A DNA stretch of 64,000 bases. Origin: Symmachiella dynata (GTDB lineage Bacteria; Planctomycetota; Planctomycetia; Planctomycetales; Planctomycetaceae). Below the pieces are notes generated by a model. The model saw only the letters and a list, made by a program, of their open reading frames with translations. It was not told where the DNA came from and searched no databases. Position 1 is the first letter of the stretch, and each line of letters begins with the position of its first letter. This document shows, one piece after another, positions 1-64,000 of this stretch. The position numbers and the translations under genes are program-made. Where the stretch lies: positions 750,001-814,000 of the forward strand of contig NZ_CP036276.1 in the NCBI RefSeq assembly GCF_007747995.1. Reading direction: 5' to 3'.

Positions 1-153
1 GAGGTGCGGACTCCCATTGAGGACGAATCTGATCCCGAAACCGAAGCAAACTTCGTTGAAAATATCCCCCCGAAATACAATTCCCAATCGGAATTAACGG
101 CTGTTGTAGAAGCCGGGGATAATACGTTTGACTTTAATTTGGAATCCCAATGA
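1..153 (+). CDS. C-terminal end of a probable exported carboxypeptidase-regulatory-like protein (partial)
   Basis: The window opens inside this gene: 50 codons are open in frame from base 1 to the TGA at 151-153. The visible tail is acidic at first (EDESDPETEANF) and then reads IPPKYNSQSELTAVVEAG, followed by a short beta-like end. A P-x-KYNS stretch followed by alternating hydrophobic residues is what I know from the end of the small Ig-fold, carboxypeptidase-regulatory-like proteins of Planctomycetes, which usually sit next to DUF1559 prepilin-like genes. The N-terminus, including any signal peptide or lipobox, lies outside the window. The family is inferred from the tail only. Confidence 0.6.
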   Translation, partial: EVRTPIEDESDPETEANFVENIPPKYNSQSELTAVVEAGDNTFDFNLESQ

Positions 154-231
154 CAATCCTTGGATTGTCCTGTCTGAAGTTGCACTCGTTGCTCGTATGG
201 TGCTGCACTGAATTACTAGAGGAACGAATTC

Positions 232-1323
232 GTGAAAGAAACTGTCACGATTAGGACCGTCGCGGAAGCAGCGAATTGTGCCGTCAGTACTGTCAGCCGT
301 GCCTTGCGCGATGACCCAGCGATTAGCGAAGCGTCCAAACAACGCATTCGTGAAGCGGCCGAAGCGCTGAATTACCGTCGTTTGCGGCGCCCCAGCGTTA
401 AAGATTCGACCAATGGCAATGGCCATAGCCGCAACACGTTAGCCGACAAACGGCTCATCGTTGTTACCATGGGCTTGGACAGATCGCTGACGTCACTACC
501 AGTTGTGAACGCCACTCTGTGCGGCCTGGAAGATGCGCTGTCCGGTTTTGGCCTGCGACTGCAAATGACGCATGTCCCCGACCTGGAAGAAATCCCCGAC
601 CATTTAGATTCCAACGAACTCGATGGAGTTTTTCTCATCGGTCCGTTGCAAGGTCGCATGTTGGCCGATTCCAATTGTCGGTTATTGCGAGAATTTCGGG
701 AATTGCCCACCGTCTGGTTGCACGGACGCCCCGATGGATGTGACTGGGGTGACAGCGTTGGTGCTGACGACGTGTTGGTCGGAAAAATGGCTGCGGATTT
801 CCTGGCCGATCATGGCCATCAATGTGTGGCCTTTGTGAGTCCCAAGCCGTACCAATTGCTGATGCTCAACCGGGAAACCGGATTTCTTGCGCAGGCTCAT
901 CGCCGCGGCTTACATGTCCAACGGTTTGTGGAACCGCCCACCGGCGGCTGGACGATGCCGATCAAACCGCCGCTCACGATCGAAACCGTGCAACACTTGG
1001 TCGATGCAGTGCTCGCTACCAATCCGCGGCCCACAGCCGTGTTCGCAGCCTGCGATGGTGTCGCCACAGGAATCTACGGTGCCCTCACAGCACGCGGCAT
1101 TCAAGTCGGCAGTGAGATGAGCATCATCGCCGGCAACAACGATTGGGCGTTGATTTCGGGACTCCATCCAGCACTCACTACGTTCGATATTCAGGCGCAC
1201 GAAATCGGACAATTGGCTGTACGGCAAATGGAATCGCTGCTGCGTACGAAAGAGCAACTGCCCAATGCCTGTCTTTCCATCGAGCCGCGCTTCGTGCGGG
1301 GCGAGTCGGTCGGTCATCTTTGA
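232..1323 (+). CDS. LacI/GalR-family transcriptional regulator
   Basis: This is a 363-residue sugar-responsive DNA-binding regulator. Residues 5-50 form the LacI headpiece: TIRTVAEAANCAVSTVSRAL is the helix-turn-helix, followed by a hinge-type helix ending EAAEALNYRR. The remainder matches the periplasmic-binding-protein-like effector domain, with the usual C-terminal segments AVFAACDGVATGIYGAL and GNNDWALISGLHPALTTFDI. The start is GTG, with AGAGGA eight bases upstream. A ROK sugar kinase follows 119 bp downstream on the same strand, so control of a carbohydrate-use gene is a reasonable inference. The effector is unknown. Length is normal for the family and no defect is visible. Confidence 0.93.
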   Translation: MKETVTIRTVAEAANCAVSTVSRALRDDPAISEASKQRIREAAEALNYRRLRRPSVKDSTNGNGHSRNTLADKRLIVVTMGLDRSLTSLPVVNATLCGLEDALSGFGLRLQMTHVPDLEEIPDHLDSNELDGVFLIGPLQGRMLADSNCRLLREFRELPTVWLHGRPDGCDWGDSVGADDVLVGKMAADFLADHGHQCVAFVSPKPYQLLMLNRETGFLAQAHRRGLHVQRFVEPPTGGWTMPIKPPLTIETVQHLVDAVLATNPRPTAVFAACDGVATGIYGALTARGIQVGSEMSIIAGNNDWALISGLHPALTTFDIQAHEIGQLAVRQMESLLRTKEQLPNACLSIEPRFVRGESVGHL

Positions 1324-1442
1324 AAGCTCCCACGCATGCGGGGATCTTCGCTGACGTTCGACTTCGTCACCGTGGTGATTGGGCAAAAAGAATGGGCTGC
1401 GGTACTTGACGCGAACGTTCCCATTCGCCCAAACTAAAGACC

Positions 1443-2339
1443 ATGAACGAACTCGTAGGTGGAATTGAAGCTGGTGGAACAAAGTTTGTGTGCGCCATCG
1501 GGACCGGACCCGATGATGTCCGTGCCATCGAACGTTTTCCGACGACCAGTCCCGAAGAGACGCTGCAAAGAACGATTCAGTTCTTCAAAGACCAGTCCAC
1601 GGAATTGGGCCCGGTCGCTGCGATCGGCGTCGGCTCGTTTGGACCGGTCGATCCTCACTTAAACTCCTCGACATTCGGCTACGTCACATCCACGCCTAAG
1701 CCGGGTTGGAAAGACACCGACGTCGTTGGCCCGCTGTGTAATGCGCTGGGGGTCCCGGTTGCCTTCGATACCGATGTGAACGCGGCCGCTCTCGGCGAAT
1801 GGCGGTGGGGAGCGGCAAAAAAACTGGATTGTTTCATTTACTTAACCATCGGAACGGGCATCGGTGGCGGCGGGATGATCAACGGCCATTTGATGCACGG
1901 TCTGATCCATCCGGAAATGGGACACGTCCGCATCCCGCATGACCTCAGCCGCGACCCGTACCCCGGCCACTGCCCATTCCACGGTGATTGCTTGGAAGGC
2001 CTAGCAGCCGGCCCGGCGATCGGCGAGCGTTGGGGACAGCCTGCCGAAGAGTTTCCCGATGACCATCCCGCCTGGGAGCTCGAAGCGGAATACTTAGCGT
2101 TGGCACTGGTGAACTTCCTCTGCACCGTGTCGCCTCAACGAATCATCATCGGCGGCGGCGTCATGCGACCGCATCTATTTGAGCCGGTTCGCAAGAAAGT
2201 GCAGGAACTTCTCGCCGGTTACGTGGACTCGACCTCCATCACTGATGAGATCGACACGTTCATCGTCCCGCCCGGCCTCGGCAGCCAAGCCGGCGTGCTC
2301 GGCGCAATCGCCCTGGGGCAACGTCTCTGTAATTCATGA
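1443..2339 (+). CDS. ROK-family sugar kinase, fructokinase-like
   Basis: This 298-residue ATP-dependent sugar kinase belongs to the ROK/ASKHA fold. The phosphate-1 motif [15 protein letters not shown] lies at residues 5-19. The central glycine-rich segment [19 protein letters not shown] and the ROK zinc-binding region ([12 protein letters not shown], then [12 protein letters not shown]) are present. The CPFHGDC form and the EAGGTKF start are closest to bacterial fructokinases of the Mak/YdhR type, so phosphorylation of fructose or a related hexose in the cytoplasm is the likely reaction. ATG start; only a weak Shine-Dalgarno is visible. It probably forms a unit with the upstream LacI regulator. 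Substrate could also be mannose or glucose. Confidence 0.9.
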
Positions 2340-2482
2340 TGAATTACGGTCAACGCAGCGAAGCGGGGATCGATTCCCGGTAGGGAGAATGGCGTTTGTG
2401 TTTCTGTAGCGCGAACTAACCTCTCATCCATCCCCATGTCATGCTGTGGAAGACGAAACAGCAGGACGCAGACGTTGTGGAT

Positions 2483-2893
2483 TCAAGCGGGTGCCCATGC
2501 CGCGAACGCATACACGATGGTGAGGTAAAGAAACGCCACCGTCAGACCCTGATAGCCAATCTTCAGAAACGTCGTGCTGAGGTACGACGTGGCATCGAAG
2601 ACAAAAAACTGCACGCCCAACCTCGCTCCCCAGAACATGGCGATGAACAGACAAACGCCTCGCGCCAGCGGTGTACCGCTGGCCAGTCCGCCCGCACAGA
2701 ACAACGACAGCAACCCAAACCCGACAATCACCAGAACAATAAACGCACCATGCACCCACACCAATTGCCGCGACAGGCCGTCGAGTTTGGCCAGCGAGGA
2801 TTTCCAATCCAAGACTTGCGGCACGAGCGCACTGGCAATCAGAATTCCAAAGTGCAAGATTCCGCCGCAAAAAATGAGTCGTTCCAGGTTCAT
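2483..2893 (-). CDS. Small four-span membrane protein of unknown function
   Basis: This is a 136-residue, strongly hydrophobic protein. Four membrane segments can be read: about residues 8-26, 45-68, 78-98 and 108-131. It has no enzymatic motif that I recognise. It starts three bases after the stop codon of the acyltransferase-like gene upstream on the same strand, so the two are almost certainly co-transcribed and translationally linked, and it may assist that enzyme in the membrane. ATG start. The opposite strand is also open here, but that frame gives a low-complexity polar protein and is read as a shadow. Confidence 0.75.
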   Translation of the reverse strand: MNLERLIFCGGILHFGILIASALVPQVLDWKSSLAKLDGLSRQLVWVHGAFIVLVIVGFGLLSLFCAGGLASGTPLARGVCLFIAMFWGARLGVQFFVFDATSYLSTTFLKIGYQGLTVAFLYLTIVYAFAAWAPA

Positions 2894-2896
2894 TGC

Positions 2897-3799
2897 CTAA
2901 CTCCAGTCCAAGCGGAGAATGGTGAGCATCGGTACGATAACGCGCTCTACAAATGGCGGATGGAATAACAAACCGACCGGTGCCAAAATCAGTACCGCAC
3001 AATAAATTCGGCCGACCACGCCGTGCCGCAGCCCCAGACGTTTTCCCAGAGGGCTACGCTCAAACATCACCCCCGCGCCTTGAATCACGAAATACAAAGT
3101 CGGCAGGCCATACCCCGCCCGCGCGGGAAGGGAGATCACCAGATCATGGATCACGCCCGATACAACAAACACCGCCATGGTGGCGACAGCGATTCCCCAG
3201 CGGCCCACGCACGTTCGAAAGACATACGTATGCGCCAGATCTCGAAAGGCGAGGTTCCAGCGTTTGCCCCAGAAATCGTTAAGACATGTCGCCAGCAGCG
3301 GGGCGTCCATTAATGGGCGTGCGTCGACTCCCGCTTGTCTCCAAGCGGTCGAAAACAGATGAAATGTTCCGAAATGCAAAGCCAGCGTAATGCCCACCAT
3401 TCCCGTCCAACCGGCCACCCACATCTGCCGATTCACAAGCGCAACCGCAATTCCGATCAACACACATCCAATAACCATTTTTGCGACGGCAGCGCGCCAT
3501 TCCCACGGGTGAGGTGGTGCAAAGCTTGGGCTTGTACTTAGAAATGACTTCGCATCCATTCCCGGCCACGCGACCAGATAACCGATGGATCTCCGGACTG
3601 TGCAGAAATGGTTTTCAACGTATTCGGAGTAGCTCAGCCATTTGAGTCCCGCATAGATTGAAAACGCGAGCGCCCACATGCACAGCCAAGCCGCGCTGTT
3701 ACGCGTCGACCACACAGCAACGACCGGCAAAACAAACAGTGGCAGCCATGCGGCAAGTTTTGCGTGGTGATTGGATCTCAAATTGGTGACGGATGCCAT
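2897..3799 (-). CDS. MBOAT / wax-synthase-like membrane O-acyltransferase
   Basis: This integral membrane protein (300 residues from the preferred start) has about eight hydrophobic segments. The segment FWGKRWNLAFRDLAHTYVFR followed by VVSGVIHDLVISLPARAGYG matches the wax-synthase/MBOAT core: a Trp-rich FW-x-RWN motif and, downstream, the putative catalytic histidine within SG-x-xHD. Such enzymes move an acyl group from acyl-CoA to an alcohol or a cell-envelope acceptor. The frame is open to a GTG at 3829, but the ATG at 3799 has GGGGA seven bases upstream and gives a cleaner N-terminus, so 3799 is chosen. It leads a two-gene operon with the small membrane protein at 2483-2893. The acceptor is unknown. 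Confidence 0.8.
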   Translation of the reverse strand: MASVTNLRSNHHAKLAAWLPLFVLPVVAVWSTRNSAAWLCMWALAFSIYAGLKWLSYSEYVENHFCTVRRSIGYLVAWPGMDAKSFLSTSPSFAPPHPWEWRAAVAKMVIGCVLIGIAVALVNRQMWVAGWTGMVGITLALHFGTFHLFSTAWRQAGVDARPLMDAPLLATCLNDFWGKRWNLAFRDLAHTYVFRTCVGRWGIAVATMAVFVVSGVIHDLVISLPARAGYGLPTLYFVIQGAGVMFERSPLGKRLGLRHGVVGRIYCAVLILAPVGLLFHPPFVERVIVPMLTILRLDWS

Positions 3800-4201
3800 T
3801 CGAATTCCCCAGTGAAAAAAGACAACCACTGGGAGAGAAACCGCAACGCGATTCTAAGATTAACGCGAAACCGTCCAACTCCTTACTGATGCTCACCTTC
3901 CAATCCGCCGGGGTTGTCTGTGGCTTGCATCGAAGCCCGATTGCCGGGTTGGCACACGTCTTGACAGTCTTGCCAAGGCTGTATTACACGATTCCCGTTG
4001 CTCACCTGCTGCTGCGTCGCTCCGCATCTCATTTGTTCCCATCCGCGTACGCCGCACGGATTTGGTCAACCAACGCGTGAATCTAGTCCGATACTACCGA
4101 TTGTAACGGCTGCTTCGATTCCGGGCGGCTGGATGCGCTGAGCTTGGGAATTGTTATCTCCTAACCGTACCGTTCGCTTTTCTGAGAGAAGTTGAGTCAT
4201 C
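3800..4201. other. Divergent gene-free stretch between acyltransferase and MotA/TolQ operon
   Basis: About 400 bp separate the divergently transcribed acyltransferase and stator genes, so promoters for both should lie here. I see no convincing gene: the open frame across 3793-4080 overlaps the acyltransferase start and has no ribosome-binding site or recognisable sequence. GAGAAG just upstream of 4202 is the Shine-Dalgarno of the MotA/TolQ gene. I could not pick a confident -35/-10 pair. Confidence 0.5.
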
Positions 4202-5671
4202 ATGGCGACGCAAACATCGACCGGGAATAATCTCGACAACCTCACGCTCAAAAACCGAGGTTGGCTGGATACGATTTTCATGTCCCCCGTGCTCTGGGGA
4301 GCAGCGCTGACCGCCGGATTCTATGCGGTGTTGCCTTATCTACCCGTACAACAGGCGCTCGCCCGACGGTATTGCACGGGACATATTTTGTCCTATACAG
4401 AAACGACGTTGTTCTTTTTGGGCATCGCGATTTTGGCGATGAAAGCCCTTTCGCTCAGCACGCAACGACGGGCTTTGAAATTACAACAACTCTATGAGTT
4501 GCCGGGTGAAACCGACGACGCTGTTCAAAATGCCACGCGGATGATGGTCGTGGTTTGCGAACTCCCCCGGCGGATTCAACGTACATTTTTGGTACGCCGC
4601 ATCGCCGAAGTCTGCCAAAACGTGCGGGGGTTGCGCTCGACAAAAAACTTGTACGAACATCAACAGTATCTTTCGGACATCGGGTCGGAACGCTTACACG
4701 AAAGCTACAGCCTGATCCGCACCATCACTTGGGCGATTCCCATTTTGGGATTTCTGGGTACGGTGATGGGGATCACGATCGCGATTGCCAATGTCAAACC
4801 GGAGCAACTCACCTCCTCGATGGACAAAGTCACCGGCGGTTTGGGAATTGCTTTCGATACCACCACACTCGGTTTGGGGCTGACGTTAGTGCTTGTGTTC
4901 TTGACCTTTTGGGTTGAGAAATCAGAACAGAACATTTTGCACGAAGTCGACGAACTCGCTTTCAATCACATTAGCAGTTGGTTCCCGGAGCCGGATACGA
5001 CCAGTCCGTTGCTGCAAGCCGAACAACAGGCAGCTGCACAGTTGCTGACCCAAACAGAAGCAATCGTCGCCCAGCACGCGGACGCATGGCAAACGAATCT
5101 CGGGCAATTGCGTGAGCGGTGGTCGGAGACTATGGAGAAACAACAATCCTCCCTAGCCGCCTCGCTGCACGCCGGGACGGAGTCGACGTTGGCTGACCAT
5201 GCCCGGCAATTGGCAACGGCTCGCGAAGAACTGCTCAGCGGGTACCAAGGGGTCTCGCAGCAGATTGCGAGCATGATGGATGCCCAGCGCGAAGCGATGA
5301 CGGAACAACAACAAGCCGCGCAGGAATCGATGGATGAGCAACGACAAGTCTTGTTCAATCAAATTGCCACTGTGCGAGATGATCTCAAGGTGCAAACCGA
5401 ACAGATCACCACTTCGATTTCTTCGACTGCTGAACACTGGAATTCAGAACTGAGCACCGCTTCGCAAGCGATGACGGCCCAGGTCGGACAATTGCAGCAT
5501 CAAGGGGAGTTGTTGTCCCGCATCGTCGAACAGGAAGAAAACCTGGTGCGTCTGCAGGGAACGTTGGCCGAAAATCTCAGCGCCATTCGTTCCGTCGAAG
5601 CGTTCGACGAAACGCTGCACAACCTCAGTGCTGCGGTGCACTTGTTAACGGTCCGCAGCAAAGCGGCGTAG
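4202..5671 (+). CDS. MotA/TolQ/ExbB-type proton channel protein with long coiled-coil tail
   Basis: This 489-residue inner-membrane protein has two hydrophobic segments near the N-terminus (about 29-47 and 63-85), a cytoplasmic linker, and a MotA/TolQ/ExbB core at about 170-245: WAIPILGFLGTVMGITIAIA followed by LGIAFDTTTLGLGLTLVLVF. The GTVxG and AFDTT-x-LGL motifs are the family hallmarks of the pore helices that energise ExbD/TolR/MotB partners with the proton motive force. Residues from about 270 to 480 are polar, rich in Gln/Glu/Ala, and predicted coiled coil, much longer than in TolQ or ExbB. GAGAAG precedes the ATG. It is the first gene of an operon with two single-span coiled-coil proteins (5785-8238, 8235-9404), which are candidate B-type stator subunits. 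Confidence 0.88.
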   Translation: MATQTSTGNNLDNLTLKNRGWLDTIFMSPVLWGAALTAGFYAVLPYLPVQQALARRYCTGHILSYTETTLFFLGIAILAMKALSLSTQRRALKLQQLYELPGETDDAVQNATRMMVVVCELPRRIQRTFLVRRIAEVCQNVRGLRSTKNLYEHQQYLSDIGSERLHESYSLIRTITWAIPILGFLGTVMGITIAIANVKPEQLTSSMDKVTGGLGIAFDTTTLGLGLTLVLVFLTFWVEKSEQNILHEVDELAFNHISSWFPEPDTTSPLLQAEQQAAAQLLTQTEAIVAQHADAWQTNLGQLRERWSETMEKQQSSLAASLHAGTESTLADHARQLATAREELLSGYQGVSQQIASMMDAQREAMTEQQQAAQESMDEQRQVLFNQIATVRDDLKVQTEQITTSISSTAEHWNSELSTASQAMTAQVGQLQHQGELLSRIVEQEENLVRLQGTLAENLSAIRSVEAFDETLHNLSAAVHLLTVRSKAA

Positions 5672-5784
5672 TGTTTCGAGTCTTGAAGTCGCGAATTGTC
5701 CCCAGCAGGTTGTCTCAGACTTTCAACATCGCTCACACAGCTTGCCTGCCAGAGTGATGTCCTCCCTCCATAGCGGAAACCGGA

Positions 5785-8238
5785 ATGAGCCGCCGTTCAT
5801 CACGCTCTAATTTGACCGTCTCGCTCTTTCCGTTTCTGGCGGTTTTAGTGTGCGCGATGGGAGCGCTGATCTTCCTGCTCATCGTCACCACGCAAATGAT
5901 CGGTGACGAGTCGGCGCAGAAGAAGAAAGTTGTGGAGGTCAAAGCCCCGGAGCCCACCCCCGCACCCAATCCGTTTATCGAGGTCGCTCCGTATGAATCA
6001 CCGGATCGCGAGACGCTCGACGCCGCGCCGGAGTTTGTTGTGGTCCTGCCCAAAGTCGAACCGCCGCCGGAACCCAAACCGATCCCGCCGCTCATCACCG
6101 TGCCGGATCCCAATATCAAACTCCGCCGCCAAATCGCGGATTTGAAAATTCAGCAACAGCGCCGTCGGCAACAACTGGCCGAACAGTCCGCGGAATTGTT
6201 AGAAGCTCAGCGCGCCTTGGATGCCGCGCGGCAGGATCTGAAGCAACAACAAGCAGCGCTGGACGAACTACAAGACGATCAAGCGAGCGTTGGCGAAAAG
6301 AGCCAGGAAATACAAGCGGAGCGGAAACGGCTGTTGTTGAAAATCCGCAAAACGGAAGAACAATTAGAGAAACTGGAAAACCGCCGCGCGACGATGCCCA
6401 GCAAATATGCGTTGATCCCCTACGATGGGCGTCAAGGAACGACACGGCGGCCTATTTTTGTCGAATGCACCAAAAAGGGTATGCGTTTTCTGCCGGAAAA
6501 CGTCTATCTCGGACCGTCGCAATTAGAAGGATTCACCGATGGCTACAACCCATTGCTAGCCGGGGTCCAGGCGCTCAACGATTATTGGACCCAGGTAGCT
6601 AAGACGCCGAACGCTCTGAACGCGGACAAACCGTATGTCATGTTGATCGTGCGACCCGAAGGCAGCGTCACCTATTATATGGCCCGCAAATTCCTCACCG
6701 AATGGCAAGAGCCCTACGGTTATGAATTGATTGAAGATGACTTTGCCTGGGAATTGCCGCCCGCTGATCCTCAAGCACAGCAAGTTTTGCGACAAGCCAT
6801 TGCGGAAGCACTCAAAAACCGTCGCGACGTGATTCGCAAATACGCGGTCCGCGGCAGCATGGATGCATTGTCCGAGTTTCCTAACGAGGAAGATATGGCC
6901 GACCCGGAACTGCCGTTCTCTCAAGGGACCTCCAACGCCTCACGCTTCGCGGCAAAAGCCCGTCGGCATCGTCGTCGCATTGCCGAACAGGGAAATGCTT
7001 CGGTCGGCCGAGGGTCAGCTGGTCGCGGGACTGAGGGGCGCGGACCAGGCGGAAGTCGCTTGCAGCCAACGCAACCGCAGCAGTCGACACGGAAATCGCA
7101 ATCATCATTGCCAGGGTGGGATGAGGTTCCGTCGCAGTACGGGCAAAACGGCTCGAAGAATCCGGGCGGGGGCTCGTCCCCAGCAACCCGTGCCCCGGTG
7201 GAAGATCCGACCGACGCCTTCCAACATGCCGGTGAAATTCCGCGACGCTTTCTCTCCCCGTCCGATGCACAGACCTTGGAACCGGGGTGGAGTCGGGGAG
7301 CGGCGAACGAAGACCAAGCGGCGAGCCTCGCTGGAATGGGAACTAAGGGGAGTAATCCACAGGCCTCCGGCAGGAACCAGCAATTCCCCGGCGGGAATCC
7401 ACAGTCCTCTGGGGGCAACCAACCACCCTCGGGTCGCGACAACGGCACCTCTTCGCTGTTCGATGATCTCGATCCCACGCAGGCGGGAACAGGCAATCCG
7501 CTGGAGCAGAAAGTAACCGGCAACAATAGCGGACAAACCGGCTCGGCCGAGCAGGGGGGGCAACCTGGAAGTCCGGCTCAAACCAGCACAGCGGCCAATG
7601 CGCGGGGACCGCAATCTCCTTCGAGCGATGGAAAACCGGGCCGCGGACAAGCTGGCCCTCAAGCACATCCCACCGGAAACGAATTGGCCAAAGCGCCCTA
7701 CGTCGGCCGCTCGACTGGGTCGCCGGGGCAGAATTCTGCACGGAATTCCGCACAGAATTCTCCGCAAACCGGCGGAACGTCGTCGCAGTCGGCTATTGGA
7801 GAGCAAGGCCAACCTGCTTTGCCGCAGTTAAATATTAACCAACAACGGCAAATGGATCGGATGCAAAAAAATCTATCCAAACGAGGCTGGGGTTTATCAC
7901 GCCGCGCGGGGATTGGTATCGAACGATCCGTCAACGTGGTGATTACGCCTGATCGTATCCAAGTCGGGAAGTTGGAGATGGCGATTGTTCTGGGGCATGG
8001 AGAAACAGAGCAACAAGTCGTGCGTGCGGTGATCGTGGACATTGATGAAAATGCCAAAACATGGGGCGATCCCCCTTCGGGATTTTATTGGGTCCCCTAT
8101 GTCAGGTTTCGCGTGTCGCCCAATGCGGTCCATATTTCCAAGCCGATCGAACAGGCGCTCCGCAAGGGAGGACTTTCGACCAAGACGACTTACGGAGAGG
8201 CCACCGTTGTGAGTCCGAAACAGGAGGTCTCCCGATGA
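5785..8238 (+). CDS. Single-span coiled-coil protein with low-complexity middle, putative stator partner
   Basis: This 817-residue protein is anchored by one N-terminal membrane helix at about 11-37 (LTVSLFPFLAVLVCAMGALI) after a basic MSRRSSRS start, the topology of ExbD/TolR/MotB. A proline-rich region follows, then a coiled coil at about 110-205, a globular region at about 210-370, a long Gly/Ser/Gln/Pro-rich low-complexity stretch at about 385-690, and a compact C-terminal domain of about 120 residues. Unlike ExbD/MotB, the membrane helix has no Asp. It lies 113 bp after the MotA/TolQ-like gene and overlaps the next gene by four bases (ATGA), so coupled synthesis is likely. No catalytic motif was recognised; function in a force-generating envelope machine is inferred from context. 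Confidence 0.78.
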   Translation: MSRRSSRSNLTVSLFPFLAVLVCAMGALIFLLIVTTQMIGDESAQKKKVVEVKAPEPTPAPNPFIEVAPYESPDRETLDAAPEFVVVLPKVEPPPEPKPIPPLITVPDPNIKLRRQIADLKIQQQRRRQQLAEQSAELLEAQRALDAARQDLKQQQAALDELQDDQASVGEKSQEIQAERKRLLLKIRKTEEQLEKLENRRATMPSKYALIPYDGRQGTTRRPIFVECTKKGMRFLPENVYLGPSQLEGFTDGYNPLLAGVQALNDYWTQVAKTPNALNADKPYVMLIVRPEGSVTYYMARKFLTEWQEPYGYELIEDDFAWELPPADPQAQQVLRQAIAEALKNRRDVIRKYAVRGSMDALSEFPNEEDMADPELPFSQGTSNASRFAAKARRHRRRIAEQGNASVGRGSAGRGTEGRGPGGSRLQPTQPQQSTRKSQSSLPGWDEVPSQYGQNGSKNPGGGSSPATRAPVEDPTDAFQHAGEIPRRFLSPSDAQTLEPGWSRGAANEDQAASLAGMGTKGSNPQASGRNQQFPGGNPQSSGGNQPPSGRDNGTSSLFDDLDPTQAGTGNPLEQKVTGNNSGQTGSAEQGGQPGSPAQTSTAANARGPQSPSSDGKPGRGQAGPQAHPTGNELAKAPYVGRSTGSPGQNSARNSAQNSPQTGGTSSQSAIGEQGQPALPQLNINQQRQMDRMQKNLSKRGWGLSRRAGIGIERSVNVVITPDRIQVGKLEMAIVLGHGETEQQVVRAVIVDIDENAKTWGDPPSGFYWVPYVRFRVSPNAVHISKPIEQALRKGGLSTKTTYGEATVVSPKQEVSR

Positions 8239-9404
8239 GTCGCCGTCGCAAAAAAAGTGATCTGGAATCGGGATCCGACTCGTTTCTGGATATCATTGCC
8301 AACATCGTTGGTATCTTGATTATCCTCATCGTGATCGCCGGGGTCCGCGTGAGCCAGATGCCGGCCACTCCGGAGACCGAAACGGCGGCGATCCCCGCCG
8401 ACCCCGTGCCCGCGACGATTGTCGTGGAACCGCCACCCAAGATCGAAGTGGCTTTGGGGGCTGCCACAGAATTGCCCAGCGAGGAACTGCTGCCGCCCGA
8501 GCCGCCACCCCTTGTTGTTAAAGTCGAACCCAAGCCCGAACCGGAGCCGGTCCAGCCGCCGCAACCTTCTCCACAATTGCTGGCCGACATCACGCAATTG
8601 CAGCGAGACATCGACAAACTCGATCGCGACGTCGCTGAGGTCACGCCGCAGCTGGCCAGTGCCATTGCCTCGCAAGACGAAATTGCGGAAGCGGCAAAAG
8701 CAGCGCGGCAAGAGTCGGAAGAGGTCCGCACTCAACTGGCTCGGTTGAAAGCAGAGCTGGATGCACACAAGCAGGACGTTGCGGACGACATGACGCATTT
8801 GGCGATCTTGGCCGACGAAATCAAAACCCGCGACACCCAACGGCCGCCAGTCAAAGAAATCATCCACAAGCTGACGCCGGTCAGCCAAATTGTCGAGGGA
8901 GAGGAGTATCACTTTCGTCTCGAAAACAATCGTATTTCCTACGTTCCGCTCAAACAGTTAATCGATAGTTTGAAAACCCATCTCGGACACCGCCGCGCCT
9001 TGCTCTCGCGGACACGCACGCATCAGGGGTTCATCGGACCCATTGAAGGATACCGCATGCGCTACCTCGTCGAACGCAAGCCGTTGTCCATGGTGGATGA
9101 GTTAAAGCACGGCCCGGGAATGTTCCGTGTGGCAGTGACGGCGTGGCAGATGCAAGTCACCTCGGAGGTGGAAGCAGAAACTGCCGAGGAAGCACTGCGC
9201 GTCGGGTCGCGGTTTGTGGAGGTCCTCAAAGCCGCCCCGCCTGAAACGACCCTCACCATGTGGGTCTACCCCGACAGCTTCGGGTTGTTTCGCGAATTAC
9301 AAACGGTTGTGCACGCCAACGGCTTCAACGTCGCCGCTCGCCCCTTGCCCGAGGGGATTCCTATCGCCGGTTCGCCCGACGGTAGCCGCTCCGCAGGGCA
9401 GTGA
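8235..9404 (+). CDS. Single-span coiled-coil protein, ExbD/MotB-like N-terminus
   Basis: This 389-residue protein begins at the ATG that overlaps the upstream TGA (ATGA), with AGGAGG directly upstream; the frame is open further 5' but that part is antisense-like extension. After a basic MSRRRKKS start comes a single membrane segment, SFLDIIANIVGILIILIVIA, in which Asp19 sits at the entry of the helix, like the essential Asp of ExbD/TolR/MotB. A proline-rich linker (about 45-110), a coiled coil (about 115-200) and a C-terminal globular domain of about 170 residues follow. I propose it is the proton-binding B-type subunit working with the channel protein at 4202. No peptidoglycan-binding OmpA motif is visible. 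Confidence 0.8.
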   Translation: MSRRRKKSDLESGSDSFLDIIANIVGILIILIVIAGVRVSQMPATPETETAAIPADPVPATIVVEPPPKIEVALGAATELPSEELLPPEPPPLVVKVEPKPEPEPVQPPQPSPQLLADITQLQRDIDKLDRDVAEVTPQLASAIASQDEIAEAAKAARQESEEVRTQLARLKAELDAHKQDVADDMTHLAILADEIKTRDTQRPPVKEIIHKLTPVSQIVEGEEYHFRLENNRISYVPLKQLIDSLKTHLGHRRALLSRTRTHQGFIGPIEGYRMRYLVERKPLSMVDELKHGPGMFRVAVTAWQMQVTSEVEAETAEEALRVGSRFVEVLKAAPPETTLTMWVYPDSFGLFRELQTVVHANGFNVAARPLPEGIPIAGSPDGSRSAGQ

Positions 9405-9451
9405 CCGCTGGCGCGTTGTTCAGCGCAAGTGCAGCAACGTGGGCGTTCGAT

Positions 9452-9491
9452 AAAAAAACAGCCACCGCAAGCGAATGGCTTACGGTGGCTG
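9452..9491 (-). terminator. Rho-independent terminator of rpoD
   Basis: On the minus strand a stem CAGCCACCG-x-AAGC pairs with GCTT-x-CGGTGGCTG around a short loop (9460-9491) and is followed by a run of seven T (complement of the A-run at 9452-9458). It lies about 30 bases after the stop codon of the sigma factor gene. It could also stop readthrough from the stator operon ending at 9404. Confidence 0.85.
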
Positions 9492-9520
9492 GAATCTGTC
9501 ATTGCTGATCCGGCAGTTGC

Positions 9521-11212
9521 CTAGGCGTCGGCGGTTACCGGTTCGCCTTCGGCTTCAGCGTTTTGGAACTCTTGGCCGGGCAGGTCTTCCACAAACCCCT
9601 TGAGCTGATTGCTGCGGGTGTGGTGCTGCAATTTCCGCAATGCTTTGGATTCGATTTGCCGAATCCGTTCGCGGGTGACTTTGAAGATCCGGCCGGTTTC
9701 TTCCAACGTGTAGCTATAGCCGTCTCCCAGCCCGTAGCGGAGTTTGATAATCTCCCGCTCGCGGTAGGTCAAGCTTTTGAGGACGTGGCCAATTTTGTCC
9801 TTGAGCAATTCGTGCGTCGCCGAATCGAGCGGATTGACTTCGGCGCCATCTTCGAGGAAGTCGCCGAAGCTGCTGTCCTCGCTTTCCCCGACAGGAATGT
9901 CGAGGCTGATCGGATGCCGCCAGGTCTTCATGATCCGTTCGGTCTCTTCGGTCGACAGTCCGACCGCTTCGGCCAATTCTTCGCTCGTTGGTTCGCGACC
10001 GGTCCGCTGCCGCAACTCTTCGCTTTTGGCTTTGAGCGTCGAGATGCTTTGGAACATGTGCACGGGAATCCGAATCGTACGGGCATGGTCGGCAACCGCC
10101 CGCGTAATCGCTTGGCGAATCCACCATGTGGCGTACGTCGAGAATTTATAACCGCGACGGTATTCGTACTTTTCAACGCCACGCATCAACCCGGCATTGC
10201 CTTCTTGGATCAAGTCCAGGAAGCTCAAACCGCGGTTACGGTATTTCTTGGCAATGGAGACCACCAACCGCAAGTTTCCACCGGAAAGCTGCTGTTTGGC
10301 TTCGGTCCATGCTTCGAAGCGGCGATTGACCTCTTCGACCCGCTTGAGCATGCTGTCAGGCGTTTCGAGAGTCATTTCCATCAGCTCGTCCAATTCGCGT
10401 TGGGCGAGCTGCAATTCGGGATTGTGCCGCGTCTGTTTCCGCATGCGCACAACTTGCGATTGCAGATCAAGCATCCGATCGCAGATCTGTTTCATGCGTT
10501 TGGTGATCGGCTGCAGCCGTTGCGTCCGCAGGCTGAGTTCTTCAGCCAACGTGGCGGTTTTGCGGCGGCTGACAATCAATTCTTCGGCGAGTTCGCGCTG
10601 GCGTGAGGCGGATGCCGTGCCGGCTTGAATTTGGTGAAACGTATCGGCGTTTTGTTTCATCAACCGCGCCATCGTTTTCAGATTGTGCGGCATGCGGCCG
10701 AGGATTTGTTCCTTCTCGACGTTTTCGGTTTCCGATGTCCGCAAGGTGCGTTCGAAGGGGAGTTCCCCGTCGAAGACTTTTTGCAGTGTGTCGATGGCGA
10801 TCCGCAACGAGAAGTCGCATTCGAGGATCGCGCGGCGGAACCGTCGACGGGTCAACTCGATTTTTTTCGCTAGAAAAATCTCGCGGGTCCGCGACAGGAG
10901 CGGAATGTCTCCCATTTGACTGAGGTACATCCGGATCGGATCGCGCGACGACAAAGACGCGGAGGGTTCTTCGGTAACGACCGGTGTCGAGTCCGACGGC
11001 GGCGGTTCCGACGGGGTCGGGCGAGCCTTGACGATCGTCGGGTCTTCGATGACCGAAATCTTCAATTCCTCAAGCGCTAACACAAGTTCATTCACGGTGT
11101 CGACACTACCCCCCTCGTCGGGTAGGTATTGATCGACCTCTTGAAAGGTGATGTAGCCCCGAGACAGCCCCTGTTCCATCAAGACCATTAGTTTGTCATT
11201 AAAATGATACAC
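9521..11212 (-). CDS. rpoD: RNA polymerase primary sigma factor (RpoD/SigA type)
   Basis: This 563-residue sigma-70 factor directs RNA polymerase to housekeeping promoters. A region 1.1-like N-terminus is present (residues 1-60, [17 protein letters not shown]), then region 1.2 ([20 protein letters not shown]), a spacer of about 190 residues, and region 2 with [20 protein letters not shown] and the -10-reading [20 protein letters not shown]. Region 3 follows, and region 4 has [15 protein letters not shown] with the helix-turn-helix [20 protein letters not shown]. Presence of region 1.1 and full length mark it as a primary rather than alternative factor. The GTG at 11212 is preceded by AGGGAG at good spacing; an ATG eight codons further in is an alternative. 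A terminator follows. Confidence 0.96.
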
Positions 11213-11501
11213 CGGTTGTCACTCCCTTTCTGGAAAGTGGTCTACGCACGTCCGTGTACGGCCCCTGGTGTGCGGCCTCACTCTTTGATACGTCGGTTCC
11301 CAAAGTTCCATTCAATCTGTTAGTTTCAGTCGTTTCCGATCCAACGACAACGTGCTGTTCACCTGTCAATTCGTTGTCAGGTGCGGCGCGTGGCCAGCGG
11401 TTGATCCCGTGGTCCAATCGCCATTATTGTCAGACAGAGTATTGTTCTGTTTGTTCATCCAGAGAGTCAGCCATGTCCCTTGAGGGGCTTGCGGAGCGCA
11501 A

Positions 11502-11879
11502 TCAATCTGTTCTTATCGCACCTCGGATGTAGAAACTCTGCGCCTCCCCTTTGAGGAGCCGCTTAATTTCCTTCGCCTCCCCAGACGTGCGGCCACGTCG
11601 AGTGGGGCGGTTTTTGAAAGGGTCGCATCGTCGCTTGGATAGCGTCCATGTCTCTGTCGCGAAAACCGTATCACCCTTCTTTTTGATGTTGGGGGAAATC
11701 CAAAATACCCAGACTGTCGGACTACCATTCCGATCATAAATTCTGGGCATTTCCCGTCCAGACTCAGACCCGGCATCACATTCGGCGTGACGAATCTCAA
11801 TAGTTGGTGCTCCAATCACCGGCCGGACATCCCAACTCTGCCGCATTCCATTATTCGCAATTTGCAACTCACAAGTCAA
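11502..11879 (-). CDS. Hypothetical protein, uncertain
   Basis: A 125-codon frame lies in an otherwise gene-free 950-bp gap between the ABC exporter and rpoD. The sequence is mixed in character, with a basic C-terminal half (KRRCDPFKNRPTRRGR) and an aromatic middle (PTVWVFWISPNIKKKG), and looks more protein-like than the competing frames. I do not recognise a family, and there is no strong ribosome-binding site. The flanks 11213-11501 and 11880-12166 hold nothing I can name; the first must contain the rpoD promoter. It may be spurious. Confidence 0.35.
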   Translation of the reverse strand: MTCELQIANNGMRQSWDVRPVIGAPTIEIRHAECDAGSESGREMPRIYDRNGSPTVWVFWISPNIKKKGDTVFATETWTLSKRRCDPFKNRPTRRGRTSGEAKEIKRLLKGEAQSFYIRGAIRTD

Positions 11880-12166
11880 CCGGCAGCATTAACAACTTTA
11901 CCTGACCGTGCCCAATTCTTGAGGAATTGTCAACCGAATGGCTCGTTTTTCTGATCTTTTTCAACAGATCCTACGAGCCTAGGTGAATTGGCACCGTTGT
12001 GGAGGTTCTCTCCGGCAACATCGGCTACCGGCATCTCAATAAACCATTCTGGAGTTCTCTGCCGTAGCGTTCCCCGCCCCGATGCGCAATTCCGGGCTGT
12101 CGCCCAGTTATTGCTAAAGTTCTCAACGACACTTGGGGCTTTTCGAGTCCCATGGCAGCCTGCTGT

Positions 12167-14380
12167 TCAGTGAGCCTTTTTACGTAACGGCCCTTTCAGC
12201 GGATGGTCGCCCACGTGTGCCGAATCCTGCAAGTGCGGCGGGGTACGGGTCGTTCGACGGGGACCTGATGAACCGGCCGGTCCACGCCCCTCCTCGTCCG
12301 CTGCACCGTTATCCAGTGAGATTACGTTTTCTTCGCTGTAGCCGCCAACCACCTGCAGTGCGGTCCGCTGTTGAGACTGCACATGGTGCAACTTGCGATA
12401 CAGCTCGCAATCCTGGAGCAGCTCCTCGTGCGTCCCCATCGCTGTCAATTGCCCGTGATCCATGACGGCAATCCGCGACACCAGATTCAACATGCTTTGC
12501 CCCAGGGAATGGGTGATGATGAACGTCGTCCGCCCCGTGGTGAATTCCTCCAGCGTCTCGTGGATTAACAATTCGCTGTGGGAATCGATGGCGCTGGTTG
12601 CTTCGTCTAAGATCAGAATCGACGGATTTCGCAAAATCGCACGTGCCAGGGCGATCCGCTGCCGTTGCCCACCAGAGAGCCGGCAACCTTTTTCTCCCAC
12701 ACGGGTCTGCATTCCATCGGGAAGCTTGGCTAGAAACTCCATCACGTGCGCTTGCCGCGCCGCTTGCTCTACCTCCGCATCGGTCGCCCCGGGGCAGCCG
12801 TAACGGATATTACTCTCGATCGTTTCGTCAAACAGCAACGTTTCCTGGGTGACGACGCCAATCTGGGCACGCAGGTCCGCCAGCCGCACATCGCGAATAT
12901 CAATGCCGTCGATCATCACACTGCCGTGGTCTGGGTCAAAAAATCGCGGCAACAGATTGATCAAGGTCGATTTTCCCGATCCATTCGATCCCACCACAGC
13001 GATCGTTTCACCAGCCCTGACCGACATGTTGATCTCCCGTAGAGCCAACGGCGGTGTATGCTCCGCTTTGGAGTGATAGGCAAAATTCAAATCGTTGAAC
13101 TCGATCGAAACGCTATGCCGGGGCAATTGTTTCGGTTGCCGCGTTTCCACGACAGCCGATCGCCGGTCCATGAATTCAAAAATACGGTCCGCCGCAGCTG
13201 AGGCGCGTTTTAATTTTGCGTAAATGCTCGACATTTTCCGCGCCGGGTCACTAATCCCCACTAAAAAGGAGTACAACACCGCCAATTGTGCGAGCGTCAT
13301 CGGCCCGCTGGCCAGTCGTATTCCCCAAATCGATTCTTTGTTGCTGAGCACCAAATAGACAGCCGGAAACAAGCCGAGCGAAACCGCCACTAGGCCTAGA
13401 AACTCTGTGGTGGGACTGGTCAGCGCATCGATTTTGACCAGCTTCATCGATTTTTCAAAAAACGTCTTGTTCTCGTGGTGAAATCGCCGTCGCTGCGCGC
13501 GCTGTCCGTTGAACGCCATGACAACTTTCAGTGAGTCAAACGTCTCGCCGATGACCTTGTACATCCGCGCCATGCTCTCAATCGAGCGATGGCTGGCCTT
13601 TTTCAGCGTGCGGCCGAAACGATAAAACACGATGCCCGCCAGCGGCGCAATAATGAATGAAAGCACCGTCAACCGCCAATTGATCCACAACGCCCCGCTC
13701 AAACAGACGACAGCTTTAATCGGCTCACGGATCACCTTGCCCCCCAACAGGTACAAGCCGTTGGTCAGCACATCCATGTCATAGGTGAAGCGCGACGTCA
13801 ATTCCGAGGTCCCTTCGGCCGAGAGAGACTGATAATCCATCGCCAATGTATTGCGAAACAGCCGTTTGCGGATGCTCATAATGCTCAATTGCACAACGCC
13901 GCCGACGAGATATTCCTGAATGAAGACGCAGATCCCTTTGAGGACCGTCGCGAATAATAACACCCCCATGATCGCCGCAAACGCACTGAAACGGTTCTCA
14001 GACAGATGTTTGTAGACATGCGCTAGCAGCCAGCGTTGCCAGGCCAGTTGGGTTTCCGTATCCGACAGTTTGTCCGTATGGTCTTTGATTTCGGACTCAA
14101 TTTTTGATTGGGCTCGACTACTCCCCGCCAGTTCCATCTCCTCATGGAGTTCGGCAATATCTTGCCGATGCTTTTCTTTGTCCGCTTCCAGGTCCGCGAT
14201 CTTCGACAGAGCATGCTGGTCCATATTTTGTTCACCCAGCAAGATTTCAAATGCTGGGTACACAACGGACAGATTGGCCCCCCAAAAGATGCCCACGGCA
14301 AAGGCAAAGACGACCGACACCAGCAAGCGGCGTCGGTAGGGCCAGATGTATGGAAACGTGCGGGCTATGCTGGTTAACAC
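12167..14380 (-). CDS. MsbA-type ABC exporter (fused permease and ATPase)
   Basis: This 737-residue half-transporter has six membrane spans in roughly the first 400 residues, then an ATPase domain. Walker A is VVGSNGSGKSTLINLL, the Q-loop region is GVVTQETLLFDE, the signature is LSGGQRQRIALARAILR, and Walker B is ILILDEATSAIDS followed by an H-loop (FIITHSLG). It probably works as a homodimer moving a lipid or other hydrophobic compound across the inner membrane. Between spans 1 and 2 (about residues 50-118) there is a charged, helical insertion (EADKEKHRQDIAELHEEMEL) that would form a periplasmic coiled coil and is absent from standard MsbA. GTG start with AAGGA upstream. The C-terminal 50 residues are polar and low complexity. 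No substrate clue in the neighbourhood. Confidence 0.9.
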   Translation of the reverse strand: MLTSIARTFPYIWPYRRRLLVSVVFAFAVGIFWGANLSVVYPAFEILLGEQNMDQHALSKIADLEADKEKHRQDIAELHEEMELAGSSRAQSKIESEIKDHTDKLSDTETQLAWQRWLLAHVYKHLSENRFSAFAAIMGVLLFATVLKGICVFIQEYLVGGVVQLSIMSIRKRLFRNTLAMDYQSLSAEGTSELTSRFTYDMDVLTNGLYLLGGKVIREPIKAVVCLSGALWINWRLTVLSFIIAPLAGIVFYRFGRTLKKASHRSIESMARMYKVIGETFDSLKVVMAFNGQRAQRRRFHHENKTFFEKSMKLVKIDALTSPTTEFLGLVAVSLGLFPAVYLVLSNKESIWGIRLASGPMTLAQLAVLYSFLVGISDPARKMSSIYAKLKRASAAADRIFEFMDRRSAVVETRQPKQLPRHSVSIEFNDLNFAYHSKAEHTPPLALREINMSVRAGETIAVVGSNGSGKSTLINLLPRFFDPDHGSVMIDGIDIRDVRLADLRAQIGVVTQETLLFDETIESNIRYGCPGATDAEVEQAARQAHVMEFLAKLPDGMQTRVGEKGCRLSGGQRQRIALARAILRNPSILILDEATSAIDSHSELLIHETLEEFTTGRTTFIITHSLGQSMLNLVSRIAVMDHGQLTAMGTHEELLQDCELYRKLHHVQSQQRTALQVVGGYSEENVISLDNGAADEEGRGPAGSSGPRRTTRTPPHLQDSAHVGDHPLKGPLRKKAH

Positions 14381-14682
14381 CGGTGAGTCGTCCTTGACTA
14401 TGGCAAACCGAAGTCGAGGCGCGGCTTCGCTGCCGCGCGCATTTGAGATGGGGTTTTACTATGTCCGCCCAAACAGGGCAAGACGAGGTTTCCCCTAGAC
14501 CCGCGACAGTGACGCGCCATGGCTGTGAAATCAGCAACCGTCTTACTCGGGAATCGATCGCCCCATTCACGGCTAACCCGGTCTGGACCCCTCCTCGACA
14601 CTTGGCATACTATCCCGCCGCCTTGGTCCCGCCAACGATTTGGCGGTCAGCCTCCTATCTCAAAACTAAGCAACTTTAAAAC
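14381..14682. other. Divergent gap without recognised gene
   Basis: About 300 bp separate two divergent genes. It should hold both promoters. Short open frames here lack ribosome-binding sites and recognisable sequence, and no repeat or hairpin stands out. Confidence 0.4.
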
Positions 14683-15360
14683 GTGGAAACCAGCCTGCAC
14701 CGACAACTCAAATCGCTTTATTGCGCCGACGAGTCACAACAAGAAGTGACGCTCGCCGGATATCGCATCGACGGCATCGTGGATGAGATGCTGATCGAAA
14801 TCCAATGCGCATCGCTCGGCGCCATTCGCGACAAAATCCGCGCCCTGACGAAAAAACATGACGTGATCGTCGTCAAACCACTTGCCGCTCGCAAACAACT
14901 CGTCAAATACAATCGCAAGCGGGGCAAAATCATCTCCCGCCGCGCCAGTCCCAAACGCGAAACGTTCCATGACTTGTTTCTAGAACTGGTGCACTTCGTC
15001 AATGTCTTTCCGCATCCGCGATTGACGCTGGAAGTGCTGCTCACCGAACAACAGGAGCATCGCCTCCCTCCGCTCAAATCGCGGCGGACGCGCAAGAAAT
15101 ACCGTGTCCAGGACCGTTCGCTCGAACGCGTCGTCAGCAAACTCGTGCTGCGGACCAACAACGATCTGCTCACCATGCTCCCCCCCGACCTGCCGGCGGA
15201 GTTCACCACCGCCGACATCGCCCGCGGCAGCGAAATCCCCCGCTGGCTGGCGCAGAAAATGGCCTACTGCCTCCGCAAAACCGGCGCGGTCTCAACCATC
15301 GGCAAACAGGGCAACGCCATGGTTTATCAACGCCAGCAAACCAAACGCAAAGCCGCATAA
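14683..15360 (+). CDS. PD-(D/E)XK-like protein with C-terminal winged-helix-like region
   Basis: This is a 225-residue basic protein. Residues 20-65 read GYRIDGIVDEMLIEIQCASL, then a helix with RDKI and VIVVKP: an Asp, a spaced E-x-Q on a beta strand and a following Lys strand, which is the pattern of the PD-(D/E)XK nuclease fold with Gln in place of the usual Lys. The C-terminal 70 residues (EFTTADIARGSEIPRWLAQK) look like a winged helix. I therefore suggest a nucleic-acid-binding, possibly nuclease, protein, conserved in Planctomycetes as far as I remember. GTG start, with no clear Shine-Dalgarno. It stands alone and converges on the next gene across a repeat. Confidence 0.7.
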   Translation: METSLHRQLKSLYCADESQQEVTLAGYRIDGIVDEMLIEIQCASLGAIRDKIRALTKKHDVIVVKPLAARKQLVKYNRKRGKIISRRASPKRETFHDLFLELVHFVNVFPHPRLTLEVLLTEQQEHRLPPLKSRRTRKKYRVQDRSLERVVSKLVLRTNNDLLTMLPPDLPAEFTTADIARGSEIPRWLAQKMAYCLRKTGAVSTIGKQGNAMVYQRQQTKRKAA

Positions 15361-15485
15361 AGTCGGGTGCGTCGCGACGCATCTTTGGAGCGTAGGACGA
15401 CAGATTGTCTTTTCGCAATGTGGTGACGTTTGACAACTGTTGTGCGAAAACCCTCACCCCGGCCCTCTCCCAGAGGGAGAGGGAG
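15361..15485. repeat. Composite palindromic repeat, copy 1
   Basis: Two modules form this element. The 5' module begins GTCGGGTGCGTCGCGACGCA, with a palindromic GTGCGTCGCGACGCA core, and continues to GTAGGACGA-x-AGATTG. The 3' module is CCCTCACCCCGGCCCTCTCC then AGAGGGAGAGGG, a strong stem. The same two modules recur in the same order at 34742-34864, and the 5' module again at 63966-64000. It fills the gap between two convergent genes, where such a hairpin may end transcription from both sides. Confidence 0.75.
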
Positions 15486-15503
15486 CTTGTTGGTCCGTGC
15501 CTG

Positions 15504-17411
15504 TCACGGTTGCAAATAGGCTGGGTGGTTGGCGAAACGTTTTAGCCCGATCTCCAACCGTCCCACGCCACTGGGGACCAAATGGACCTGAAACGTCGGG
15601 GCGTCGACTTGGTAGAACTGGTGCGGGTAGTGCACGATTTGGCGGACGGTTGTGATCTGGTGTTCACCGTACGCGCCTCCTTGGATGATCACATTCCTCG
15701 CCTCAGTCGGATGCAGGTTGACCAGTTTGAGCGAGATTCCCGCATCGGTCACGCGATCTACCAACACCGCCACGTTGGGCGGAACTCCCGCGCGATGCCG
15801 GTCCGCATCGAAATACCGCACGCTGCAATTCACCAACCCGCCATGATAAATATGGTTCGGGCCGCCGAGCATCGTCTGCACCAAGCCCTCTAATACCACC
15901 GGGTTCAACTTTTGCCAGTGATGCACGTCTTGTTCGTGCGGCGTCGTGTGGTCGTTGCGGATTTCCTTTAATCGCCGCTGCGTCTCCAGCCAGGTGCTCT
16001 TGAGAATCTGCACGGGATAGTCGGGATTCTCACCACGGAGAAATCCCAGCCAGGGCACAATGTGTTCGGCATCCCCTTTGGCTTTGTGGTAGTTGAGCGT
16101 TTTGAAATCTTCCGGCTTTGTGAATTTTAGCAAACGTTGCCAGTCGTCCTCGTCACGCGACAAATACCACAACTGCGCCGGGTACTTGGGGTTGATCGGG
16201 CGGTAGTCATACCAACCATCATCCCCATGCCGATGCGGGACGACGATCTTGCCGTCTACTTCTTTGGCTTGTTGTTCCACGAGACGAAACACGTCGCGGG
16301 GCAATTCCAGATAATCGGCATTGCCGGTCACCAGATACGCATTGCCGCCGCCAATGATTGTCGCTTCCAGTTGGTTAAACAGTCCGTGCGGCCACCGCCA
16401 ACCGTAATAGCCGCCCCACCATTTGCCCTGCATGTTCTCGCCAATTTTCCCCGACAGCCCGACGTTGTCCGGCAGGATGCCGTTGTTCTGTTTCGTTCGC
16501 TGTTGCCAAGCGGCGACGTAATCGGCGATCCACGTTTTGTATTTCTCATCGCCGGTGAGCATGTATGCATTGGCGATCAGGCTCGTCGAGGTCAGGTTCA
16601 GGGGCACGTCCCCTTGCATCATCCGTTTGTTGAGTGCTTCCAGAATGAATGGAAACTTCGCATCATCATCCCAGTCGGCGCTGCTGGAGATATTCGGGAT
16701 GTCGTCGAAGGGCAGGGGGTACTCGGACAAAATCGGCCGATGCGTGACCCAATCCTCCGCCGTATTCACATGCCGCGGCCCCCGACTTCCGGTCAGCGGC
16801 GAACGAATCAGATGTTTGACCGGGTCATAGTTTTTCGCCTCAGCGTCTTCGCCAAGGTACAGTCCAGCAAACCGCGCCGCCCGTTCTCGCAGTTTCTTGT
16901 TCGTCGGATCGGACATGCTCAAGAAGTAAAAGTAGGTGTAACTTTCTCCATGATGCATCCAATCGTAGTAGGCGTCGAATTCGTTGTGGACTTGCCCGTA
17001 CGTGGTGAACTGCCGGGTCACCGCATCCCACAATTTGTCCGAGAGGTCTCGGATTTCCGCAGGGCCGCCCAGTGCATAATACAGCGGAAAATTGTAGAAA
17101 CTTTCGTACCCATCATCCGAGCCATCCATGCCGGGCCATTCGTCGCGCCAAATCAGCGTCCCGTCGGGCCGCGTGTATTTGTGGACGAACTCCATCGCTG
17201 CCGGCGCGAGTTTGTTAATCAACTGCCGCTGCCAAAATGCCCATTCGGGCGGCGCATCGGTCGTCCAGATCTCGACCTGTTTCAACGGTTGCCCAGTTGC
17301 CGGAGCTTCGTCGGCAAAAACATTCCTGGCCTGCACGACGCAGGTCAGTGCGGCAATAAAAGCAACGACAGCAAATCGTCTAATACGGCAAATCTTAGAA
17401 ATACGAATCAC
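15504..17411 (-). CDS. Secreted protein, probable (alpha/alpha)-toroid carbohydrate-active enzyme
   Basis: This 635-residue exported protein begins with a basic stretch and a signal peptide (FAVVAFIAALTCVVQARNVFA, cut near residue 34). The mature part is rich in Trp/Tyr/Asp-containing helices, for example RDEWPGMDGSDDGYESFYNF, KWWGGYYGWRWPHGLFNQ and HRHGDDGWYDYRPINPKY. This pattern resembles toroid glycoside hydrolases or polysaccharide lyases. The C-terminal 130 residues look beta-rich (VTDAGISLKLVNLHPTEA), as in appended sandwich domains. I cannot assign a CAZy family or catalytic residues. GTG start with AGGAAGG at seven bases. It acts outside the cytoplasm, presumably on a polysaccharide. 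It stands alone, flanked by repeats on both sides. Confidence 0.72.
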   Translation of the reverse strand: MIRISKICRIRRFAVVAFIAALTCVVQARNVFADEAPATGQPLKQVEIWTTDAPPEWAFWQRQLINKLAPAAMEFVHKYTRPDGTLIWRDEWPGMDGSDDGYESFYNFPLYYALGGPAEIRDLSDKLWDAVTRQFTTYGQVHNEFDAYYDWMHHGESYTYFYFLSMSDPTNKKLRERAARFAGLYLGEDAEAKNYDPVKHLIRSPLTGSRGPRHVNTAEDWVTHRPILSEYPLPFDDIPNISSSADWDDDAKFPFILEALNKRMMQGDVPLNLTSTSLIANAYMLTGDEKYKTWIADYVAAWQQRTKQNNGILPDNVGLSGKIGENMQGKWWGGYYGWRWPHGLFNQLEATIIGGGNAYLVTGNADYLELPRDVFRLVEQQAKEVDGKIVVPHRHGDDGWYDYRPINPKYPAQLWYLSRDEDDWQRLLKFTKPEDFKTLNYHKAKGDAEHIVPWLGFLRGENPDYPVQILKSTWLETQRRLKEIRNDHTTPHEQDVHHWQKLNPVVLEGLVQTMLGGPNHIYHGGLVNCSVRYFDADRHRAGVPPNVAVLVDRVTDAGISLKLVNLHPTEARNVIIQGGAYGEHQITTVRQIVHYPHQFYQVDAPTFQVHLVPSGVGRLEIGLKRFANHPAYLQP

Positions 17412-17531
17412 GGTCGGCCTTCCTGCTACGGCGAGGTCTGATGAAGATCAAAGATGCAATTCTTCATCATACCCGCATTCACAGGCAACAGCACGCAAAA
17501 ACGGAATGGTCGTCGAGAAGGTTCAGAGAGT

Positions 17532-17690
17532 GGGTGGCCGCGATAGCTCCGCTATCGGGGCGGGCGCAGCCCGCAAGAAGCCGCAATTCCCGCGCTCTGA
17601 AACGAGCAAAGTCTCATCGGCAGGGACAGCTGAAACTGCTGCTTCTTGTGCCTACGGCACACCGATTGCCGTTGGCAATCGCTGCCACCC
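17532..17690 (+). repeat. MITE-like palindromic element, copy A
   Basis: This is a 159-bp element bounded by imperfect terminal inverted repeats GGGTGGCCGCGAT and ATCGCTGCCACCC (12 of 13 match). It contains internal palindromes such as CGATAGCTCCGCTATCG. A second copy lies inverted at 46666-46825, about 85 percent alike by eye. It carries no coding capacity. In the rest of the 17412-17932 gap I see a CTCTCCC/GGGAGAG repeat (17761-17800) and no gene. Confidence 0.8.
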
Positions 17691-17760
17691 GATGATTGGT
17701 TCCCCTTGTATAGATGCAATTTGTTGCTCTGGGAAAGGGGGAAACAAGCGGTAGCCTAAA

Positions 17761-17800
17761 CTCTCCCCTCTCCCCCTGGGAGAGGGGCCGGGGGTGAGGG
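17761..17800. repeat. CTCTCCC/GGGAGAGG stem repeat
   Basis: CTCTCCCCTCTCCCC pairs with GGGAGAGGGGCCGGGGG-like sequence and ends in GGTGAGGG. Related copies lie at 15447-15484, 34827-34863 and 46563-46599. As at 46563, this copy sits about 70 bp from the MITE-like element. Confidence 0.7.
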
Positions 17801-17932
17801 CCGGCGCAACGTGAGCCGCAAATCGCGCACTCACAGCGACCACGAATGCAAAAACCACAGATCCAGACAACAACCGCTGAACAGCGTTAGGGGCCAGCGT
17901 CAGTCTCCCGGATTCTCACTAACGCTCTACCC

Positions 17933-19927
17933 TCATTCATCATCCTTGTCGCGACGGCCGCGCTTGAAGGCTTCTCGCAGTTCCTCGATGGTGATCATAT
18001 TGTCATCATCGAGGTCAATTTTCTTGAACCGGCCCCGCAATAACAGCGGGACTTCGCCGACCTCAATTTTTTCGTCCTGGTTGGCATCCAACTTAGCCAT
18101 GATCGATTCCGGTGTCGGGCCGCGATTGCGCTTCGGGGGAGGGAAGGGCATCTCTTTTCCCGATTCCACCGGAAAGGCGACGTCGAAATAACCAATGAAC
18201 ATTTCGTCCCAGGTCTGATCGCCCCAGGCGACCGACTGAGTGGGGTCCGGATTATTGAGGTTTTGTTTCGAGTTATCGAAAGCCCCCACGCAATGGATCG
18301 TCGTACCGGCCGGGAGTTCCTTGTGATTCACCAATCGATACGAAGTCTGCCAGTTGAAATCGTAATGCGGTACGTCCAACAACGTTTCTGTTTTTCCATC
18401 GGGATATCGCACTTCATAACGGAATGATTTTCCGCGGAGGTGCATGTGCGGCATCATGTTGAGCAGTTGGCTGGCGAAGGATGACTTCGAGGTATCCGCT
18501 TCGACTTGATGGTTCGATGCACCGGGAGGAATCAAAAATTCGTTCGTGACCGCGCTGTGCGTACGGACTTCGTGCGTGACCGATTCAGGATCCGCAAAGA
18601 TCATCCCCAGGGAACTCATGTCGAATTGTTCGGTGCCGATCGGTGTGTAGTGCATTTGAAACACGATCTCCGAACCGGCGGGAATCTTTTTGGCCATCCC
18701 CTCGGGAAACGGCTCCGCTCGCAAACCCGGGACATAGGCTGCTAAAAATCCAAGTGCCCCGCCACCCATACCGACGCGGCGTTGGCCCGGTTCGCGCGTC
18801 ATGATCAAAATGTGATGCACGACCGCGCGGTTGCCCGGCGCTGCCTGGAAAGCGGACACCCATTTGTCTTCTTTAAAACCAGGGTCGACGGTGAAGTATT
18901 TGTATTCCACCGTCCCCGTGGCCGGCACGCGATACGGTTCTTCGCGCATGTTCACCACTAGGTCAGGCTCGCGGGGCAATTCCCAGCCCGACACGAATTC
19001 CCGCGGGGGAGGAAGTTGTTCCTTGTCCCCTTCCGGAGCTCCGTTTTTGACCCAGGTGAAGATCTGGTCTTTTTCTTCTTGGGTCAGCGCGCGGTCGTTT
19101 TTGAATTCGCCATGTTTGGGATTCGCATGCCAGGGGGGCATCCGTTGTTCATCCACGACCTCGGCAATCATCTCCGACCAACCCACGACCTCATCATAGT
19201 CGGTCAAGGCAAACGGGGCGATGTCCCCCTCGCGATGGCATTCGACACAACGATTTTGCAAAATGCGTGCGATCTGATTTGAATAGGTCACTTCGCTGTT
19301 TTCATTCGGCTGCTTGACGCGGCCAATGTGACAGCCGACGGCCGCGGTCACCGGCGTCGAGACCGGCTTGTCGGCGAGTAACTCTTGCAGCGCCAGTTCA
19401 AGATCGTTCCGTTCCGGTTTGTCGCGCTGATAGCCCACGCCGTATTGATCGTCAACGCGCCCCCAATACCGCACCGTCCGATCTTTGTCGAGCACGAACA
19501 CTTCCGGCGTACGGACGGCATTCATCTGATCGGCGACTTTGTTTCCGGCATCTTTGAGCATCGGAAAATCAATTTTGTGCAGCCGTGCATAAGCGGCCAT
19601 CTCGGTGATCGAATCTTGCGAGTTGGCATTTACGGCAATAAACGCGACGCCCTGATCGGCGAATTTTTTATTCAAGGCCACTAACCGCGGAGCGTACAGC
19701 TTGGCCAAAGGGCATTCGGTTCCGAGAAAAGCGACGACCACCACTTTATCTTTGCCAATCTCCGAGAGCGACTGCTCCTTACCTCGAAAATCGGCAAGCG
19801 TGAAGTCGGGGATGACCTTCCCGATCGGCGACTTGGCGGGTTGGGTCTCAGCAGAGAATGCGGAACTCGTCAGTGTCAATAAAACCGCCATTGCGGCAAA
19901 CGGCAAATAATTCGAAGCGAGTCTCAT
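17933..19927 (-). CDS. Exported redoxin / cytochrome-c / copper-monooxygenase-like / EF-hand fusion protein
   Basis: From the ATG at 19927 (GAGAGAA upstream; the frame runs five codons further to a TTG) the product is 664 residues. A signal peptide (about 1-26) is followed by a redoxin domain (PDFTLADFRGKEQSL, VVAFLGTECPLAKLY) that has one cysteine instead of CxxC. A c-type haem site CVECH follows with IAPFALTDYDEV downstream. Next is a region resembling copper type II ascorbate-dependent monooxygenases, with histidine/methionine motifs VVHHILIM, FQMHYTPIG and MMPHMHLRGK. Two EF-hand-like loops close the protein (DANQDEKIEVGE and DLDDDNMITIEE). The set suggests a periplasmic redox enzyme using haem, copper and calcium; its substrate is unknown. 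Fusions of this kind are common in Planctomycetes. Confidence 0.85.
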   Translation of the reverse strand: MRLASNYLPFAAMAVLLTLTSSAFSAETQPAKSPIGKVIPDFTLADFRGKEQSLSEIGKDKVVVVAFLGTECPLAKLYAPRLVALNKKFADQGVAFIAVNANSQDSITEMAAYARLHKIDFPMLKDAGNKVADQMNAVRTPEVFVLDKDRTVRYWGRVDDQYGVGYQRDKPERNDLELALQELLADKPVSTPVTAAVGCHIGRVKQPNENSEVTYSNQIARILQNRCVECHREGDIAPFALTDYDEVVGWSEMIAEVVDEQRMPPWHANPKHGEFKNDRALTQEEKDQIFTWVKNGAPEGDKEQLPPPREFVSGWELPREPDLVVNMREEPYRVPATGTVEYKYFTVDPGFKEDKWVSAFQAAPGNRAVVHHILIMTREPGQRRVGMGGGALGFLAAYVPGLRAEPFPEGMAKKIPAGSEIVFQMHYTPIGTEQFDMSSLGMIFADPESVTHEVRTHSAVTNEFLIPPGASNHQVEADTSKSSFASQLLNMMPHMHLRGKSFRYEVRYPDGKTETLLDVPHYDFNWQTSYRLVNHKELPAGTTIHCVGAFDNSKQNLNNPDPTQSVAWGDQTWDEMFIGYFDVAFPVESGKEMPFPPPKRNRGPTPESIMAKLDANQDEKIEVGEVPLLLRGRFKKIDLDDDNMITIEELREAFKRGRRDKDDE

Positions 19928-20433
19928 CTGCAATTCTCTCAATTAGGCCATGGAATGCATGAGCGAATAACTCTGTACGATCAGCGTCAACGGTTAGTAT
20001 GCGAATCAATGCGTGCGTTGGCGATAGGGAAAAATCGGATGCCGACCGTGGAATTTCGGCAAAACGCTGCTGGAGAACAATCGATACGCTAACCAGACTA
20101 ACCGGTCGGATGGTTTTGGGGAAGCACGATTTTTTTACAGTTGTGTCTGGGTAAGCAGTGTCGCTCGTCTCGGCTGATCGCCGACCAATACTCTCTGGTT
20201 CGTGAGCCCAGCCGAAATCTTAAGCTAGATTTCTCAGATTTATCCTCACAGTCGCATGCCACTGACTTGGGCCATTCAAGGGATTCTCAACCGGCGATTG
20301 TGTCACGACGACGACACCGGCCGGGCATGTGACCCGACCGGTGTCTGCGTTTGCCAAATTGGAATTCCGAAATCGCTAGCCATGTGTCCATCAGATTCGA
20401 CGGGTGGCATGCAATGGTGGTGGCGACGGATGA
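19928..20433. other. Gene-free stretch upstream of the redoxin fusion
   Basis: About 500 bp without a convincing gene. The part next to 19927 should contain the promoter of the redoxin fusion. The far part holds the stem-loop at 20313-20345 behind the RG-rich gene. Short open frames on the plus strand are Ser/Arg-rich with no ribosome-binding site. Confidence 0.45.
20313..20345. terminator. Strong stem-loop downstream of the RG-rich exported gene
   Basis: GACACCGG-c-CGGG pairs with CCCG-a-CCGGTGTC around a seven-base loop. It lies about 90 bases after the stop codon of the minus-strand gene ending at 20434. No T-run follows, so a terminator role is only suggested by position. Confidence 0.5.
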
Positions 20434-21267
20434 CTATTCGTCGTTATTCTGTCGGTCTCGATTGCGGCGCGGCCGATCTCCGCGTTGTCGGTCTCCCCGC
20501 TGTCGATCTCCCCGTCCGCGACCACCAAACCGGGGTTGCGGCATGTCGAACTTCTCACCCTGCATGGCGGCAAACTGTGCTTGTTGTTCTTTGGTGAGAA
20601 TCTCCAGCACGCTGCTTTCGGCCGATTTCCGCAATTCTTCCATCTTTTTCATCGCAGCTTCGCGATCTCCGCTATCGCGTCTCCCACGACGTCCTTGCAT
20701 CGCTTCTCGCATTTTTTCGCGGTTGGCTTCTTCGGCCGCTTCGATCTTGCCCTGTTGTTCGTCCGTGATTTCCAACTTGGCTGCCACTTCGTCGTCACTC
20801 AGCGCGCGAACGCCCTCGACTTGGATTTTGATTTGGTTGAGCCGTTTCATTTGCTGTTCGTCCAGGACTCCGGCCAGCATTTTTTTTGCTTCGGCAGCGC
20901 GTTTTTCGGCGGCTTCGCGGCGTTCGGCACGCATTTTGGTCCGTTCTTCTTCGGAAAGATCACGGAGGTTTCGCCGGTCACCACGTTCACCGCGCTCGCC
21001 CCGCAGTTTCTTGGCGATTTCATCGACCGATTCCTCTTGCCCTTTTTCCAGCTTGATTTCCGTCCGGACTTCTTCAATCCGCAACAGCGAAAGCAAGTCG
21101 CCCCCGCCACGGGGACCAGCGCCGCCTCGTCCACCGCGACCTTCACGTTGTCCGCCGCGGTCACGCCTCCGCCGTTGCGGGCCTTCGTCTTGGGCTTCGA
21201 CTAAGGTTGTGACAATGAACGTCGTAAACACCACACCTGCCAGCAAGGGAAACCAGCGTTTTTGCAT
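20434..21267 (-). CDS. Exported Arg/Gly/Glu-rich helical protein
   Basis: This 277-residue protein has a signal peptide (MQKRWFPLLAGVVFTTFIVT, cut near residue 25). The mature part starts and ends with RG-rich low-complexity stretches (RRRRDRGGQREGRGGRGG at the start; RGDRQRGDRQRGDRPRRNRD at the end) around a highly charged helical core with repeated EEV/LTxEQ-type helices (LEITDEQQGKIEAAEEANRE, EILTKEQQAQFAAMQGEKF). The core resembles the small periplasmic Spy/CpxP-like repeat proteins seen often in Planctomycetes. AGGAG precedes the ATG. Function unknown. The opposite strand is open for 300 codons across the gene, an effect of the biased composition. The RGDRQRGDRQRGDR end is a short DNA tandem repeat. 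Confidence 0.75.
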   Translation of the reverse strand: MQKRWFPLLAGVVFTTFIVTTLVEAQDEGPQRRRRDRGGQREGRGGRGGAGPRGGGDLLSLLRIEEVRTEIKLEKGQEESVDEIAKKLRGERGERGDRRNLRDLSEEERTKMRAERREAAEKRAAEAKKMLAGVLDEQQMKRLNQIKIQVEGVRALSDDEVAAKLEITDEQQGKIEAAEEANREKMREAMQGRRGRRDSGDREAAMKKMEELRKSAESSVLEILTKEQQAQFAAMQGEKFDMPQPRFGGRGRGDRQRGDRQRGDRPRRNRDRQNNDE

Positions 21268-21575
21268 TGTTCTGCTCCTGTATTAGATATGTCGCAGCCA
21301 CATGACCGGTCGGAAAGAGCCGATTCCGTATAGGGGCCCGAGCGGGTTGAACATTCGCCAAGTCGGCACGATCACCAGACGTAGCAACCCCGCATCCAAT
21401 AGAAACACCGCACCCGTAAAAAAGATTCGCCAGCAATAACAAAAAACAACGTTTTCCGTAGCTTTCCCAACAATTTCTTCCCACGCCGATTCAAGGCCGT
21501 CCTCACTCGAGCCCCAAACCACCAAAGGCTGCAAAACAACCCCTGGCCACCGGCCACTGACCACCGGCAACTTTT
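21268..21575. other. Gap with short direct-repeat family, no gene seen
   Basis: About 300 bp. Near 21540-21570 lies a TGGCCACCGGCCACTGACCACCGG-like stretch (read in pieces) that recurs as GGCCACCGGCCACCGGCCACT near 37425-37450 and in inverted form near 46458-46490. No coding sequence is convincing; open frames here run on from the neighbouring SDR gene in another frame. Confidence 0.5.
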
Positions 21576-22337
21576 TCAGTACGGCCACGGCCCTTGCGAC
21601 CAAAGCCCCCCATCCACATAGACGGTCTGCCCGGTGATAAAGTCCGCGCCGTCGCCGGCGAGATAAACCACCGCTTTGGCGACGTCGTCGACTTGGCCGA
21701 CGCGGCGCATGGGCGTTAGTGGACTCCACGTTGCCGAATAATCACCACTTTCGAGTTTTGTCCGTTCGATTTCGATCGCACCGGGGGCAACGCAGTTCAC
21801 GCGAATGCCGTGCGGACCTAACTCGACTGCCGAGACGCGCGTAAGATTCTCAACGCCTCCTTTCGAGGCGGAGTAGTCGACCAAATTGGGAAAGGGGGTT
21901 TTGTTCGCCCCCGAGCCGATGTTGATAATGCCCCCACCCCCTGAATCCTTCATTCGCAGCGCGGCTGCTTGGGTGCACAAAAACGTTCCTTTGAGATTCG
22001 TGCGAATCGTGCGGTCGAAATCCTCTTCGGTCAGTTCCAACAGCGGCGCCCAGGTTTGCACGCCGGCATTATTGACCAGCAGGTCGAGCGTCCCGGCTGC
22101 AGCTTCAAGTTCGGCAAACATGCTCTCGACTTGGTCGCGATAACCAATGTCTCCCTGGAGCACCCAAGCCTGTCGGCCCAGTTCACTGATGGCGGCCGCG
22201 GTTGCAGCGGCGCCATTGCGGTCCCCGTTGAAATTCACGGCCACATCCCAACCGTCGCGGGCCAATCCTAAGGCAATCCCCCGGCCGACCCCTTTGCTGG
22301 CCCCGGTAACGAGGGCGATTTTACGATCCGTATTCAT
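21576..22337 (-). CDS. Short-chain dehydrogenase/reductase (SDR) oxidoreductase
   Basis: This 253-residue classical SDR uses NAD(P)H to reduce or oxidise an alcohol/ketone. The cofactor motif TGASKGVGRGIAL is at residues 12-24, followed by NNAG (in LLVNNAGVQTW) and the catalytic Ser (NIGSGANK) with Tyr-x3-Lys in DYSASKGGVEN. It ends with the usual tetramer-forming tail QTVYVDGGLW. The closest recognised types are glucose 1-dehydrogenase and 3-oxoacyl-ACP reductase, but the substrate cannot be fixed from sequence. ATG start. No co-directional neighbour is close, so it is probably transcribed alone. Confidence 0.92.
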   Translation of the reverse strand: MNTDRKIALVTGASKGVGRGIALGLARDGWDVAVNFNGDRNGAAATAAAISELGRQAWVLQGDIGYRDQVESMFAELEAAAGTLDLLVNNAGVQTWAPLLELTEEDFDRTIRTNLKGTFLCTQAAALRMKDSGGGGIINIGSGANKTPFPNLVDYSASKGGVENLTRVSAVELGPHGIRVNCVAPGAIEIERTKLESGDYSATWSPLTPMRRVGQVDDVAKAVVYLAGDGADFITGQTVYVDGGLWSQGPWPY

Positions 22338-22817
22338 GTTCGTCGTTCATGTCAATTTGTTGATTGAAGAGTTCGTTCTGCTGTCGGGCTGCAATCTATC
22401 GAAACGCATCCGCGCGGAATGATTTTACATTGCCAACAGTGATCCCGTCCACAAGGTGCCGCCGAACCGGATCGGTTAAAAAAATCAGGTGATCTGTAAC
22501 ACCTTCTCGGTCGAGCGGCACCGATCATTTGGTTTGCTCAGAAAGAAAAAGAAGAGGAACCATGTGGAAACTAAATCGCCAGTGCGGAGTTCACCCGCAA
22601 TGGTAGAAAAAAATTTAACCACGAAAACGACGAAAGACACGAAAAAGAACTGACGTTGTTCACCCGACTTTTTTTCTTTGAGTTCAACAGAAACGACACA
22701 AGACGACGTCCCCGCCTCAGTCTTTATTTTCGTGTGTTTCGTGTCTTTCGTGGTTAGTTTTTTAAAAATAGGGTGAACACAAAATTGCCGACGTTGGCAG
22801 CACGAGTACAGCTGCGC
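22338..22817. repeat. Gene-free gap with long inverted repeat
   Basis: No gene is seen in these 480 bp. Arms at about 22615-22649 (AACCACGAAAACGACGAAAG and on) and 22724-22757 (TTTCGTGTCTTTCGTGGTTA) are inverted copies of the same A-rich ACGAAAGACACGAAA motif, about 75 bp apart. RNA from either strand would fold into a long imperfect hairpin. Confidence 0.65.
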
Positions 22818-23561
22818 TTAGTCCCAGTCCTCTGTGCCCGCATCAGCAAATTCGTCGAGAGTCGTTGTTCGCAAGATCTCTCGCCGCCAACCCGGTTCGT
22901 GCACTGGCCAGCATTGGACTTGGAGGCCGCTTTGGCTATGCGTGCGGGACTTTTGGATGTGGTGCACGTCTTGCCAACAATTCTTTTCCAACGTTTCCAA
23001 TTGCGGCGGACTAAATCCGGTATTCGCGCGGCGACTGGTGATGTGCCCTTGGTCAAATATCGTAATCACCGTCGGTCGCGGCAGGTCCAATAACCGCCAG
23101 GCGATTGCTTCATGACTGCTGGTGCGATAGATCGTTTTCAATTCCAACACGTCTCCATTCAGTCGCGTTGCATCTTCAAAAAACCATTGTCGGGGCAACA
23201 TCAACCGTGCGGCTAAGAGATTGGCCCATGTCTCTCGGTCCGCTGCGGACACCTCCTCGTCGGGCAGCATCAATTTTTCACAAACACGATAGGCGGTCGA
23301 TTCCCCCAGTTCGTGTGCGACGGCCCACTGCAGGCGCTCCGGGCGGTTGTCCGGTCGGACGAAAATCGAGGAGCGTCCCGACAGCCGTTTGTGGACTCCC
23401 CGCGGTTGTAAGGAGCGATCGATTGCCACCGTAATCCGCAACCGCCGCGCGATGAGGGCCGCATCCACCGGCGGAGCGATGATTCCTGCTTCGTCCAGCA
23501 ATTCTTCTGCGACAGCTTCCAATGCCGCATTCCACTCAGCGATCGTTGTCTCTGTTTGCAT
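22818..23561 (-). CDS. ImmA/IrrE-like protein with altered metal motif
   Basis: From the ATG at 23561 this is a 247-residue protein; the frame extends 15 codons to a GTG at 23606, and no good ribosome-binding site marks either. The fold reads like the ImmA/IrrE family: an N-terminal helix with PPVDAALIARRLRI, then the metallopeptidase helix WAVAHELGESTAYR and, after a charged helix, WANLLAARLMLPRQWF. The zinc motif is HELGE rather than HExxH, so the second histidine is missing and protease activity is doubtful. Such proteins usually act with a phage-type or stress repressor, but no HTH partner lies alongside. The C-terminal 90 residues are family-variable and end acidic. Confidence 0.75.
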   Translation of the reverse strand: MQTETTIAEWNAALEAVAEELLDEAGIIAPPVDAALIARRLRITVAIDRSLQPRGVHKRLSGRSSIFVRPDNRPERLQWAVAHELGESTAYRVCEKLMLPDEEVSAADRETWANLLAARLMLPRQWFFEDATRLNGDVLELKTIYRTSSHEAIAWRLLDLPRPTVITIFDQGHITSRRANTGFSPPQLETLEKNCWQDVHHIQKSRTHSQSGLQVQCWPVHEPGWRREILRTTTLDEFADAGTEDWD

Positions 23562-23971
23562 GGGTTTAGGGCTTTCGGGAAGGAGGATGAGTGTATGTAT
23601 GTACACTATCTAGCGCGGGGTTGGATATCCAGTCGAAAACCAAGGATTTGGGTCATGATCATCGAAAACATTAATTGGACTGTGACGATTATGCGGATTA
23701 TGCGCGATGGACCGACTCCGGAGTTCAAAACCCTTATAGGGCGCGCCACTTGGTTTCGTGTTGTGATTAGTCGATTTGTGCCGAATCTAATCAATCGAGG
23801 CGTCATTCCGGCCGATCCGAATGATGCTGTGGAATCGATTGCGATGTCGGGAATGCCGCCCGCTTTACGAATTCCGATATGTATGGGCCCAATGAGACGT
23901 AGCCGCAAAGACTTGAAACAGTAGGGTGCGCAAAGTTGACTGATAAGCAAAAAACACGGAGGCAACTCCAA
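23562..23971. other. Divergent gap without recognised gene
   Basis: Between the ImmA-like gene and the HlyD-like gene. Open frames exist on both strands, none with a ribosome-binding site or a protein-like composition. The stretch GGAGGC at 23958-23963 is the Shine-Dalgarno of the gene starting at 23972. Nothing else was recognised. Confidence 0.45.
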
Positions 23972-25138
23972 ATGCACAAACCCGTCATCGAAACCGAACA
24001 GGTTGTCCAAGAGGATGATCAACACCTGCATCCCCGCCGGCCGCTCTTGGTGCTGGCCTTGGTGCTCGCATCGATCGGAACCGGATCTGGATTGGCGCTC
24101 TGGGTGCAACGTCCCAGTGACGCCGAGTACGTGGGCTACCTACACGTGGTCTCAAAACCGGTGATCGCCGGACGCAATGCCCGTATTTCCGAAGTGTTGG
24201 TTAGCGAAGGCCAATGGATCGAAACCGGTGACCCGATGTTTGTGCTTTCCGATGCGCAGTTGGATGCGGATCGGCTCAAGGCGGAAAATGCCGTGGAACA
24301 ACTTGACGCCGAGTTGTCCCAAGCTCAAGCGCGGGCCGTCGTCGAATTGCAGTGGCGGCTCGATGATCTCGATCAAGAGATTTTCGAATCACGTCTCAAA
24401 TCGGCGCGGTATCTGCAGGACAAACTTTCGCGCGAAGTCGATCAGATCGCTCACAAACAATTGATGAAGAAGTTCCAAGATTCCAATCGCCAGCGGACCC
24501 CCGTCGGTCTTATCCGGCAGATTGGGCAGGACGAACTCTCCTTTGTCGACGAACAAGCCCGCGTTGCGACGATGCTCAAGGTGCATGAATCGGAAAACGC
24601 GATCGAAGTTGCCTCCGCTCAAATCGATTTGTGCGAAGCCCGCGTGGCGGAGTTAAAACGACTTCAAGCCGAGCTACCGGATAAAGTGCGGTTGTCGATG
24701 GGAATTCACGTCGCCGAAGCCCGCTTGGCCGAAGCACAGGACACCCTGCGGCGGTTGGAAGCCACGCAAGCGGATCTCACCGTGCGAGCCACCTTGCCCG
24801 GCACAATTGGCGTCGTCGCTGGAGAAGCAGGCGACACCGTCTCTGCCACCGAGCCGTTGGTCGAAATCTTGGATCCCGAGCAGCGATACCTCATCGTGAA
24901 TATCCCCTCGACCCAAGTCAACAAATTCGAGAAGGGAAGCGAGCTCGATTTGGAATTCCCCAACGACGTGCACCGCGTCGGTCGTGTGGTGAAAACTTCG
25001 TCCCAGGCGCAGCATGCCGCCGGATCCAGATCGCGCAACAACTGCGTCACCGAAGTCGCTGTGCATGTCGAACAGGCCGGCAAACTGTGGCCGACCGTAC
25101 CCTACCGCACCACGATCAAGGTCCGCCCGCAGGATTAA
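23972..25138 (+). CDS. HlyD-family membrane fusion / periplasmic adaptor protein
   Basis: From the ATG at 23972 (GGAGGC nine bases upstream, preferred over a TTG twelve codons earlier) the product has 388 residues. One membrane anchor lies at about 23-44 (LLVLALVLASIGTGSGLALW). A lipoyl-like half-domain follows (VIAGRNARISEVLVSEGQWI, then GDPMFVLSD), then a long alpha-hairpin at about 95-265, the second lipoyl half (VRATLPGTIGVVAGEAGDTV) and a beta-barrel domain (YLIVNIPSTQVNKFEKGSEL). This is the order of adaptor proteins that link an inner-membrane transporter to the outer envelope. No ABC, RND or outer-membrane partner is adjacent, so it is an orphan here. Substrate unknown. Confidence 0.85.
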   Translation: MHKPVIETEQVVQEDDQHLHPRRPLLVLALVLASIGTGSGLALWVQRPSDAEYVGYLHVVSKPVIAGRNARISEVLVSEGQWIETGDPMFVLSDAQLDADRLKAENAVEQLDAELSQAQARAVVELQWRLDDLDQEIFESRLKSARYLQDKLSREVDQIAHKQLMKKFQDSNRQRTPVGLIRQIGQDELSFVDEQARVATMLKVHESENAIEVASAQIDLCEARVAELKRLQAELPDKVRLSMGIHVAEARLAEAQDTLRRLEATQADLTVRATLPGTIGVVAGEAGDTVSATEPLVEILDPEQRYLIVNIPSTQVNKFEKGSELDLEFPNDVHRVGRVVKTSSQAQHAAGSRSRNNCVTEVAVHVEQAGKLWPTVPYRTTIKVRPQD

Positions 25139-25512
25139 TGGCCACGTTCTGGACTGTCTGCTGAAAACTGCCAAAACAGCTAGCGCTCAATGACCGCGCT
25201 AAGAATTCGGGTGCCATTGGCTTTGCCAGTGTTTTGTAAGTATCGCACTCATTTGAAGTTGCACTGGAAAAGTCAGTGGTACCCAACCGTAGAAATTAGC
25301 CGTGACGAAGCACGAGGGTCCCAAGTTTGGGGGTTTATTGATCCCAGAGCCGAATTGGGAATTAAACGTGCCCTCTTTTGAGGTCACTGCCTCCGCCGCT
25401 GCTGCAAACGTGGAAAACCTGGTAAGTTTCGCGGTGGATTCGCCAAATGGGCTGTCGCTGCGTAGAATACGCGGGTTAAGGTTTTCTAGGCTTCAGCGGA
25501 GCGAGTTTCACG
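25139..25512. other. Gap upstream of mnmA, no gene recognised
   Basis: About 370 bp between two co-directional genes. Possible short frames have no ribosome-binding site and no recognisable sequence. It should contain the mnmA promoter. No repeat or terminator-like hairpin stands out. Confidence 0.4.
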
Positions 25513-26616
25513 GTGGTGGCAAAACGTGTTGTGTTGGCGATGAGTGGAGGCGTCGATAGTTCGGTCGCGGCGCACCTGTTGCGTAACGACGGCTACGAAG
25601 TGATCGGGCTGTTCATGCGGTCGGGTGTGCATGAAGAGACGACCTGTGCCGTGGGGAGCGATGCGCTGCCGATTGTAGCCAGCCACAAACAGGGCTGTTG
25701 TAGTGCCAGCGACGCCGCCGATGCGCGCCGCGTGGCCGATGCACTCGATATTCCCTTTCATGCGGTCAATTTTCGCGACGCGTTCGGGCGGATCAAGGAC
25801 TATTTCGCCGACGAATATCTCTCCGGACGGACCCCCAACCCCTGCGTGATGTGCAACAACTGGCTGAAGTTTGGCAAGTTGTGGGACTATGCGCGGCAAG
25901 TCGGGGCTGAAAGCATCGCCACCGGGCATTACGCACGGCTCGTTTCCGCCGAGGGAGAAGAACGGCCCGCGTTAGTGCGTGGGGTGGATGACAGCAAGGA
26001 TCAATCCTACGTGCTGTTTGGGTTGGATCGCGATTTGTTGTCGCGTGTTCAGTTTCCTGTGGGGGAATACAACAAAACCGAGATCCGCGATATCGCCCGC
26101 GAGGTGGGGTGCCGGTTAGCGGAGAAACCGGATAGTCAGGAGATCTGTTTCGTTCCCGATCAGGATTACGCCGGATTCATTCGCCGCTACCGTGGGGAAT
26201 TTGAGACAGCCGGTGAGATTGTCGACACGGCGGGCAACGTCGTGGGCCAGCATGCGGGTTATGAACAATTCACGATTGGTCAACGCAAAGGATTGGGAAT
26301 TGCTTTCGGCAGCCCGCGTTACGTGGTCTCCATCAATGCTGACTCAAAACAAGTGGTGATCGGCGAACGCGAAGACTTGGCCTGTCACGAGGTGGTCGCG
26401 GACCGGTTGAATTGGTTGATCGATGACCCGCCGGGCAAATTCCGTTGCCGGGCTAAGATCCGCTATCTGCATCAACCGGCCGAGGCCGAGGTGCAAATCA
26501 CCGCGGCGGACCGCATGACCGTCCACTTCGACGAGCCGCAATATGGCGTTGCTCCCGGTCAAGCCGTTGTCTGTTACGACGACGATCGTGTTTTGGGCGG
26601 CGGTTGGATTGCGTAG
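25513..26616 (+). CDS. mnmA: tRNA-specific 2-thiouridylase MnmA
   Basis: This 367-residue enzyme puts sulfur on U34 of tRNA(Lys/Glu/Gln), using ATP and a persulfide relay. The PP-loop SGGVDSSVAAHLL is at residues 11-23. The first catalytic Cys is C111 in NPCVMCNNWLKF and the second is C212 in DSQEICFVPDQDY. The tRNA/central and C-terminal barrel regions are complete (EQFTIGQRKGLGIAFGSPRY; VNF-type strand QAVVCYDDDRVLGGGWI at the end). The start is GTG at 25513; the next ATG would delete the first beta strand before the PP-loop, so GTG is kept. Slightly larger than the usual 360, because of an insertion around residues 40-60 that contains CAVGSDALPIVASHKQGCC. Confidence 0.96.
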   Translation: MVAKRVVLAMSGGVDSSVAAHLLRNDGYEVIGLFMRSGVHEETTCAVGSDALPIVASHKQGCCSASDAADARRVADALDIPFHAVNFRDAFGRIKDYFADEYLSGRTPNPCVMCNNWLKFGKLWDYARQVGAESIATGHYARLVSAEGEERPALVRGVDDSKDQSYVLFGLDRDLLSRVQFPVGEYNKTEIRDIAREVGCRLAEKPDSQEICFVPDQDYAGFIRRYRGEFETAGEIVDTAGNVVGQHAGYEQFTIGQRKGLGIAFGSPRYVVSINADSKQVVIGEREDLACHEVVADRLNWLIDDPPGKFRCRAKIRYLHQPAEAEVQITAADRMTVHFDEPQYGVAPGQAVVCYDDDRVLGGGWIA

Positions 26617-26679
26617 CGCGCGTTATTTCAAAACGCGATCGCATTGCGATATCCGGTTCCCCAGTAAAATGATTGTGCC

Positions 26680-26788
26680 GCCCTTTCAGGGCTGGATTGT
26701 CGCCGGTCTCTCTACACCCAGGGCGGCGGTGCGTTCGCTTTGCTCACGTACCTTGCCCTGGGCTGGCTTGTTTGGCCCCTACGGGGCG
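26680..26788. repeat. Triple-hairpin repeat, copy 1
   Basis: Three short palindromes in order: GCCCTTTCAGGGC, then CCCAGGGCGGCGG paired at a distance with CCTTGCCCTGGG, then GCCCCTACGGGGC. The same order with different bases occurs at 37273-37372, so structure is conserved more than sequence. It occupies most of the 440-bp gap between mnmA and the FlgI-like gene; the remainder (26789-27058) holds only the downstream gene's presumed promoter. Confidence 0.65.
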
Positions 26789-27058
26789 GTGGTCTGGTCC
26801 CTCGATTGCCCCCCTCTATAGCATTCGTGTTTGACTGGTCTTGACCCGTTCTGCAACTGTGCGTATTCTCCCGCCACTTCTCACCTCTCTCTTTAGACAT
26901 TTCACACAATTCCGATCTCAGTTTGCGACTTTTTCGGCGATGGCCGTGGTTGTGCGCTGAGCGGGCGGATGTGACATCGATTTGCGGTTTCGCGAAAACG
27001 ATGGCCAATTCGCCGTGTATCTGGAATCAGGCTTACTCAAAATCGACGGAGCGATTTC

Positions 27059-28960
27059 GTGACCCGATCTACAAAAATGTTGTTGTGGGGCCTGTTGTTC
27101 TCAATCACGCTGACAGGCTGCGCCGAGATCATCAACTTTCGGTCTCAGACGCCTGAGGACGAAGAAAATATCGACCTCAACAACAATGCCGTCGAGACCG
27201 ATTACCTCGCCAAAATGATTACCATTGCTGGAACGCAGGCGATGGAAGTCAAAGGGGTCGCGTTGGTGACCGGCTTGGACGGTACCGGCGGAGATCCGCC
27301 TCCGTCGATTTATCGCTCCTGGTTATTGGACGACATGCGTCGCCGCAAGGTGCGCAATCCCAATCAAATCCTACGTTCTCCCAACACAGCCTTGGTGCTC
27401 GTGCGGGCCTATATTCCGCCGGTCGTGAAGAAGGGAGACATTTTCGACGTCGAAATCGCATTGCCTCCCAACAGCGACGCCACGAGCTTGCGGGGTGGTT
27501 GGATGATGGAATGCTTTTTGACCGAACAAGCGATCGTTTCTGGTCGTGCCCCGATGAAGGGTCATACTTGGGCGACCGCCAAAGGCCCGGTTTTGGTCTC
27601 AGCCAGTTCGGTCGAGGATAGCGACGCTTCCACATTGCTCAAACGGGGACGCGTCCTGGCCGGCGGGAAGGCCCGCAAGGAACGGACACTCGGCGTTTAT
27701 CTGCAAAGCAAGTACATCAGTTTTCGTAACGCACGCCGCGTGGAAAACCGCATCAACCAACGGTTCTTCGGCTACAAAAACAGCCAACGCAAAGGCCTGG
27801 CTACGGCCAAGACCGACGAATACATTCAATTGGATGTGCAGGAAAGTTACAAAAATAACCATTCACGGTACCTGCAAGTCATTCGCCAAATCGCTTTCCG
27901 TGAAAACGCCGTTCAACAGCGGGAACGGTTAGTGCGATTGCAAGAAAAAATGATGACCCCTTCTCTAGCAGCGATGTCGGCCTTGCGGTTCGAAGCGATC
28001 GGCAAGCCCTCCATTCCGTTTTTGAAGCAGGTTTTACAAGACAGCACGAGTCTGGAAGTTCGGTTCTATGCCGCGGAAGCATTGGCCTATTTGGGTGACA
28101 ATAGCGGAGCGGAGACATTGGTCGAAGCGGCCCGCGAGGAACGCGCATTTCGCGTTTACGCCTTGGCAGCCTTATCAATCATCGACGATACGGTTTCCTA
28201 TTATGGTCTGCGGCAATTGATCAACGAAGAGAGTGTCGAACTGCGTTACGGTGCTGTGCGAGCCTTATGGACGCTCAACAAAGACGACCCCTTTATTCGT
28301 GGGGAACATCTGAACGATCAGTTTACGCTTCGCGTACTACCTTCGTCGGGTGAGCCGATGGTGCATCTGACGCGTTCGCAACGCTCTGAAATCGTGGTGT
28401 TCGGCGATGAACAACGCATGCAGACTCCGGTCGCGTTGACAGCTGGACCGCACATCATGGTGAATGCACGATCCGGGGACGACACAATTATGGTCAGTAA
28501 GTTCAAATTGGGTGAACCTGATCAACGCAAAGAAGTCAGCACACGTGTTGCCGACGTCATTGCGGCAGTCGCCGATATGGGTGCGAGTTATCCCGATGTG
28601 GCTCAAATGTTGTCACAAGCCAGCGTGCAGTACAACTTGCCTGGCCGGTTAGAAGTGGATGCCTTGCCCCAAGGGGGACGTGTTTACATGCGTCCCGTCG
28701 CCGGGGGCGAATCGGGGTCCTCCAGCAGTCGCCGCAAGGCACGGGTTGGCGGCGTGAATCGCACACCAAACCTGTATCCGGTCATTCGTGACTCAAGCGG
28801 CGAAATCATTGTCGAAGAAAAAGAATCTAACGACGTCGAGGAATCGGACGAAGCCGGCGAGGCCTCGGTGACGGATGTACGTCCCGACGAGGACAAAGAA
28901 CCGGAAGTTCTCAAAAAGCCGGGATTCTTTAGTGGAATTTTGAATTTAGACGACGAGTGA
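27059..28960 (+). CDS. FlgI-like (flagellar P-ring-like) lipoprotein with HEAT-like repeats
   Basis: This 633-residue exported protein starts at GTG 27059 (GGAG upstream). Its signal peptide ends in a lipobox, LLFSITLTGC, so Cys21 is probably lipidated. Residues about 60-200 match the P-ring protein FlgI: VKGVALVTGLDGTGGDPP, NTALVLVRAYIPPVVKKGD and SDATSLRGGWMM correspond to the GLVxGLNGTGD, LPPFxxxGxxxDV and xAxSLRGG motifs. Residues about 305-430 form helical HEAT-like repeats (RFYAAEALAYLGDNSGAETL, ELRYGAVRALWTLNKDD). The last 70 residues are acidic and disordered. No other flagellar gene is in the window, so a ring-forming envelope lipoprotein with another role is likely. Confidence 0.82.
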   Translation: MTRSTKMLLWGLLFSITLTGCAEIINFRSQTPEDEENIDLNNNAVETDYLAKMITIAGTQAMEVKGVALVTGLDGTGGDPPPSIYRSWLLDDMRRRKVRNPNQILRSPNTALVLVRAYIPPVVKKGDIFDVEIALPPNSDATSLRGGWMMECFLTEQAIVSGRAPMKGHTWATAKGPVLVSASSVEDSDASTLLKRGRVLAGGKARKERTLGVYLQSKYISFRNARRVENRINQRFFGYKNSQRKGLATAKTDEYIQLDVQESYKNNHSRYLQVIRQIAFRENAVQQRERLVRLQEKMMTPSLAAMSALRFEAIGKPSIPFLKQVLQDSTSLEVRFYAAEALAYLGDNSGAETLVEAAREERAFRVYALAALSIIDDTVSYYGLRQLINEESVELRYGAVRALWTLNKDDPFIRGEHLNDQFTLRVLPSSGEPMVHLTRSQRSEIVVFGDEQRMQTPVALTAGPHIMVNARSGDDTIMVSKFKLGEPDQRKEVSTRVADVIAAVADMGASYPDVAQMLSQASVQYNLPGRLEVDALPQGGRVYMRPVAGGESGSSSSRRKARVGGVNRTPNLYPVIRDSSGEIIVEEKESNDVEESDEAGEASVTDVRPDEDKEPEVLKKPGFFSGILNLDDE

Positions 28961-29184
28961 TCGCCGTCATCATCGGACAAGCCTCTTGGTCAACGGGAGT
29001 GGCGAGGCTTTCGCGAAACTGTGGATGCACCAGACTGATGCAGAAACAGCAGATCGAGAACTTCGCCCATCCCCGTTTTTGTGCGGAAAACAATAGATCA
29101 ACGCGCGACCAATCCTCGACCAAGTCACGTTGCATCTCTGATGCAGACGTTCTCAATCATGTTTCCAAGTGTTAAGGGCTGCAG

Positions 29185-32100
29185 ATGTTGAAGTCGCTCG
29201 AGATGTTCGGCTTCAAAAGTTTTGCCGACCGGACCCGATTCGATTTCGCACCTGGTGTTACGTGCGTTGTCGGTCCCAACGGGAGCGGCAAGAGCAACGT
29301 CGTCGACTCGATTAAGTGGATTCTCGGCGACCAAAGCGCCAAAAGTCTGCGCGGCAAGGAGATGACAGACGTCATCTTCAACGGAGCCGCCGGCCGTAAA
29401 CCCTCAGGATTCGCCGAAGCGACACTCAGCTTCGATAACTCCACGCGGTTCCTGGGGATCGAGGCGGATGAAGTCCAAGTCGGCCGCCGGTTGTATCGCA
29501 GCGGCGAATCGGAATATCTGATCAACAAGGCGCCCTCGCGCCTGAAAGATGTCCGTGACTTGTTGATGGGCACCGGCACCGGCGCTTATAGCATCATCGA
29601 ACAAGGCCGCGTCGACCAGTTGCTGCAAGCCAGTAACGTCAACCGCCGCGCGGTCTTCGAAGAAGCCGCTGGAATCAGCCGTTTCAAGGCCCGCAAAGTC
29701 GATGCGCAACGCAAATTGGAACGGGTCGATCAAAACCTGTTGCGGTTAAAAGACATCGTGCAGGAGTTGGGCGGACGTCTCAATACGATGCGGCAACAGG
29801 CGAAAAAAGCTTCGCGGTATCGCAAGTACTCCTCGGAATTGCGTGAGTTGCGTGTCGGTTTTGCCGCCGACGAGTATCGTGACTTGACGGCGCGGCTGGG
29901 CGCGATTTCGCAAAGCCATGACGGTTGGCAATCTGAAATCGACGAGCTGAAAGCCAAATCGGCTGAAATTGAAAAACAACAAGCCGCGCTCGACATCCGA
30001 CTGACCACGGTTGAAGATGCGCTGCAGGAGTCACAACAACGGACCGCCGCCAATCGAGAAGCCATCGCCGGTTTTCAGGCGACCTCTCGACATCAAAGCG
30101 GCCGTCGCGACGAACTCTCAGCTGAACTTGAGCGGTTGATGTCGCAACAATCCAATCTCACGCTTCGCGCTCGCGATATCGCCGGAGAATTGCAGCAGAC
30201 GCTCGCCAGTTTGGAGGACTACGAGCAAAACTACGAAGCCCGCAATGCCGCTTTGATCGCCCGCGAGGAGGAGTTGTCACAGTTCGGTCAAACCTTGGCC
30301 GAACGGTTGCAGCAATTGGAAGCGGCTCGGGAACAAACATTAGAAGCAAAACAACGTGTCGCCGTGCTGGGCGGCCGGATGGCCACCAACGATGCGCGGA
30401 TCAAAACCATTGAAGCTGCGTTGGCCGAGGACGAAAAACGCATCAGCGCCCGCCAACAGGAATTGACAGCGGCCAACTCAAAACTCGAAGTGCATCACCG
30501 CGAATTGCAAAAATCGCAAAACCGGCAAGCCGAATTGCGGACCCGGCTGACCGAAGAGCGGACGCGGCTTGAAGAATTGTCCCAAGCACGCATGGACGCC
30601 GAACATGCATTCAACACGCACCGTGAACAGCGGACTGGTTGGAAAGCACGACTACAGGTTCTGGAGGATTTGGAGTCACGCAACGAAGGCATCGGGGTCG
30701 GTGTCCGAGAGATTCTAACCCGTGCACGGGAAAGTCATCTCGCCCCGTGGAATCAAATCCGCGGAAGCGTGGCGGATCTGTTGCAAGTCGATTTGGAACA
30801 TGCGGCCTTGATCGAAGTCGCCCTGGGAAGCCGCTCACAATTGATCGTGCTGGAAGATGCCGATCCGTTGTTGGAATATTTGCAAGGCACAGCCTGCCAG
30901 ATTTCCGGGCGCGTCGGGTTCTTAGCGGTCACTGAAGGTACTGGACAAACTGCCGAAAACGGTCCCTTAGCGACGGTCGATCTGTCGGACCGACCCGGCG
31001 TGATTGCACGTGCGGACCAATTGGTCAAATCGGCCGCAACGGTTCCCACCTTGCCGGCGGCGTTGTTGCGAGATACGTGGATCGTCAATTCGCTCAAAGA
31101 AGCATTGGATTTAGCGGCCAGCGACGGTCGCGGTTGCCGGTTCGTCACGCTGCAGGGCGAATTGCTGGAAGCCGACGGACGCGTCTATGCCGGGACGTTT
31201 CAGGGAGAAACGACCGTGGTCTCGCGGCGCAGCGAATTGCGGCGTCTAAAAACCGATTTGCAACGTCTGGATAATCGGATTGAGGAAGCAGAGCAGGAAT
31301 TCATACAAAAGCAGGCCGAACTGGAGGCTTGTACCGCGGAATTACGAGCACTCGAAGCGGAGCAGGAAACGCACGCCGAGACCTTGGCGGAAACCAAATC
31401 CGCCATGCTCAGCCAACAGATGGAATGCGAGCGTCTGGAGCGGAGCGTCTCCGATGCCCGTGAGTCGGTTGTGGAGAAAACCAAAGAACTCGAAACGTGC
31501 CGCGCGGAACGCGTGGCGGCCGCCGAAGCGCTGGCGCAAGTGGAGTCGCAACTGGCCGACGAGCAAAAGTTGATTCAGAACGGCGAACGTAAGGTCGAAC
31601 AAATGGAACAGGAGTTGACCGCCCGCCGCGAGCAACTCAGTTCAGAAAAACTGGAAATGGCCAAGCAGGAAGAACGGTTAGAAAACCTGCAATCCGCGCG
31701 GTCTCGCCTGGGCGAAGAGCAATTCCAGCGCGATGCGCATCGTGAGGAAGCGGTGCGGCGGTTGCAAATTGTTCGTGAAAAACGAGACAACCTAACGTTA
31801 GGACTGCTCAATTCAACCGCGGCTCTGTCAGAGCATGCGTTGATTCAAGAGAGCCTGTCCGTGGATCTCGCGCAACGGGAACGCGAGCGGGAAGAGGTCC
31901 GCGCGATTCGCAGCCAGCTCTCAGCAGAGGAGCTGAAATATCGGCATGCGCTGCGCGAGTTAGAAGAACGCGCGCATGAACAGGAAATGAACCGCCGCGA
32001 TTTACGGCACCAGATTTCAAATGTCGAGGAGCGGCTCCAAGAAGAATTCGGCGTCAGTGTCGCGGAAGTCGCCGAACAGGGCGTCTCCGCGATTCAGCTG

Positions 32101-33087
32101 TATGTGGACGAAGCCCGACACGAACAAGCTCCCGACACCGCCGCAGCGAGCGAAGCAGAGGCCGGCCACGACGTCGATTCAGAAGAAACCGTACCGGAGA
32201 CAGATTCGGCCGACGAACCGGAACAACATCTGGATGAACCGGAACAGCATCCAGATCAAGCACAGCAGCATCTTGATGCCGATCAGGAGCAAACCGAGGA
32301 GACCACGAACCGCGAACCGAGCGAATCGTGGGAAGCACAGCCGCCGGAAGTGATTGCCGAGATTCGCAAAGCGATTGAATCTCGAATCTCCACGTTGCGC
32401 CGCAAACTCAAGTCAATCGGCAATGTCAGCGTCGACAGCCTGCAGGAACTGGAAGACTTAGAATCGCGTTACGGTAAGCTCAGCGAACAACTTCAGGACC
32501 TGACAGACGCCAAAAGTTCGTTGGAAGAGATCATCCGTCGCATCAATTCCGAAAGCCGGCGGTTGTTTAAGGAGACATTTGAAGAAATCCGCGGACATTT
32601 CCAAGGCTTGTTCCGCAAATTATTCGGCGGCGGCGATGGCGACATCATCTTGGAGGATGCCGAGGACATTCTAGAATGCGGCATCGATGTGGTTGCGCGA
32701 CCGCCGGGTAAGGAGCTGCGGAGCATCTCGTTGTTGAGCGGTGGAGAAAAAACGCTCACTGCTGTCGCGATGTTGATGGCCTTATTTCAAAGTCGTCCCA
32801 GCCCGTTTTGTATTTTGGACGAAGTCGACGCGGCTTTGGACGATGCGAACATTGAACGCTATGTGGGTGTGATTGAGGAATTCCAAGACACAACCCAGTT
32901 CATTGTGATCACACACGCCAAACGGACCATGGTCGGGGCGGATGTGTTGTATGGGGTGACGATGGAAGAGTCGGGTGTCTCCAAACGGATGTCGGTTCGT
33001 TTCGACGATGTCAGCCCCGATGGCCATTTCAAGATTCGTCCGCATGGCGATATCGACGAATCCGAAACGAGCAGCGATGCCGCTTGA
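29185..33087 (+). CDS. smc: Chromosome segregation ATPase SMC
   Basis: This 1300-residue SMC protein is the DNA-loop-forming subunit of the bacterial condensin. The N-terminal head has [10 protein letters not shown] and Walker A GPNGSGKS (30-37). A first coiled coil follows, then the hinge at about 495-670 ([23 protein letters not shown]), a second coiled coil, and the C-terminal head with signature [15 protein letters not shown] (from 1183) and Walker B/D-loop [12 protein letters not shown] (from 1209). It is over 100 residues longer than usual. Most of the excess is an acidic, Gln-rich insertion at about 980-1050 with near-repeats [19 protein letters not shown], placed where the second coiled coil nears the head. 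No scpA/scpB adjacent. Confidence 0.97.
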
Positions 33088-33945
33088 GGTGTGAACCTTG
33101 GTCGTCGTCGGGGTGTCTGACGAGCATCGGTACGTTGTGCGCGACTATTCGGCCCCGTTAGGGCCGTTGAAATTGATTCGCGCCTCAAAATCCGAACAAA
33201 TTCCCAGACCTCTCTACCTTTGTGCGAGTTATCCGATTTGGTAGGGGAAACCGCCCCTGTTTCGAGTCGGAAAACCGCCGCTATCCTCGTTGCCGACAAC
33301 ACGTTGCGGTTATTCGGGCAAGCCGCGTCAATCGACAGGTCCCCGTCGATGGTTCCAGTGGAAAGCGTTGGTACTTTCGGTGTGGTCTTCAAAGAACCTA
33401 AAGTCGCACCCCCTCTTGGATCGAAAGTAGTACTCAGACGGTTTGGTTTTTCAACTCCTCGACTCAGTGCCAGAACGCGATTGGCGGCATGCAGGTCGAA
33501 GAGTCTGAAAAGGCAAGACGTCTGAAGGGGGGAAGTTTCAGTATGGCATACCAGTCCTACCGCAGCAGCCGTGCGCCTAGACCTTTAGGCATTCGGTCCC
33601 GCCTTCAATTTCCAACACACGACGTGTTTTACGAACACATTGCGTTCTACACCACGTAGAGCGTGCGTAGTGTGTGGAAATCCCACCTGACGGCACTGCC
33701 CGTCACCTTCCGACTACGTAATTTGTTCCCAATTGATTCCTTACCTCATTGAAGCGCAAGATTGGCCTGGCGAGAAACCTCAAGGCCGGTCTTTGACCAA
33801 GAAGCATGCCCCGACCCAGCCGTGACGGTTCGCCACTAGGACCCGAGGGCTAGGAAAGCCGGTCGTCATGGCGGAGTGTGATTCTGGAGGGCCCGCAAGA
33901 CCCTCTGCGTTTGCATACATTGAACAAGTGATTGGAGAGCCGGCA
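33088..33945. other. Large gene-free leader with stem-loops
   Basis: About 860 bp without a convincing gene, unusual for this window. Hairpins seen are CGGCCC-cgtta-GGGCCG at 33150-33166 (just behind smc); a long imperfect stem with ends CCAACACACGACG and CGTAGTGTGTGG at about 33614-33681; and TGACGG-cac-tgCCCGTCA at 33690-33707. The open frame at 33220-33525 has no ribosome-binding site. The stretch may hold a long 5' leader or an unrecognised small RNA for the regulator at 33946. Confidence 0.4.
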
Positions 33946-34518
33946 ATGAAGACGATCTTCACTACTGGACAGGTAGCCAAGATCTGTAAAGTTGCGCCCC
34001 GCACCGTCAGCAAGTGGTTCGACTCAGGTCGCCTTCGAGGTTATCGCATTCCCGGATCGCAAGACCGGCGAATTCCCCGCGAGCACCTCATTCGGTTCCT
34101 GAAAGAACACGGGATGCCCTTGGGCGAGCTAGAAGACGAAGCCGTTGGCAAAGTCTTGCTCGTCGGGTCTGACACGGTGATTCGCAACAACCTGACCGAA
34201 CACATGCCCCCTGATGTGTTTAAACTCGAATACGCCAACAGCGGCTTTGAAGCGGGCATTCAAGCCGAATCGCTGCACCCTGACTGTGTCGTTATCGACT
34301 TTGTCATGGGACGTAACGATGCGATCATGATAGCACAGAACCTTAAAAAGAATAACGAGTACGCCGAAACGGTTTTGATCGGCCTACTCAACGATGAAGA
34401 TAATTCGGCCGGATTCGACCGTACGATCTTCAACGAGACCTTCCGTAAGCCTTTCGACGCTGCCTTGCTCGCGGAACGTATCCGCACGCTGGTCGGTCGT
34501 CGCAAGCAACTTGCTTAG
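33946..34518 (+). CDS. HTH (excisionase/MerR-like) plus receiver-like regulator
   Basis: This 190-residue two-domain protein starts at ATG 33946 with GGAGAG eight bases upstream; the frame runs 26 codons further 5' without a site. Residues 5-60 form a DNA-binding helix-turn-helix of the excisionase type (TGQVAKICKVAPRTVSKWFD, RRIPREHLIRFLKEHG). Residues about 70-190 are receiver-like: the phospho-acceptor Asp is in CVVIDFVMG and the conserved Lys in FRKPFD, but the N-terminal acidic pair is reduced to VGSD. It may therefore respond weakly, or not at all, to phosphorylation. Reverse order (HTH first) and a putative receiver output make it an unusual response regulator that I have seen widely in Planctomycetes. 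A clear terminator follows. Confidence 0.85.
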   Translation: MKTIFTTGQVAKICKVAPRTVSKWFDSGRLRGYRIPGSQDRRIPREHLIRFLKEHGMPLGELEDEAVGKVLLVGSDTVIRNNLTEHMPPDVFKLEYANSGFEAGIQAESLHPDCVVIDFVMGRNDAIMIAQNLKKNNEYAETVLIGLLNDEDNSAGFDRTIFNETFRKPFDAALLAERIRTLVGRRKQLA

Positions 34519-34668
34519 GCTCGACGACCAGACTCCAGCGTTGCAAGGAAACTGGGAACAACCGGGAATGCGGAAGTCGGAACGCCGGCTCTCAACCAAC
34601 GGTGCTTCCAATCGCGACCTCCCGGAGCCGAACTGAAGATAATCGACAACGTGTCGCTATTCATATCC

Positions 34669-34698
34669 AAAAGCACGAAACTCCGGTTTCGTGCTTTT
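34669..34698 (+). terminator. Rho-independent terminator after the HTH-receiver gene
   Basis: A perfect 13-bp stem AAAAGCACGAAAC / GTTTCGTGCTTTT with a four-base loop TCCG. Both strands show an A-run before and a T-run after, so it can work in either direction between the convergent genes ending at 34518 and 34885. Confidence 0.9.
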
Positions 34699-34741
34699 GG
34701 CGTTCTTTGCCAACAAGTTTCCCTAAGAGTTGCCCAGTGGG

Positions 34742-34864
34742 TGTCGGGTGCGTCGTGACGCACCTTTCTCTGTAGGACGAGAGATTGCCCCACTGGAAAG
34801 TGGGGATGATCGTCAACGGTAGCGCGAAAACCCTCACCCCGGCCCTCTCCCAGAGGGAGAGGGG
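34742..34864. repeat. Composite palindromic repeat, copy 2
   Basis: Same two modules as at 15361-15485: GTCGGGTGCGTCGTGACGCA, then GTAGGACGAGAGATTG, then CCCTCACCCCGGCCCTCTCC with AGAGGGAGAGGG. The copy between them also carries CCCCACT-ggaa-AGTGGGG. It again fills a convergent intergenic space. Confidence 0.75.
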
Positions 34865-34884
34865 GAAGAAATTCATCGTGCGCC

Positions 34885-35757
34885 TTACGGCATGGCGGCG
34901 ATGGCGGCTTTGCGTTCTTTGATCACTGTGTCGTAACTTTTCGGTGTTTGCTCCGCGTCGACGTATTTAGCCAAGTCCCGCAGTGGAATCACCTTGTATT
35001 TGTGCAGGTGCAAATACTTCATGAATGCGCGGAAGTTCGCTTCCGGGGTGTGCACCCAGGGGTGTTCGTTGTCCGGCACGCCGTGAAATTGAAGCACTGC
35101 AATCTTACCGTCCCGTGCCTGTTCCACAGCACGGATTAAATCAGCCAATTGCCAATCGGGACGTGCATCGCCGGCAGAGGGAATCAACAGTGGATGGTCG
35201 CGTCCCGGTTCGTAGGCAAAGCCCCGTCCATGATCATAAGGATACTCCGGAGCGCCGCCGCGGCGGGCGAATTTGATGCCCGCCTTTTTCAACAGCGCAA
35301 AGCCGGCCGGGTCAAATGCATTGCCGGGATAAGCAAAGCTGACGGTCCGTGGAATGCCATGTTCTTTACAGCGAGCATTGATCGCTTCGAGTTGTTCCTG
35401 CACCTGATCCAGACTCTTGGCAGTCACCCCCTTGTGATCGCGGGTGTGATTGCCGATTTCAAATCCATCGCGATGCAACTGGGCGATCTCTTCCCACGTC
35501 ATATAATCCCGTTTGTTTGTCTTAAACGTAAACCCTTCGGTGATGAAGAAAGTCGCGCCGAACCCATAATCCTTGAGAATTGGCCGCGCAATTGTGAAGT
35601 GCGATTTCACCGAATCGTCAAATGTTAAAACCACCAGCTTATCCGGGATCGGTTCCAAGGCGGCAGCATCGTTCGCTAATGCGCAGACGATCGCTGCTCC
35701 CCAAATGACCGCCGACAACCAACGCTGTTGGATTCGTTGTCCGTTATTGCCAGACAT
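34885..35757 (-). CDS. Exported polysaccharide deacetylase (NodB-like)
   Basis: This 290-residue enzyme removes N- or O-acetyl groups from a polysaccharide such as chitin-like or peptidoglycan-like chains. A signal peptide covers about residues 1-34 (SAVIWGAAIVCALANDAAAL). The NodB core begins with VVLTFDDSVKSHF, where the second Asp is metal-binding and the first is the catalytic base. It continues with the metal histidines in EIGNHTRDHKGV and the third motif SFAYPGNAFDP. The late-strand catalytic histidine is VLQFHGVPDNEHPW. Gene begins immediately after the stop of the upstream regulator (no gap), so the two are co-transcribed. Length normal. Confidence 0.92.
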   Translation of the reverse strand: MSGNNGQRIQQRWLSAVIWGAAIVCALANDAAALEPIPDKLVVLTFDDSVKSHFTIARPILKDYGFGATFFITEGFTFKTNKRDYMTWEEIAQLHRDGFEIGNHTRDHKGVTAKSLDQVQEQLEAINARCKEHGIPRTVSFAYPGNAFDPAGFALLKKAGIKFARRGGAPEYPYDHGRGFAYEPGRDHPLLIPSAGDARPDWQLADLIRAVEQARDGKIAVLQFHGVPDNEHPWVHTPEANFRAFMKYLHLHKYKVIPLRDLAKYVDAEQTPKSYDTVIKERKAAIAAMP

Positions 35758-37149
35758 CTATTCCTCCTCCCCCGGATCCGCATCATCAATCCCTAAGACT
35801 TCCATCCGACGATACAGTTTCGCGCGATTGATTTGCAACAGGTCGGCCGCTTGGCTTTTGTTTTGCTTGCATTGTCGCAATGCCCGTTGAATCAATTCGG
35901 TCTCGTACTCGGACGTCAATTGTTCCAGAGGAATGCTGGTGAACTGTTCCACTGGTGGAAGATGTTGTGCATCGAAACCGGTGCGGAATCGAAACGGCAA
36001 GTCCGCCGGGAGGACCATCTCCCCGGTCGCCGCGACATGCGTTTCGCCAACGACTTTGAAGAGTTCCGCCAAGTTACCCGGCCAATTGTATTCGGTGAAA
36101 AGTTTCACGACAGCCCGTGCGAAACCGCCGACCTGTTTTTCGCCGCGGCGATTGATATCCTCAAGAAAGTGCTGCGCGAGGAGTAACAAATCTTCCGGCC
36201 GGTCCCGCAGCGGCGGCACCTCGATCGTGACGGTTGTCAACAAGGCCTGTAATTCAAACAGCAGATCTTCGCGTTCCACCGCCTCGGCCAGCGGAAAACA
36301 ACTGGAACTGAACAATCGCAATGCGGGCGGTTCTTCCCCGTCGTGGGCTTTAACAATGCGGCGCTGCACGTCGCGGGGCAAATGTTCGACATGGCCGAGA
36401 AACAGCGCTCCAGCGGAAATGCCCAGTCCGCGCGCCGCGGGGTCGGTTGCGGCTTCCAACAAACGCGTAACGGTGCGGTCGATTTCTGAGGCGGCCAGTT
36501 TCCGGCAATCGACGGCGACAAATGCCGTGTTTTTCGTGTCTCCACCGTAGTGTATCACCCGAGCAAGATGTTGCTTGCCGGTCCCCGGTTCCCCTTGTAA
36601 GAAAACCGCTGCCTGACAATGCTGCGCCAATTCGATTTGATTTAGCATCCGCGTTGTCGCTGGGCCTTTGCAAACCAGCGTCTGCTGTCCGAAGCGTTGC
36701 CGCAGATTGCCCCGCAAAGCAGCTAATTCCGCATGCACCGTTTGGGCGGCCGTCGGATCGGCTACGGGCGGGGGTTGGGGAATCGCTGACACGATGCCCA
36801 AGACATGAATCACCTGCCCCTCTTCATCACAAAACGGATAAAAATTCAACATCCGCGGCAACGACGCGCCGGTGGTTGTGGTGAGATAGGCCGGGGTACT
36901 GCGTTGCTCACCGGCCAACACCTCGGGTGGGGGGCAAAGACCGGCCGTCAATTCCTCCACCGGAGTCTCGCCGCTGCTACCGTAATGGCTAATCCGACCA
37001 ACGACGTCTTCCGCCGCAAAACCAGTCAATTCCTCGCAACCACGGTTAAACACCAACAGCTTGCGCTGGCCGTTCATCACGAACAACGGCGTCGAACCGC
37101 CACCCAGTAGCCGCGTCAAATTGCCGGTTGTCGTATGGCGGCGTTTCAT
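35758..37149 (-). CDS. PAS / degenerate AAA+ / Fis-HTH regulator (NtrC-like, probably not sigma-54-dependent)
   Basis: This 463-residue protein looks like a bacterial enhancer-binding protein. A PAS sensor occupies about residues 15-130 (LFVMNGQRKLLVFNRGCEEL). The AAA+ core begins with Walker A GEPGTGKQHLAR, but the GAFTGA loop that touches sigma-54 is missing and Walker B reads GALFLGHVEHL, with the Asp-Glu pair replaced. The sensor region VPPLRDRPEDLLLLAQHFL and NWPGNLAEL are retained. A Fis-type helix-turn-helix ends the protein (CKQNKSQAADLLQINRAKLY). ATP hydrolysis and sigma-54 activation are therefore unlikely; it may bind DNA as a conventional regulator. It directly precedes the deacetylase without a gap and may control that gene. 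Confidence 0.85.
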   Translation of the reverse strand: MKRRHTTTGNLTRLLGGGSTPLFVMNGQRKLLVFNRGCEELTGFAAEDVVGRISHYGSSGETPVEELTAGLCPPPEVLAGEQRSTPAYLTTTTGASLPRMLNFYPFCDEEGQVIHVLGIVSAIPQPPPVADPTAAQTVHAELAALRGNLRQRFGQQTLVCKGPATTRMLNQIELAQHCQAAVFLQGEPGTGKQHLARVIHYGGDTKNTAFVAVDCRKLAASEIDRTVTRLLEAATDPAARGLGISAGALFLGHVEHLPRDVQRRIVKAHDGEEPPALRLFSSSCFPLAEAVEREDLLFELQALLTTVTIEVPPLRDRPEDLLLLAQHFLEDINRRGEKQVGGFARAVVKLFTEYNWPGNLAELFKVVGETHVAATGEMVLPADLPFRFRTGFDAQHLPPVEQFTSIPLEQLTSEYETELIQRALRQCKQNKSQAADLLQINRAKLYRRMEVLGIDDADPGEEE

Positions 37150-37272
37150 AAATGTCGTGGTTTCAATTCGTTGACGTTGAAGGTGTTGTAATAACGTAAG
37201 TGCGTGAACAACGTGAATGCACGTTAGGCATCAAAGTCGATTCCATTGGAATACGTGTGGTTTTGCGTTGAG

Positions 37273-37372
37273 AAACCCTTTCAGGGTTTGGTTCCCCCTG
37301 GTCCTCCTTACCTAGGGTGGCGCGGCGTTGCCGCTTACCCTAGGCTAAGATGAGCTACCCCTTCGGGGTAGG
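37273..37372. repeat. Triple-hairpin repeat, copy 2
   Basis: Palindromes AAACCCTTTCAGGGTTT, then ACCTAGGGTGGCGCGGCGTT paired with TTACCCTAGGCT, then TACCCCTTCGGGGTA. Same architecture as 26680-26788. The rest of the 37150-37464 gap has only the GGCCACCGGCCAC short repeat at about 37425-37450. Confidence 0.7.
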
Positions 37373-37464
37373 TGTCACACTGACAAGCCAACTAAAACCA
37401 ATTGACTTGAATAAAAATTCACTGGCCACCGGCCACCGGCCACTAGCCACTCTGTAACCTGCCA

Positions 37465-38556
37465 TCAACGCTGCACCCGCCCAGAACCGCTGCCGGCAAC
37501 CAAGGCCTCAATCTCCGCGCGGGTGGCGTAATTAAAATCTCCTTTGATGCTGTGTTTCAAGCAACTGGCGGCGACGGCATAACGCAGGGCTGATTCCGGA
37601 TCGGCCATTTCGGGTGTGTTCAAGGCAAAGACCAATGCCCCCGCAAAAGAGTCGCCACCTCCGACCCGGTCGACAATGTTGCGGATTTCGTAAGGGGTAT
37701 AGTTTCCGTTATTATCCAGCGGTGCCGCAAAGCTGCGGTCTTGAGCGACGTCGAACAACAGGGCGCCCCAGTTATTGTGGCTGGCAGAGAGGCTTTCGCG
37801 GAGCGTGATCGCAACCTGTGAGACGTTGGGATATTGAGCGACGATTTTCCGCGCAACGGTTTCATAGGCGGCGACGCTGATTTGCCCCGCTTCCACGTCA
37901 GTATCGTCGGCGCGAATGCCCAACATCATGTCGGCGTCTTCTTCGTTGGCGATGACGACATCGACGTAAGGCATGAACTCCTGCATGGTCTGTTGCGCCA
38001 GATCCTTGGTGCCGGTCCCCGGTTTCCAGTTCCACAGTTTTTTGCGAAAGTTCAGATCACAAGAAACCCTCAGCCCCTGCTGTTTGGCCTGTTTTACGGC
38101 GGCCAAACCCGCCTCAGCAGCTGCGGCGCTGATCGCTGGGGTGATGCCGGTGATGTGAAACCAATTGGCCCCCGCGAAGGCGGTTTTCCAGTCGTAGGCC
38201 TCGGCGGCGGTGAGGGAAATCGAACTGTGATCGCGGTCGTAAATCACGGTCCCTGCACGTTGATTGGCGCCGGTTTCGACGTAATAGACGCCGAAGCGGC
38301 CTTCGTCCCGGCGCTGGACCAGTTCGGTTCCGACATTGAATTTGCGGAGTTCCGCCTCAAAGGCGTCGGTGAGTGGATTGTCGGGCAGGCTGGTCAAAAA
38401 CGACGCAGAGCCTCCTTGCCGGGCGATTGAGACGGCGACATTCACCTCGCCGCCGCCAAAGGTGATCTCCAGCCGCCCAGGCAGGGCTTGCGGAATCCGC
38501 ATGAATTCTTCCGGCGCCATACGAAGCATGACTTCACCGAACGTCACGACGTGCAT
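37465..38556 (-). CDS. kdgK: PfkB-family sugar kinase, probable 2-dehydro-3-deoxygluconokinase
   Basis: From the ATG at 38556 (GGGAG six bases upstream; the frame runs on 57 codons to 38727 with non-family sequence) the protein has 363 residues. It starts VVTFGEVMLRMAPEEFMRI and GRLEITFGGGEVNVAVSIAR, the substrate-binding region typical of KDG kinases. The DRVGGGDSFAGALVFAL motif near the C-terminus is the PfkB signature 2, with catalytic Asp and a GGGD in place of GAGD that KDG kinases share. It would phosphorylate 2-keto-3-deoxygluconate from pectin or alginate-type sugars with ATP. It has no sugar-catabolism neighbour. A close alternative is another PfkB ketose kinase. Confidence 0.87.
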   Translation of the reverse strand: MHVVTFGEVMLRMAPEEFMRIPQALPGRLEITFGGGEVNVAVSIARQGGSASFLTSLPDNPLTDAFEAELRKFNVGTELVQRRDEGRFGVYYVETGANQRAGTVIYDRDHSSISLTAAEAYDWKTAFAGANWFHITGITPAISAAAAEAGLAAVKQAKQQGLRVSCDLNFRKKLWNWKPGTGTKDLAQQTMQEFMPYVDVVIANEEDADMMLGIRADDTDVEAGQISVAAYETVARKIVAQYPNVSQVAITLRESLSASHNNWGALLFDVAQDRSFAAPLDNNGNYTPYEIRNIVDRVGGGDSFAGALVFALNTPEMADPESALRYAVAASCLKHSIKGDFNYATRAEIEALVAGSGSGRVQR

Positions 38557-38898
38557 TTCAACTCCCATTTCCCAAAGCGGTTGTACGGTCGACATTAGAA
38601 AGTCAATGTAGCCAACCCCGGCGGGAAATGCATCCTTAGGCCGCCCGGCGCGGTGCAGGGAACTGCCGTGGAATTGAGATCTGAAAATTTCGCACAACTT
38701 GAAACAGCCGTGCCAATGTGTTGTCACCGCTGTCTGCTAAATCAGATTCATCAGCCAATGTGCTCGACGGCGGTGGTTTTGCGACCCATGTTTAATTGAG
38801 ATGGAATTGGCGTGGGCATGCCTGCTGCGAAATCACCGCCGTTTATTTTTTATAACTCGGCGCTGGCGGCCGCGCTATTACCAGCGGCGGCCGCGTAC
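38557..38898. other. Gap between KDG kinase and nuoN-like gene
   Basis: About 340 bp between co-directional genes; must hold the kdgK promoter and any terminator of the complex-I-like operon. An inverted repeat CGCTGG...CCAGCG with GGCGGCCGC flanks lies at about 38861-38894, just after the nuoN-like stop, but no T-run follows. No gene seen. Confidence 0.4.
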
Positions 38899-40383
38899 TT
38901 AACGGATAAGCCAATCCCACACGGTCCGCGGGAAGAGACTCGTGGCGATGATCGCGACTGCCAGCGCGATGGCAACAAGACGTGCTGCACGTCCTCGTCG
39001 TGGTTGGGGTTTGTTCAACGGTGGATGGAAGAACATCAGGCTGATCGTGCGTACGGCAACGCCGGCCATGACTAACCCACCGACGACGCCTGCGCCGGCA
39101 GCGGTGACAAATCCGCCGTGAAACGCGACCAAGTCGAGCGGATTCGGCACTTGCACTGCCAAGGCCGTCCACAGTAGAGCGGCCTGACTCCAAAAACCTA
39201 GCAGCGGCGGTAGGCCTGCGAGGCTGAATAGAAATAGCAAAACCGCCGTCGCCAATATTGGCTCAGTCCGCAACAACCCGGTCAGTTCATCCGTGAACCG
39301 GCATTTTTCATCGCCGCCGCCCAAGGACAAAAACACGGCGGACAAACCGGCCAGCGCGAGGGATGTCGCTCCCAATTGACCGGTCCAAGCGGCGCGGGCT
39401 TGCTCTAATTCCAGGCTGTCTCCCTGTTGGACGCGCCAGCAGATGACCGCCAGACCCAGCAGCCACCAACCAGTCTGGGCCATCGCCAAGTTGGCCAACA
39501 GTCGTGGAACACGAGTTTGAGTCAGCGCCATCAACGCTCCTCCCAACAGCGTGATCACCGCCAAAACCAACAGCAAGGCAACTCCTAAGTGCGCCGCAAC
39601 AGAAGAGGGCAACAAGCAAATTCGCAGTAAGGCAGAAATCGCGGCCAGACGCGGCACGAGCAACAGGACTCCCGTAGTCCAACCGTCGACGTCATCCACG
39701 ATGTCGACCATCGCAAAATGAAACGGCACAGCCGCCAGTGGAATCGCCAAGCCGGTGATCAGCAAGATCAAAGCGGCGCTATTCATAGCTGTTTGATGTG
39801 CTTCGGCAGTTCCGTGGAGATTCATTATCGACAGCGTCGTCGTGCCGGTGCATGCATATAGGAACACGAAACCCAACAGAGTCAGGCTCAGCGATAAGCC
39901 TGCCATGACGGCGAATTTTAGCGTCGCCCCCTTCGCCGTTAGAGTCCGCTCACTCACAAACAAAATCAAAACCAGCGGCAGGTAGGCCAAGGCCAACGCA
40001 GTGGTCAGCAGCACCAGATCGTCAGCCATCGCTGCCAACAGCCCCCCAGCGGTGCTGAACAACAACATCGCCGCACTTTCCACAGCCGATTGTTCGCCGC
40101 AAGTCCGTTGTGAAAGTAAGCCGGCGAATACTCCTCCCACGCCGAGCATGATCCACTGCAGTGTCTCAACATGTGGATCGACGGCAATCTCGGCGATCTC
40201 TGTTGCATCAACGCCGGAGGAAATCCACGCTTTAGCGGCGCCGGCAGCAATGAATATGCAGACGCCGATTGCGCCCACCCATGTCTTGCTGAGACGACGA
40301 TGTTGAAACCCCAACAGCAACAAGCAGGCTGTGGCAACCAGAATGATCTGGGGGCAGAGTATCGCGAGGGTCGGATTGTTCAT
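38899..40383 (-). CDS. nuoN: NuoN-like membrane antiporter-type subunit (divergent)
   Basis: This 494-residue protein has about 14 membrane segments and is the last gene of the complex-I-like cluster. The family core is readable at GLAIPLAAVPFHFAMVD, matching the TM7 region GxxFKxSLVPFHxWxPD of NuoN, and at ALAYLPLVLILF with downstream ATLKFAV. Compared by eye with Escherichia coli NuoN, Glu133 is Ala131 and Lys217 is Pro215, while Lys158 is kept (Lys156) and Lys247 is Arg. The substitution of two ion-path residues argues against normal proton pumping. ATG start with GGGGAGG upstream; 14 bp after the nuoM-like gene. Alternative: a subunit of an Mrp-type or hydrogenase-type complex. Confidence 0.85.
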   Translation of the reverse strand: MNNPTLAILCPQIILVATACLLLLGFQHRRLSKTWVGAIGVCIFIAAGAAKAWISSGVDATEIAEIAVDPHVETLQWIMLGVGGVFAGLLSQRTCGEQSAVESAAMLLFSTAGGLLAAMADDLVLLTTALALAYLPLVLILFVSERTLTAKGATLKFAVMAGLSLSLTLLGFVFLYACTGTTTLSIMNLHGTAEAHQTAMNSAALILLITGLAIPLAAVPFHFAMVDIVDDVDGWTTGVLLLVPRLAAISALLRICLLPSSVAAHLGVALLLVLAVITLLGGALMALTQTRVPRLLANLAMAQTGWWLLGLAVICWRVQQGDSLELEQARAAWTGQLGATSLALAGLSAVFLSLGGGDEKCRFTDELTGLLRTEPILATAVLLFLFSLAGLPPLLGFWSQAALLWTALAVQVPNPLDLVAFHGGFVTAAGAGVVGGLVMAGVAVRTISLMFFHPPLNKPQPRRGRAARLVAIALAVAIIATSLFPRTVWDWLIR

Positions 40384-40397
40384 ACCTGCCTCCCCTT

Positions 40398-41987
40398 CTA
40401 GCGATCCAAGTTGCGGTCATCAACGCGTTCTACGGCAGCAGGCGGCGACTGTTGTCCTGCAATGATGCGGGACACGGCCGTTTCGGTGCGGCTGAAGAAT
40501 AGTTGCGGCGCCACGCCGATACACAACACCGCCAGGATCAGCGGCAGCACAGCCGCCATTTCTCGCAGATTCAGATCCCCACGTATCGCATGGGTGATAG
40601 ATTCTTGCGGCGTCCAGGAGGGATGATCGATGACCGGTTCGCGAAACGTTCCCCCAAACACACGCTGCATGACTCGCAAGAAACACCACGTGCACAGCAC
40701 CAGCGCCACCAGACCGGTGATCGCAAAGCCCGGATGAATTCGCGCGACTCCCATGGAGACTGTGGCCGTGGCGACAAAACCACTGGTCAGCGGCAACGCG
40801 ATCAAGGAGGCGACGCCGACAAACGTCACACCTGCCAAGCGAGGATATCGACTCGCTAATCCGCTAAACGCTTCGGCTTCACGCGTGCGAAACCGCGTGA
40901 ACAACGCGCTAGTCACACAGATCACGATTCCCAGCGACAACCCATGACTACACAGCGCCAACAGGCTGCCGTTGATGCCGATCAGGGTGCTTGAAAACAG
41001 TCCCAGTACCGAAAAGCTGGCATAACTGACAGTCAAGTTTGCCGTCAAGCGTTTAAGATCATCCTGCACCAGCGCCAGCATCACGCCATAGATCGTCCCG
41101 ATGGCGGCCGGCCAGAGAAAATACCCCGCCAGGTCGCCGCACAGTCCGGGGAAGAGTGGCAACAACAAACGCAGCCAGCCATAAAGGCCGATTTTTATCC
41201 AAGCGCCGCACAACATCAACAGACCCGCCGTCGGCGCTTCGACCGCAGCATCCTGCAACCAAATGTGTAGTGGAAACAATGGCACCTGAATCGCAAACCC
41301 CAAACCAATCGCCGCAAACAACCACAGTTCAATCCCGGCCCAATACTGGGTGTTTGCGGAACTGGCCGCGACGAGTTGTGGCAATTCCGAAATCAATTGC
41401 CGCAGGTTCAACGTGAACTCCGCGCTGCCCGACATCCAGTAGTGCGAAAGCACCAACAGCCCGCAGCCGGCAAATGTCAAACCGCTGCCGACGAGGGTAA
41501 ACAGAAAGAACTTGATCGCCGCCGGCCGTCGATCGGTTCCTCCCCAGCCGCCGATCAAAAAGAACAGCGCCACACGTGTTACTTCCCAAAAGAAAAAGAA
41601 CCACAGAAGATTGTCCGTCGCAAAGACTCCCAGCAGTCCCGCTTCCAGAGTCAGCAGACATGCCAAATACAAATCAGTCCGTGGATGGGCGCGGGTGACG
41701 GTGATTAACACAGCGGCATAGGTCAGCAAGGCCGTCAACACCAGCAACCAAACGTTGATCCCATCGATGTGCCATGTCGGCGGATAGAATATTGCTCCGG
41801 AGTGGCTGGGAGCGACGTCGGCCTGTGGATCATGAGTAACGGCCATCCAGATTGTTGCCACCAAAGCCGCGGCAGTGAAGCTGGTCGCGATCCCCTGCGC
41901 AGCCCGTGGGCGCGCACGCCCCCCAACAAGCACGGTTATGGCACCGGCCAGTGGGAGCAGGACGAGTGAAGAGACTATGTCGGACAT
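40398..41987 (-). CDS. nuoM: NuoM-like membrane antiporter-type subunit (divergent)
   Basis: This 529-residue protein starts at the ATG at 41987 (a TTG one codon earlier is not preferred) and has about 14 spans. NuoM motifs are clear: LLWFFFFWEVTRVALFFLIG (Glu135, equivalent to Glu144), FAIQVPLFPLHIWLQDA, EAPTAGLLMLCGAWIKIGLY and ALPLTSGFVATATVSMG. By eye the TM7 lysine (Lys234 in E. coli) is Gln234, and the TM12 glutamate of SGFVGEF is replaced, while Glu135 and Lys265 are kept. It is the least altered of the three antiporter-like subunits. It lies 32 bp after the nuoL-like gene. Confidence 0.9.
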   Translation of the reverse strand: MSDIVSSLVLLPLAGAITVLVGGRARPRAAQGIATSFTAAALVATIWMAVTHDPQADVAPSHSGAIFYPPTWHIDGINVWLLVLTALLTYAAVLITVTRAHPRTDLYLACLLTLEAGLLGVFATDNLLWFFFFWEVTRVALFFLIGGWGGTDRRPAAIKFFLFTLVGSGLTFAGCGLLVLSHYWMSGSAEFTLNLRQLISELPQLVAASSANTQYWAGIELWLFAAIGLGFAIQVPLFPLHIWLQDAAVEAPTAGLLMLCGAWIKIGLYGWLRLLLPLFPGLCGDLAGYFLWPAAIGTIYGVMLALVQDDLKRLTANLTVSYASFSVLGLFSSTLIGINGSLLALCSHGLSLGIVICVTSALFTRFRTREAEAFSGLASRYPRLAGVTFVGVASLIALPLTSGFVATATVSMGVARIHPGFAITGLVALVLCTWCFLRVMQRVFGGTFREPVIDHPSWTPQESITHAIRGDLNLREMAAVLPLILAVLCIGVAPQLFFSRTETAVSRIIAGQQSPPAAVERVDDRNLDR

Positions 41988-42019
41988 CAAATCGTTTCAG
42001 GCGACGCCGGAAGGGATGG

Positions 42020-43879
42020 TCAGGGCACGTCGGTGCCGGACCAGAGGACGACCGCGAAAATCATGGCCACTGCCGCCACGATCATCAAGGCATAAAACTG
42101 GATCAAGCCGTTTTGCAGCGACTGCGCGGATTTCGCGAATCTGACCGGTAGTCTCGCAAACGTGCCGATGAGAATGCGATCAATAAAAAACCAATCCACA
42201 AACCGGCAGAGCAACGATCCGGCGCGTAGCGGCAGTGCGACGCCTAAGAAGTAATAGTCACGCAAAAAGAATTCGCGACTCCCCAAGGTCGTGAACGGTC
42301 GCAAGAGGCGCGCGACCGGGGTGGGAAGACGACTCTCGGCAACGCGCGCCAGCCATGACGTAACGCCGCCGCCCACAACCGTCGCGGCGACGATGATTTG
42401 TAAAAAACGATCCTCACTCACCGGCGCGACACCGGGCAATAAATAATTGTTCAGCCAACCGGTCAGCGGACCAAGCACCGCACCCGCAGCCAAGGTCGCC
42501 CCGGCGAGCAGCAGCAACATGGCTTGTTGAGGCCAAGTGGGGGACGCTGCCTTTGCATGGTTTTCACGCATAGCTAAATCGTGGGCAGCTGAGGGCCACA
42601 ATAATCGGAACAGGCCGACCGTCGTAAAAAAAATCGCCCCCACCGCACACCAGAAAAACACCGACCACCACGTTGATTCCGTCGCGTCGGCGACATCGCC
42701 CGCGTTGCGGACGAGGGAAAGAATAGACTTTAGGCTCCAAAAACCCGAGAGCAGGGGAACTCCACACAGCCCGATGGTCGCGCTAAGAGATACTATTTTT
42801 TCCATGCGCGAGCGGCCAGTTGCCAGACAGATAACCGTCATGCCGGTCGAGAGGATGGCCAACTGCATCCCGGCTACTGCGATACCACCCGGCGCGCCGG
42901 TTCCCACAGCCAGCCAGATCAATCCCAGGTTCGCAATCGTAACAAAAGCGAGAAGTCGTGCACGGGACATCAGCGTAGCAGCGATCCACCCGGCGGCCAA
43001 CGCCGTTCCTCCGCCGATAGCGGCCACCACCAATAATCCATTGGGCATGTGCGCGAGAAACGTTTGGAAGCGTAGCAACAGAGAAATCCCGGCGACGCCG
43101 CTGCCCACGCATTGCAAACATGCCGCCGCCGTGGGAGATTCTTCGCCAGCATCGGGCAACCAAACCCACAGCGGAAACTGTGCGCAACCCGCAATGGCCG
43201 CCACCAAAATACCGATCCCGGCGATCGTCTCCTGACTGGTGAATTCACGATCATGAACGGCGGCCAGTAGCTGCGCGATATCCAACGTTCCCGTCGTCGT
43301 CCACAAAATACATGCCGCAATCAGCAATCCACACCCACCGACTGAAAGCACAATTGCAGTTTTTCGCACAGCCATGCGACGTCGCAAATCAGCCGCTCCC
43401 TCCCCCGCCAAACCGCACACAGCTACGGCCAACAACTGCCAAGCCACGATCAATTGCAGAAAATTCTCGGAGGCCAGTACCAAGACGGTCGCGCTGACCG
43501 CACCCAAAAGCAAACACAACCGGCGCCAATCCGTGGTTGTGGATGAAACTGCCGTTGCCGCATGCAGAACAATCAGCCCGCCAACAACTGTGACGACAAA
43601 AATCAGCCATGCGGTCATGTGGTCGGCAACCAATGACAGCGAGACGGTGAATGGGATTTGTCCCGGCAAGGAAAACCATTCACCCAGGGCCACTTGCACT
43701 GGCTCCGTTTGCTGCGAAGTGACAAACAACAATGTCGCGCCGGCGGCTGTGGTGGCCAGTCCCCCGAAACCAGCGACCGCCCGGCCGGCGCGGGGCATGC
43801 GCAGCCATCCCCCAAGCAGCACGACGATGCAGGCCGCGAGTGGAATCAAAAAAGTCGAAATGAGACTAACGTGGATCAC
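42020..43879 (-). CDS. nuoL: NuoL-like membrane antiporter-type subunit (divergent)
   Basis: The start chosen is the GTG at 43879: AGGAAGG lies upstream and it overlaps the TGA of the nuoK-like gene (GTGA), while the frame upstream of it is non-membrane shadow. The product is 619 residues with about 14-15 spans. The family core is CAQFPLWVWLPDAGEESPTA and VPLLSGFWSLKSILSLV. Against E. coli NuoL by eye: Glu144 is Gln148 (IVAWQLLAV), Lys229 is Gly231, His254 is Cys257, and the SGFWSKDE motif is SGFWSLKS. The long amphipathic lateral helix of NuoL is not clearly present; after about residue 520 the protein has only one or two further spans. It probably cannot move protons in the canonical way. 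Confidence 0.87.
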   Translation of the reverse strand: MIHVSLISTFLIPLAACIVVLLGGWLRMPRAGRAVAGFGGLATTAAGATLLFVTSQQTEPVQVALGEWFSLPGQIPFTVSLSLVADHMTAWLIFVVTVVGGLIVLHAATAVSSTTTDWRRLCLLLGAVSATVLVLASENFLQLIVAWQLLAVAVCGLAGEGAADLRRRMAVRKTAIVLSVGGCGLLIAACILWTTTGTLDIAQLLAAVHDREFTSQETIAGIGILVAAIAGCAQFPLWVWLPDAGEESPTAAACLQCVGSGVAGISLLLRFQTFLAHMPNGLLVVAAIGGGTALAAGWIAATLMSRARLLAFVTIANLGLIWLAVGTGAPGGIAVAGMQLAILSTGMTVICLATGRSRMEKIVSLSATIGLCGVPLLSGFWSLKSILSLVRNAGDVADATESTWWSVFFWCAVGAIFFTTVGLFRLLWPSAAHDLAMRENHAKAASPTWPQQAMLLLLAGATLAAGAVLGPLTGWLNNYLLPGVAPVSEDRFLQIIVAATVVGGGVTSWLARVAESRLPTPVARLLRPFTTLGSREFFLRDYYFLGVALPLRAGSLLCRFVDWFFIDRILIGTFARLPVRFAKSAQSLQNGLIQFYALMIVAAVAMIFAVVLWSGTDVP

Positions 43880-44190
43880 GTGCGGCAACCTTCCTGAGGA
43901 TGCCCGGTTTCGATGGTGCGTCGGCGGGATAGGACCCGATAAAACGTAATTGCCATAGCGATTTGAGCAGCGGCCATGCCCCCGATCAGGAACAACCAAG
44001 CAGCGCCGCCGACATCTTCCCGCGCTGCACTGAGGGTGGCAAGGGCGACACATGCTCCTTGCAGCATGATTTGCCCCCCTAGCAGCAGGTGGAACAAACT
44101 TCGCCGGCAGAGTACGCAAAGAGTTCCCGCGACGAACTGAAACATCGCGAACACGAGTAGATTGTGCAACAGTGCCGGATCGATTGTCAT
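43876..44190 (-). CDS. nuoK: NuoK-like membrane subunit with both key glutamates replaced
   Basis: This 104-residue, three-span protein matches NuoK along most of its length: CRRSLFHLLLGGQIMLQGA aligns with RRNLLFMLIGLEIMINAS, and GGMAAAQIAMAITFYRVLSR with [21 protein letters not shown]. The two membrane glutamates essential in E. coli NuoK, Glu36 and Glu72, are Gln40 and Gln76. Start and stop overlap both neighbours by four bases (ATGA with the nuoJ-like gene, GTGA with nuoL-like), so the operon is translated as a coupled unit. It is the clearest sign that the complex has lost its charged ion path. Confidence 0.88.
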   Translation of the reverse strand: MTIDPALLHNLLVFAMFQFVAGTLCVLCRRSLFHLLLGGQIMLQGACVALATLSAAREDVGGAAWLFLIGGMAAAQIAMAITFYRVLSRRRTIETGHPQEGCRT

Positions 44191-44927
44191 GCCGCTGTGC
44201 CCTCCACGGTTTGCGCTGTCGGCTCCGAAGATCCGCCCGTCATCATACGGGGCACGGTCACCATGGCGATCATCAACAGCAGACTGACAACGGTCAGGCT
44301 GATTCCATGATCGAACAACAGCGATCGTCCCAAGTCACTCCAGCCCAATCGAGTGGCGGAATCTGCGATAGCTGTCGCGCGGGGCGGTTCCGCAGCCACG
44401 GCGGATGGAAGTGCGCTGAGTAGTCCGGTGAATAACAAAGCGGTGAACGCACAGGCGAGCCCGGTGAATCTCCAGGACGACTCGGGGGGAGATTCGTCGT
44501 TCGTTTCCGAAACGGCGGCAAAGAGGAGCAGAGGGCCGAGAAATCCCACGTTGACGATGAGGTTCATCACACCGACGATCACCATGCCGCCGACAAAAAG
44601 CAGCGTCGTATTGGCCAAGACAGCGACAACAAACCAGGCCATTCCACGGCGACGACAGCGGCAGGTCATGACGGCAATTGTTGCCACCAATCCACAACCG
44701 GCCGGAATGAGAAAGCAAAGTGTTGAGACAAACGACGACGAGGTCGTGATGAGCGAATCACCGCCGGTCAGTGGGAACAAACTCAACAGGGCGGCCAAGG
44801 CAATGACGGCGACAGCAGTTCCCGTGCGCCGCGGTGCGGGTACGCGCTGCGTCAGCAGGAGAGAGACTCCCCCAGCCCCCAGTCCGCAGACGATCAAAGT
44901 CGTTATCGGCAGTCCTTGCACGCTCAT
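44187..44927 (-). CDS. NuoJ-like membrane subunit with extended N-terminus
   Basis: The product has 246 residues. From about residue 68 it follows NuoJ: FLIPAGCGLVATIAVMTCRC, MNLIVNVGFLGPLLLFAAV (equivalent to EIIVYAGAIMVLFVFVVM) and the C-terminal LGRSLLFDHGISLTVVSLLL, matching the LGxxLFxxYxLxFELASLLLL segment with Glu replaced by Thr. About 65 residues with two extra spans precede the NuoJ part and are not seen in standard NuoJ. Assignment rests on eye alignment and on its place between the nuoH-like and nuoK-like genes. ATG start; gap of 77 bp after the nuoH-like gene. Confidence 0.75.
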   Translation of the reverse strand: MSVQGLPITTLIVCGLGAGGVSLLLTQRVPAPRRTGTAVAVIALAALLSLFPLTGGDSLITTSSSFVSTLCFLIPAGCGLVATIAVMTCRCRRRGMAWFVVAVLANTTLLFVGGMVIVGVMNLIVNVGFLGPLLLFAAVSETNDESPPESSWRFTGLACAFTALLFTGLLSALPSAVAAEPPRATAIADSATRLGWSDLGRSLLFDHGISLTVVSLLLMIAMVTVPRMMTGGSSEPTAQTVEGTAA

Positions 44928-45004
44928 CCGTGAATCCCTGGAAAAATCCTCACCTGGGGACGCGACAAGCCCGCGATCACGTCCCGCTCTTTAACAAACA
45001 GGGG

Positions 45005-46015
45005 CTAACAGCCGGTTTCTGTGTTGTCGACAACCATGCCTTTCCACAGCGCGGTTACGTGCGTCCGGTGAAACATCAACCCGTAGGTGATCATCCCGCT
45101 GGCGACGATCCATGACAACAATCCCCGCGTCATGAAATCATCGGGACGTAACCACGTTTCGGTGGTCAACGCGATCATCAAATTCGTCCCCGCTACCGCC
45201 AGCAACACGTTTCCGGCGATGCTCTCGACGTCAGACGTTTGCCGCGCCGCACATTTTGTCCGCAACCATGCCAACCCGCACAAAACAGCCGCCAATTTGA
45301 CGGCCACCACCATCGCCCGTAGAACCACGGCGGCTGCAGTGAGAGTGTCGTCGGTAGTGTACGTCGTGATTCCCCAGAAATACCAGCCTCCGCCGAACAG
45401 CCCGACCGCCAACAGCGCCAAGACGATGCACTGGAGATACACGATCAATTCAATCTCATGCGATAGATCCAGCCGCCTCAGAGACAGGGCCCCGACTGCA
45501 ATCACAAATACCGCGCAACCCAACGGTTGTATCGCTGCAGTCCAGGATCCCGCTTGCGCTTGGAATTCTGCGAGATTGGCGAGATTATAACTGCCGAATA
45601 AAAATCCCAGACCGGCCAGTGCGCAGATGATCGTCAGCCAGGTGGTCATGCTGCGGAGCAGCGCTGCGAATTCCCCGCACCCCCCCGCCACCGGAAGGTA
45701 ACGCACGATTTCCAACCCGCCGCACGCGACAACTAGCCAAATGGCAATCCCCTCAGCCGCCGGCCAAGCGGACATCATTTCGGCCAACACACTCCCCAGT
45801 GCCGCCGTCCAGACAAAGAGCCGAAATGCCCCACCGACTGATTGTGCGACGGATGCAGGCTGGGAGATCAGTCCCGCCCCGAAGATTTGTCGCAAACGTT
45901 GAAGCAGACGGGCACGCGTGAGGCGATGGCCGGGGATGAGGTATTCCTCAATGGCGATCATCCAACAGACCGCTGCCGGGATTCCACAACAGAGGATCAA
46001 GAAGGTTGTCCACAT
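45005..46015 (-). CDS. NuoH-like membrane subunit (divergent)
   Basis: This 336-residue protein has about eight spans. The segment SYNLANLAEFQAQAG followed by QPLGCAVFVIAVGALSLRRL and DLSHEIELIV aligns with the NuoH stretch SFNLxxI...QPLGFLVFLIAALAExNRxPFDLPExExELVxG. The quinone-channel loop is shortened and AETNRxPFD is not kept, so a quinone role is doubtful. The amphipathic stretch after span 1 (IEEYLIPGHRLTRARLLQRL) also sits where NuoH has its IERRxLGxxQxRxGP motif. Position between NuoA- and NuoJ-like genes fits the order A-H-J-K-L-M-N. ATG start seven bases after the upstream stop. Confidence 0.72.
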   Translation of the reverse strand: MWTTFLILCCGIPAAVCWMIAIEEYLIPGHRLTRARLLQRLRQIFGAGLISQPASVAQSVGGAFRLFVWTAALGSVLAEMMSAWPAAEGIAIWLVVACGGLEIVRYLPVAGGCGEFAALLRSMTTWLTIICALAGLGFLFGSYNLANLAEFQAQAGSWTAAIQPLGCAVFVIAVGALSLRRLDLSHEIELIVYLQCIVLALLAVGLFGGGWYFWGITTYTTDDTLTAAAVVLRAMVVAVKLAAVLCGLAWLRTKCAARQTSDVESIAGNVLLAVAGTNLMIALTTETWLRPDDFMTRGLLSWIVASGMITYGLMFHRTHVTALWKGMVVDNTETGC

Positions 46016-46022
46016 GGTCGTC

Positions 46023-46394
46023 TCACTTCACATCCGGTCGCCCCAACCGGCAGCCATAGAATACGCACAACAGCAACGGAGCCAGAAAAACCAACGTCCG
46101 CACAAACGCCTCTAAACGATTCGCCGCCACCGGTTCTGCAGCATGCAAGGCGGTGGCGAGCGGCAGCAGCAACAGCATGCCGGTGCCCAGCAAGGCGATC
46201 AAGATTGTCCGCCGCCACAAAGCAGGTCCCGGTGTTTTCACGTCGATTTTTTGTGTGCCTGTATTCTTGACGTTCGAATCAACCACAGCACCACCGTCGC
46301 GCCGCCGCAGTCGCAGCGCATTGATCAACAGCACTGCAACCAGACCGCCGCAGACGACGAATAATAGGATCAGATTTGTGGAATTCATGATCAT
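46023..46394 (-). CDS. NuoA-like small membrane subunit (divergent)
   Basis: From the ATG at 46394 the protein has 123 residues and three spans; the frame runs on upstream as repeat-derived, non-protein-like sequence. The C-terminus RLEAFVRTLVFLAPLLLCVF followed by YGCRLGRPDVK matches the NuoA end ([20 protein letters not shown], then IGALDW). The usual YECG and DxE-x-F motifs of NuoA are not found, so this is a diverged copy recognised by its tail, size, topology and position as first gene. A second ATG two codons later is possible. The ribosome-binding site is weak. Confidence 0.68.
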   Translation of the reverse strand: MIMNSTNLILLFVVCGGLVAVLLINALRLRRRDGGAVVDSNVKNTGTQKIDVKTPGPALWRRTILIALLGTGMLLLLPLATALHAAEPVAANRLEAFVRTLVFLAPLLLCVFYGCRLGRPDVK

Positions 46395-46562
46395 GGGCGG
46401 ATGTTGGCATAGATTGCCCGACGGGTAAAGAGGAGTCCCCGCGGGGGGAGGGGGGACTAGTGGCCGGTGGTCGGTGGCCAGTGGCCAGAAGCAGTAGGCA
46501 GTAGGGCAGGGGGTGATTGGTTTTTGGAAGATGACCGGCAGGGTTTCGCTCAACGACGATTT

Positions 46563-46599
46563 CTCCCTCTCCCTCTGGGAGAGGGCCGGGGTGAGGGTT
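46563..46599. repeat. CTCTCCC/GGGAGAGG stem repeat
   Basis: CTCCCTCTCCCTCTGGGAGA and GGCCGGGGTGAGGG; a copy of the module at 15447, 17761 and 34827. It lies in the 460-bp gap 46395-46857, together with a CAGTAGGCAGTAGGG stretch at about 46487-46506 like the tandem array at 53433 and a TGGCCAGTGGCCAG short repeat. Confidence 0.7.
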
Positions 46600-46665
46600 T
46601 CGCATGTCGATGGACATTCCCATGCACAATCATCCTCACGCCACAAGCAACACAGAACAAGCACA

Positions 46666-46825
46666 GGGTGGCAGCGATTGCCAACGGCAATCGGTGTGCC
46701 GTAGGCACAAGACGCAGCAATTTTAGCTGTCCTTGCCGACTAGACTTTGCTTGTAATAAGAGCGCGGAAATTGCGGCTTCTTGCGGGCTGTGCCCGCCCC
46801 GATAGCAGAGCTATCGCGGCCACCC
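46666..46825 (-). repeat. MITE-like palindromic element, copy B
   Basis: Inverted copy of the element at 17532-17690, 160 bp, with the same GGGTGGCAGCGAT...GCGGCCACCC ends. It lies between the DUF58 gene and the nuoA-like gene. No flanking target duplication could be identified by eye. Confidence 0.8.
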
Positions 46826-46857
46826 CTGTTTTTATTTCAACCGGACCATCGCTTGTT

Positions 46858-47769
46858 TTAACGCCGCCCTTTCGTCACCCGTGCTCGGGCATCCAGATAA
46901 GCTCCTAAAGCGCGGGCGTAGGGCATGGCTGTGGTGAAGGGACAATAATCGACACCGATTCCCGTCGAGAGACCTCGCAATTCATTACAGAATTCGCGGT
47001 ACTTGGTCAAATAGTGCGAACGCAGGCGATGGGGGTCGACTAGTTGCGGTGAATGCGTGCCTTCTAAGTCGCGGAATTGCGTGGGGCGGCTGAAAGGGAA
47101 TTCTTCTTCTTCGGGGGCGACGATATGAAACAGCAGCACTTCATGCCGCGCGTGTCGAAATTGCCGCAGCGCGCGGGACAAATCGTCGAGATCATCAAAG
47201 CAATCGCTCAGCAGGACCACTAAGCTGCGGCGGCTGAGCGTGGGGACGATCCGTTCGAGCACCGACCCCAGACTGGTTTCGCCCCCGGGAACAACATTGC
47301 TCAATGACTGTACGAGTTGCGGAAATGCCTGTGGCTTTGCGGAGGGTTCGATGTTGTCGCGAATCTTCGTATCGAATGTTACCCAACCCACGGCGTCGCG
47401 TTGTTGTAGCAACAGATATCCCAAAGCGGACGCCAATTGTCGGGCATAGGCGAGTTTGCTGAGTGTCTTGCCCGCATACGCCATGCTGCCGGAGCAATCG
47501 ACGATCAGCCGGCAGCGAAGATTGGTTTCGTCTTCATACTCTTTGACGAAATATCGCTTAGTCTTTCCATAGGCCCGCCAATCGATGTGGCGGACTTCGT
47601 CGCCGGGGTGATATTGCCGATGCTCCACAAATTCGACGCTGGAGCCTTTGTGGGGGCTGAGGTGTTGCCCCATCATGAACCCCTCGACGATCCGTTTGGC
47701 CACGACCTCCAGATTGCCGATTCCAGCCAAGGCGGTGGGGTCGTGCAGGGGGGCATCCTGAGGGGGCAT
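46858..47769 (-). CDS. DUF58 / von Willebrand A-like domain protein
   Basis: This 303-residue protein of the DUF58 family usually works with MoxR-type AAA+ ATPases. The N-terminal hallmark is SSVEFVEHRQYHPGDEVRHI then DWRAYGKTKRYFVKEYEDE. The vWA-like part follows with a MIDAS-type DCSGSMAYAG (D-x-S-x-S) and the later VVLLSDCFDD strand. It is cytoplasmic here, with no membrane span. A MoxR partner is not adjacent in this window. Gene direction is the same as the complex-I-like cluster, but a 460-bp repeat-filled gap separates them, so a link is not implied. Confidence 0.9.
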   Translation of the reverse strand: MPPQDAPLHDPTALAGIGNLEVVAKRIVEGFMMGQHLSPHKGSSVEFVEHRQYHPGDEVRHIDWRAYGKTKRYFVKEYEDETNLRCRLIVDCSGSMAYAGKTLSKLAYARQLASALGYLLLQQRDAVGWVTFDTKIRDNIEPSAKPQAFPQLVQSLSNVVPGGETSLGSVLERIVPTLSRRSLVVLLSDCFDDLDDLSRALRQFRHARHEVLLFHIVAPEEEEFPFSRPTQFRDLEGTHSPQLVDPHRLRSHYLTKYREFCNELRGLSTGIGVDYCPFTTAMPYARALGAYLDARARVTKGRR

Positions 47770-47987
47770 GGGCAGATCCGTAAAATCGGTGTAGAATCAG
47801 CAGTGTCGAAACTCAGTGTCGGGGCATCGAAGAGCCGTTTATTAGCACGGTCTCCCATCCGTCCTACCGATCTAGGGCGTCGATCGCAAGCGAAATGCCT
47901 GACGTTGTACTCGCGACGGCCAACAAGAGCGCCTATAATTCCGCTATAGTGAACCCCTGTTTTCTCAACACGGCCGAGTTTAAAACG

Positions 47988-48284
47988 ATGCCTGAGATCC
48001 CGCCCCGCAACAACATTTTTTTTCCGCTGACAATCGTCGCCGGGACGTTGTTTGCGATTACTATTCTGGCCGTCACCATGGCGACGCTCAGTGACCCACG
48101 TGCGCCGGTGGCGAAATTCCTCAATGACTATGCCGGAATTCTGATCGGTGTCGAAGTGGGGGCTATTTTGACGCTCGGTTTTCTGGCCATGACCGTCGAC
48201 CGGCTACGAACGTTGCGCGAAAACCGCTTGACCATCACCAACCCGCCTGAAGCGGAAACGTCCACGAAAGGGCCCGAATCATGA
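47988..48284 (+). CDS. Small two-span membrane protein
   Basis: A 98-residue protein from the ATG at 47988; the frame is open 31 codons further upstream without a family-like sequence. It has two membrane spans, about 13-33 (FPLTIVAGTLFAITILAVTM) and about 50-72 (YAGILIGVEVGAILTLGFLA), with a charged C-terminal tail. No family recognised. The stop codon overlaps the start of the cupin gene (ATGA), so the two are co-translated. Confidence 0.7.
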   Translation: MPEIPPRNNIFFPLTIVAGTLFAITILAVTMATLSDPRAPVAKFLNDYAGILIGVEVGAILTLGFLAMTVDRLRTLRENRLTITNPPEAETSTKGPES

Positions 48285-48634
48285 AAGTTCGCAATCACGA
48301 AGCGATCACGCAAACCCCGGTCGAGATGGAAGGAGCCGTCGGCGCCAAGGTACGGTGGTTGATCGGCGAGGACGACGGGGCTCCCAATTTCGCCATGCGG
48401 ATGTTCGAACTCGAACCGGGAGGCGAAACCCCCAAGCACAATCATCCCTACGAACATGAAGTCTATGTGCTCGAAGGGAACGGACGGGTCTACGAAGGGG
48501 AGACCGAACATTCGATCGCTGCCGGCGACTGCATCTACGTCGTCTCTGACGAGGTGCACCAATTTCGCAATACGGGCGATGCCCCGATGAAATTCCTCTG
48601 CATGGTGCCGATCATGAACAAATGCACCGATTGA
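48281..48634 (+). CDS. Cupin-fold metal-binding protein
   Basis: This 117-residue single-domain cupin carries motif 1, GGETPKHNHPYEHEVYVLEG, with the His-x-His...Glu metal ligands, and motif 2, DEVHQFRNTGD, which supplies the fourth histidine. Such proteins may be small oxygenases, isomerases or sugar/polyketide-modifying enzymes; the reaction here is unknown. It is translationally coupled to the small membrane protein upstream. Normal length for the cupin_2 family. Confidence 0.9.
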   Translation: MKVRNHEAITQTPVEMEGAVGAKVRWLIGEDDGAPNFAMRMFELEPGGETPKHNHPYEHEVYVLEGNGRVYEGETEHSIAAGDCIYVVSDEVHQFRNTGDAPMKFLCMVPIMNKCTD

Positions 48635-48678
48635 ACGCCTCGCGATTTCGTGTGGCGGGAGGGCGAAGCTCCCGCTGA

Positions 48679-50787
<2,109 letters not shown>

Positions 50788-50789
50788 CA

Positions 50790-50869
50790 CCCCCCCCCCC
50801 CTCAGCCCCCGGCTTTGCCGGGGGGTAAATGACCAATCCGCGTTACCCCCCGGCAAAGCCGGGGGCTGA
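50790..50869. repeat. Nested inverted repeat with C-run
   Basis: A run of 12 C (50790-50801) is followed by a perfect 27-bp inverted repeat: arm 1 at 50802-50828 (TCAGCCCCCGGC then TTTGCCGGGGGGTAA), loop of 14, arm 2 at 50843-50869. Each arm is itself nearly palindromic (CCCCGGC/GCCGGGG), so two alternative folds exist. It lies between the convergent ligA and sialidase-like genes and would work as a two-way terminator. Confidence 0.85.
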
Positions 50870-50890
50870 CGGGATGAATTGGCGGGCGGA

Positions 50891-52045
50891 TTATTTTTTG
50901 GCCTTGGCGTCGAGTTCGTCCATTGTGAAACGAACGCTGACGATATAGGGTTTCTTCCCTTTTTCCCAATGGCCGTACGTCGTCGTGACAAACGTGCCAT
51001 CGGGCAGCAACTCGACGGCGGGGTACGCACAGTCGGCTCCGCGATGATTGTCCATCAACCGCACACGGTATTGCCCTTCGGTTCCGTTGACGATGTCGTC
51101 GTACGTTCCGACCCAGCCGACCCAGTCCCCTTTGGTGGGACTCTCGTGGGTGGTGTCGCGGAAGGAAATGAACAACCGCCCATCGGGTGTGTAACGGCCC
51201 GTATGTCGGTCGCCGGTCAATGCCGCCGGAAGTTGTCGCGGCTTGGTCCAGGTCTGACCTTCGTCGTCGGAAAAGATAACAAACGAATTCAGCGTGCGGC
51301 TATTTTCCCGCAGCAACACGGCAATCTGTTTCCCATCCGGCGAGCGAATCCAGCCCGGTTCGCACAGATGCGCTTGTGGGTGTTGGGCGATCACTTCCGG
51401 TTGGCTCCAAGTCAAACCGCCGTCGCTGCTGACAGTTTTGTAGAGATGGAACTGCACCGGTTTGGTTTGTTTGGAGTCCTTACGGAGAAAACGGCCGTCG
51501 TCGTGAAACAGCGCCATGTAGTCGCCATTGGCCAAACGGCCTACGCAAGACATGGTGACGATTCCACCGAAATCGCCGATCGGTTTCAGCGGAGACCAAC
51601 TGGCGCCGTCATCTTCGGAGACCGCCATGCGAATCGGGTACAGCCCCGAAAACATGATCAACCGTTTTACGCCTTGCTTGTCGATCACGCGATGAATCGT
51701 GGGGACTTCTTTTGATGTCGACCAGTTTTCCGGCACAGGCAGACGCTCCGACCAAGTCAATCCGCCATCGGTCGAGCGTTTCATCACAATCGCGCCGCGA
51801 CCATGCCCTTGGGGATAGACGCAAATCATTGTCTGATTGTCTTCCAATAACACCGTCGTCGGATGCCCCAGGTACTGCCCCGGCTCGCGGTCGACGACGA
51901 CTTGCCGCTCGGTCTCTCCGGCCAAATCGACCACGGGAATCGTATAATCCCGCCGTAATGGTTTCTCAGCTTCGTCGCCAAGGACAGTGCCGCTGACGGC
52001 TGTCAATACAATGAGCGTACAAAACGGGACAAAAGCGCGGTGCAT
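50891..52045 (-). CDS. Exported BNR-repeat sialidase-like protein
   Basis: This 384-residue protein has a signal peptide (FVPFCTLIVLTAVSGTVLG, cut near residue 24). The mature part has a six-bladed propeller pattern with Asp-box motifs: STDGGLTWSERL, SEDDGASWSPL, SSDGGLTWSQPEV and SDDEGQTWTKPR. The sequence also has WIRSPDGKQIAVLLRENSRT and GDYMALFHDDGRF, where catalytic Arg residues of sialidases would sit, but I cannot confirm a full catalytic set. It probably hydrolyses a glycoside outside the cytoplasm. Alternative: a sialidase-fold protein without sialic-acid specificity. Confidence 0.85.
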   Translation of the reverse strand: MHRAFVPFCTLIVLTAVSGTVLGDEAEKPLRRDYTIPVVDLAGETERQVVVDREPGQYLGHPTTVLLEDNQTMICVYPQGHGRGAIVMKRSTDGGLTWSERLPVPENWSTSKEVPTIHRVIDKQGVKRLIMFSGLYPIRMAVSEDDGASWSPLKPIGDFGGIVTMSCVGRLANGDYMALFHDDGRFLRKDSKQTKPVQFHLYKTVSSDGGLTWSQPEVIAQHPQAHLCEPGWIRSPDGKQIAVLLRENSRTLNSFVIFSDDEGQTWTKPRQLPAALTGDRHTGRYTPDGRLFISFRDTTHESPTKGDWVGWVGTYDDIVNGTEGQYRVRLMDNHRGADCAYPAVELLPDGTFVTTTYGHWEKGKKPYIVSVRFTMDELDAKAKK

Positions 52046-52369
52046 GGGGTAACCTCGTCGTTGTTCGATAAATATCTGTTCGGATAGACCAATGACTATA
52101 CCAGCATAAACAGTGAACTATCGATGAGGAAAGCGACCACAGTCAAGAAATCGAACCGTGATGCATTGACGGTCCCGTCCATTTCCCAAACCGACCGCTT
52201 GCGGTCGTCATCGGCGTGCCATACGCAAAACCGACGGCATGATTGTCGGTCGCCTCCATTTCAACTAATTCGCATGCGCGTTAAAGTGGTTTCTCACCCG
52301 ACGAAAACCATCGTCAGGCAACCTCCACAAAAATTCCCACCACGTAGCTAAAACAAGGCCTGCAGCAAT
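52046..52369. other. Divergent gap between sialidase-like and dipeptidase genes
   Basis: About 320 bp. Contains CGACCGCTTGCGGTCG at about 52191-52206, a perfect small palindrome with TTG in the centre, possibly an operator. Otherwise no gene or repeat is evident. Confidence 0.45.
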
Positions 52370-53488
<1,119 letters not shown>

Positions 53489-53748
53489 GCTGGTCTGGGG
53501 CGGGATTTGGCTGTGGATCGCCTCGTGTTGATCGGCTGCTCACCCTACGGTCTATGGACGACAGTCTGCAGCCGAACGAAGTAGCGAGTAGCCGGTGGCT
53601 AGTGGCCAGAAGGAGTCGGCAGTGTGAGGAGCTGGTGGGGGGGCGGAGGTTGGCTTTCGATGGCCTACTGTTGAGCGGCTGCCAACCCTCTGGTCTAAAG
53701 ACTACAGCCTACAGCCGAACGAAGTGACGCGCGGCCGCTCTCGCGGGA

Positions 53749-55875
53749 TTAGCGTTTCCGGCGGACAAGGCCCCCTTCACGAATCACGTAGGGATCGACC
53801 CAACAGGCGTGGCAATTATTCGCGCCTCCTGGACAGGTTGTTCGCAGTTCTAGTACTTCGACGTCGCGAATATCGATGGCAAAATCTTCGACTTGCTGAG
53901 CAGTTTGTTGGGGCTTTGATGTCCAGAGCACGCGATTGTCTGCGAGAATGCTGAATGTCACCGGCGATTCGCCGGAACTCCCAGCTGCGCCTGCGAGGAC
54001 CGCTCCTCCGAGTAACGTGCCAAATTTTCCTCTCAGGTTGTATCGCGCACGCGAATGCCCGCCGCCGGGAGGGTGCATGCCGATTCCATTTTCAACATGA
54101 CTTCCATGGACCATGATTGGATCCGGATGATAGGCCCCTTTTTTGCCGTGCTTGGCAAATCCCCACGGTCCCAGAATCAGGTCAAACTCCGGCAGATCGG
54201 TCAGGAAGAATTTTTGGTCAGAGAACGGGTCCTCCAAAGCCTGCTGAATGCGAGAAGCAATCAATTTCTGTTGAAACGTCCCCGGTGTCGTCGTCGCCTG
54301 TTCATACCAATGTCGAGCACGTTGCTGGTAACGTTGTCGACGCTCGCCAGTGGCTCGTTCGGCTAACTTCCACCAAGCATCTCCCATCTGGGAGACTTCA
54401 GTCGTGTTCTGTTTTTGCTCAAGTTGAGCGGCCCGTTTAATTTCCTCGTGATCGGATTGCGCGAGATAAAACCTTCCTTGTTCCCAATCGTTTTCCACAA
54501 AACAGAGGAAGTGCCCCAACGTATCATTAGCGCGTCCATCGAGCGGCTGCGTCGCTAAGAGTTTTCTCGCGTTCATCGCATCGATCGATTCGTCTCGCAG
54601 TTGCTGCGTTCGATCATGCACGACGCGCGTTTCCACCATGAGCCTGGGATTCTTGGACTTTCGGGCGATAACTTGCGACAACGCGGCAATTTTCGACGCC
54701 GATTCATAGCGTCTCGCGCGAAGTGCGTCTTGCGCGTTTTGCAATGCTTTCTCGGCAAGTTTTGAGAAGGCTTCCGGTTGACGTGTTAATCGGAACTGTC
54801 GGCGTAAGATCGCATGTTTGAAGGCAAACACGTCAACATCGTACCAGCGGTCGAGCTCGGTCACTGATTCTTCGGCCAACTGATCGTCTGCAGTTGTGTC
54901 TGCCAGCTCTTTGGCCAACGTGAGGCTGACGTACCTTTCGGAGGGATCGAGGTCCTTTTGTTTCCCGAGTTCGAGTAGTTTTTTTGCCAGGGCCGTTTTT
55001 GCTTCTGTGCGACTGGCGTACCGAAAGTCTTTTTCGAACAGCTGGCGAATCTTTCGTTGCGCGACGATTTGGGAGGATTCATCGGGGATTTTAAGTTTCG
55101 TGTCAGCAGTGATCTCGTCGTTCGGCGTAACCGTGGTCGCTTGCTCCGTGACAGTAGGTGGGCGATCGGGTTGGGCTTCAACTGCGTTTTGAGCCGGATC
55201 CGGTTTATCGGGATCGGGATTGGGACCAGGGTCGATCACTATTGGTGGGGGCTCGACAGTTGCGGACTCGTTGCTAGGACCAGAGTCCTCAAGCACAAAC
55301 TGTTGATCAGCGTCGCTGACGACTTCATTCGAGTTGTTCAACGCGTCGGATTCATTGGAAGGTCGGGACAACTCCGCTTCGTCCCCCGCGAGTTCACGGC
55401 CATTGCTGGGGGGAATACCGGCGTTGCTGTTTGGAGTTAAGATTGTCTGATCGGCGACGTCGCCGCGTTGATCCGTGTCTCTCACTCGCGATAAGAAAAC
55501 AAACACACCGATCAACACGGCGATTGCCGAGAGGGCAACACTCATGAGAATGATGCGAAATCTCGCCGGCCTATGACTTAGGGAAGAAGAAGGCTTGGCA
55601 AGCCTCGCGAGTTGCTGATCGTAAGTGCGGCGACGTATGGGGTCTAATAAACAAACTCGCGCTGCTGCAAGTTCGTTGAGCAGCCCTTGGGCATCCGCGA
55701 TATGATCACCCGTGACATATTGATGCAGAAACGACATCCGCCGTTCTGCTGCAGCTTCAATGACCTCTGGATCGGATTCGTATTGATCAATCCCAAGCAA
55801 GCGATAATGGCTCGGTGGCTGGTCTCTCGGAGAGATGCCCAGCCACTTATGGTAAGGATCGAATTCTCCCATCAT
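53749..55875 (-). CDS. Single-span protein with J-like N-terminus and NPCBM-like C-terminus
   Basis: The product has 708 residues. Residues 1-95 read FDPYHKWLGISPRDQPPSHY, then LLGIDQ and helices ending RRRTYDQQLA: a planctomycete-specific, J-domain-like module. A membrane span follows at about 106-129 (RIILMSVALSAIAVLIGVFV). Next is a Pro/Asp-rich disordered region (about 135-265), then a helical TPR-like part (about 270-530), and a final domain, about 540-700, with GIGMHPPGGGHSRARYNLRG and LELRTTCPGG, matching the NPCBM/NEW2 carbohydrate-binding fold. Topology suggests the J-like part is cytoplasmic and the sugar-binding part is outside. Function unknown. Two adjacent ATGs are possible starts. 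Confidence 0.8.
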   Translation of the reverse strand: MMGEFDPYHKWLGISPRDQPPSHYRLLGIDQYESDPEVIEAAAERRMSFLHQYVTGDHIADAQGLLNELAAARVCLLDPIRRRTYDQQLARLAKPSSSLSHRPARFRIILMSVALSAIAVLIGVFVFLSRVRDTDQRGDVADQTILTPNSNAGIPPSNGRELAGDEAELSRPSNESDALNNSNEVVSDADQQFVLEDSGPSNESATVEPPPIVIDPGPNPDPDKPDPAQNAVEAQPDRPPTVTEQATTVTPNDEITADTKLKIPDESSQIVAQRKIRQLFEKDFRYASRTEAKTALAKKLLELGKQKDLDPSERYVSLTLAKELADTTADDQLAEESVTELDRWYDVDVFAFKHAILRRQFRLTRQPEAFSKLAEKALQNAQDALRARRYESASKIAALSQVIARKSKNPRLMVETRVVHDRTQQLRDESIDAMNARKLLATQPLDGRANDTLGHFLCFVENDWEQGRFYLAQSDHEEIKRAAQLEQKQNTTEVSQMGDAWWKLAERATGERRQRYQQRARHWYEQATTTPGTFQQKLIASRIQQALEDPFSDQKFFLTDLPEFDLILGPWGFAKHGKKGAYHPDPIMVHGSHVENGIGMHPPGGGHSRARYNLRGKFGTLLGGAVLAGAAGSSGESPVTFSILADNRVLWTSKPQQTAQQVEDFAIDIRDVEVLELRTTCPGGANNCHACWVDPYVIREGGLVRRKR

Positions 55876-56080
55876 TCCCGCTCACTCCATACCAAACAAT
55901 CACGCCTTGCAGCAGGATGAACGCCTACGAACAAGATTCTGTTACCTGTACAAGTCGTTTCAAAATCCTCTGACGCGTTTCACTGAAGCTGATCTGAACG
56001 TTTCGAGATCAATCGCAACCGGGTTTTAAAACGGGTTCTCGCAATGAAACGAAATTCTAACCTCCGCACAACCGCAGTAA

Positions 56081-56635
56081 CTAGCCGCGCACCGCTTCGG
56101 CCTCCATCGCTAACAAATTCTCTTTCAAACTGATGCCTTGCGGGGCGGAGTATCCGCCCAGTTTTCCGCCGGAGGCGACTACACGGTGGCAGGGGATCAG
56201 GATGGGAAAAGGATTCGAGGACATCACCGTGCCGACGGCCCGGGCGGCGCGGGGGTAGCCGGCCAGTTCGGCCAATTCACCGTAGGAGACCGTCTGCCCG
56301 TACTCGATCGCGCGGGTGGCGGAGATCACCGATTCTTGGAAAGCGGTCAGTTTCGAAAATGCGACCTGCACGTCGGAGAAGTCGACGTATTCCCCCTGAC
56401 CGTATTTTTGCAGGCGGCGCCGCAGGTTGGGAAACCAGTCCGCATCGGCAGGCGGGGGATTGTGGTCGGTCGCCTGTTGTTTGCAGATCGACTCACGAAC
56501 TTCGCCGTCGCTACTGTGTCCTACCGTCAGGCGATAGACGTGGTTCCCGTTGCCGGTGAGCCCCATCCAACCCAAGTCCGTTAAAAAGATCGACATCTGT
56601 TGATTGGAATTCGCCGAATTGTCTCTTTGACCCAT
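56081..56635 (-). CDS. ogt: Methylated-DNA-protein-cysteine methyltransferase
   Basis: From the ATG at 56635 (AAGGA nine bases upstream; the frame extends to 56692 and another ATG lies at 56596) this is a 184-residue suicide repair protein that takes alkyl groups from O6-alkylguanine. The active-site PCHRVV cysteine is in [19 protein letters not shown], and the DNA-binding helix is [20 protein letters not shown] with the Arg finger. The N-terminal half is shorter and less conserved than in Ogt. It stands alone. Confidence 0.9.
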
Positions 56636-56837
56636 CTGGGCGTCCTTTATACAATGCACCTCCGGCAGACTGTCGCTGCCATTATACCGCATTGCGGCTG
56701 AGGAAACAGGATCGGGACGGGGGCCTGTCTGGACGACTTGTCAAAAACATCTGTTTTCAAATATCAACGACACATTTGCCTGGGGCAACGACACGTTTGT
56801 GAGTGATTCACCTTACTTTAACAGCGAGGACAACCGA

Positions 56838-57581
56838 ATGGACGAATTCAGTTCTCTCGCGGACGATTTTTACGTCAACATGAACCTCAATACGGAGATG
56901 CCACTTCCTCAACAGCGGGAAACCATTCTCAGTTTCTTCGAGCGGATTCAAAAAACCTATCCCACCATGCGGAATTTTTATACGCGGGATACCGGGGATT
57001 TTGTGCTCGAAGAAGATAAGGAACACAACAGTTATCGCTGGATTTCGATCGAGCCGCGCCGCGTCTGTAGTGGCTATGTGAATCCCCCAAACCGCGAATT
57101 GGCGATGGACCAGCACAAGTTGGTGTTGGAGCTCATTCCGTACATGTTGTCGGTCAGCCCGATGGATTGCGAAGCTCTCGATTTCATGCTGGGCTTCGAT
57201 TTCAATTACAAAGGCAACCACGATGCGCTGGTCGCCGAAGCATTGGGGACGAGCTCCGCTTTAGACGGGATGGTGGACTTTCCCGATGCCCGCGTGATCA
57301 ATTACGAACCGGCCATCACGATCAGCCTCGACGACAGTTGTCGCCTGCAGGCGCGATTGATGATCGAAACCCGCACCAGCGCCTATCACGTGCGCCGCGA
57401 CGATTTTCCCGAAGAACAGATCAGCGTCTACTTTACCACCCGTAAATACGGCAGCTTGGAACCGGGCACCACGTTCGACGACACGTTGGATGTGCTCCGT
57501 GAACGGAACGACCATCTCTTAAAGAAATTCGTGATCGACGAAGTACTCAACCCATTGAAGTCGACGATCTCCACCAAATAA
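56838..57581 (+). CDS. Conserved hypothetical protein
   Basis: From the ATG at 56838 (GAGG nine bases upstream) the protein has 247 residues; a GTG at 56799 would add 13 residues and has no site. It is soluble and acidic, with a helical N-terminus (LADDFYVNMNLNTEMPLPQQ) and a beta-rich body (DCEALDFMLGFDFNYKGNHD, ITISLDDSCRLQARLMIETR). It ends in a helix with DEVLNPLKSTIS. I do not recognise a domain. The sequence is well formed, and I recall homologues in Planctomycetes. It precedes uvrA by 67 bp on the same strand and could be co-transcribed with it. Confidence 0.78.
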   Translation: MDEFSSLADDFYVNMNLNTEMPLPQQRETILSFFERIQKTYPTMRNFYTRDTGDFVLEEDKEHNSYRWISIEPRRVCSGYVNPPNRELAMDQHKLVLELIPYMLSVSPMDCEALDFMLGFDFNYKGNHDALVAEALGTSSALDGMVDFPDARVINYEPAITISLDDSCRLQARLMIETRTSAYHVRRDDFPEEQISVYFTTRKYGSLEPGTTFDDTLDVLRERNDHLLKKFVIDEVLNPLKSTISTK

Positions 57582-57648
57582 GAGGGGCATCATCCCTCCC
57601 AATTGAGTGGCACCTGACCGCTTGATGCCTTTTGCCACTTGTTGAGGA

Positions 57649-60501
57649 ATGAACGAACAGACGCCAACAACGACCGCTCCGCCGCCGGCCACGCGGGCCA
57701 TCGAACTGCGGGGCGTGCGGGTGCACAACTTGCGGGGCATCGATATCGATATCCCGCTCAAGCAGTTGGTCGTGATCACCGGCGTAAGCGGTTCGGGCAA
57801 AAGCAGCCTCGCGTTCGATACGTTGTATGCCGAAGGCCAACGGCGCTACATCGAAAGCTTCTCGGCCTATGCCCGGCAGTTTCTCGACCGGTTGGACAAA
57901 CCCGATGCCGACCGCATCGATCACATTCCGCCGGCAATCGCCATCCGCCAATCCAGCCGCAGCCGTAGTGGACGCTCAACGGTCGCCACCGCAACGGAAG
58001 TCTATGATTTTTTACGGCTGCTCTATGCCAAAATCGGACGACTGTTTTGTCCCGATTGCAACGTGCCGGTTCAACGGCATACCACGGCCGAGATTTGCCA
58101 ACAGATCAATAGCTTGCCACTCAAGACGCGGTTCCAAGTCTGTTTTCCAGTGATTGCAGCAGGCTCGGAATCGTTCGATGCGACCATTGCCGGATTGCTC
58201 GAAGCCGGTTTCACGCGCTGCATCGTTGCGGGGCAAACCGTCAATCTGAGTGACCATCCCGTTGGACTGGCGGAGCCCTCCGCCGCGGCGCTGATCGTCG
58301 TGGATCGTCTGTCGGCCGGTTCTGCCAGCACCGCGCGGTTGGCGGACAGCATCGAAACCGCCATGCAGCGTGGGGCAGGGGAGTGCGTGTTGCTGATTGC
58401 TGCTGATGCAGAGACGCCCTCGACGATTGCAGTCGACGGCAAGCATTGGCAGCGGCGCGCCTTTTCTAAGGGTTTGCGCTGCGAGGAGTGTGGTCGTGAA
58501 TTCGAGTCGCCGCAGCCCTCAACTTTCAGTTTCAATTCCCCACTGGGCGCTTGCCCGCAATGCCAAGGGTTTGGATCGGTCTCGGCGATCTCCTGGGAAA
58601 AACTGGTGCCCAATCCGACTCTCACTTTGCAGCAAGGCGCCATCGCATGTTGGACGACACCGGCGTACGAACATGAGTGGCACGAACTGTTGGCCTTGGC
58701 AGGCGACTATGACATCCCCGTCGATATTCCCTTCGCAGATCTTACGGACGATCAAGTTCAGCGGATTCACGACGGCGTCCCGGAACGAAACTTCGGCGGG
58801 ATGGTCGGGTTCTTTCGCTGGCTGGAGCGCCGCAAATACAAAACATCGGTCGCAGTCTTTCTCAATCGTTGGCGCAGTTACGAGCCTTGCCCCTCCTGCC
58901 GGGGGGCGCGATTGAACCCGACTGCATTGGCGGTGCGAATCGGTGAAAAAAACATCGCCCAGTTCTGTGCGCAGACCGTCGGGCAAGCGGGCAAGTGGCT
59001 CGATCAGGTTCCTGGCAAAACCTCATTCGATGCCTCAGGGGCTGCTGTCGCGGAAACGATTTTTGTGCAATTGCGCGCCCGGTTGCGGTATTTGAATGAC
59101 GTTGGTTTGCACTACCTGACGCTCGATCGTGTGATGCGGACGCTCTCCGGCGGTGAAGCGCAGCGTGTGGCGTTGACCGCTGCGCTGGGGTCGAGTCTGG
59201 TGAATGCACTCTACGTGCTGGATGAACCGACCGCTGGTCTGCACCCTCGCGACACCGAACGCTTGATCGACGCCATCGGACAATTGCAGCGGGCCGGTAA
59301 TTCGGTGGTGGTGGTCGAACATGACGAAGCCTTCATGCGCGCCGCCGATCAACTGATCGACATCGGCCCCGCCGCCGGCCGCAACGGAGGACACTTGGTG
59401 TTTCAAGGCCCGCCGGAGGAGATCGTCGCTGTCGAAGATTCTGTGACCGGCGATTTCCTGTCCGGTCGCCAAACCGTCTCGCTGATTGCACAAAAACGGG
59501 CGCAGCAAGGGACCATCAATCTCCGTAATGCGCACCTGCACAATCTCAAACACATCGACGTCGACTTCCCGCTCGGAATGCTGTGTGTCGTCACCGGTGT
59601 CAGCGGCAGTGGAAAAAGTACGCTGGTGCAACAGACACTCTATCCGGCAATTTGCCGCGCATTAGGACAAGCCAGTACAACCGTCCCGCGCTGCGACGAT
59701 ATCGGCGATATCGAAGCGATCGACGAAGTCATCCAAGTCGACCAAAACCCCGTCGGCCGTTCTTCACGTAGCAATCCGGTCACCTACTTAAAAGCGTTCG
59801 ATGAGATCCGCAAGTCGTTTGCCGCCACAGCTGAGGCGAAGGTCCGCAACTTCACGGCGTCGCACTTCAGTTTCAATTCCGCCCAGGGGGGCCGCTGTCC
59901 CAAATGCCAAGGGGCGGGGGCGGTCGAGATCGACATGCAGTTCCTCCCCGACGTCACCATGACCTGTCCCGACTGTCGCGGCACACGCTTTCGCCGCGAG
60001 ATCTTAGGCGTCAAATACCGCGGACGCTCGATTGCCGAAGTGCTCAACATGACCGTCGGCGAAGCGTTCGCGTTTTTCCGTGGCAAACGCAAACTGCAAA
60101 AGCAGTTGATGTTTCTCCGCGACGTGGGACTCGATTACCTGCCGTTGGGCCAGCCAGCCAATACACTCTCAGGCGGAGAATCACAACGCCTCAAACTCGC
60201 CGCCCATTTGTCCTCCGGCACAAAAACCCGCACACTGTTTCTACTGGACGAACCCACAACCGGCCTGCACGCCGCCGACATCGTCAAACTGCTGGGTTGC
60301 TTCGAAGCCTTGCTAGACGCGGGGCATTCGTTGATCGTCGTCGAACACAACCTTGACGTCATCCGCGCCGCAGATCACCTGATCGACTTAGGCCCTGACG
60401 CAGGGGATGGCGGTGGCGAAGTGGTGGCAACGGGCCCGCCGGCAGTGGTGGCAGGTGTTGCGGCGTCGTTGACGGGGCGGTATTTGCGGAAATCGACGTA
60501 A
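57649..60501 (+). CDS. uvrA: Excinuclease ABC subunit A (UvrA family)
   Basis: This 950-residue DNA-damage-recognition ATPase of nucleotide excision repair has two ABC modules. Module 1 has Walker A GVSGSGKS (45-52), zinc cysteines in FCPDCNVPVQ and the pair CEECGREF/CPQCQGFG, signature TLSGGEAQRVALTAALGS and Walker B ALYVLDEPTAGLHPRDT. Module 2 has Walker A GVSGSGKS (650-657), zinc motif CPKCQGAGAVEIDMQFLPDV then CPDC, signature NTLSGGESQRLKLAAHLSSG and Walker B LFLLDEPTTGLH. The UvrB-interaction region between residues 130 and 250 is present but poorly conserved. A paralogous, accessory UvrA is therefore possible; another uvrA may exist elsewhere. Confidence 0.93.
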   Translation: MNEQTPTTTAPPPATRAIELRGVRVHNLRGIDIDIPLKQLVVITGVSGSGKSSLAFDTLYAEGQRRYIESFSAYARQFLDRLDKPDADRIDHIPPAIAIRQSSRSRSGRSTVATATEVYDFLRLLYAKIGRLFCPDCNVPVQRHTTAEICQQINSLPLKTRFQVCFPVIAAGSESFDATIAGLLEAGFTRCIVAGQTVNLSDHPVGLAEPSAAALIVVDRLSAGSASTARLADSIETAMQRGAGECVLLIAADAETPSTIAVDGKHWQRRAFSKGLRCEECGREFESPQPSTFSFNSPLGACPQCQGFGSVSAISWEKLVPNPTLTLQQGAIACWTTPAYEHEWHELLALAGDYDIPVDIPFADLTDDQVQRIHDGVPERNFGGMVGFFRWLERRKYKTSVAVFLNRWRSYEPCPSCRGARLNPTALAVRIGEKNIAQFCAQTVGQAGKWLDQVPGKTSFDASGAAVAETIFVQLRARLRYLNDVGLHYLTLDRVMRTLSGGEAQRVALTAALGSSLVNALYVLDEPTAGLHPRDTERLIDAIGQLQRAGNSVVVVEHDEAFMRAADQLIDIGPAAGRNGGHLVFQGPPEEIVAVEDSVTGDFLSGRQTVSLIAQKRAQQGTINLRNAHLHNLKHIDVDFPLGMLCVVTGVSGSGKSTLVQQTLYPAICRALGQASTTVPRCDDIGDIEAIDEVIQVDQNPVGRSSRSNPVTYLKAFDEIRKSFAATAEAKVRNFTASHFSFNSAQGGRCPKCQGAGAVEIDMQFLPDVTMTCPDCRGTRFRREILGVKYRGRSIAEVLNMTVGEAFAFFRGKRKLQKQLMFLRDVGLDYLPLGQPANTLSGGESQRLKLAAHLSSGTKTRTLFLLDEPTTGLHAADIVKLLGCFEALLDAGHSLIVVEHNLDVIRAADHLIDLGPDAGDGGGEVVATGPPAVVAGVAASLTGRYLRKST

Positions 60502-60586
60502 GTTGATTTCAGGGAACAGATTGCGGCATGCATTCGCGGCGTCATATTGCCGGATTCATGGAGCGCACATTGAAATCGCCATTTCC

Positions 60587-60607
60587 TGTACGTCAAAATG
60601 ACGTACA
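60587..60607. promoter_or_regulatory. Perfect palindromic operator of the toxin-antitoxin operon
   Basis: TGTACGTCA, a three-base AAA spacer, then TGACGTACA: nine-base arms with no mismatch. It lies 64 bp before the antitoxin ATG and overlaps a -10-like TACAAT (60604-60609), so bound repressor would block RNA polymerase. Antitoxins of the DUF1778 (ribbon-helix-helix) type usually repress their own operon at such sites. Confidence 0.75.
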
Positions 60608-60670
60608 ATATGCAAGGCGAACTGGCGGGTGGTTTGCCGCCTTCTCACCACTTTAATAGAGGTCGACTCA

Positions 60671-60955
60671 ATGGCCACGGACTCCCCCAAAAGTGAGGCA
60701 CGCATCAATTTTCGGCTGCCTGCTGATCTAAAACAGCAGATCGAACAGGCAGCTGCGCATCTGGGGCAGTCGGTGAGCGAATTCGCAGCTTCGAATTTGG
60801 CCCAAGCAGCGCAGGAAACGATTCGAGAACAAAGCGTCACGCAATTGACCAACCAGGATCGCGATCTGTTTTTCGCACTGTTGGACAATGTCGATGCCCA
60901 GCCAAATGACGCTCTAAAAACGGCCGCCCAAAACTACACACAACAGATGGAGTAG
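60671..60955 (+). CDS. DUF1778 (TacA-like) antitoxin
   Basis: This 94-residue protein starts at ATG 60671 with AGAGGT upstream; the earlier open codons are not used. The N-terminal part SEARINFRLPADLKQQIEQA is the ribbon-helix-helix DNA-binding region, followed by AAAHLGQSVSEFAASNLAQA. The C-terminal NQDRDLFFALLDN is the segment that blocks the toxin in TacA. It neutralises the GNAT toxin encoded six bases downstream and should bind the palindrome at 60587. Confidence 0.92.
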   Translation: MATDSPKSEARINFRLPADLKQQIEQAAAHLGQSVSEFAASNLAQAAQETIREQSVTQLTNQDRDLFFALLDNVDAQPNDALKTAAQNYTQQME

Positions 60956-60961
60956 TTCGCC

Positions 60962-61474
60962 ATGGCTGCCTGGCGGATCGTGCGTCTAAATCGATCCCAT
61001 AATCGAAGTGGCTTTGATTGTGGCCAAAGAGTGCTCAACGATTGGCTGAAACATCGGGCTGGCCAATGGGACAAAAAGGACTTGGCCCGGACTTACGTCG
61101 CTATCTCCGGCGATGAGACCAACGTCGCCGGGTATTACGCTCTCAGTAATCATCGGGTCAGTTTCGAGTCTCTGCCAAAACCGCAAGCTAAAGGCCTTCC
61201 GCAAATCGATGTTCCTGTCGTATTGCTCGGCCGATTGGCAGTGGATAGGAATGTGCAGGGGCAACGACTCGGCGAATTGCTGCTCATCGATGCTCTCCGC
61301 CGCTCCCAACATGTGGCCAATACCATTGGAATTCGTGCTGTTGAAGTCGATGCGATTGATGATGCGGCAAAACGATTCTATTTGAAATATGGTTTCACTG
61401 CTTTAACGGACGATGACCGGCACCTTTTCCTGCCCATGTCGGTGATTCGCAAACTGAACCTTCCGCCGTTGTAA
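60962..61474 (+). CDS. GNAT acetyltransferase toxin (TacT-like)
   Basis: This 170-residue partner of the DUF1778 antitoxin starts at 60962, six bases after its stop. The start [20 protein letters not shown] and the acetyl-CoA loop [20 protein letters not shown] are characteristic of TacT-type toxins that acetylate the amino group of charged tRNA and stop translation. The acceptor region [20 protein letters not shown] with a catalytic Tyr near FYLKYGF is present. No truncation: both genes look intact and functional. Confidence 0.92.
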
Positions 61475-61554
61475 TTTGTCCAGCCGCAGGGCGTCGCCCA
61501 GTTGATTCTCCCGCCGAATTCAGGTATCGAAACAAACGGAAGGAGAATAAGACC

Positions 61555-62742
61555 ATGACTAACCGCGTCTTTCTTGACGACCTGCAGACCCAAACCGATA
61601 CGCTCCGCGACGAAGGGCTTTATAAAGCCGAGCGGACGATTACTTCGCCGCAACAAGCTTGGATCGAAGCCGATGGTCGGCGGGTGCTCAATTTGTGCGC
61701 CAACAATTATCTCGGTCTGTCGAATCACCCCGCGCTTGTCGAAGCGGCTCGTGAGGCGCTCACGAAATATGGCTTCGGTCTCTCCTCGGTTCGTTTCATC
61801 TGCGGCACGCAATCGATTCACCGTGAGCTAGAGGAAAAACTCTCCGAGTTTCTCGGCACCGAATCGACGATTCTGTATTCTTCCTGCTTCGATGCCAACG
61901 CCGGATTGTTTGAAACGCTGTTGGGTGTCGAGGATGCCGTGATCAGTGACGAACTGAATCATGCCAGCATCATCGACGGCATCCGGCTCTGCAAGGCGGA
62001 CCGGTTTCGCTACAAAAACAACGACATGGACGACCTGCGGCAACAATTGGATGCCGCTGCCGGCGCGCGGTATCGCATGATCGCCACCGACGGCGTCTTC
62101 TCAATGGATGGTAAAATTGCCGACCTCAAGTCCATCTGCGACCTGGCCGATCAATCCGAGGCACTGGTGATGGTCGACGATTCTCACGCCGTCGGTTTTG
62201 TCGGTGACGGCGGGCGGGGGACGCATGAAGCGTGCGGCGTGATGGACCGCGTCGACGTGATCACCGGCACGCTCGGCAAAGCGCTGGGCGGCGCATCAGG
62301 CGGATTCACCTCGGGGCGCAAGGAAATCATTGACTGGTTGCGACAACGCTCGCGGCCCTATTTGTTCTCCAACTCCGTCGCCCCAGTGATCGTCGCCACC
62401 TCGCTCAAAGTGCTGGAACTATTGCAATCGGGCGATGAGTTACGAACGCGGTTGCGCGAGAACAGCCAATTCTTCCGCGACGAAATGCAGCGACTCGGTT
62501 TCGACCTCGTGCCGGGCAGCCATCCCATCATTCCCGTGATGCTGGGCGATGCCGTCTTGGCGCAAAACATGGCGGCGCAATTGATGAACGAAGGGGTCTA
62601 CGTGATCGGGTTTTCCTTCCCGGTCGTCCCCCAAGGCAAAGCCCGCATCCGCACCCAAATGTCCGCCGCACATACCCGCGAAGACCTGGAAAAAGCAGTC
62701 ACCGCCTTCGAAAAAGTCGGCCGGCAGTTGGGGGTGATTTGA
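61555..62742 (+). CDS. kbl: Glycine C-acetyltransferase (2-amino-3-ketobutyrate CoA ligase)
   Basis: This 395-residue PLP enzyme splits 2-amino-3-ketobutyrate with CoA into glycine and acetyl-CoA, the second step of threonine breakdown. The PLP lysine is Lys242 in [16 protein letters not shown]. Further landmarks are [40 protein letters not shown] and [16 protein letters not shown]. The cofactor Asp and His are in [16 protein letters not shown] start with GGAGAA upstream. It lies 160 bp before tdh, which supplies its substrate, so the two form the classical kbl-tdh pathway unit. Confidence 0.95.
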
Positions 62743-62793
62743 GCGCCGTGTGATTTTTCACCACGGAGGCACGGAGTAGATAATTTGTAACTC

Positions 62794-62816
62794 GTTCCCA
62801 AGCTCCGCTTGGGAAC
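62794..62816. repeat. Perfect hairpin GTTCCCAAGC-tcc-GCTTGGGAAC
   Basis: Ten-base arms and a three-base loop between kbl and tdh, followed by a related partial CGAAGCTCCGCTT stem. Preceded at 62759-62779 by a CACCACGGAGGCACGGAG motif that recurs after tdh at 63930. The hairpin could attenuate readthrough into tdh. Confidence 0.75.
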
Positions 62817-62902
62817 GCACTTTCGCGAAGCTCCGCTTTGCTGATTCACGTAGAGCAGGCTGTAACAGCCCCCGTAAAATTAACACCAGGATAGAACCCC
62901 CC

Positions 62903-63925
62903 ATGAAAGCCCTCGTCAAAGCCAAGTCGGAACCGGGTCTGTGGATGCAGGATGTGCCGGTTCCCGAGTATGGGCCGAACGACCTGTTGATCCGCATCAC
63001 GCACACCGCCATTTGCGGGACCGATCTGCATATCTATCATTGGGACGATTGGGCGCAAAAGACCGTTCCGGTGCCGATGGTCACCGGGCATGAATATTGT
63101 GGCGTGATCGAAGCGGTCGGGGATCTCGTTGCCGACTTCAAACCGGGGGACCGCGTCTCCGGCGAAGGGCATATCACCTGCCGGCATTGTCGCAACTGCC
63201 GCGCCGGGCGACGGCATCTGTGCCGCAACACGCAAGGCGTCGGTGTGGATCGCCCCGGTTGTTTCGGCGAGTTCTTTTCGCTACCGGCGACCAACGGATT
63301 CAAAATTCCCGACGACATTCCTTCAGAAATCGCCACGATCCTCGACCCCTTCGGCAATGCCACGCACACCGCTCTGTCGCAAGACATGGTGGGCGAAGAC
63401 GCATTGATCACCGGAGCCGGCCCCATCGGTGTCATGGCCGCTGCCATCTGCCGGCATGTCGGCGCCCGACACGTCGTCGTCACCGACATCAACGAATACC
63501 GTCTCGACTTAGCCAAACGTCTCGGCGCAACCTACACACTCAATCCGCAAGAAAAGTCATTGCAAGAGGCAATGCAAGATTTGGGCATGCACGAGGGCTT
63601 CGACGTCGGCCTGGAAATGTCGGGCAGCCCGGTGGCGTTTCAATCAATGTTAGAAACCATGAACCACGGCGGCAGCGTCGCGTTGTTGGGCATCTTCCCC
63701 AAACCGATCGTCACCGATTGGAGCCAAGTGATCTTCAAGGGCCTGAAGCTGAAGGGCATCTACGGCCGTGAGATGTACGAAACGTGGTACAAGATGACCA
63801 CCATGCTACAAAGCGGCCTAGACATCACCGGCATCATCACCCACCGTTTCCAGGTCGACGATTACGAACTCGGTTTCCAAGCAATGGAGGAAGGCCGTTC
63901 AGGGAAGGTGATATTGGAGTGGTGA
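62903..63925 (+). CDS. tdh: L-threonine 3-dehydrogenase
   Basis: This 340-residue zinc-dependent, NAD+-linked dehydrogenase oxidises threonine to 2-amino-3-ketobutyrate. Catalytic zinc ligands are Cys38 (ICGTDLHIY), His63 and Glu64 (VTGHEYCGV). The structural zinc has Cys93, 96, 99 and 107 ([17 protein letters not shown]), the same spacing as E. coli Tdh. The Rossmann motif is [14 protein letters not shown] with Asp-ending strand [14 protein letters not shown] start. It works with Kbl encoded just upstream. Confidence 0.96.
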
Positions 63926-63929
63926 GGGT

Positions 63930-64000
63930 TCACCACGGAGCCACGGGGGACACGGAGACAAATGTAGGTTGCGTCGCGACGCACCTTTCTGTGTAGGGCG
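63930..64000. repeat. ACGGAG repeat and third copy of the GTGCGTCGCGACGCA module
   Basis: TTCACCACGGAGCCACGGGG and GGACACGGAG lie behind tdh. From 63966 the sequence GGTTGCGTCGCGACGCACCT continues to GTGTAGGGCG at the window edge, a diverged copy of the 5' module at 15361 and 34742. The window ends inside it. Confidence 0.6.

Follow-up and report, generated by a model that had tools for sequence, protein, structure and literature searches.

A planctomycete MotA/TolQ-type channel gene with two unlike partner genes: a candidate 5:2-family ion motor with a heteromeric axle

In motors of the 5:2 family five channel subunits are arranged round two axle helices, and an acidic residue of the axle meets a ring of threonines in the channel (PMC9389320, PMC12905483). 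The window analysed here, a stretch of 64,000 nucleotides from the planctomycete Symmachiella dynata (G000:C1:750001-814000; genome of 7.77 Mb in one contig), carries a channel gene of this type (A) followed by two different partner genes (B and C), only one of which specifies an acid at the membrane entry. The question raised by this locus is whether the two partners enter one channel together, as an axle made of two different proteins of which one is protonated.

The three co-directional reading frames proposed in the initial annotation were all confirmed. Gene A (4202-5671, plus strand) encodes a MotA/TolQ/ExbB-type channel subunit of 489 aa with a long tail, as judged from PF01618 and an alignment of 25 sequences; gene B (5785-8238, plus strand) an ExbD/TolR-like partner of 817 aa without the acid; and gene C (8235-9404, plus strand) the partner of 389 aa which has it. 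The longest frame for C opens at 8061 and the conserved start is at 8235, such that the stop of B and the start of C share the ATGA at 8235-8238. Upstream of the trio are LacI, ROK and MBOAT genes, one scanned neighbour being without a family; downstream of C are a sigma-70 factor and then an ABC exporter, both on the opposite strand, with a terminator-like hairpin (9459-9491, minus strand) separating C from the convergent sigma gene. A Pfam scan covering nine proteins that surround the trio revealed no TolA, TonB, OmpA or nuclease gene, all of which had already been described as absent.

The neighbours were also clustered across 90 loci longer than 12 kb, a search for cargo which the initial annotation had advised. 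C was present in 86 of these loci, B in 83 and A in 75, and no conserved cargo gene was found among the clustered neighbours. The next commonest neighbour (31/90 loci) is a divergently oriented orphan protein of ~1,340 aa, which is not at the window and lies at C1:345636 in the same genome. A cargo role is improbable for this protein, which is also present in G026, a genome in which the searches found no B and no C.

A is a member of PF01618 (MotA_ExbB; 44 bits against a cut-off of 22.9, E 2.2e-11). Its hydropathy profile reveals three membrane segments, starting at about residues 68, 175 and 214, and the sequence near 31-50 may be read as a candidate fourth. Both pore motifs noted earlier (GTVxG and AFDTT) are borne out by the alignment of 25: the threonine motif is GTVMG, residues 186-190 (4757..4771, plus strand), in which G186 is invariant and T187, V188 and G190 are at least 90% conserved, and the second is AFDTT, residues 217-221 (4850..4864, plus strand), with T221 invariant and the acid D219 at least 90% conserved. 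By positional equivalence to the known threonine ring, the role of which in 5:2 motors has been described (PMC12905483, PMC12204202), T187 and T221 would be the threonine pair lining the pore. The long cytoplasmic tail (residues 240-489; 4919..5668, plus strand) is, from its sequence, probably helical and ends in a conserved tip with the consensus FEETLHxLxAAVHLLT and a terminal AA in the same alignment. A phmmer search of A against PDB sequences gave no match.

The membrane helix, proline linker and second helix described for both partners are consistent with their sequences and with AlphaFold2 monomer models. To these features, all that the initial annotation had described, the models add folded periplasmic domains, two in B and one in C, and a second, disordered linker in B. 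The model of B (alignment of 52 sequences, mean pLDDT 64) comprises a helix at 15-50, a linker, a helix at 111-203, a domain at 223-315, a disordered linker and a domain at 710-803. The first helix is entered through FPFLAVL (residues 15-21; 5827..5847, plus strand), with Ala19 in the position taken by Asp in C; in an alignment of 24 sequences L14, F15, P16, L18, V20 and L21 are invariant, and FPFL and G26 are among the most conserved residues of B. The long helix (111-203; 6115..6393, plus strand; block pLDDT mostly 86-95) is likely, on the model, to form a coiled coil. The first ExbD/TolR-like domain (223-315; 6451..6729, plus strand) was recognized from the order of strands and helices in the model, and aligns with TolR 5by4 (Z 6.3, 84 aligned, rmsd 3.2). 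It is separated by a disordered Gly/Pro/Ser/Gln-rich linker of ~280 aa (403-685; 6991..7839, plus strand; pLDDT mostly under 50) from a second such domain (710-803; 7912..8193, plus strand), identified by a structural match, the best being ExbD 8p9r (Z 7.1, rmsd 2.8, 71 aligned of 74), and by homology to the first domain (93.9% in a profile comparison). These ExbD/TolR structural scores are tied with those of unrelated RNase-H-like chains; PF02472 (ExbD/TolR) gave no match for B at E up to 1, and Foldseek with the whole models gave none at E up to 0.001.

C is the better modelled of the two (alignment of 64 sequences, mean pLDDT 82), with a helix at 15-40, a disordered Pro-rich linker, a long helix at 113-201 (8571..8837, plus strand; block pLDDT 84-97), an alpha/beta periplasmic domain with a beta insertion at 224-379 (8904..9371, plus strand; pLDDT mostly over 90) and a short tail. 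The codon of Asp19 (GAT; 8289..8291, plus strand) lies within SFLDIIANIVG and the residue is invariant in alignments of 27 and 64 sequences; as had been stated, the Asp19 in SFLDIIANIVGI is confined to C at the window, B having FPFLAVL instead. The domain gave generic RNase-H-like structural matches with Z up to 6.1, among which no ExbD/TolR entry was listed. C did not match PF02472 at E up to 0.5, this family is absent from the 25 commonest of the 223 families matched by 64 C homologs, and neither B nor C matched an informative Pfam family. A phmmer search of C against PDB sequences returned three rows, all with E above 0.5. The last 25 residues (365-389; 9327..9401, plus strand) are among the most conserved of the protein: P370 and G383 are invariant and I377, S380 and S386 at least 90% conserved in 27 sequences, and in the 64 P372, I377 and Q389 are invariant too. 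This tail is a candidate partner-binding peptide.

Of 40 genomes, that of the window included, 36 yielded C, and the four misses are all in family f3; given this occurrence and the invariant motif residues, the trio is not a chance assembly. In a survey of 118 genomes of the class, for which the best 9-15 candidates per genome were scored, C was detected in 93 genomes, B in 97 and window-type (type I) A, defined by a score of at least 229 bits, in 68. In the 89 class genomes outside family f2 all three genes were found in 66, none in 21 and A plus B in two. The initial annotation had named relatives with one B-type gene, or B and C parted from the channel gene, as findings that would speak against it; neither is so, two B-type genes being usual in the relatives and both accompanying A. 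In 392 genomes of the phylum, with four candidates scored per genome, all strong C matches (E below 1e-50) fell in the class of the window, and the best 80 named loci with a C relative are from planctomycetes including Gimesia, Schlesneria, Planctomicrobium, Thalassoglobus and Fuerstiella. A related trio, which we call type II, occurs in the class and beyond; its B' protein has FPFLS or FPFVS, its C' protein DSLLD or DSLAD, and its A' protein often an N-terminal zinc-ribbon-like motif.

Family f2 is the exception within the class. All 29 of its genomes have B and 27 have C, none has type I A, and just a weak A relative is present, adjoining a different partner. In 20 f2 loci neither the SFLD..AN signature of C nor the FPFL of B was found, and the joint absence of type I A and both helix signatures fits a contact of both helices with A. 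We had regarded f2 as a clean loss experiment; this is weakened by the presence of Glu near the helix start in all 19 readable B helices. An acid stands near the start of the C helix in 5/20, and on these sequences the acid of f2 may have passed to B instead of being lost.

The survey of the acid covered 111 loci with 102 distinct C rows, some genomes being represented by more than one locus. The invariance of Asp19, which we had been advised to check in relatives, is complete: C19 is Asp in 105/105 readable loci. The companion claim, that the other helix always lacks an acid, does not hold. B19 is Ala in 79, Thr in 5 and Asp in 7 of 91 readable loci (Asp in L082, L087, L108, L113, L125, L126 and L137), and the f2 proteins with Glu add to these. 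In L112 the protein in the B position carries a C-type motif, FGSDSFLD; it is unreadable in the alignment and is an eighth acidic case outside the count. The acid-less B is therefore not obligatory. The states of A219/B19/C19 in the 85 fully readable loci are D/A/D in 72, D/T/D in 5, N/D/D in 6, D/D/D in 1 and G/A/D in 1. An exact DNA pattern for FPFLDV[L/F]xC was found in at least 5 of 397 class genomes, from two genera, and all five matches are B relatives (344-368 bits).

Our preferred reading, to which we assign a probability of roughly 0.55, is an ion motor of the 5:2 family with five A subunits arranged round a single B and a single C helix, not two of a kind, and with Asp19 of C usually the protonated residue. 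BLASTP reveals a weak similarity between B and C, mostly in the coiled-coil stretch. Since the coiled coil also inflates the whole-length profile match (98.7%), the membrane part was compared alone, and here the two helices are homologous in register (columns 1-43 on 1-43, probability 95.6, against at most 0.92 in twenty shuffles). Homology of the C domain to the first domain of B was not detected by profiles (0.3%). In the monomer models the long helix spans 111-203 in B and 113-201 in C, nearly equal positions in the two proteins, and the helix-to-domain spacing of the two proteins is correlated across the 93 of 113 loci in which it could be measured, some of them repeating a genome (r=0.83; median difference 8 residues versus 19 when shuffled). 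Contrasts on the tree of A gave r through the origin of 0.84 (74 contrasts), falling to 0.52 without the ten largest. As controls, the A tail gave 0.00 with the B spacer and -0.08 with the C spacer, and the rest of B is weakly linked to the C spacer (0.23). When the longest proline-free stretches of the two proteins were compared instead, as a rougher measure, there was no correlation (r=-0.03). An earlier value from rough landmarks (r=0.62 over 65/113 loci), with a C landmark that was wrong at the window itself, was replaced. Taken from sequences, the in-register homology and the co-evolving spacing are hints that favour a pairing of B with C. The B:C heterodimer of the initial annotation gains by both, and its single protonation site is qualified by the loci in which B is acidic.

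The same data bear on a homodimeric motor with an accessory, in which two copies of C would form the axle and B would stand alongside as a tether or force transducer, as TolA and TonB do. The acid of C in every readable locus suits such an arrangement, as does the build of B, a large protein whose tandem ExbD/TolR-like domains and long stretch of disordered linker are what a protein reaching outwards would have. It leaves unaccounted for a B helix homologous in register to that of C, a B spacer which tracks the C spacer, and the want of FPFL in the B of f2, where type I A is missing; moreover, Asp at the same position of the B helix in seven loci is best explained if an acid works there. We consider this arrangement unlikely.

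Rather less probable still is that the main proton site is the ring of D219 residues in A, with Asp19 of C as a helper. There is a precedent in GldLM, in which E49 in TMH2 of GldL is critical and E31 of GldM is dispensable for gliding (PMC8986121). The high conservation of D219 agrees with this, and in six of the seven loci with Asp in B the A protein has AFNTT in place of AFDTT, as if acids had been traded; the same is true of L164, the sole one of the five pattern matches with A in the fetched stretch. Against it, C19 is less variable than A219, which is Gly in L052 and Asn in six loci, and few evolutionary events lie behind the trade. In the C tree five of the B-Asp loci share a clade (support 98) with L128 and L129, which have Ala in B and Asp in A and are nested there at weak support (80-81). 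A charge trade between D219 and B residue 19 is spoiled as a rule by L082, the A of which keeps its Asp, and by the type II trios L151, L156 and L161, which combine AFNTT with an acid-less B. For the latter reason we treat the trade as a lead, not a general rule.

A long cytoplasmic tail on a MotA-like channel is also a feature of ZorA. A shares this design with ZorAB and is matched by the PADLOC ZorA2 models (best E 3.8e-12), and a Zorya-like anti-phage motor was considered for this reason. The ZorA matches to A are weak, far below the NCBIfam ZorA cut-off (22.4 versus 100), the PADLOC matches of B and C are weak and lie in the long-helix regions, Pfam finds no OmpA in B or C, and no effector genes were seen. 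With wide conservation of the trio across the class, and with defence families absent both from the scanned neighbours at the window and from those shared between the 90 clustered loci, an anti-phage role is very improbable. Lastly, that B is a degenerating ExbD duplicate, its acid lost by drift, has in its favour the commonness of paired ExbD-like genes in this genome and is scarcely credible given the conservation of FPFL and G26, Ala or Thr at B19 in 84/91 loci and the presence of B in all 68 non-f2 genomes with type I A.

Returning to the heteromeric axle, the initial annotation was too strong in stating that the B subunits of known stators form dimers of identical copies. The gliding and sporulation motor AglR-AglQ-AglS of Myxococcus xanthus has, like the trio, a MotA/TolQ-like gene beside two B-type genes, the products of which match PF02472 (PMC3169522); AglQ and AglS both have the conserved aspartate, whereas in our trio it is found in C and PF02472 is not matched. 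Whether AglQ and AglS form hetero- or homodimers was left open (PMC9389320). Within the genome of the window, three ExbB loci (L002, L003 and L005) likewise have two ExbD-like partners beside one channel gene, and by motif reading in 1.5 kb flanks all six partners have the Asp; unlike B and C they are short (about 140-220 aa as called). The names ExbD1 and ExbD2 occur in several papers. Paired B genes are therefore ordinary here; an acid-less partner is not. The closest prior mention in the literature searched is PMC12204202, which reports tolQ with paired heterologous tolR in PVC bacteria, naming the Planctomycetes among the phyla, and which may include kin of the trio in its figures or supplements. 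These vWA-associated TolQR systems share with the trio one Q-type and two different R-type genes, but have a vWA transducer in the cluster, and the Pfam scan of nine proteins at the window gave no vWA hit; the passages of that paper drawn on here mention no single-aspartate pair. GldLM, an ion-driven 5:2 motor, has an axle with long periplasmic domains as the trio would (PMC9389320, PMC8986121), but its GldM is homodimeric and its critical acid is in GldL (PMC8986121). In the portions of the literature searched, including PMC12505986, PMC12905483 and PMC4646322, we found no natural B-type pair with one acid-less member. As a variant 5:2 motor, the trio would probably have an axle of two different proteins, usually with a single acid between them.

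Such a motor might work as follows. By analogy with the 5:2 family, a ring of five A subunits in the inner membrane would enclose one helix from each of B and C. Above it the two proteins would run side by side, their parallel helices of matched length forming a stalk with folded periplasmic domains at the ends. In the usual form an Asp at the membrane entry, on C alone, would face the T187/T221 threonine ring of A. As one axle helix would be B and the other C, C alone would be protonated in most species. An entering proton would protonate Asp19 of C and then be released to the cytoplasm, and the B:C axle would move within A once per passing A subunit. Torque, or a pull, would be passed on to the folded domains of both proteins in the periplasm and, by way of the second domain of B on its flexible linker and the conserved tail of C, to a putative partner in the wall or outer membrane. 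The ExbD/TolR-like domains suggest contacts of this kind, and the second domain of B could reach further on its linker. The sequences themselves show that the genes are conserved and occur together, which residues stand at the key positions, that the helices of B and C are homologous in register and that their lengths co-evolve; from these we infer the heterodimer in the pore, the 5:1:1 stoichiometry, the proton as the ion, the step size and the target.

In the current model of 5:2 motors the axle turns in 36-degree steps, and ten-fold symmetry is held to be almost certainly universal; the equivalent states are reduced to five if something outside contacts the motor asymmetrically (PMC9389320). 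In an axle of B and C such asymmetry would be built in, with five equivalent 72-degree steps per turn versus ten of 36. We tentatively propose, at rather less confidence than the heteromeric axle itself, that the trio is a naturally occurring 5:1:1 rotary motor whose axle bears one proton-binding acid; each turn would take five protons and five steps of 72 degrees, which would break the ten-fold symmetry. The rare relatives that have Asp in B as well as in C would correspond to its two-acid counterpart, and f2 would have the acid on the other partner.

The trio points to a class-wide envelope motor of the planctomycetes, for which we found no name in the literature searched. It provides an argument from sequence for a heteromeric axle, the very question which remained open for AglRQS (PMC9389320). 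One scaffold here bears natural acid patterns, with one acid in most loci and two in a few, and with these different patterns the coupling ratio and step size of 5:2 motors become testable.

In family f2 (loci L214-L229, L060, L061 and L063) the partner genes B and C are kept without the channel gene A of type I, and every one of the 19 readable B helices of this family has, in place of FPFL, a Glu close to where the helix begins, in many cases as AEL. A MotA-like gene with the motif AFDST, followed by a partner gene, is found in the f2 loci L173, L175-L181, L183 and L185; the helix of this partner (EDSFVAVVVTKLTGALLF) has Ala where Asp is usual and a Lys within the membrane segment. In L230-L232, of family f3, the C helices possess an Arg or Lys within the membrane segment (VGIIIRLIL or VGIIIKLIL).

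At L112:6308-10386 the protein in the B position carries the C-type motif FGSDSFLDVLANMVG, and the C that follows it has FGSGSFLD. This is a pair of two C-like helices, both acid-bearing. The gene order is B-C-A rather than A-B-C in L108, L113, L125, L126 and L137, where at the same time B carries Asp and A carries AFNTT. The planctomycetal trio was found in L113, L126, L128 and L143, records titled Candidatus Kuenenia stuttgartiensis, which may be misnamed MAGs.

In 31 of 90 loci (e.g. L044:12613-16533 and L051:10639-14724) an orphan protein of ~1,340 amino acids, with no Pfam match, is encoded divergently to the trio; in the Symmachiella dynata genome it lies away from the trio (G000:C1:345636-349565).

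A second, related trio, A'-B'-C' (type II; L151, L153, L156, L157, L161, L163), often has a zinc-ribbon-like motif at the start of A'. Its B' (188-272 amino acids, far shorter than B) lacks the acid (FPFLS/FPFVS), which C' possesses (DSLLD/DSLAD). Type II is also present in planctomycetes beyond the class of Symmachiella.
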